Made by a program: the position numbers and the translations under genes. From a virus: 27,038 nucleotides of DNA. Location: positions 7,716 to 34,753 of the IMG/VR virus record IMGVR_UViG_3300003891_000027; one strand, 5' to 3'. The notes beneath the pieces are model-generated. The model ran no database searches. It saw only the letters and a list, made by a program, of their open reading frames with translations, and was not told the origin of the DNA. Positions 1 to 27,038 of this stretch are shown here, piece after piece (position 1 is the stretch's first letter; every line of letters begins with the position of its first letter).

Positions 1-708
1 ACTATCTAATACAGCTTCTGAAAGACTGCCCCCAATAAGCTCCTTCTTACCACCTCCTACCATTTCCTCATACCCACCACTCACTTCACACTTCATAGAA
101 TTAGTAGAAACTGATATAGAAGAATTTTCTAAATTCAAAGTAGGACTAGATAACTGTATACCCTCTCTTCCCTTAATAGTAACAGTCCCAGTCTCCATAT
201 CCATGAAAATTTCAATATGCCCATCATCACTAAAAATACGTAAGCTCTTTTTAAAACGAAACTTTACTTCCCCTTTTTCCGAGCTAATCGAATCACCCGC
301 TGGCGTAACAAACTCAACTAGCTGCTTTTTCCGATTAATCTTTGCATAAGCACCAGAACTATCAGAAAAACCAAAACTATCAGGATAATCTTCATTAAAA
401 TCCCCCTGATGCGTTTTTTCACTTTGCCAAACTGCGGTATAGAAACCAGAATACGGATCAAGATTAGGAAACTCTACTACTACTTCAGTACCTATATCAG
501 GTACAACAAATGTGTTACTATTAACCCTTCCCCCTAACCCAGAAGCTTGCTTTGGATATACCCACGGAAGATACTCATCAGTAAATAATTCCTCTATCTT
601 CACCTTTACTCGCGCAAGCCTCATAGGATCATTATTATCAACAACAGTACCCTTATAACTACGCTTTAAGGGCTGATTCTTTTTAAAATGATCAAAAAAC
701 TTTATCAC
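1..708 (-). CDS. Baseplate central spike protein, gp5/gpV-like (partial, runs off left edge)
   Basis: The first 236 codons of a membrane-piercing tail spike at the tip of the tail tube. I translated this by hand from a GTG start at 708, preceded by AAGGAG with a 6-nt spacer; the GTGA overlaps the stop of the hub gene by 4 nt. Residues about 17-100 look like the gp5/gpV/VgrG OB-fold: start YKGTVVDNNDPMRLARVKV, then a VPDIGTEVVVEFPNLDP stretch and FYTAVW. Residues about 125-236 are short beta-strand repeats (FVTPAGD, LRIFSDDGHIEIF, VTIKGREGIQL) ending in Gly-rich turns, the usual entry into a triple-stranded beta-helix. No lysozyme domain sits between the OB-fold and the helix in the visible part, unlike T4 gp5. 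The position next to the hub gene supports the call. The C-terminus and tip are outside the window. Confidence 0.85.
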   Translation of the reverse strand, partial: MIKFFDHFKKNQPLKRSYKGTVVDNNDPMRLARVKVKIEELFTDEYLPWVYPKQASGLGGRVNSNTFVVPDIGTEVVVEFPNLDPYSGFYTAVWQSEKTHQGDFNEDYPDSFGFSDSSGAYAKINRKKQLVEFVTPAGDSISSEKGEVKFRFKKSLRIFSDDGHIEIFMDMETGTVTIKGREGIQLSSPTLNLENSSISVSTNSMKCEVSGGYEEMVGGGKKELIGGSLSEAVLDS

Positions 709-1820
709 TGCACACTCCTTATCTGATTCAAACTCTCACGACACAGCGTTACAACTGTAGCAATTTGACGGTTTGCAATATTTCGTGAAATTTTCTGAAT
801 ATAATAATACCCAGATATTATCTCTGATGCTCTAGCAATACCAGTATCCTGTATATCTATATCCTTAAAATGCACCCTATCAAGCACACGCATATTAAGA
901 AATGAATTAACATAACTCACTGTTAACCGAACTGTGTTAAAAGAAGCTAATTGGGATAAATTCTGATAATATGCTTTATAATAATTTGTATGCTGATTCC
1001 CAGTTTGAATTTCAGACCCACCAAATCTTGAGCTAATATTCGTTCTAGGCATATGAAGTGTTTGTGCTATTATAGGATTTGGTATTTCTTTTATAAGATT
1101 CTCTTCCCCCTTTTCTAAATCATAAACCTGTAATTCTTTACCATACCCCATCCACGCATTAATGAAACCGCTATCCACCTCAACAACATAATCCGAATCA
1201 TATGGAATATTAGCACCAAACCTCCACTTCACATCCTCAGCTAAATCAGCCTTTATATCCTTCACAATAAAATACCCATCACTGCTTATACCAACTGCAA
1301 TAAAACTATTTGGAATATAACTATGTAACCAAAGCTCATTCACAAATTTTTTATCCGTTATATTAGGCTGAAGCCAAACTTGTGAATCGTCTGATTTTTG
1401 AAGATTACTTTGCGGATATATGAAATACTCAGACACTATCTTCTTTATCACCTCAATACCACTTCCCTTAATACTCCTTTGATGCGTCTCCGTTACATAC
1501 GCAATAGATTTCATCACCCCATTCACCCTAATATAAAATTTATTCCTACCACTCTTATGAAATATAAGCTTTGTGATATGAAGCGGTACATCAATAAGTG
1601 AATTTCTATCTTTACCAAAAGATACTATAAATTCATTCCCTTCATGAAGATAACTTATAATATCTTCAAAAAGTGTATAAAAAGATAGCTGAAATGTGGG
1701 TAAAAGATTCCCACTTTCTTCAATCATAAGAAAAACTGATAAATCAGATTCCTGTATGAAATCAGTATAATCAGCAACTGAAAACCTCAATAGAATTTGT
1801 CCCTGAACTTCAATAGCCAT
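705..1820 (-). CDS. Baseplate hub protein, gp27/gpD-like
   Basis: A 371-residue protein that probably forms the trimeric hub collar between tail tube and spike (T4 gp27, P2 gpD, Mu gp44 role). No strict motif is available; the call rests on the beta-rich N-terminal half with two tube-like barrels (FQLSFYTLFEDIISYLHEGN, LHITKLIF), a middle region with VNELWLHSYIPNSFIAVGIS and a C-terminal strand-rich segment (SGYYYIQKISRNI). The gene order wedge-hub-spike matches. It starts directly after the stop of the gp53-like gene and its own stop overlaps the GTG start of the spike gene, so translation is probably coupled. Other baseplate roles cannot be excluded. Confidence 0.6.
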   Translation of the reverse strand: MAIEVQGQILLRFSVADYTDFIQESDLSVFLMIEESGNLLPTFQLSFYTLFEDIISYLHEGNEFIVSFGKDRNSLIDVPLHITKLIFHKSGRNKFYIRVNGVMKSIAYVTETHQRSIKGSGIEVIKKIVSEYFIYPQSNLQKSDDSQVWLQPNITDKKFVNELWLHSYIPNSFIAVGISSDGYFIVKDIKADLAEDVKWRFGANIPYDSDYVVEVDSGFINAWMGYGKELQVYDLEKGEENLIKEIPNPIIAQTLHMPRTNISSRFGGSEIQTGNQHTNYYKAYYQNLSQLASFNTVRLTVSYVNSFLNMRVLDRVHFKDIDIQDTGIARASEIISGYYYIQKISRNIANRQIATVVTLCRESLNQIRSVQ

Positions 1821-2177
1821 CTATATATTATGCTTAGAAAGTGTTTCAAGACTTTTTAGAGAAAAATAAAGCTCTTCTAATTCATCCAGATTAGGTACTT
1901 TAATAATCTCACCTGTAGTTATATCTTCAAAAGATAACTTATCATTATAATAAAGCAGCACCCACCAATATTGTGTATCCTGAAATATAGAATATGATAA
2001 ATTATCAGGCCTTTTATCCTGTCCTTGTACAAGTACCGCTGAATTAACTTTTAAATCACTTAATTTCAATAAAAATGTAGATGTAAGCGGATCATAATTA
2101 TCAGTGAATGATAAGAATTTACTCAGCGCGTAGCGCTCTTCTGTTGCCTTTTCAAGATTTATGAAAAATAATGACAT
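1821..2177 (-). CDS. Baseplate wedge protein, gp53-like
   Basis: A 118-residue relative of the N-terminal part of T4 gp53, the wedge component that caps the baseplate inner ring. The region VLVQGQDKRPDNLSYSIFQ followed by DTQYWWVLLYYND matches in order and spacing the T4 gp53 stretch YYIKGSPRPEEL...YGNPQLYWVLLMCND (from memory). The family feature is an R-P-x-x-L-[SA] box followed by a tryptophan-rich YWV(L/I)L strand and an Asn-Asp turn. After it comes DITTGEIIKVPNLDEL, resembling the LysM-like ending of short gp53 homologues. T4 gp53 is longer (about 196 residues), so this is a minimal version. It starts right after the stop of the upstream gene, with no spacer. Confidence 0.72.
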   Translation of the reverse strand: MSLFFINLEKATEERYALSKFLSFTDNYDPLTSTFLLKLSDLKVNSAVLVQGQDKRPDNLSYSIFQDTQYWWVLLYYNDKLSFEDITTGEIIKVPNLDELEELYFSLKSLETLSKHNI

Positions 2178-2936
2178 CTATTCTATTCTTATTGAATTAA
2201 CTAGATTTGCCATTTCTTCATCTGATATTCCAGATGAAGATATTACTTGTGGAAAATATCCCAAAAACTCATTAATAGAAGGCTGCCTAAACGGCATAAA
2301 TTCAATACTACCTTGTGCATATAAAGGCGTTCCATTTTCAAGAACTTCTTTGGAAAACTTAAAATCCACCCTTTTCATAATTTGCTTTGTTGCATAGAAC
2401 CATTGACCAACCTTCACATTAATTGTACCTGAAATAGCTTGTGCTTCTGCACTTACCTTATAATTCAATGGCGGAGTTAATATCATAGTCTGAATACTAG
2501 TACCTTTTTTTATGGGCACATTCACTAGATGCCCTATAGGAAAAACAGTTCTATATAACTTAGATACTATTTTCCTTACATCATCCCCCTTTTTTGTGGA
2601 TACAAATGTTAGATTAATACTGAATATAGGCTTCTCTGATCCTGTCCACATTTCAGTAGATTGCTGAGCAAACTGAAATGAATAATTTAAATCTTTGGTT
2701 AACGCTTGAAGTCTTGGAATTTTTGATATCACTGTTTCTATAGCAGCACCCCAAAGACGCACATTTTCCTGTAGATTCTGCATTTGTTGCATATCAAGTG
2801 GAGTAGAATAATCATTAGAGCCTGAAATACGTATATCATCTTCAATATACCCCACAATTCTACCTAGACCACTCCCTGCTATCACTATCTGTGCATTAGG
2901 ATTATCTATAACAGAATAAAGATCCAAATAAGCCAT
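2178..2936 (-). CDS. Putative baseplate tail-tube cap / tube initiator protein
   Basis: A 252-residue protein between the tape-measure candidate and the gp53-like wedge, where T4-type phages keep the gp48/gp54 tube cap. Visible parts: N-terminal strands with IVIAGSGLGRIVGYIEDDIR; a central W-T-G-S-E-K-P-I-F-S-I-N-L-T-F motif; then DDVRKIVSKLYRTVFP and VGQWFYATKQIMKRVDFKFS. This alternation of beta-hairpins with one helix resembles the tail-tube/tube-cap fold. It is not a strict family match, and a LysM-free XkdP/gpX-like initiator is the alternative. The start follows the upstream stop directly (GATTAGATGG), with GGGTG as a weak ribosome site inside the upstream gene. Confidence 0.45.
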   Translation of the reverse strand: MAYLDLYSVIDNPNAQIVIAGSGLGRIVGYIEDDIRISGSNDYSTPLDMQQMQNLQENVRLWGAAIETVISKIPRLQALTKDLNYSFQFAQQSTEMWTGSEKPIFSINLTFVSTKKGDDVRKIVSKLYRTVFPIGHLVNVPIKKGTSIQTMILTPPLNYKVSAEAQAISGTINVKVGQWFYATKQIMKRVDFKFSKEVLENGTPLYAQGSIEFMPFRQPSINEFLGYFPQVISSSGISDEEMANLVNSIRIE

Positions 2937-4265
2937 CTAATCACCCATATTGAGTAGTAATAGCGAAATATCATCAATATAATGCTGCCTGCTAGGAGGA
3001 GCAGTACCCACAGTCGTAACAGGTAGAGGAATAGGCGATGGTATTACAGGTGTTTTTGCCATCGATTCTAATTCCCTTCTTCTATCCTCTACGGCTAAAT
3101 CAGTAGCTCTTTCTGATAAAATATCAGATAACGATTCTTTCACACTTTCTATAGGCTTTGGCTTAGGCTCTTCTCTTTTAGTAAAAAATTCTTTTACCTT
3201 TTCAAAAAACCCAGCTTTTTTTAATAAAAACCCAAATACTCCTATTATCAATAACGGCCAAAACTTAACAAGTAATCCCATAATTATAGGAACTAATATC
3301 CTACCCAACATAGGTAGAAGGGATTTAAAAAACATAGGAATAGTACGCACAATAAAAGAAAGAGCTGACCTAAATAACCCAATAAAAAACCCACTGAATA
3401 GCCCACCAATACGCTTCACTAACACAGAACTAAAAATAAACTTAAAAAGCCAACCAAAAAAACTAAATAACTTATTAACTAATATCCTCTCAACTCCAAT
3501 CTTAGCCAGTGGACCAAGACCAAAGAACTGAAGCAAAGTAGCAATAATACCCTTACTCTCAAACCCCACTTTCTCAAGCTTATCATCCAATAAATCATAT
3601 ACATCTTCTTGATACCTTCTTAATACTTCATGATGCTTTCTGTTATCTGAAACCATCGTCTTCAGGGGATCTTTTAATTCTTCTAACTTTGTAATTACCT
3701 TTTTGTCCTTCTCTTTTTTAGAAATTTCTTCAAGCTTCTCTATAGCTTCTTCAATTAATTCATTACCTTGATAATTCTTTTTCCTTAAATCCTTTAAATT
3801 CATATCATGTAGTGCACTACTTTTATCCTGCATAAGAAATAAATTTTCTAAATTCTCTATAATACTCTGCTGATATTTCATCGATAACTCACCTGATTGA
3901 TGAATACGCTTAAGCATATCAATTATAGTATCTAGCCTAAGACTGAACTCTCCTTTTACTTCACCAAAAACTTTTGAAATTTCATCAAAGCTTCCCAAAA
4001 ATTCACCATATTCTTTTGGCGGAAGATGCGGAAACTTCTTCTCACTCTCAATAAACCACTTACTTTCAAACTTCTCTATTGCAGCACGCAATGCATCATT
4101 AGATACGGATAGTGCTTTTAATGCATCAATGTTTTCCCTAAATAGTGCAATTGTATTTTTAATAAGATTCAATAGAAGAGATAGACTTTTCCCTGTGATA
4201 TCCATTTTCATTTTTATTCTGTCTACCCCCTTTAGGAAATCTGTTATTACAGCTTCTTCTACCAT
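2937..4265 (-). CDS. Tail tape-measure protein candidate
   Basis: A 442-residue protein with an all-helical N-terminal half (residues 1-235, heptad-like, Lys/Glu-rich), a long hydrophobic and glycine-containing stretch at about 239-353 (e.g. GWLFKFIFSSVLVKRIGGLF, ILVPIIMGLLVKFWPLLIIG) and a Pro-rich tail (PSPIPLPVTTVGTAPP). That architecture, and the position directly after the tail-tube genes and the putative tail-assembly chaperone, are those of a tape measure: it sets tail length and is ejected with the DNA to breach the inner membrane. At about 1.5 angstrom per residue it would span a short tail, well below T4 gp29 (about 590 residues). The ATG follows the TAA of the -2 frame with no gap and has only a weak ribosome site, suggesting coupling to the frameshifted reading frame. 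Confidence 0.6.
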   Translation of the reverse strand: MVEEAVITDFLKGVDRIKMKMDITGKSLSLLLNLIKNTIALFRENIDALKALSVSNDALRAAIEKFESKWFIESEKKFPHLPPKEYGEFLGSFDEISKVFGEVKGEFSLRLDTIIDMLKRIHQSGELSMKYQQSIIENLENLFLMQDKSSALHDMNLKDLRKKNYQGNELIEEAIEKLEEISKKEKDKKVITKLEELKDPLKTMVSDNRKHHEVLRRYQEDVYDLLDDKLEKVGFESKGIIATLLQFFGLGPLAKIGVERILVNKLFSFFGWLFKFIFSSVLVKRIGGLFSGFFIGLFRSALSFIVRTIPMFFKSLLPMLGRILVPIIMGLLVKFWPLLIIGVFGFLLKKAGFFEKVKEFFTKREEPKPKPIESVKESLSDILSERATDLAVEDRRRELESMAKTPVIPSPIPLPVTTVGTAPPSRQHYIDDISLLLLNMGD

Positions 4266-5118
4266 TTATATCTTAGTTTCTTTTAGAAATTTGATAAGCT
4301 CTTCATTTAAATATTTTACTTCTGTGAAATCCATTTGATTAAGCACTATAGGATCAATGTGCAGTTTTAGAGCCAAAACGAATTCTACCTGCAAAAGATT
4401 CAGTATCGGTACGAAAGGGAAGAAGAAGAGCTTGCCCCCCATCAAGCTCAACTTCATTATCCCTTCCACAACTACAATGACTTACTATCGGCTTTACTCC
4501 ATGATATAAAAGCTTATCCAAATGAGATACAAGCTGGAAATCTTTTGCTGTAAGATTCATAAATACATTATACATTTCATTAAATTCAATATTTCTTGCT
4601 GAATATGATAAAAGTGCAACACTATCAGTTTCATAACCATTATCAATCGCTTTATAATAATCTTTTAGTGTAAGTGGAGTAAATGCATACTCCTTATCAT
4701 TAAATGTTACATATACAGGTAAACTCGGTACATTCAAATCTTCAAATTCAAGCTTTGATATATCAACAATTATGAAATTTTTATTCCCACAAATACATGG
4801 AGATGTTATCTGAAACTTTGCGTCACCAAATGATGAAATTTTTCTAAGTAGCCCCAAATACAAAAAATCCCCAACTGTTAAATCCAATTTATCAAAACTA
4901 CACTGAATACCTTCAAGAATAAAATTAAAGATATCCTTAGTAGATAACTTACTCTGGGAAATCTTTTTTACTTCGCCAAAAGTATATGGCTTATATTTGA
5001 TTTGGGAATTGGCTGGATATGTTATCCCTTTTGAAGGAAGGGAATCTAATTTTACATCTATTTCAGGTAAGTAAGTAGTAGTAGTGGATTTCGGATTAAA
5101 ACTTGTTACGGTTTTCAT
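4266..5118 (-). CDS. Predicted -2 frameshift fusion of the tail assembly chaperone (284 aa)
   Basis: Reading 228 zero-frame codons to the second GGG of a GGGGGGC run (4440-4434), slipping back two bases, and continuing at GGC (4436) gives 56 more residues (GKLFFFPFVPILNLLQVEFV and on to LKETKI). The -2 frame is closed by TAA only about 20 codons upstream of the slip site and stays open through the zero-frame stop to 4266. Its stop directly abuts the tape-measure ATG. Known precedent: conserved frameshifting in tail-assembly genes, with a -2 shift on a G-run in phage Mu. The extension has no usable strong ribosome site of its own. What is seen: run, frames, hairpin. What is inferred: that the shift occurs. 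Confidence 0.5.
4354..5118 (-). CDS. Tail assembly chaperone / gp26-like baseplate hub assembly protein (zero-frame product)
   Basis: A 254-residue protein resembling the T4 gp26-type family: LPSKGITYP near residue 27, then YKPYTFGEVKKISQ, a cysteine near 73, DFLYLGLLRKISSFGD at 84-99 and a paired C-x-C (C108, C110) matched by a second C-x-C (C215, C217). The four cysteines could bind one zinc. The gene lies exactly between tail tube and tape measure, the place of the tail-assembly chaperone (lambda G/GT, Mu 41/42). A modest ribosome site (AAGGG) precedes the ATG. The last 26 residues overlap an alternative open frame that continues past the stop; see the fusion entry and slippery site. Confidence 0.6.
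   Translation of the reverse strand: MKTVTSFNPKSTTTTYLPEIDVKLDSLPSKGITYPANSQIKYKPYTFGEVKKISQSKLSTKDIFNFILEGIQCSFDKLDLTVGDFLYLGLLRKISSFGDAKFQITSPCICGNKNFIIVDISKLEFEDLNVPSLPVYVTFNDKEYAFTPLTLKDYYKAIDNGYETDSVALLSYSARNIEFNEMYNVFMNLTAKDFQLVSHLDKLLYHGVKPIVSHCSCGRDNEVELDGGQALLLPFRTDTESFAGRIRFGSKTAH
4428..4449 (-). promoter_or_regulatory. Candidate -2 frameshift site: G6C run in a perfect inverted repeat
   Basis: On the transcribed strand the codons GAT GGG GGG CAA contain the run GGGGGGC (4440-4434). A tRNA-Gly on the second GGG re-pairs perfectly after a two-base backward slip. The run is flanked by a perfect 7-bp inverted repeat, GAGCTTG (4449-4443) and CAAGCTC (4434-4428), so the G-run falls in the 8-nt loop. 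The amino acids encoded (ELDGGQAL) impose part of this sequence, so the hairpin may be fortuitous. A GAAGGG lies about 20 nt upstream, farther than usual for a stimulatory Shine-Dalgarno. Confidence 0.5.
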
Positions 5119-5130
5119 ATAATATTACCC

Positions 5131-5658
5131 TTAAGTCCATACACCAGTAGAATAAAAGGTCTCTAGTTTAGAACTTGTATTATCTGCAACAATAATAAAG
5201 TCAACACTATATTCATAAGGTGCACTATCAGAACTACCATCATAGCGCACCACACCCTCAGGGATAACATTATATGAAATAGATTGCTGTATTTCTTTTT
5301 TTCTATTTAATTTTAATATCGTTATAGTCTTAGCAACATCTTCTAACGGACTTAAACAAAACCCCGAATTAAAAATTTCAATATTAATCCAACCTGCTAA
5401 CCATAGTGATAATGTATTATATTCATCATCATAGAAGCTTAACTTAAGCCTTCTTATTTTTTGGTTCTTGGGAACAGCATAAGTTGACATATAACGGGTA
5501 AACTCAAAGTGCTCTACTACTGCCATATCTTCTTCTATAGAAGTAGCTGGAAAAAACTTATCAAATGGTTTAGGCGCACCTTCAATCTGTACATCCCAAA
5601 GATATTTCTGCCCCCACTCAATTTCCCTTATTACTTCTATATTATCTAGAAATGCCAT
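5131..5658 (-). CDS. Second tail-tube-fold protein
   Basis: A 175-residue protein with the gp19/tube-fold pattern: N-terminal YLWDVQIEG strand, a central VPKNQKIRRLKLSFYDDEYN, a helix with LSLWLAGWINIEI, and C-terminal strands SYNVIPEGVVRYDG and YEYSVDFIIVAD. It follows the first tube gene with its ATG directly after that stop (GGGTAAATGG), so translation is coupled. It is only distantly similar to the first tube protein. It may be a minor tube subunit, a tube-terminal ring, or a baseplate-proximal adaptor such as gp54; the sequence alone does not decide. Confidence 0.6.
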   Translation of the reverse strand: MAFLDNIEVIREIEWGQKYLWDVQIEGAPKPFDKFFPATSIEEDMAVVEHFEFTRYMSTYAVPKNQKIRRLKLSFYDDEYNTLSLWLAGWINIEIFNSGFCLSPLEDVAKTITILKLNRKKEIQQSISYNVIPEGVVRYDGSSDSAPYEYSVDFIIVADNTSSKLETFYSTGVWT

Positions 5659-6189
5659 TTACCCAGTTACTGGACCATCTTTGAAATAATCATAATTAAG
5701 AACTAATGTAGGTTTCTGTATATCTGATTCTGCAGATGTCATCGTAGCAAAATCAAAACTTTGAAGAAAACAACCTACTAATATAAATTCCCAAAACGGT
5801 TTATCTTCATTGTTGAGCTGCGTTAGATTAATATCAGCCTGAAGCTGAGCTTTAGAAAAAGCACTTCTACCTTCACCTGTTACCCAAATAGCTTCACGCC
5901 ATTTTCTAAAGAAATTATGAATCTTACCATCCACTGTAGCTGCAAATGTTAATGTGATATCCCGCTCATAATCATATATACCAGGCTGACGCACCTTAAG
6001 CCCCCTAATAGATACATCAATAGTAGAACCAGTAAGCTTAGGAAGCGTAAAAGATTCACAACGAAAATTTAAATCCTCTTTATTGAAATCAGCTACTGCA
6101 GGAGGAAGCGTAATAAACGTCAAATTCCAACGATATAACGTCGCAAAATCCCCAATACCCCTAATATTCTCTATAGTAGGTCTAGCCAT
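5659..6189 (-). CDS. Tail tube protein, gp19-like
   Basis: A 176-residue protein of the T4 gp19 type (T4 gp19 is 163 residues), which stacks in hexameric rings to form the inner tail tube. The N-terminus has GDFATLYRWNLTFITLPPAV; then FRCESFTLPKLTGSTIDVSI, the loop that places R/K-GLKVRQPG before an ITLTFAATVDGKIHNFFRKW strand-helix unit, and a C-terminal NYDYFKDG. This order (F-W/N-V strand, SF.LP motif, ITLTF strand, F..W helix) is diagnostic. AAAGGAGA sits 6 nt before the ATG, and the gene directly follows the sheath gene, as 19 follows 18 in T4. Confidence 0.85.
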   Translation of the reverse strand: MARPTIENIRGIGDFATLYRWNLTFITLPPAVADFNKEDLNFRCESFTLPKLTGSTIDVSIRGLKVRQPGIYDYERDITLTFAATVDGKIHNFFRKWREAIWVTGEGRSAFSKAQLQADINLTQLNNEDKPFWEFILVGCFLQSFDFATMTSAESDIQKPTLVLNYDYFKDGPVTG

Positions 6190-6201
6190 CTTTTTCTCCT
6201 T

Positions 6202-8178
6202 TTATAATAATTCAGCAGCACTTTCTAATGAAATACCAGTGCTAGTTATCACAACCCTGAAATCAATAAATTCAGCACTACGACTTGGTTTTATAAATAG
6301 GTCAACTACAAGCTTATTCGCATCAATCACCTCTGGCGTATTATTGCTCCCATCACATACCACCTTAAATTCTGTCACGCCACGTCGTGCCTGAATCCCA
6401 GCCATATAAGATGTAATCTTATTGGATACAATAGAACGTGTGATTTCATCGTTTATCTCAAATACGAAATTTTCAAGCACTGTTGCTATAGCAGGCTTAA
6501 TTACAACTAATAGTAACCTAACATTCAATCTATCCAATGCAGAAGGTCTACTAAGAAGTGTCTTCTGCCCCCATACCACAATACCACGCCCTGGAACAAA
6601 CCGAATTGGATTAATACCATTATCATAAAGAAGGTCTTGCTCACCTTTAGTATAATGCCTACGTAAATCCAATACCCTAATAAATCCACGAGTAAAACCT
6701 GCTGGTGGGAACCAAATTTCATAATTTGTTGCAGCACGGCTAATAACACCAGCAACAAATCCATCAGGACTTATGAATATTCTTCTATCATTGAATCTAT
6801 CAAATATAAGCACAGAAGGTGTATATAAGCTTCCAAAAGATGAATTAATATTCAGTACCTGCTTCCTATAATCAATTACATCATTAAGATAATCTGAGCT
6901 TGCTTCATCCTGATACCTTGAGCTAAGAATACCTACACAATCCCTCTTCTCACAAAGCTCCACTATCTTAGCTTGATATATTGGAGTAGACCATCCACCA
7001 TCCATAATCACAGTTATCGGTGTATCATCTTGATTATTAAGTTTATTCAATGCAGCAATCATATGTGAATCTGTTACTGCAAGCCCATCAGACCCACCAT
7101 TCAACCACAATATCGTAGTCTGATCTTTAGGCTTTTCTGTTTCAGGTATAGCTACATTATCAAATACACGAATATAACTTGAGCTTTTCAGCACTTCCCC
7201 AACATATATATTCCTACCATATCCATTCTTTGCAGAAGTTTTCCTACTACAAATCCAACTTTCTTTTGGTGTAGATTGATTACTTTTTAGAAAAACCTGA
7301 ATAAGAAAAGAATCAGGCTCTTTCACAAGATCTGGGTCTGTTTCATAATTAATAAGCTTTATTCCTACATCATTAGCCCAATCACCTTGATTAGCTGAAT
7401 AAATCAACATAGTTTCATCAACTATAGACACAGCATCTTCACCCTGAACTAAAACTGAAATGCTAAACCCAGTATTAACATCCACTGCATCTTCTACAGC
7501 CCCTTTAGCTAAATGCGTTATAGAAACAGTATTAGTACTAGTAGAAGCTGAAAAACTTATATTATAAGGTGGTGTATTTAATTTACTAGCTAATGCTGAT
7601 GCAACAACTTGTGCACCTGAATTTGATATAAGTGCTACTTCAATTGGGGTCTTATTTGGAATTGCTGGATCAACTCCATTACCATCCACGTTAAACCAAA
7701 CATAAAAAGCTGCTGTAGTAGTATTAATGTAAAAATACTTATTATTCAAACTACCACCTACATCAGCCACTGTAATAACTTGCGTTTGCTCTGAAACTGC
7801 TGGTAAATCATCCCCTGAATCAAATACATATGCATAAGGATCCGATAAGCCAGTAGTTAAAGAAAAATTACTATACGGTGAAGTTTTCTTACGAATACTT
7901 AACCCACCATATAAAGCTGAATTAGCAGCCCTTACAACCCACAACTTATTTGAATTTTCAAGATAACTCAACGCAGAATAATATGATAAATCATACCCAA
8001 CTTCTACTTTTCCATTAGGTGTGAAATAATCAAGTAACTGCGTATCAGTTGTTACAAGAACGGGCTCTCCTACAGGACCTTTCTTAGCTGGTATAACAAT
8101 AGCACCATATACGCCTGGAAAACTCTGTACCCGTTCCGATAAATCTATCTCCTTACTGGTTACACCTGGTGACGCCAT
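6202..8178 (-). CDS. Contractile tail sheath protein, gp18-like
   Basis: A 658-residue sheath protein, the same size as T4 gp18 (659). The N-terminus MASPGVTSKEIDLSERVQSF is the hallmark PGV..KEIDLS arm that links sheath subunits. A typical sheath AxxGP loop follows (PAKKGPVGEPVLV). The middle contains variable protruding domains (residues about 110-260 include FYINTTTAAFYVWFNVDG). The conserved C-terminal core includes SPSVLIFDRF-like strands, ISPDGFVAGVISR with NYEIWFPPAGFTRG, LYDNGINPIRFVPGRGIVVWGQKTL, and RLNVRLLLVVIKPAI. Ribosome site AAAGGAGA precedes the ATG. The sheath contracts on injection and surrounds the tube encoded just downstream. Confidence 0.96.
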   Translation of the reverse strand: MASPGVTSKEIDLSERVQSFPGVYGAIVIPAKKGPVGEPVLVTTDTQLLDYFTPNGKVEVGYDLSYYSALSYLENSNKLWVVRAANSALYGGLSIRKKTSPYSNFSLTTGLSDPYAYVFDSGDDLPAVSEQTQVITVADVGGSLNNKYFYINTTTAAFYVWFNVDGNGVDPAIPNKTPIEVALISNSGAQVVASALASKLNTPPYNISFSASTSTNTVSITHLAKGAVEDAVDVNTGFSISVLVQGEDAVSIVDETMLIYSANQGDWANDVGIKLINYETDPDLVKEPDSFLIQVFLKSNQSTPKESWICSRKTSAKNGYGRNIYVGEVLKSSSYIRVFDNVAIPETEKPKDQTTILWLNGGSDGLAVTDSHMIAALNKLNNQDDTPITVIMDGGWSTPIYQAKIVELCEKRDCVGILSSRYQDEASSDYLNDVIDYRKQVLNINSSFGSLYTPSVLIFDRFNDRRIFISPDGFVAGVISRAATNYEIWFPPAGFTRGFIRVLDLRRHYTKGEQDLLYDNGINPIRFVPGRGIVVWGQKTLLSRPSALDRLNVRLLLVVIKPAIATVLENFVFEINDEITRSIVSNKITSYMAGIQARRGVTEFKVVCDGSNNTPEVIDANKLVVDLFIKPSRSAEFIDFRVVITSTGISLESAAELL

Positions 8179-8206
8179 AATATCTCTCCTTTGATAAAAT
8201 GATTAA

Positions 8207-8425
8207 TTATTTAGGTGCACTAACAACAAATATTCCCCTGGGAAGTGCACTACCCAATAAATCCTGATTAGCAACTAAAACTTTCCCTTGAGGTGGAACC
8301 ATAAGACTTAATCCATTATAACTTAATATTACAGCATGATTAAGTTGGCTTATTACATAAGCTGGCTTCACCTTTTCTTCCATTTGTTGATTCTCACCTT
8401 CTTGCCCCTGAATATAATCTGCCAT
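8207..8425 (-). CDS. Small conserved phage protein, beta-domain (72 aa)
   Basis: A 72-residue protein of unknown function just upstream of the sheath gene. After a polar N-terminus comes a compact beta pattern: VISQLNHAVILSYNGLSLMV, then PPQGKVLVANQDLLGSALP and GIFVVSAP. The pattern (Asn-containing strand, hydrophobic strand, P-x-G-x-V turn, L..LP..I.V) recurs in the N-terminal parts of the proteins at 11951-12274 and 20183-20551, so it may be a shared virion-binding fold. AGGAGA precedes the ATG with a short spacer. The 86-nt gap upstream holds only a weak AT-rich hairpin (8451-8469). Confidence 0.7.
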   Translation of the reverse strand: MADYIQGQEGENQQMEEKVKPAYVISQLNHAVILSYNGLSLMVPPQGKVLVANQDLLGSALPRGIFVVSAPK

Positions 8426-8511
8426 GTTACTCTCCTATTTTACTATGATTGTAAAAAATAAACTTTTACGAAAAATTCTAAACAACAATCGGATAATCTG
8501 AACTCGCCCTA

Positions 8512-8775
8512 CTACTCGATATAGTTCTCCTTCATAAACCATTCACTATGATTAGTATTAAGATATTGATGAATCCCGTCTAAATCTCCACTCCACAGTA
8601 CATAACTTTGTACTTCCTGCGGTACAGAACCAATCCGTTTTAAAATACACTTTGAACCATCGAGACTTTTAACTACAGTATTCCAATCAGTTTCAACAAT
8701 TCCTTGAGGTTTAAGCTGATTAAATTCAGTCTCACCGAATCCCGTTGATAAATCAATAATCATATATGTATTCAT
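8512..8775 (-). CDS. Hypothetical protein downstream of the LamG-bearing gene (87 aa)
   Basis: An 87-residue acidic protein of unknown role. It starts in an ATGA overlap with the stop of the LamG-bearing gene, with GAGG 7 nt upstream, so the two are translationally coupled. Visible parts are YMIIDLSTGFGETEFNQL, a WNTVVKSLDGSKCILKRI hairpin and SYVLWSGDLDGIHQYL. Like the adjacent LamG segment it is less AT-rich than the genes around it. I infer it came in with the LamG domain, perhaps as an assembly chaperone or cap for the projecting domain, as small genes often follow fibre genes. There is no direct evidence for that role. Confidence 0.6.
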   Translation of the reverse strand: MNTYMIIDLSTGFGETEFNQLKPQGIVETDWNTVVKSLDGSKCILKRIGSVPQEVQSYVLWSGDLDGIHQYLNTNHSEWFMKENYIE

Positions 8776-10127
8776 GGTACATCCTCGACTTTGTCACTAG
8801 ATTCCATATTTATCGGCGTTCCAACATAGTGATTATTCGATAAGTCTACTACGCTCCCACCCCCACCAAGATTATCGTTCTCCCATGTCACCCACAGTGT
8901 TTTTGGATTGGATTTTACTTCATTCCATCGGGAGAATGTTGTCATATCCTTTTCTTTGCCGCCATTATACAATTCCAATACTTCTGATTCAGTACATGCA
9001 ATTGGTAGAACTACAATATCACCCAACACACCCCAATAGTACAACATATTAAGACCAATATAACATTTTTGAGTATCATATGTAATTTGTGAAGCACTAC
9101 CACTACCATGCACATAAGATCGTATCACGCCGTCTAGATATAGAGTAATATCAGTATTCCAGTTTCCTGTAACATATTTATAAACAGCAGTCACATGATA
9201 CCATTGATTGAGATTGATCACTGTACTCATTGCTTTATACCACGCACCACCCTGCCCATTGAACAAAAATCCTGGGGCTTGCCCACCATTCAACATCATC
9301 AGTGCCCATCCTTGATAAGAGTAAGTTTTATATCCTATCATTCCTTCCCAATCACGTCGGTCGAACGCTTTAAACCAACACGACACAGTGAACTCGTCGG
9401 TTTCTGTAAATTGAAGAATTTGACCTAAATCAATATATTCATCCACCCCGTCAAGACTAGCATTATATCGTGACTGAAATAATTTACCTTTTACAAAACT
9501 ACCCAATAATAACGAATAAAAATTCTTTATCCTTCCCTCAATATTTAAAATAATAGAATTATCACCCCTAAGAACAAAGAAAAATCCACGTACTAAAATT
9601 TTCCCACTTAACATTTTGTAATAATTACCCTCTGATTCAAATACTTTGCTTTCAAGAATCGATGGAAATGTATAATACGAAAAATTCCCTAACTGAGGAA
9701 TCTCTACACTAATTTCTCTTATACCCGATATACCCTCCTCAGATAAATACGCTATCTCAAAATTCTCTATCTCTGATACATTCTTAGTAATCCATAAAAA
9801 CTCAATATCAAACTCACCAAACACCTTCCGATATATTATATTCTTATTATTCTCTACTACCTTTCTAACAATCTCCGATATAGAACGCTTCTGTGCACCT
9901 ATTGAAGCATAGCGTAACGCAGTCCGCCTAAACGCAAATATCGGATACGGTATCTCAACATTCTTAGAATATAAATCAGAACGAGCTCGCAAAAACTCTA
10001 CTATAGATTCATAAGTTAATTTCTCATTATAAACAAACTTAATATCTGATATATCGTTCTTAATTCTCTTTAAAAGCTCTTCTACTGGCAATACTACAGT
10101 GTTTACTACTCTTAATAAGGAATCCAT
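8772..10127 (-). CDS. Putative tail-completion (gp15-like) protein fused to a LamG/concanavalin-like domain
   Basis: A 451-residue two-part protein. Residues 1-215 look like a tail terminator or sheath stabiliser: VEIPYPIFAFRRTALRYASI, then FDIEFLWITKNVSEIENF (compare the helix-strand pattern of T4 gp15) and YYKMLSGKILVRGFFFVL. The gp15 match is by pattern and position (between neck candidates and sheath), so it is tentative. Residues about 218-392 form a clear LamG/jelly-roll domain: NASLDGVDEYIDLG, FTETDEFTVSCWFKA, NLNQWYHVTAVY, DITLYLDGVI and KCYIGLN, ending in the family-typical VLELYNGGK. Such domains bind glycans or decorate virions. The LamG part (about 8952-9476) is less AT-rich than the N-terminal part (60 nt at 8821-8880 hold 27 G/C, versus 15 at 9541-9600), suggesting acquisition. 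Confidence 0.7.
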   Translation of the reverse strand: MDSLLRVVNTVVLPVEELLKRIKNDISDIKFVYNEKLTYESIVEFLRARSDLYSKNVEIPYPIFAFRRTALRYASIGAQKRSISEIVRKVVENNKNIIYRKVFGEFDIEFLWITKNVSEIENFEIAYLSEEGISGIREISVEIPQLGNFSYYTFPSILESKVFESEGNYYKMLSGKILVRGFFFVLRGDNSIILNIEGRIKNFYSLLLGSFVKGKLFQSRYNASLDGVDEYIDLGQILQFTETDEFTVSCWFKAFDRRDWEGMIGYKTYSYQGWALMMLNGGQAPGFLFNGQGGAWYKAMSTVINLNQWYHVTAVYKYVTGNWNTDITLYLDGVIRSYVHGSGSASQITYDTQKCYIGLNMLYYWGVLGDIVVLPIACTESEVLELYNGGKEKDMTTFSRWNEVKSNPKTLWVTWENDNLGGGGSVVDLSNNHYVGTPINMESSDKVEDVP

Positions 10128-10132
10128 ATAAT

Positions 10133-10531
10133 TTATGCAAGAGAAGCCAATTTAAAACGTTTTAATATAACTTGTGTTTGTCCTATAGATTCTTTTGATG
10201 TAATTTTAAAAAATCGTCGTTTATTATCTTCTCTATCTACTGAAATAACATCACCAACATTCACTGCGTCATTATCTGTATAAAGATAACCTTCAGCTAA
10301 ATAACCTACCATTCTTTTAGATTGTGGAACAAAACTTAAATTAGTTACTATGACAAGTAGCTTACAAACTGGTTTTACTCCTTCGATTCCACTCTCTATA
10401 CCATATACATTTGAATATTTATCGAGTAACGCTTTGTATAAATAAACATCAATGCCATAATAATTAAGTAATATAGGTAATGCATTTGATACAACTTCTT
10501 TTAGATGATCTTCGAAATTAATAAGTTCCAT
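10133..10531 (-). CDS. Putative head-completion/neck protein
   Basis: A 132-residue protein in the connector block. An N-terminal helical half (INFEDHLKEVVSNALPILL) is followed by a beta-barrel-like half: VGYLAEGYLYTDNDAVNVGD, VISVDREDNKRRFFKITS and QTQVILKRFKLASL. The strand order with a V-G-D turn and a final F-K-L-x-x-L strand recalls head-closure/stopper proteins, but I do not recognise a specific family. It starts in a TAATG overlap with the stop of the leader-bearing gene upstream, so it is translated in the same unit. Confidence 0.35.
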   Translation of the reverse strand: MELINFEDHLKEVVSNALPILLNYYGIDVYLYKALLDKYSNVYGIESGIEGVKPVCKLLVIVTNLSFVPQSKRMVGYLAEGYLYTDNDAVNVGDVISVDREDNKRRFFKITSKESIGQTQVILKRFKLASLA

Positions 10532-10839
10532 TAAAGTACACGTGCAATGCTATCTTTTGCTTTTTTTAGAGCATTCTGTGCTTCTTTAACTAAAGGCTTA
10601 TTTTCTTCTGAAGCAGTCCAAGTATAGTTATCAGATACATCCAAATATCTATCTATTGTTGATATTTCCATATCCAATGCTTCAATCATCCCCTCAGGCT
10701 GTGCTAAAAGATTCGTAAGATATTTCTTCATCTCTGCCGTTATATCAACTGCTTTAGGCTCTTCTACTTTAGGCTCTACTAATTCAGTTTTCTCAACTTC
10801 AAGGTCTTCTAATATTCTTAATAAATTTTTTGCTTTCAT
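10531..10839 (-). CDS. Small protein with capsid-targeting-like N-terminal leader
   Basis: A 102-residue Glu/Lys-rich helical protein. Its N-terminus MKAKNLLRILEDLEVEK belongs to the leader family also seen at 25893, 21845 and 21221. Residues I9-L10-E11 and L20-V21-E22 fit the (I/L)-x-E rule of the T4 prohead protease. The rest (AEMKKYLTNLLAQPEGMIEA...NALKKAKDSIARVL) is a predicted helical bundle. It starts at an ATGA overlap with the SWIM-motif gene. At the DNA level GCAAAAAATTTATTA is shared with the start at 21845. I infer packaging inside the head and cleavage of the leader, but this gene sits among neck genes rather than capsid genes. Confidence 0.6.
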   Translation of the reverse strand: MKAKNLLRILEDLEVEKTELVEPKVEEPKAVDITAEMKKYLTNLLAQPEGMIEALDMEISTIDRYLDVSDNYTWTASEENKPLVKEAQNALKKAKDSIARVL

Positions 10840-11342
10840 TCTATAAATCCCCCATCATAAAGCATTCTTAGAAAACTTTTTATATGCTTACAATACCCCA
10901 TCACATGCTTAGGATTTGCATATGGCCTTCCAATAGGCGGCGGCTTTGTCTTTCTAGTATACCTTCTATAACTACCAATTAACGCACCATTGTCATAAAG
11001 CTCTTTTTCAAACCTAAACCTGAAATCATCGCATTCACATTTAAGCCGTACTGGATTTTCCCTAAGACTTGGTCTTTTGTAATAAAATACCTTACGCTTA
11101 ATAACTGTTCTTTCATCATCAGCAGAAGTGGGCTCATCTGTAAACTTTACATTATAAAACCAAACATAAACTAAATAATTATCTGTCTCACCTCTAACAA
11201 TTATCCTATATCTAATAAGATTCATTCCAGGCTGAGGCTGCACTTCAAAACTTCGCTTAACTACCCTCAATACAGGATATGCTTCTGGATTCCTAGGAAA
11301 CCGCCTTAACTCTCTTTCAATATTATGAAGATATACAGGCAC
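10836..11342 (-). CDS. Protein with SWIM-type zinc motif (CxC...CxH) in the neck region
   Basis: A 168-residue basic protein starting at a GTG (11342) with GGAG 5 nt upstream, one base after the stop of the preceding gene. The C-terminal region carries RLKCECDDFRFRFEKE (C102, C104) and, about 47 residues later, NPKHVMGYCKHIKSFL (C151, H153): the C-x-C-x(n)-C-x-H signature of SWIM zinc-binding domains, with the usual hydrophobic residues and CKHI helix. SWIM domains bind DNA or protein. In this context it may touch DNA at the connector or be a head-completion protein. The remainder is strand-rich. It is the only such motif in the window. Confidence 0.65.
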   Translation of the reverse strand: MPVYLHNIERELRRFPRNPEAYPVLRVVKRSFEVQPQPGMNLIRYRIIVRGETDNYLVYVWFYNVKFTDEPTSADDERTVIKRKVFYYKRPSLRENPVRLKCECDDFRFRFEKELYDNGALIGSYRRYTRKTKPPPIGRPYANPKHVMGYCKHIKSFLRMLYDGGFIE

Positions 11343-11343
11343 T

Positions 11344-11988
11344 CTATCTCCATGCTAGATACCATTTCATCACATTAGATGAAATATTCTCCATCGCCTT
11401 CATCTCCATCTCTTCACCTTCACGCACAAGATTATCCGCATCTATAGTAATAGGTAAATCAGTCAACGTAAAAGCACGCCTACTCCTACCTAACGCTTTC
11501 AAAAACTTCCCTGTAAGAAGCCTAAAAAATTCTTGATGCGTATCGTCTATAGTATCCACTTGAACTATACAGTTTGCTTCTCTCATCTTATGAAAATAAA
11601 TAGCATGTAAATCATATTCCGCAGATACTGGAACTGTCAGAATTGGTTTCCTATACTCCCACGGAAATTCTATCTTAATATCCAAATATGTTTTAGGTCT
11701 ATCATAACCACGCAAATAAAATGGATACACACCCCAGATACGCACTGGAATTAAATCCACAATATTCTCTGGCACACCTTCTACTGTATTGGTGTCTGTG
11801 AAAATATACTGCCTTGAATAATTGACTTCTTTAAATAGGTGCTTTTCTATAGGTACGTAATGATTATATATAGATAAAACCTGATTAACTAGTACCTTAA
11901 AAGCTTCAACATCTAGCTCTACTTTTTCCTTAAGAATAAACTGACCTGATTCAAGAAGCACTCGCTGAAACATCTCTTGAAGCGTCAT
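11344..11988 (-). CDS. Conserved virion structural protein, connector candidate
   Basis: A 214-residue protein in the connector block. An N-terminal helical segment (MTLQEMFQRVLLESGQFILK) is followed by a long middle with VNQVLSIYNHYVPIEKHLF, strands (VRIWGVYPFYLRGYDRP) and a conserved-looking ending: FRLLTGKFLKALGRSRRAFT, then LPITIDADNLVREGEE and a terminal helix. This ending recalls a family I believe is widespread among large-phage virion proteins, but I cannot name it firmly; a head-tail adaptor is the likely role. Its ATG lies within the upstream gene (38-nt overlap) with AGGA 5 nt before it. L11-L12-E13 could be an (L)xE site, perhaps by chance. Confidence 0.5.
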   Translation of the reverse strand: MTLQEMFQRVLLESGQFILKEKVELDVEAFKVLVNQVLSIYNHYVPIEKHLFKEVNYSRQYIFTDTNTVEGVPENIVDLIPVRIWGVYPFYLRGYDRPKTYLDIKIEFPWEYRKPILTVPVSAEYDLHAIYFHKMREANCIVQVDTIDDTHQEFFRLLTGKFLKALGRSRRAFTLTDLPITIDADNLVREGEEMEMKAMENISSNVMKWYLAWR

Positions 11989-12274
11989 TTTTCCTAGCTC
12001 TACCCCGTTTTCTCGGAATCTTTATTTCTGGAACTTGTATAGGATTAAGTTTTTGTGATTGATTAGATTGATTAGCTACCTGATTAATTACTTCATTCTC
12101 TTCAAAAATTAATTTCTTATTATTAATAAGCTGCTGAATAGCAGGCCAACTCTCCCAATTCCTATATTCCTTAGGCAATGTAATACTATCACCTAAAGCA
12201 CGAAACATTATTGGTGCGCCATGTCTTGTATTAATAACAATAACCTCATTAACATTAGATTTTAAACTAGCCAA
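11951..12274 (-). CDS. Small basic-tailed protein with TTG start
   Basis: A 107-residue protein starting at TTG (12274), preceded by AGAGGTG about 5 nt away; no ATG fits. Residues 8-55 have the beta pattern NEVIVINTRHGAPIMFRALG, D-S-I-T-L-P, then IQQLINNKKLIFE, matching the Asn-strand/LP-turn/L..L pattern of the 72-aa and 122-aa proteins in this window. The tail is rich in K/R (KIPRKRGRARKND) and then SASAS. It overlaps the start of the next gene by 38 nt. Function unknown; a DNA-contacting or virion small protein is a guess. Confidence 0.65.
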   Translation of the reverse strand: MASLKSNVNEVIVINTRHGAPIMFRALGDSITLPKEYRNWESWPAIQQLINNKKLIFEENEVINQVANQSNQSQKLNPIQVPEIKIPRKRGRARKNDASRDVSASAS

Positions 12275-12286
12275 TGTTCACCTCTT

Positions 12287-12856
12287 TTAATTTAATTGAT
12301 TTTTCTTTGCTTCTAAGAAACCTAAACCATAAGGCGTGAGATAAAACACAGAACGCGCTTTTATATTGCCTGATTCATCCTGAAATTCCAATCTCTCCTT
12401 ACCCAGAATATTCCATTTCAAGAACCGCTTTATCACCCTAGTATCCATTCCAGATTCATTAAGCTCTGCTTTAAGAAGTGGAACATAGCGTTGATTATTT
12501 GCGTTATTCAAGTTATAATTGATTATCTGATTGATACAAGTAGCTACTATAGATAAAGCTTCATCATCTTCTTCAGACCAACCTTCTGGTTTCTCCATAA
12601 ATGCAGCAGGTACAGGAATAAACTCAACCTTACCATCAGCCTCTACTATTTCATGAAGCAAACAATTCACAATAGCATATTTCTTATATTGATTCTTTAC
12701 CCTTTCCACATCCTCCATTGTCATTCCTAAATCTTTCAATGAAGGAAGCTTTTCCTGTACCTCATACATTTCTTTTTGCTCTTCTTTTTTTTCTTCTTCC
12801 ATAGATTCTCCTATAATATCTTCTATATCACCCATGGAAGCAAACATCATACACAT
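12287..12856 (-). CDS. Hypothetical protein between giant NHL protein and neck genes (189 aa)
   Basis: A 189-residue acidic-helical protein. It begins two bases after the stop of the giant gene, with GGGAG inside the end of that gene as ribosome site; the ATG at 12856 fits best, although an in-frame ATG at residue 8 (MGDIEDIIGES) is possible. After a Glu/Lys-rich stretch come VKNQYKKYAIVNCLLHEIVE, GWSEEDDEALSIVATCINQI and a C-terminal winged-helix-like segment: LNESGMDTRVIKRFLKWNIL, then VFYLTPYGLGFLEAKK. The wHTH reading is weak. Function unknown; perhaps a partner or chaperone of the giant protein. Confidence 0.6.
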   Translation of the reverse strand: MCMMFASMGDIEDIIGESMEEEKKEEQKEMYEVQEKLPSLKDLGMTMEDVERVKNQYKKYAIVNCLLHEIVEADGKVEFIPVPAAFMEKPEGWSEEDDEALSIVATCINQIINYNLNNANNQRYVPLLKAELNESGMDTRVIKRFLKWNILGKERLEFQDESGNIKARSVFYLTPYGLGFLEAKKNQLN

Positions 12857-12858
12857 TA

Positions 12859-15800
12859 TTAACTCCCTTGATCACCCCTCAAAGAGAATGGAGTGTTTGG
12901 ATCTAACATAGCAGCACCAATCTGGTCTGCAAAAGGCACTGAAGAACCAAACAACTTACTCATAAGTAATCTGCCCTGCTTCATTGTGTTGTTAGAAATA
13001 TCACTCATCTGAAGCCCTTTAAGCTGCTGATATAGAATAGTGAATGCATGAGCACATGCAACTACTCTCATATCAAATATAGCAATTTGCCCTTTGAAGC
13101 TAGATTGCTCAAAACTACCAAGTCTCATGAATCTTACAACATCAGCCTTATACTTTTCTACTGAAACAATCAAATCACTATCTGTATTTGATGTACTATC
13201 AATAAGCTGCTCATCCCCAAATTCATATTCATAAGTACGAGGCTCTTTCTTTGTTGTAAGTTCCATATGATTTATGATGCCCCATAACTTCTCTTTTCCC
13301 TCACCTTCATTCTTCACCATGATTCTTTGCAGCGTATTGATTCTAGGATTCCTTAAATCAGTAGTTGGATCATCAGGTTGGTGCAATATGTCTATAGTCT
13401 CTTCTCCAATTTTTACTTCAGTCTGCAATACTTCATTCACTAGATATACTTCATAATGATTCTCTGTATCAAATCTAAAGCTAAAATAGCATACATTCTC
13501 TACGCCAAATTCAAACACAACACCCTTCCATCCTGTTGGATTTGGCATAAAGATGAAATCATTGATTAATCCAATAAACATATCCCTCACATGTTGTTTT
13601 TTGGAAACAATGACTGGTATCGAATTATTCATCTTAAATCCAGCCCAAAGATTAGGTTTTGTAAATTCTACACTGTATAATAACGCTGGAGGTAACCAGT
13701 CTTTATCCAAGATTTCAAGACTCAATGAGCCTTTGTATTTCTTTGGACGTCGAATTAATCCATGTTTATCTTTTAAATCATCCCATTTTACATAATTCTT
13801 GCCATAGATTTGTACAATATATGGTTTAGTCTTATGTACTATTTCACCTTCTTGAAGTACTTCTGGATCTAATCCTAATTCAGTAACTTCATCTATTCCC
13901 AACTCTACTTTGCCAAGCTCTGGAACTGCATTCTGAATAGCGAGTCTCAGCTCTTCTAGTTTTTCCTTATCCCAATACGCTGATGCATTAAATGGCTCTT
14001 CATCTTTAGAAATCCTATAGATTCCATTATATTGTTTATACGTCCACATCCCTGGAACCAGAAATTGCACTGGACTATACACCTTCTTAATCCTTCTCAA
14101 ATCCCCAGGAGCATATTCCACTAAATCACCAGGCTCAACTGGAATCATTGGCGGCTCAGATAACGTAAGCACATTTCTATATATTGGCATATTATACAAT
14201 GCAGTATAAAGATCAGGTTGACCAATCACGAAATCGGCTGGCTCATAATTAGTGGTTGGTATTTTCCGCCAACACATTATTCTAGTCATAGGTATACCAG
14301 TACCTGCAAATGAACCTGTCCATGAACCTGCAAATACCCTCTCACCATCACTTGTTACTGAATTTGCTTGCCCAATAAAACAATATGGATCAACTACATT
14401 ATATCCCTTACCAACTACAACATCATAAGATTGATTATTAACAGTTGGGAAAGTGTTCCAAATTAATAATCTTGCTCCACCTACATCAGTAACAATAACC
14501 TTTACACCATCTGACCAAACTTGATATGGCCAAGTAAACATAGGTGAAGATTTCGTATTAAAATTAGGCTGACCTAATACAAGATCTGCTGCTTGATAAG
14601 TAGTTAAATTTGCAACATCATTCCAGATAAGTGCTCTATGATTCAGATAATCTATAACTAATAATTTATTATCAACAACTTCTATTCCATTAGGGATGAA
14701 CATTTTTTTATCTGATAATCCATTCGAAGTAGTTGTCATATCAGGTTGACCAATTACAATATCCGCTGATTGATAACTAGATTGTGGTATAGTATTAAAA
14801 ATAAGTATCCTATGATTTCCTGAATCAGATATAAATAATCGATTATTATATTCTCTAACACATTGCGGTAGGTATAAACTCTTATTTGTACTCTTTGAAT
14901 ATAGAAACCAAGAATCAAAATTATATTTACTTAATACTTCATCAGCTAACTGTCCATTAGTTGTTGGTAATGAGTTCCAAACCATTACCCTATGATTATT
15001 AGAATCAGATACCAAAAGTTTACCAGCAACAACTCTAACACATAATGGATTAGCTAATTTTAATTGACTTGTACCACCAGAACCAGTCACAAAATCAGTC
15101 TGACCTAATACAACATCGGCTGATTGACCACTAACTAATCCCGAAAAATTATTCCAAATTAATACCCGATTATTCCCTGCATCAGTTACAAATAATCTAT
15201 TATTCTCTACCCAAGAAGTTGAAGGATAATTCATCTTATTAGCAGCAGTTCCAGCAGAAGCTGTTGTACCAAGTACTATATTTGCAGAAGCTCCATTTGA
15301 ACTTGGTATACTATTGAAAATAAGTACTCTATGATTAAGATCATCAGTTACAATTAATTTAGTTCCAGAAACTTTAACCCCAAAAGGATTATTCATCTTA
15401 TCATTCGTTGTTCCAGTAGAATTAGTAGTGAAATTTGGTTGACCCACCACAACATTCGCAGGCTGGAAATTAGAAGTTGGTACCGTGTTCCAAATAAGTA
15501 CCCTGTTGTTACCCCTATCCGCTACAATCAATTTGGTTCCATCAGTTTCAAGTTGGCTCTCACTACTCGCTAAACTTTTGGCTGATAATCCACCATAATT
15601 CCATGCATTAGTAGTAAAATCAGGTTGCCCAATAACCACATCCGCGGGCTTAAAATTAGTCAACGTTGTAATATCATTCCAAATAAGTATTCTATTATTC
15701 CCTCTATCCGCTACAGCTAATTTATTGCCAATTATGACACAACCTGTAGGTAGATATAAGCTCTTCGCTGAAAGCCCACCATTATTAGGTGTATTAGATG

Positions 15801-18800
15801 CTATATCAGGTTGACCTAACACAACACTCACACTTTCCATTGTTTGTTCACTATATGAACTTGGTATGGTATTCCAAATGAGCACCCTATGATTCAATCT
15901 ATCTGCTATAACTAATCTAGTACCATCAGAAGTTACTTGATCAGGTTGATATAATCCCCTAAGTTCACTACCATAATTATAAACATTAGTTGTCATATCG
16001 GGCTGACCTAACACAAGATCAGCAGGCTGATTCATAGAAGTAGGTAAATTTTTCCAAATTAATACCCTATTATTATATATATCCGCTACATAAAGACGAC
16101 CTGAATCACTAATATAAGGAATAGCTACATTAAATTTATTAATAACTCCTCCTGTATTCTCATAAAAGTTATCTTGACCTAAGACAAGCTGGGCTGGCTC
16201 CCCGTCTTCTGTTGGTATAGGTTTATAAATAAGCACTCGATAATTACTACCATCACCAACTGCCAACATATCATATTTTTTAGAAATATAAGGAAAAGCA
16301 TATCCTTTTAGTGATGCTGCATTAACATATTCTTGTGTTGAAGAATTATCATTAAAATCAGGTTGACCTAATACAATATCAGCAGGTTGAAAGTTTGATG
16401 TAACTTCATTCCAAATTAAAACTCTATTATTCCCTTGATCTGTAACAAATAACTTTTCACCAACGAATAAACAACCTAATGGAAGATTTAGAGTTCTTTC
16501 TGATATTCCATTTATGTTAGCTACACTTGAAGTGAAATCAGGTTGACCTAATACAAGATCAGCAGGCTTATAAGTATATAAGCTATTCACATCATTCCAA
16601 ATAGTCACTCTATGAGCATTTCTATTAACTACTGCAAGCTTCCCACTTTCACTAATATCAAGCATTGTTGGATAATATGTATGATATTGATCTACTACAT
16701 TTGTTACTGTAGTGAAATCTGGTTGCCCTAATACCATATCACATGGAACCCCTGTAGAAGTCGGCAAAGTATTCCAAATCATAATACGATTTGATAGATA
16801 CGTATCCCAATAAGTACATACAAATAATTTGCCAAAACGTACTTTTACATCCTGAATATCACCACCTGCATATAGATTAGTTACTGCACGTGCTGTTGAA
16901 CCATTATGTGGCTGACAAACCACAAAATCTGCTGGCTGGAAATTACGAGTTGGAAATGTATTCCAAACAAGCACTCTATGATTCCATGCATCAGCAATAA
17001 AAAGCTTACCATCTTCACTCATATCAATTCCAGCAGGACCATTCATAGAACCTGCATGAGGTCCTCCTACTCCTGTAGAAGTAAAATTAGGCTGACCAAA
17101 TACACCATTCGCTGGAGTATCATTTTGAGTTGGAATCCCATTCCACCATAAATATCTATTAGAATCCGTAGCAACAAATAATTTATTGTCGATAAATGCT
17201 GGGTGTTGAGTATATATCATTGCTCTTTTTTCATTACGTTCAGTTTTTATATTTGATGTGAAGTCGGGCTGAAGTAATACAACATCGGCTGGCTGTCCAT
17301 TAGTTGTTGGGAATGTATTCCAAATCATTACTCTTACATTTTGCCCGCCTTCTGTCACAACTAATTTTCCATTTGCAGCCATTACTCCATAAACATATCC
17401 CATTTTACTAGCAGTTGTTCCAGAAGAATTTGTAGTGAAGTCGGGTTGCCCGATAACTAAATCAGCCGATTGTCCATTAGTTGTTGGTATTGTGTTGAAA
17501 ATAAGTGCTCTTCTATTACCAGAATCAGCTACCAAAAGTTTACCCTCATAAACATAAACTCCTACTGGATTACTCATTTTACTAGCAGTACATGCTGCAG
17601 AATTTGTAGTGAAGTCTGGCTGACCCACCACAACATCCGCAGGCTGGAAATTAGAAGTTGGTACTGTATTCCAAATAAGTACTCTATGATTATTTCTATC
17701 TGCTACAATCAATTTGATTCCATCAGTAGCTATATTAGTGTCATCTCCCAAAACCAAACTCTTAGCTGATAATCCACCATTATTAACTACTCTCGATGTG
17801 AAATCTGGTTGCCCTAATACTACATCAGCAGGTTTCCCATTATAAAGATTTGTAACATCATTCCAAATAAGTATTCGATAGTTTGCTGTATCAGCAACAA
17901 CTAATTTGCCATTAATTATAACGCATCCAGATGGACCATAAAGACCACTTTGAGTAGTTCTTGAAGTTATATCCCAAAAATTAGATTGACCTAATACTAT
18001 ATCAGGCATTGTAGATTCATCCCAACGCGTTGGAATACTATTCCAAATTAAAACTCTACTATTGAAACTACATACTACTAATCTAGTTCCATCAGTCCAC
18101 ATTTGTCGTCCACTATACAATAATAATGTATTATTATTACTTCTATTAGTTACAAAGTCGTTTTGCCCTAATACAATATCCGCAGGCTTGAAATTAGAAG
18201 TTGGTATGCTATTCCAAATTAAGGCTCTATGATTACTTGTATCACTTACAATCATTTTATTATCATTTGTTAAATGTACATCATAAGGCCAATTTAAATT
18301 ATATTGATTTGGCCCTGTTCCTCTTGCATATGCTGTATTAGATGTGAAATTAGGCTGACCATATACGATATCAGCAGGTACAGATGAAGTAGGAATAGAA
18401 TTCCAAATGAGCAATCTATTATTACCCCAATCAACTACAACTAATTTAGAACCAATTTCCTTAACATCAGAAGGATTTTTAAATTGTGTTTCTGAAGTAC
18501 CTGCTGTAGAACCTAAATAAAAATCTGGAGTTGGACTATTGGTTTGAGGAATACTATTCCAAACATAAATTCTATGAGTACCCCATCCTGGAACAAATAA
18601 TCGTCCCGTAGAAGTAACACAAAAAGTATGTAATCCTAAACCACTTTCACTTGTATTAAAATCAGATTTAAATAATACAACATCGGCTGGTGCGAAATTA
18701 GAAAGTTCAGAAACACTATTCCAAATAAGAAGCCTACCATTTACTGAATCAGTAACAAGAAGTCTACCCTGATAAATAAAAACTCCAATTGGATCATATA

Positions 18801-19932
18801 AACTTCTTGCTGATACTCCACCATTATTAGCTATATTTGATGTAAAATTGGGTTGACCTAACACAACATCGGCTGGCTGCCCATTAGTTAATGTTGTAAT
18901 ATCATTCCAAATAAGCACCCTATGATTCCCTCTATCTACTACAACTAATCTAGTTCCATCTGAAGCTACCCCCTCAGGAAAATTTAAAGTACTTGCTGAT
19001 ATACCACCAGCATTAGCTTGATTATGATAAAAATCAGATTGACCTAATACAATACTTGCAGGGGCAAAATTAGAATTAATATCACTTTTTTTCCAAATAA
19101 GCACTCTATTATTCCCCTGTTCTGCAGCAATTAAATAATTTTCAGTCCATGCAACTCCTCTAGGTAAAGAGAGAGAACTTTCGGAAAGTCCCCCTGAATT
19201 AGCAGTAGTTTCCTGGAAATTATCTTGACCCAGCACATAATCAGGATGCTCTGTCCAATCTTGAGGTAAACTATTCCAAATTAAAATTCTATTACTTGCA
19301 ATTTCAGATAAAGCAACATGTGTACCATCAGTATTTATCGTTTCAGCACCATATAATGTTTTCCCTGTAATAGGATTATTATTCGCTGTGCCCATTGTCA
19401 TATTGGGTTGACCTACTACAACATCCGCTGCATCTAAAAAACTTTCTGGCAATTTATTCCAAATGAGCACCCTATGATTTTGTTGATCTGCTACCGCAAA
19501 TTTTTCACCATTATAACTCATACCAATACCACGTATTACACGACCATTTAAAGAATTTGTTGGATCTGCTGGATAAAATGCATCTTTGATAGTTATAGAT
19601 TCACCAAATTTAATTTTTTTACAAAGTAGTCCTATGGAATAAATCTTCACCTCTTCAGTAGATTGAATAGAAGTACTTGATTGAGGATCATTAACAATTC
19701 TTGTATAGAAAGCTACGCCATCCTTCACAACCCCTGCTAATCCCTCAGAGGTACTATGATCTGTAGCTGGCTCAAACTTATATTTTTCAGTGCTTTTACT
19801 CTGAATATATTGATTCATAGCATCAACAATTTTTGCTATGACAGCTTGGTTCTGAGAACTGTCTGCTTTATATGTGAAAGCAGGTGTAGCTACAATAATA
19901 CCAGAATGATTAGTCCAATGTTTTGATTCCAT
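12859..19932 (-). CDS. Giant NHL-repeat beta-propeller virion protein (2357 aa)
   Basis: The longest gene in the window. After an N-terminal domain of about 125 residues (possible attachment domain) come about 30 units of roughly 56-60 residues built on N-H-R-V-L-I-W-N...P-A-D-V-V-L-G-Q-P-D-F, each with a following G-x-L/V-x-V-A-D strand; this is the NHL class of beta-propeller repeats. Units at about 14160-19530 could form several propellers. The C-terminal ~430 residues are a distinct strand-rich domain, ending MLDPNTPFSLRGDQGS. A strong AAAGGAGA precedes the ATG. It lies between the capsid module and neck genes, so it is probably a head or neck appendage for host or glycan binding. No signal peptide is visible. 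The role is inferred from position and repeats only. Confidence 0.9.
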   Translation of the reverse strand: MESKHWTNHSGIIVATPAFTYKADSSQNQAVIAKIVDAMNQYIQSKSTEKYKFEPATDHSTSEGLAGVVKDGVAFYTRIVNDPQSSTSIQSTEEVKIYSIGLLCKKIKFGESITIKDAFYPADPTNSLNGRVIRGIGMSYNGEKFAVADQQNHRVLIWNKLPESFLDAADVVVGQPNMTMGTANNNPITGKTLYGAETINTDGTHVALSEIASNRILIWNSLPQDWTEHPDYVLGQDNFQETTANSGGLSESSLSLPRGVAWTENYLIAAEQGNNRVLIWKKSDINSNFAPASIVLGQSDFYHNQANAGGISASTLNFPEGVASDGTRLVVVDRGNHRVLIWNDITTLTNGQPADVVLGQPNFTSNIANNGGVSARSLYDPIGVFIYQGRLLVTDSVNGRLLIWNSVSELSNFAPADVVLFKSDFNTSESGLGLHTFCVTSTGRLFVPGWGTHRIYVWNSIPQTNSPTPDFYLGSTAGTSETQFKNPSDVKEIGSKLVVVDWGNNRLLIWNSIPTSSVPADIVYGQPNFTSNTAYARGTGPNQYNLNWPYDVHLTNDNKMIVSDTSNHRALIWNSIPTSNFKPADIVLGQNDFVTNRSNNNTLLLYSGRQMWTDGTRLVVCSFNSRVLIWNSIPTRWDESTMPDIVLGQSNFWDITSRTTQSGLYGPSGCVIINGKLVVADTANYRILIWNDVTNLYNGKPADVVLGQPDFTSRVVNNGGLSAKSLVLGDDTNIATDGIKLIVADRNNHRVLIWNTVPTSNFQPADVVVGQPDFTTNSAACTASKMSNPVGVYVYEGKLLVADSGNRRALIFNTIPTTNGQSADLVIGQPDFTTNSSGTTASKMGYVYGVMAANGKLVVTEGGQNVRVMIWNTFPTTNGQPADVVLLQPDFTSNIKTERNEKRAMIYTQHPAFIDNKLFVATDSNRYLWWNGIPTQNDTPANGVFGQPNFTSTGVGGPHAGSMNGPAGIDMSEDGKLFIADAWNHRVLVWNTFPTRNFQPADFVVCQPHNGSTARAVTNLYAGGDIQDVKVRFGKLFVCTYWDTYLSNRIMIWNTLPTSTGVPCDMVLGQPDFTTVTNVVDQYHTYYPTMLDISESGKLAVVNRNAHRVTIWNDVNSLYTYKPADLVLGQPDFTSSVANINGISERTLNLPLGCLFVGEKLFVTDQGNNRVLIWNEVTSNFQPADIVLGQPDFNDNSSTQEYVNAASLKGYAFPYISKKYDMLAVGDGSNYRVLIYKPIPTEDGEPAQLVLGQDNFYENTGGVINKFNVAIPYISDSGRLYVADIYNNRVLIWKNLPTSMNQPADLVLGQPDMTTNVYNYGSELRGLYQPDQVTSDGTRLVIADRLNHRVLIWNTIPSSYSEQTMESVSVVLGQPDIASNTPNNGGLSAKSLYLPTGCVIIGNKLAVADRGNNRILIWNDITTLTNFKPADVVIGQPDFTTNAWNYGGLSAKSLASSESQLETDGTKLIVADRGNNRVLIWNTVPTSNFQPANVVVGQPNFTTNSTGTTNDKMNNPFGVKVSGTKLIVTDDLNHRVLIFNSIPSSNGASANIVLGTTASAGTAANKMNYPSTSWVENNRLFVTDAGNNRVLIWNNFSGLVSGQSADVVLGQTDFVTGSGGTSQLKLANPLCVRVVAGKLLVSDSNNHRVMVWNSLPTTNGQLADEVLSKYNFDSWFLYSKSTNKSLYLPQCVREYNNRLFISDSGNHRILIFNTIPQSSYQSADIVIGQPDMTTTSNGLSDKKMFIPNGIEVVDNKLLVIDYLNHRALIWNDVANLTTYQAADLVLGQPNFNTKSSPMFTWPYQVWSDGVKVIVTDVGGARLLIWNTFPTVNNQSYDVVVGKGYNVVDPYCFIGQANSVTSDGERVFAGSWTGSFAGTGIPMTRIMCWRKIPTTNYEPADFVIGQPDLYTALYNMPIYRNVLTLSEPPMIPVEPGDLVEYAPGDLRRIKKVYSPVQFLVPGMWTYKQYNGIYRISKDEEPFNASAYWDKEKLEELRLAIQNAVPELGKVELGIDEVTELGLDPEVLQEGEIVHKTKPYIVQIYGKNYVKWDDLKDKHGLIRRPKKYKGSLSLEILDKDWLPPALLYSVEFTKPNLWAGFKMNNSIPVIVSKKQHVRDMFIGLINDFIFMPNPTGWKGVVFEFGVENVCYFSFRFDTENHYEVYLVNEVLQTEVKIGEETIDILHQPDDPTTDLRNPRINTLQRIMVKNEGEGKEKLWGIINHMELTTKKEPRTYEYEFGDEQLIDSTSNTDSDLIVSVEKYKADVVRFMRLGSFEQSSFKGQIAIFDMRVVACAHAFTILYQQLKGLQMSDISNNTMKQGRLLMSKLFGSSVPFADQIGAAMLDPNTPFSLRGDQGS
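14160..19530 (-). repeat. Array of about 30 NHL-type repeats within the giant gene
   Basis: I counted 30 units containing a form of R-V-L-I-W-N, most followed by P-A-D-V-V-L-G-Q-P-D-F. Some are almost identical at DNA level, such as the units near 15430-15500 and 17620-17690 (both encode NTVPTSNFQPA[DN]VVVGQP). Others have diverged (e.g. the unit with RIMCWRKIPT near the C-terminal end). This is consistent with growth by segmental duplication. Confidence 0.9.
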
Positions 19933-19948
19933 TTATGTCTCCTTTTAG

Positions 19949-20179
19949 TTAAAAGATTAAATTATAATTCCCAGTTAAACTTCCCTCTTTACTCAAAGAA
20001 TGAGAAATCCTTACACACCACATGTTCAAATTGGTGATTTTATCTTCTAAACTCTTTATTTCATCTTTTAATCCACTCACTATACCCTTTAGCTCTTCTA
20101 TTTGTGCACTTAATTCAAGCGTCTCTTCTGATTTTCCAGTACGCTCACTTTCCTTTGTCCAAACATTTACTTCTTCCAT
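19949..20179 (-). CDS. Small coiled-coil protein (76 aa)
   Basis: A 76-residue protein with a clear heptad core, LELSAQIEELKGIVSGLKDE then IKSLEDKITNL, followed by a short polar tail NMWCVRISHSLSKEG. It sits between a second coiled-coil gene and the giant NHL gene and may be a trimerisation or docking partner for it. It starts 3 nt after the upstream stop with only a weak ribosome site (GGGAAA). Function not recognised. Confidence 0.6.
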   Translation of the reverse strand: MEEVNVWTKESERTGKSEETLELSAQIEELKGIVSGLKDEIKSLEDKITNLNMWCVRISHSLSKEGSLTGNYNLIF

Positions 20180-20182
20180 ATA

Positions 20183-20551
20183 TTATTTCCCATCTATTAG
20201 TTTCTTATAACCAGTTTTACTTACCCCAGAATCCTTATCAAGCTCAGATGCAACATCTTCTAAATCCTTTTTAGTTGCATCCAAATTCCTTTTAGTTACA
20301 TTCAATTCTTCTTTTGCTATATTCAATTCTTCTTTTGTTGCATCCAATTCTGCTTTAGCAGCAGCTCTTTCATCAAAAGTTTCTACTTCAATATATTCCA
20401 AATTTTCTAAGTTTTCTAAACAATTTGAATATTCCTTAAATTGCTTTTCAGTTAACTGAATTTGTTCCTGAGGCTTCATTGAAATGCGTTGCTTAAAAAG
20501 ATTATCCATTAAGAAAATCACTGATGAACTTCTATTAGTAACCTTTTTCAT
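20183..20551 (-). CDS. Small protein: beta-domain plus heptad-repeat coiled coil (122 aa)
   Basis: The N-terminal half (VTNRSSSVIFLMDNLFKQRI, then S-M-K-P-Q-E-Q-I-Q-L-T) has the same strand pattern as the 72-aa protein at 8207 and the 107-aa protein at 11951. Residues 67-108 are six consecutive heptads: AELDATK, EELNIAK, EELNVTK, RNLDATK, KDLEDVA, SELDKDS, encoded by 21-bp DNA repeats. The C-terminus is GYKKLIDGK. It lies between the leader-bearing paralogs and the giant gene, suggesting a head-associated or appendage-docking role. A fairly weak ribosome site (GAG, 6 nt) precedes the ATG. Confidence 0.6.
   Translation of the reverse strand: MKKVTNRSSSVIFLMDNLFKQRISMKPQEQIQLTEKQFKEYSNCLENLENLEYIEVETFDERAAAKAELDATKEELNIAKEELNVTKRNLDATKKDLEDVASELDKDSGVSKTGYKKLIDGK
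20228..20353 (-). repeat. Six 21-bp repeats encoding coiled-coil heptads
   Basis: Codons 67-108 of the 122-aa gene form six 7-residue units of pattern x-E/N-L-D/N-x-x/T-K. The first four are similar in DNA as well as protein, indicating tandem slippage growth. Variation in copy number between relatives would be expected. Confidence 0.75.
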
Positions 20552-20627
20552 AGCTTACTCTTTCTTTTTAAAACAACTATTATTTCGGTAAGGATAAAAA
20601 AAACTTTAAAACTTTTTTACTGAATTT

Positions 20628-21221
20628 TTATTCAACATAGATTTTTATTACATAAAGTGCGTTCTCAAAACTTAGAATAGATTTCAATTCCTTTTCTACT
20701 TCAGATGGAATTGTTATCCTTCCATCCTTCTTTAATTTCTTAATTATTTTATCTACCGCTTTATCCATATCATCAGATACAGCAGAAACAAAAACTTGAT
20801 TCTTTTCTTCATCATATTCCACTTCAACAGAAGGAGAATAACTATCCTTATAATCCCACTCTTCAAAATCACCGGAGTCATCAAATTCTTCTAAATTCAA
20901 TGTGTTATCAATAACATCAAAAACAAGATTTAGTTTCACCACTAATTTACCCGTATCATCTAACTCTTCGATATATTTTTTTAGGCGTTCTGGAATTTCC
21001 CAATTTGCCTTTATCAACTCATTAATTGCATATTTAGCAGCTTCTTTTGGATTTTCACCTATGCCAGTAGCAACCGCTTTATAATCTCCAGTCTCCCTCG
21101 GATCTTCAGTGTAACCTGCAACATAATCCCATGTTGCTCCAACAAACTCAAATTCATAATTCTCAATCTTCTTCTTATCTTCTGCTTCATTTAGAAGCTG
21201 TAATAAATCTTTTGCTCTCAT
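20628..21221 (-). CDS. Leader-bearing internal-head-protein candidate, paralog B
   Basis: A 197-residue acidic protein beginning MRAKDLLQLLNEAEDKKK. Residues L10-N11-E12 match the (L/I)-x-E prohead protease rule, and the leader matches its neighbour at 21845. The body is similar to that neighbour: DYKAVATGIGENPKEAAKYA vs NWKAYASGVATSPRKAFGDA, both followed by a helix with W-E-I-P / W-E-L-S and ending VIKIYVE / VVDIYVR. The upstream DNA TTAATTTATGAGGATAAGAA is nearly the same too. I infer tandem duplication of a gene with its 5' region. By analogy with T4 internal proteins it may be packaged and processed; no enzymatic motif is seen. Confidence 0.65.
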   Translation of the reverse strand: MRAKDLLQLLNEAEDKKKIENYEFEFVGATWDYVAGYTEDPRETGDYKAVATGIGENPKEAAKYAINELIKANWEIPERLKKYIEELDDTGKLVVKLNLVFDVIDNTLNLEEFDDSGDFEEWDYKDSYSPSVEVEYDEEKNQVFVSAVSDDMDKAVDKIIKKLKKDGRITIPSEVEKELKSILSFENALYVIKIYVE

Positions 21222-21240
21222 TTTCTTATCCTCATAAATT

Positions 21241-21261
21241 AAGGTAGCAATTTGTTACCTT
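21241..21261 (-). terminator. Short hairpin between the paralogs (weak terminator)
   Basis: AAGGTA (21261-21256 on the transcribed strand) pairs with TACCTT (21246-21241); the 9-nt loop is ACAAATTGC. It lies just after the stop of paralog A and is followed by TTAATTT. It occupies the same position relative to the next gene as the stronger hairpin at 21867-21894. Confidence 0.4.
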
Positions 21262-21263
21262 CT

Positions 21264-21845
21264 TTATCTAACATAGATATCTACAACACACCTTTCTGCT
21301 AAATGTTTCATATCTTCAGTTGCCCATTTCATTAAGTCAGATTCTATCTCATGACTAACTTCATACATCCTTTTTAAGAGACTTATTATCTCTAACATTC
21401 CTCTTTCGACTTCATGTACCCCAAATCTAGCTATAATCTCATTTTTGTTAAAAGTATTAATATATGGAATAACATCTTTATCTTTCAAAAAATAAAATGT
21501 AGTTTCTTTGTTATAAATTTTAGTTATTTTATAGAATATATTATAATCATAATCAAATTCTATTATTATTCCTATAGAGCCTTCATCGAACTTCTTACTC
21601 TCGTCCATAAGTTCCCTAGAAAGTTCCCAACCCATACGGTCCAATTTTAAAATCGCATCACCAAACGCTTTTCTTGGACTAGTAGCTACACCAGAAGCAT
21701 ATGCTTTCCAATTTCCACCAGATAATTCACCATAACCACCATGAATGGAGGCTTTGACCAGCCCCAAATCTTCAATTTTAAATTCATTAACCTTCTTTTT
21801 ACCTTCCTCTTCATTTAGAAGCTGTAATAAATTTTTTGCCCTCAT
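21264..21845 (-). CDS. Leader-bearing internal-head-protein candidate, paralog A
   Basis: A 193-residue protein. I place the start at 21845 rather than an upstream in-frame ATG (21908), because the shorter start gives MRAKNLLQLLNEEEGKKK, the leader shared with three other genes, and because the region upstream contains a hairpin. L10-N11-E12 is an (L)xE site. The body contains the helix-strand unit NWKAYASGVATSPRKAFGDA and a C-terminal helical segment (VERGMLEIISLLKRMYEVSH), ending CVVDIYVR. It is a paralog of the gene at 20628. It follows the major capsid gene directly. The ribosome site is weak (ATAAGAAA). Confidence 0.65.
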   Translation of the reverse strand: MRAKNLLQLLNEEEGKKKVNEFKIEDLGLVKASIHGGYGELSGGNWKAYASGVATSPRKAFGDAILKLDRMGWELSRELMDESKKFDEGSIGIIIEFDYDYNIFYKITKIYNKETTFYFLKDKDVIPYINTFNKNEIIARFGVHEVERGMLEIISLLKRMYEVSHEIESDLMKWATEDMKHLAERCVVDIYVR

Positions 21846-21866
21846 TTTCTTATTCTCATAAATTAA

Positions 21867-21894
21867 GGTGAGGGAGAAATAAATCCCCCTCACC
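21867..21894 (-). terminator. Strong hairpin after the major capsid gene
   Basis: On the transcribed strand GGTGAGGGGGA (21894-21884) and TCTCCCTCACC (21877-21867) form an 11-bp stem with one G.U pair and the loop TTTATT. It is followed by TTAATTT. It lies between the capsid stop (21909) and the start of paralog A (21845). Suited to transcript trimming, protection or attenuation after the abundant capsid message; the T-run is imperfect. Confidence 0.65.
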
Positions 21895-21908
21895 CAAGGA
21901 TGCTTCAA

Positions 21909-23336
21909 TTATGGAACAATATTAAAGTTAGTCACAAATTGAGGCACAAGCGATTCCACAGCTCCCCAAACAGCAGCAGCTTTCATTTGGAGTAGTGGAT
22001 TCGGTGCCATCGGCAATGTCGCTGTGACTGTAAGTGGCATAAATGGACTATATACAGCCGCAGCCTCAAAAGGTGAGGCTCCTTTCCAAACTGCAAGTCC
22101 ATCATTAGTTCCAAGTATGTTGGGCTCAACTACTCTTACTACCGTTACTCCATCCAGAGTACCAAATACATGAGTTCCAAGAGTAGAACCATCATATAGT
22201 CTCTGGAATCCTGGAAGGGTTTGTATAACAGCAGCATGACGCTTTCCGACAATGAGTAGCGCAATAGAACCACGACCTGAATTATCAACTAGCACGCTTT
22301 CAGCAACTGCTAATTGATCTTTGTAGGTCTGTTTGTGTTCAAAATAGCTCACATTAGCTGGTGGCGTAAGTGAAAAAGTAGTGGTTCCTAAAGCAACTGC
22401 TTTAAGTTTCCTTATAAGATCACCACCAATTTCTTTATTAATCTCAACAACCAAATCCTTTGCAAGCTCATCTTCCGCAACCAAACCAAACCGCTTGCTC
22501 ATTCCAAAGCTTTGAAGTAGACCAATCACCCCTTTAAGTGCATACACTCTGGCAAAAACGCCACGACTATCAAAAAATGTATCAACTTGGGGAAGATCCG
22601 CTGAAAGCTCATAGTTCTGTTGCCATGTTGCAACAATATCTTTTCCATCGCCTGGATCAGAAGCAAGTGTAATACTAACAACACCAGTCATATAATCCAC
22701 AGTACCAGATAGCCCAATACCAAAAATAAGACCATTACTGCTCTGTGGATCATTTCCCATATCCCTACCTTGAACTGATGTACCAGAAAGTGTAAGAGAA
22801 AGACTCTCACGCTTCAACGGTGCACCTGGTAGTGTGAACGTATATGCTACTTGTCCCGAAACCGTAGTTGCAACAACCTGATCCGAGAAAATATTTGATG
22901 CATACCCAGTAGGAACCACAGAACCAGTACGCGGATCAATAACCACATTACCAGCGGTTTGGCTGCCTTTTGTTGTAGCAGAACGCACCTGTTTGAAATA
23001 AACAGTACCACGCTCTTCTTCAATAGGCTGAACTGATGCAATCACTGGAATAACAGAAGCACCATACACTGCAGTAATAACATCATATGCTATAGTAGGA
23101 ATCCTACCAAGCAAATTAACGTTGCCCTGCTCTTCACAAATACGTTTATACGTATCCCATTGCTCCAATTGTTTCCCTAGTGCATATGCATCATAAGGCT
23201 CCACTTTTCCCTTAACCTTAGCAAGCATTGAATGCTCAAGCAAATCAATATACTTGCCATATTTGTCATAATATTTCTCTGCAAGTGATTCCACTTTCTT
23301 AAGCTGAAGTTCAGCTTTTTCATCAAGATTACCCAT
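21909..23336 (-). CDS. Major capsid protein, T4 gp23-like
   Basis: A 475-residue HK97-fold capsid protein of the T4 type. Near residues 76-110 comes LGRIPTIAYDVITAVYGASV, then IPVIASVQPIEEERGTVYFK, matching the T4 gp23 stretch of the RRAIPNLIAFDICGVQPMNSPTGQ type in order and spacing (from memory). The C-terminus MKAAAVWGAVESLVPQFVTN fits. The first ~68 residues are a charged helical region; I66-C67-E68 is an (I)-x-E triplet near where T4 gp23 is cut (after residue 65), so maturation would leave about 407 residues. L32-L33-E34 is another candidate. AAAGGAG lies 6-7 nt before the ATG. It follows the protease-scaffold gene, as 23 follows 21-22 in T4. Confidence 0.92.
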   Translation of the reverse strand: MGNLDEKAELQLKKVESLAEKYYDKYGKYIDLLEHSMLAKVKGKVEPYDAYALGKQLEQWDTYKRICEEQGNVNLLGRIPTIAYDVITAVYGASVIPVIASVQPIEEERGTVYFKQVRSATTKGSQTAGNVVIDPRTGSVVPTGYASNIFSDQVVATTVSGQVAYTFTLPGAPLKRESLSLTLSGTSVQGRDMGNDPQSSNGLIFGIGLSGTVDYMTGVVSITLASDPGDGKDIVATWQQNYELSADLPQVDTFFDSRGVFARVYALKGVIGLLQSFGMSKRFGLVAEDELAKDLVVEINKEIGGDLIRKLKAVALGTTTFSLTPPANVSYFEHKQTYKDQLAVAESVLVDNSGRGSIALLIVGKRHAAVIQTLPGFQRLYDGSTLGTHVFGTLDGVTVVRVVEPNILGTNDGLAVWKGASPFEAAAVYSPFMPLTVTATLPMAPNPLLQMKAAAVWGAVESLVPQFVTNFNIVP

Positions 23337-23361
23337 ATCAATCTCCTTTAAAAAAATTTGC

Positions 23362-23389
23362 GTATTAATAAGAAAGTGCTCATTAATAC
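23362..23389. promoter_or_regulatory. Inverted repeat in the capsid 5' region, promoter candidate
   Basis: The perfect 8-bp inverted repeat GTATTAAT / ATTAATAC has a 12-nt spacer. It lies between the hairpin at 23405-23426 and the capsid ribosome site. On the transcribed strand TATTAAT-like sequences might serve as -10 elements. Operator, promoter or mRNA leader hairpin are all possible. Confidence 0.35.
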
Positions 23390-23404
23390 AAAGTTAATTT
23401 ATTA

Positions 23405-23426
23405 GAAAACCCAAAGTGGGGTTTTC
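23405..23426 (-). terminator. Hairpin after the protease-scaffold gene
   Basis: GAAAACCC (23426-23419) and GGGTTTTC (23412-23405) form a perfect 8-bp stem with loop CACTTT, starting 9 nt past the gene stop. The right arm carries the T-run and is followed by TAATAAATTAAC. It may end or attenuate the upstream transcript so that the capsid gene is driven from its own start. Confidence 0.6.
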
Positions 23427-23435
23427 CTATTTCCC

Positions 23436-24152
23436 TTACTTAGAAAAACTTTCCATAAGACGTAGCCCAAGCGGCTTCTCTATAAACTTCTCTTTTGCTT
23501 CTTCTTTTTTCTCATTAATAGAAGAAGAAGGAGCTTTCTTAAAAATAGATAGCTTCTTGGACTGAGATAACGTCTCAAGCATTTTCTTTGCACCATCCCT
23601 ACCAAGCTTTAAAGACAACTCCTCAGCAGTTTTAACATCCACACCATACTGTTCTGATATTTCTTTTGCTTCTCTTCTGATTTCTTCCCTCTTCTTAGAT
23701 TCCATCATTTTTTCTACTTTATTAAACACCATAGCAATATCTTTTGGATTACCAAGATGCTTATACGCTTCAGCAATCCTAACTGATTTATTGAAAACTT
23801 CTTTTATTTCAGAAACTGTTCCAAGTTTCTTATACTCAAGAATAGCAGCTTTCGCTTTAAGTAGGGCTTCCTTAATCTCAGAAGGAGTCCCCAACTGCCT
23901 ATACTGAGGTAGTTGTTTCTCTACTCTATTAAACACACTGGAAATCTCAGAGGGACTACCAAGCTCTTTATAAGCCCTGAGCTCATGCTCATAAAGACGA
24001 GCTTTACGAAGACTCTCAGTTAGCCTCTTTCTCTCTTCACTAAGCTCAGCATTAGAAGCTTTCAAAGAATCAACTTCTTTAACCGCTTTCTCAAGCTCAG
24101 CCTTAAGCGAGCCGTTTTCCTTTGCTAAATTCTCTATAAGTACTGTACTCAT
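23436..24152 (-). CDS. Nested in-frame scaffold protein from an internal start
   Basis: Codon 193 of the fusion is an ATG (24152) preceded by AAGGAG with a 6-nt spacer, an excellent ribosome site lying exactly at the protease-scaffold boundary. It would give a 238-residue scaffold (MSTVLIENLAKENGSLKAEL...), comparable to T4 gp22 (269). Known parallels are lambda C/Nu3 and herpesvirus UL26/UL26.5, in which a protease gene contains an in-frame scaffold start. The good internal site and poor site for the full protein fit the need for far more scaffold than protease. Inferred from sequence; not demonstrated here. Confidence 0.72.
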   Translation of the reverse strand: MSTVLIENLAKENGSLKAELEKAVKEVDSLKASNAELSEERKRLTESLRKARLYEHELRAYKELGSPSEISSVFNRVEKQLPQYRQLGTPSEIKEALLKAKAAILEYKKLGTVSEIKEVFNKSVRIAEAYKHLGNPKDIAMVFNKVEKMMESKKREEIRREAKEISEQYGVDVKTAEELSLKLGRDGAKKMLETLSQSKKLSIFKKAPSSSINEKKEEAKEKFIEKPLGLRLMESFSK

Positions 24153-24728
24153 ATCATTCTCCTTATCCTTTTCTAAATGTTCTATAAGCTGCGGTGCAGC
24201 TTGAAGAAACCCTGAATCAATTACAAAATCTATAGATTCCAAAAAATAATTATTGGGATCAACCTTTGGTATACCCATATGATCCCCTGAAAATTGCCCA
24301 TTAGCACGAGTGCTAACAAACATCTTAGAACCAGCACGAAAAAGTGTATTGAGCATCCTACCCGTTGGCGTATCAAGAATCAAAGCCTCACCAACCCCCT
24401 TACCATCCTCACCTAATTCCAACTTAGTCACAATATGCGAAATCCTACCCTCTCTTAACGCAGCATCATCTATATCAAGGTCATGACCAATTGTGCCGTA
24501 GAACCTTCGCTCCTTTATCCTCTGCTGTAATGCTTCATCCTTACAAACTCTTTCCCATAACTCTTTAGGATAAAACCTATTGTTTCTTGAAATACCATCC
24601 GCTATAAAAAATGTACCCTTCACTTTAGCAAGCACTGGCTTACCATCCACATCAGCATTAGCTTCTTCAACAACAAACTTTGTGTTTGGTTCCCAAATAC
24701 ACGAAATCTTTTGCGTAGACATACCCAT
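23436..24728 (-). CDS. Prohead protease-scaffold fusion, gp21+gp22-like
   Basis: A 430-residue protein. Residues 1-192 are a T4 gp21-type prohead protease (assemblin-like serine protease): KGTFFIADGISRNNRFYP at 37-54, catalytic-type histidine in TIGHDLDIDD (H82) and serine in MFVSTRANG (S139), positions very close to those known for gp21 (H85, S140, from memory). From residue 193 the sequence becomes a Glu/Lys-rich coiled coil with four 23-residue repeats (253-344) and the ending GLRLMESFSK: the scaffold core of the prohead. In T4 these are separate genes 21 and 22. The start has no clear ribosome site, while an internal ATG does. A second ATG two codons in (M3) is equally possible. Confidence 0.88.
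   Translation of the reverse strand: MGMSTQKISCIWEPNTKFVVEEANADVDGKPVLAKVKGTFFIADGISRNNRFYPKELWERVCKDEALQQRIKERRFYGTIGHDLDIDDAALREGRISHIVTKLELGEDGKGVGEALILDTPTGRMLNTLFRAGSKMFVSTRANGQFSGDHMGIPKVDPNNYFLESIDFVIDSGFLQAAPQLIEHLEKDKENDMSTVLIENLAKENGSLKAELEKAVKEVDSLKASNAELSEERKRLTESLRKARLYEHELRAYKELGSPSEISSVFNRVEKQLPQYRQLGTPSEIKEALLKAKAAILEYKKLGTVSEIKEVFNKSVRIAEAYKHLGNPKDIAMVFNKVEKMMESKKREEIRREAKEISEQYGVDVKTAEELSLKLGRDGAKKMLETLSQSKKLSIFKKAPSSSINEKKEEAKEKFIEKPLGLRLMESFSK
23697..23972 (-). repeat. Four 23-residue repeats in the scaffold domain
   Basis: Residues 253-275, 276-298, 299-321 and 322-344 of the fusion start YKELGSPSEI, YRQLGTPSEI, YKKLGTVSEI and YKHLGNPKDI. The consensus is Y-K-x-L-G-x-P-S-E-I-x-x-V-F-N-K. 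Each looks like a short turn plus one helix. Confidence 0.85.
24159..24164 (-). promoter_or_regulatory. Internal ribosome binding site for the nested scaffold
   Basis: AAGGAG on the transcribed strand (24164-24159), 6 nt before the internal ATG at 24152. It lies inside the protease-scaffold reading frame, encoding K-E at the domain boundary (residues DKENDM). Confidence 0.7.
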
Positions 24729-24785
24729 CTATTAGGAAAACGAAATTCACTATATTTTATGACGCAAGAATTACTAAAGATTTAA

Positions 24786-25412
24786 TCAATAATTTAAATT
24801 ATTATCCTTCAATATTTCTAATACACCACCTACTTTTTCAATACAATTATCAAAACCATCCAATTTAAAATGCTCACCTAATTGCTTAGTTGAACAAAAC
24901 CTAATCAATAAATCTAATTCTTCATCAGTTAATTCTTTCCCCAAAACCAACTCTTCTTCCATCCTGCAAAGCTCTGGGATAAATTCCTCAACAACTAGTT
25001 CATAATCCACATATTCATTAAGTGGCATGTAATAATCACCTTCTATAAAAAGATGCGTCTTAAGTGATGATATAGCTTTAAGTAGCTCAAACTTATCATA
25101 CGATTCATGAGGACGAAAAATCCGATTAGCTATAAAATTACCTAATACTCTATGAAACCTTTTTCCTTCTGTACTTCTTGCAAAGTTTTTTATGCCACGC
25201 ATAATCTTATACCGATTATGCCGCCAATTACTAGATTGAGCTGAAGACCGCCTAAACGATTTTAAAGAAGGCACAATTTCATGCCTTCTCTTCAAATAAG
25301 CTTCATACTGCTCAGACGTTGGCTCATATGATTCATTCACTCTCCCCACTAAATCAAATAAACCTATCTCTATACAAAAAAGCTCTGCATCTTCTTTTGT
25401 TCTAAACTTCAT
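24786..25412 (-). CDS. Putative prohead-core region protein (208 aa)
   Basis: A 208-residue protein of unknown role in the place where T4 keeps prohead-core genes 67/68, directly upstream of the protease. The N-terminal helix is acidic; a basic helical centre (SNWRHNRYKIMRGIKNFARS, then TEGKRFHRVLGNFIANRIFR) resembles a motif I believe occurs in other large phages beside capsid genes, though I cannot name the family. The C-terminal half is acidic (EEFIPELCRMEEELVLGKEL). Start ATG 25412 has a weak ribosome site. No leader of the MRAK type is present. Confidence 0.6.
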   Translation of the reverse strand: MKFRTKEDAELFCIEIGLFDLVGRVNESYEPTSEQYEAYLKRRHEIVPSLKSFRRSSAQSSNWRHNRYKIMRGIKNFARSTEGKRFHRVLGNFIANRIFRPHESYDKFELLKAISSLKTHLFIEGDYYMPLNEYVDYELVVEEFIPELCRMEEELVLGKELTDEELDLLIRFCSTKQLGEHFKLDGFDNCIEKVGGVLEILKDNNLNY

Positions 25413-25428
25413 TACTCTATTATTCTAT

Positions 25429-25893
25429 CTATTCTGTCTTCATTAAAATATTTCCATATGCATCATAGCTAAGCTTCTTAAGCTCCTTCTCTTCATAATT
25501 CAACTTAGATGAAGCTAGAATTTTAGATATAACCATCTTATTAAGCCAACTCGGCTCAACCAAATTCAAATAATGCTTATCATTATGTGTTACTACTGAA
25601 AACGCTAACCGCGATAGCGGTATTTGTTCACTACCTACTTCTGCCATTGCAGTTTTATTATCATAACTAAATACAACTACATCAGTATTTCCTTCTCTAT
25701 CCTTTATTGTTACATCCACAGTCTTATCATCATACTCTATATCCGTTACTTCAACATTATTCATACTATAACGCTTAAATACATTACGAAGCTCCGATAA
25801 CATCTTCTGTTTCATTCTTTCCTTTTCTTCTTCACTAAAATCAAATTCCATAGCCATCTCCTCTAATAATTTAAGAATTTTTGCTGCTCTCAT
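25429..25893 (-). CDS. Leader-bearing prohead-core/internal-head candidate (154 aa)
   Basis: I place the start at 25893 (MRAAKILKLLEEMAMEF), not at the in-frame ATG 75 nt upstream, because GGAGGA sits 6 nt before it, because this avoids overlap with the ATP-grasp gene (28-nt gap), and because it gives the leader shared with three other genes. L9-L10-E11 and L10-E11-E12 are (L)-x-E sites. The rest has a helical, acidic N-terminal part (EEEKERMKQKMLSELRNVFK), a beta hairpin region VEVTDIEYDDKTVDVTIKDR and a helical end. Position matches T4 gp67, but I see no sequence similarity. Confidence 0.65.
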   Translation of the reverse strand: MRAAKILKLLEEMAMEFDFSEEEKERMKQKMLSELRNVFKRYSMNNVEVTDIEYDDKTVDVTIKDREGNTDVVVFSYDNKTAMAEVGSEQIPLSRLAFSVVTHNDKHYLNLVEPSWLNKMVISKILASSKLNYEEKELKKLSYDAYGNILMKTE

Positions 25894-25921
25894 TTCCCTC
25901 TCCTCCATTATTTTTGTCTTA

Positions 25922-27038
25922 TTATAAAAGTCTAAGAAGTTTTTTTGCTTTCCCATGATATCCCTCATTCTTTTTCTTAATAATAAACTTATCTTCTACA
26001 CGAAGAGGAACCACATAGTTATCCCAAATATCATGCATAATGTTATTCGAAGAACCAAAGTAAATATCAAGCTTTGATATAGATGCATCAAGTTTATCCG
26101 ATAAATCATCTAACGTATCAGATTTCCCAACTACAGCACCAACTAACCCTACCCCTGGAACATTATACTTATTCCCACTCTCATCCATAAGATACCTTAA
26201 GAATACCGCGTTATCATCACCCTTAAGAAGCGTATAATTATCTATTTCAGAAGTATTAATTTCAGCTACCCCATATAATGCATTTTCCATTGGGAAAAAA
26301 GTAGAACTACCTTCTGCAATAGTCATAAGAAAAGCACCAAAATCTTCAATATAAAATGGATATAATACCCCAAGTGGAAGCGGCATCCTACAACACCAAT
26401 CAATCATATAATATATGCCATCATTAGTTCCATATATCCCTTCAACTGAAAGAGCACCCCGATATGACATCTCACGTAAATACGGAGTAATCTTATCCAT
26501 CACATCAATAAAATAATCAGGTAAATCACTACTAACTACACCAAGATAACTTGCCCCACTCTCAAACCCCCACAATACAGGATACATAAATTCCTTCCCA
26601 TTGAACCATGCGTCAAAACCAGCTTCTATACCTTCAACTTTTTCCTGAATTGTAACAACAAAATTAGATGCATATGGACCAAGCTTATTCTTAGCAGCAG
26701 TTAAATGCTGTGTAGCTGATTTAGCATCCTGAACTGGAAAGCTATCAATAGTACCACGCCAAATATCTATCTTAACATAATACTCACCTTTTGCCTGCTG
26801 GCTGGTTTCTGATATTTCACTTATTCTTTTTATTGCTTCATCAATACCAACAATAAACTGAGATTTGGGATAAGTGATATTATACTTATCCATAATTTCT
26901 GCTGATAATTTTCTATTCTGCTCAAGTACCTCAGCCTTCCCACTACCACAAACTTTATAGCCATGATTCCTAAGCCAATTAGGTAGCTCCCCCATACCTA
27001 CATCTGGAAAATAAATTAAATCCACATCATCTATCACA
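25922..27038 (-). CDS. PurD-like ATP-grasp protein (N-terminus outside window)
   Basis: The C-terminal 371 residues of an ATP-grasp enzyme of the glycinamide ribonucleotide synthetase (PurD) type. The frame is open to the window edge; the GTG at 27037 is not the real start. Visible parts are DVGMGELPNWLRNHGYKVCG, LEQNRKLSAEIMDKYNITYP (substrate/ATP-domain entry), VVTIQEKVEGIEAGFDAWFN and a region SYRGALSVEGIYGTNDGIYY followed by MIDWCCRMPLPLG. In PurD the last is E-F-N-x-R-F-G-D-P-E; here E is D and the metal-binding N is C, so catalysis may be altered or lost. It ends KAKKLLRLL, like the leader peptides nearby. Nothing in the context suggests purine synthesis. Confidence 0.7.
   Translation of the reverse strand, partial: VIDDVDLIYFPDVGMGELPNWLRNHGYKVCGSGKAEVLEQNRKLSAEIMDKYNITYPKSQFIVGIDEAIKRISEISETSQQAKGEYYVKIDIWRGTIDSFPVQDAKSATQHLTAAKNKLGPYASNFVVTIQEKVEGIEAGFDAWFNGKEFMYPVLWGFESGASYLGVVSSDLPDYFIDVMDKITPYLREMSYRGALSVEGIYGTNDGIYYMIDWCCRMPLPLGVLYPFYIEDFGAFLMTIAEGSSTFFPMENALYGVAEINTSEIDNYTLLKGDDNAVFLRYLMDESGNKYNVPGVGLVGAVVGKSDTLDDLSDKLDASISKLDIYFGSSNNIMHDIWDNYVVPLRVEDKFIIKKKNEGYHGKAKKLLRLL

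Follow-up and report, generated by a model that had tools for sequence, protein, structure and literature searches.

A putative +1 programmed ribosomal frameshift at CCC_UUU_CGU in viral tail assembly chaperone genes of the T4 gp26/gp51 family

A tail assembly chaperone gene of the T4 gp26/gp51 family, present on a viral contig, is probably decoded with a +1 programmed frameshift at UUU_C, by which chaperones of 254 and 283 amino acids (aa) would be made in the manner of lambda G/GT. We place the probability of this reading at about 0.9. It is carried by the shift site, the C-terminal extension, the dual coding of the overlap and a structure signal upstream of the site, each of which is evident from comparison of the sequences. 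The DNA analyzed (the window) is a stretch of 27,038 nucleotides and forms part of the 34.8-kb IMG/VR virus record IMGVR_UViG_3300003891_000027. The features of the region are as follows.

5659 to 6189, minus strand: tail tube gene of the T4 gp19 type (PHROG 45, E 3e-18)
5131 to 5658, minus strand: second tube-like gene, named by position, directly upstream of the chaperone gene
4354 to 5118, minus strand: zero-frame chaperone gene, 254 aa (PF12322, E 1.5e-9; PHROG 150, E 2.9e-11)
4428 to 4449, minus strand: upstream hairpin GAGCTTG(ATGGGGGG)CAAGCTC, arms 4449-4443 and 4434-4428, loop 4442-4435 formed by a G-run
4434 to 4441, minus strand: Shine-Dalgarno (SD)-like 8-mer TGGGGGGC, 17 nt before UUU; GGAGG in relatives
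4411 to 4419, minus strand: putative +1 site CCC_UUU_CGU, E-site CCC 4419-4417, P-site UUU 4416-4414, A-site CGU 4413-4411
4266 to 4412, minus strand: +1-frame extension, 48 codons (V236 to I283) plus TAA 4268-4266, predicted to be helical
2937 to 4265, minus strand: tape-measure-like gene, 442 aa, named by position; its ATG (4265-4263) abuts the TAA of the extension

The match of the chaperone gene to PF12322 scored 38.3 bits against a curated Pfam cut-off of 24.5, and by this profile assignment the 254-aa protein is a tail assembly / baseplate-hub chaperone of the T4 gp26/gp51 family. In the window its gene comes after those for the sheath, the tube and the second tube-like protein and before the tape-measure-like gene. 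The order in relatives is sheath-tube-tube-chaperone-tape measure, and in the window and relatives alike the chaperone gene lies between tail tube and tape measure, the position of a G/GT gene. The gene at 5131 to 5658, which was without a family match in Pfam or PHROG scans, occupies the spot of proteins annotated as 'tail tube initiator' or 'baseplate tail-tube protein' in relatives. The same two scans returned no informative family match for the tape-measure-like gene. Elsewhere in the window a T4 gp23-type major capsid protein is encoded at 21909-23336 (minus; PF07068, E 7.1e-11), so that a distant likeness to T4 holds for its head genes as well as for its tail genes. The phage structural region also encodes a 2357-aa protein with many NHL repeats (12859-19932, minus; PF01436, E 5.5e-47), probably a large tail-associated beta-propeller-like protein, and near the tail genes lies a gene for a concanavalin A-like lectin domain protein (8772-10127, minus; PF13385, E 6.2e-16) that is possibly a surface-binding protein.

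Homologues were collected by tblastn against phage genomes, and the three frames were read in phages of Rhizobium, Vibrio, Pseudomonas, Escherichia, Acinetobacter, Thermus, Xanthomonas and Streptococcus and then in IMG/VR contigs. A single-protein search of viral contigs returned no relatives, and alignment queries were required to find them; a pattern scan of genome contigs for prophage relatives found none. The resulting non-redundant set comprised 43 homologues, any two of which share less than 70% identity (median 30%). No frameshift was annotated in the phage records examined, in which the extension was missing or given as a separate hypothetical protein. The homologues of Thermus phage phiLo (L010, 2965-3711) and Rhizobium phage RHph_TM39 (L002, 2962-3747) appear to be PF12322 chaperones, and the annotations 'DNA methylase' and 'peptidase domain-containing protein' that they carry both look mistaken.

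The proposed site lies in a zero-frame Pro-Phe-Arg (CCC TTT CGT) that is almost invariant among relatives, seven codons downstream of the G-run in the window. In 41 of the 43 homologues an in-frame UUU_C was found, and the +1 frame continued open beyond the stop of the zero frame; in two, UUU_C was missing. UUU_CGU or UUU_CGC was present at 37 of these 41 sites, with UUU_CGN standing at the 5' limit of the +1 open reading frame (ORF), and in many loci +1 stops located two to four codons upstream bound the slip point. Codon choice at the site was strongly biased: CGT encoded the Arg in 33 of 37 (P 1.6e-18; 9.0 predicted by local codon usage) and CCC the Pro in 25 of 36 (P 4e-16; 4.6 predicted by codon usage), while just 11 of 104 Phe-Arg pairs outside the site in the same loci were encoded as TTT CGT. 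Conservation of CGU may be due in part to the Val that it provides in the +1 frame. Since the rule for picking sites was fitted after inspection of the homologues, a fair test is provided by three distinct later loci (35.8-41% identity to the nearest earlier one), all of which had CCN_TTT_CGT and an extension. The extension lies in the +1/-2 frame and the conserved site is CCC_UUU_CGU, which does not correspond to a -1 slippage heptamer of the form X_XXY_YYZ. CGU was also considered as a hungry codon; its share of Arg codons ranged from 5 to 60% across loci and was thus not consistently low, which rules out a rare codon as the general trigger. Deviating sites were UUU_CCC_UAA (L012, 3661-3669), UUU_CCC_UAU (L011, 3649-3657), UUU_CAA (L053, near 3203) and UUU_CCU (L036, near 3215); in the L012 and L011 loci a slip on CCC_U is equally possible. 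A Cobetia relative (L013) is without UUU_C and ends CCT TGA.

The extension overlaps the last 19 zero-frame codons, and across the family a +1 extension of at least 44 residues is conserved and usually ends next to the tape-measure start. When each locus was left out in turn and the part beyond the zero-frame stop was modeled by a profile HMM, the +1 reading ranked first among the six-frame matches for 33 of the 35 loci, at a median E of 8e-7 (5.8e-9 for the window). In a dual-coding test, in which the zero-frame protein was held fixed and codons were redrawn by usage, the joint probability of an open +1 frame over the overlap in all loci was approximately 10^-9.5; restricted to the first 12 codons, it was 10^-7.4. 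Dozens of relatives have this overlapping frame open and its sequence conserved, so that its presence in the window appears to be more than chance, and these comparisons argue that the extension is translated. AlphaFold prediction of the fused 283-aa product gave a mean pLDDT of 84, with extension helices at 238-252, 256-260 and 264-280 of lower confidence than the core and a low-confidence joint at 236-243, based on an input alignment of the window and viral-contig rows in which the extension was without alignment support. The nearest predicted viral folds included proteins named T4-like baseplate hub assembly proteins. No homologue was found in the PDB by sequence or fold, and the family match was not extended when the fused protein, or just the extension, was scanned against PHROG and Pfam.

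By the mechanism we propose, most ribosomes would read the zero frame to the TGA at 4354 and produce the short 254-aa form, a ratio that we infer to favor this form over the long one. In a minority, with UUU in the P site and CGU in the A site, the ribosome would move one base forward as tRNA-Phe re-pairs from UUU to UUC; the tRNA behind it on CCC might likewise re-pair to CCU. P-site slippage of tRNA-Phe from UUU to UUC is the favored model for the +1 shift on UCC_UUU_CGU of influenza virus (PMC3498833). Ribosomes thus shifted would continue in the +1 frame and produce the 283-aa form with its helical C-terminal extension. If lambda gpG/gpGT is taken as a guide, coating of the tape-measure protein would fall to the short form and recruitment of the tube subunit to the long form. 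A -2 shift at UUU would lead to the same frame and is implausible on codon-anticodon grounds, as it needs tRNA-Phe to pair with CCU. The junction peptide predicted for the window is LDGGQALLLPFVPIL by the +1 reading and LDGGGKLFFFPF by a -2 shift at the G-run; the predicted tryptic +1 junction peptides are GVSQLAEPFVEMK for E. coli phages IME392 and EP_H11 and EDSMLVTPFVEPR for P. putida phage Amme-1.

Upstream of the site lies a perfect inverted repeat of 7 bp whose loop holds the G-run. This repeat had been remarked upon in a preliminary description of this DNA, and the family-wide analysis now supports a function for it. In the window the hairpin region (42 nt) folds at -16.0 kcal/mol (z -2.95). 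Sliding 40-nt folds were compared across the family to synonymous codon redraws, with positions given relative to UUU. By this approach, a structure signal was confined to two windows, -42..-2 (Fisher 2e-9) and -30..+10 (Fisher 3.4e-9). Pairing was in excess at -33..-27 and again at -19..-12, on either side of an unpaired loop; no structure signal was seen downstream of the site (mean z -0.31, windows just after the site flat). The register of the hairpin varies between lineages, and thus no single fixed stem was significant over the whole family (Fisher 0.42). In a subset chosen for sharing the register of the window, compensatory changes were found in three of seven pairs and shifted arms paired less, covariation which is supportive only, as the subset was selected. 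Codon choice in the loop favored pairing with the anti-SD (Fisher 2.8e-6), an enrichment not seen in control windows of the same genes. GGAGG is frequent in the loop among relatives and the G-run of the window lies exactly at that place, suggesting that inverted repeat and G-run are probably a stimulator and not the slip site. Taken at the level of sequence, a hairpin signal with an SD-like loop, 12-33 nt upstream of UUU, is under selection across the family. The hairpin likely stimulates the frameshift: re-forming at the mRNA exit, with its SD-like loop, it would probably aid the forward push. On 70S ribosomes, a hairpin upstream of and adjoining a shift site has been found to increase +1 and reduce -1 frameshifting, mimicking an internal SD (PMC6321510). 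In RF2 the SD abuts the E site, whereas the SD-like element described here is farther off, at about 17 nt from UUU, and for this reason the role of the hairpin is stated as likely.

The preliminary description had proposed a -2 frameshift on the GGGGGGC run as in phage Mu, in which peptidyl-tRNA-Gly slips two bases back. Much of what it saw stands, including GAT GGG GGG CAA at 4443-4432 (minus), an alternative frame that passes the zero-frame TGA (4356-4354) and reaches the TAA, the tape-measure-like ATG directly thereafter and, as judged from the homologues, a frameshifting chaperone of the T4 gp26 kind whose longer product ends beside the tape-measure gene. The alternative frame, described as opening about 20 codons upstream, follows a stop some 16 codons before the G-run and 23 before UUU 4416; of the products of 254 and 284 aa, the first holds, and the second is the length computed for -2 slippage on the G-run, compared to 283 for +1 slippage at UUU_C. 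GGG GGG C would indeed permit re-pairing of the GGG anticodon two bases back, into a frame that is open there in the window. Conservation among homologues, which the description had named as its check, bore out the overlapping frame but not the run: GGGGGG was found only in the window among the 41 non-redundant homologues with a site and in none of the 40 others, so that no conserved G-run of the Mu type is available as a slippery site. In addition, 14 of the 41 have a +1-frame stop at most seven codons upstream of UUU, several just two to four codons off, between the codons equivalent to the G-run and CCC_UUU_CGU, such that a shift at the G-run position would terminate at once. The zero frame beyond the run is also retained, its C-terminus (LLLPFRT...RIRFG) being kept in homologues, and the tblastn alignments with the zero frame extend up to residue 249, past the G-run, indicating that this tail is genuine. 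We therefore regard slippage on the G-run as very improbable; the frameshift of the preliminary description is very probably real, by this comparative evidence, with its position and direction in error.

Independent expression of the +1 frame as a small gene with its own start, via coupling or reinitiation, is about as improbable. Short ORFs are annotated as such in Rhizobium, Vibrio and some Pseudomonas phages, and a TTG is nearly universal at +1 codon 13. This TTG is, however, imposed by the overlap of Phe-Gly codons with those for Leu-Ala, the codon at position 1, GTN or GCN, is in many cases not a start codon, and ahead of codon 13 the +1 frame stays open more than chance would allow (the 10^-7.4 given above), which is evidence against independent initiation; the choice of CCC_UUU_CGU would moreover be left unexplained. 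Least credible is that one indel, whether an error of sequencing or assembly or a true mutation, splits an ordinary single ORF. Homopolymer G-runs are classical error sites and T4 gp51 is one continuous ORF, but the same frame relation recurs in 41 of the 43 divergent homologues, some of them from cultured phages with complete genomes, and the zero-frame tail after the site is conserved.

The proposed system resembles lambda gpG/gpGT in its placement between tube and tape measure and in a C-terminal extension, encoded in another frame, that ends beside the tape-measure gene. It differs in that the lambda shift is -1 on an X_XXY_YYZ heptamer, compared to +1 at CCC_UUU_CGU with an upstream hairpin in a protein of the T4 gp26/gp51 family. 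With influenza A PA-X (UCC_UUU_CGU) it shares the UUU_CGU core and the +1 direction; PA-X is made on the eukaryotic ribosome from an unrelated protein and with UCC, whereas CCC, an upstream hairpin and an SD-like loop are found here. A +1 shift at TTT-CGC has been proposed for chaperones of HF1-group haloarchaeal myoviruses from comparison of six genomes (PMC7230728), similarly between tail tube and tape measure, at UUU_CGC, but in an archaeal host. The proteins of halovirus HF2 match PHROG 14268/12163 with no PF12322 match and are thus not placed in the same family, and the occurrence of UUU_CGN in archaeal-virus chaperones of an apparently unrelated family is perhaps convergence. The HF2 chaperone gene (L077, 33341-33811, minus) ends AAG TTT CGC AGA TAG with the +1 frame open. 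Phage Mu gp41, with its -2 shift, is also a tail chaperone and the window has a GGGGGGC-type run; the run is unconserved and cannot serve in relatives. The +1 sites of Listeria phage PSA (CCC_UGA and CCC_UCC) likewise occur in phage tail and capsid genes and include the CCC codon, but belong to structural proteins, not chaperones, and are stimulated by a stop codon or a pseudoknot.

T4 gp26 and gp51, both given as hub assembly chaperones in a 2010 review (PMC3004832), belong to the same family, and the shift site corresponds to where gp26 ends; T4 has two genes without a frameshift, compared to one gene here. Two PF12322 genes are present in T4, and one or none detectable by the Pfam model in the frameshift phages searched. 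Of the 282 positions of PHROG 150, the match extends to 235 for gp26, 280 for gp51 and 233 for the zero frame of the window, where it ends just at the shift site, and in a protein alignment gp51 goes on where gp26 stops. A profile of the fused protein aligned with gp51 over its whole length (92% probability). This result was obtained without L075; with the frame-broken L075 included in the gp51 profile, only the N-terminal half aligned. L075 (1501-2246) carries the gp51 gene of a T4-like phage, its frame broken mid-match by mutation or sequencing error. The extension alone did not match the gp51 tail significantly in profile comparison (local P 0.15). The alignments thus place gp51 tail and extension in equivalent positions, with homology unsupported by a profile match, and gp26 and gp51 seem, from these comparisons, to be the short and long forms split into two paralogous T4 genes.

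A search of the open-access literature, with most subscription papers outside its scope, found no account of frameshifting in PF12322 proteins. A 2016 review describes the G-T frameshift as widely conserved in long-tailed phages 'except T4' (PMC5009743). Our judgment leans, with some reserve, to a broader reading in which a widespread class of contractile-tail phages would use an undescribed bacterial +1 signal, composed of UUU_CGU, a preceding CCC and a hairpin with SD-like loop located at the mRNA exit, and in which the T4 exception to the G/GT frameshift would be explained because gp26 and gp51 are short and long forms encoded by two genes. The T4-type chaperone family itself appears to frameshift, in the direction opposite to G-T and with a core like that of PA-X. 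If confirmed, this would provide a bacterial +1 system stimulated by a hairpin upstream of the site, would correct many phage annotations that omit the extension or list it as a hypothetical protein of its own, and would suggest that gp26 and gp51, described as hub assembly chaperones and in the case of gp51 without an assigned function, correspond to G and GT.
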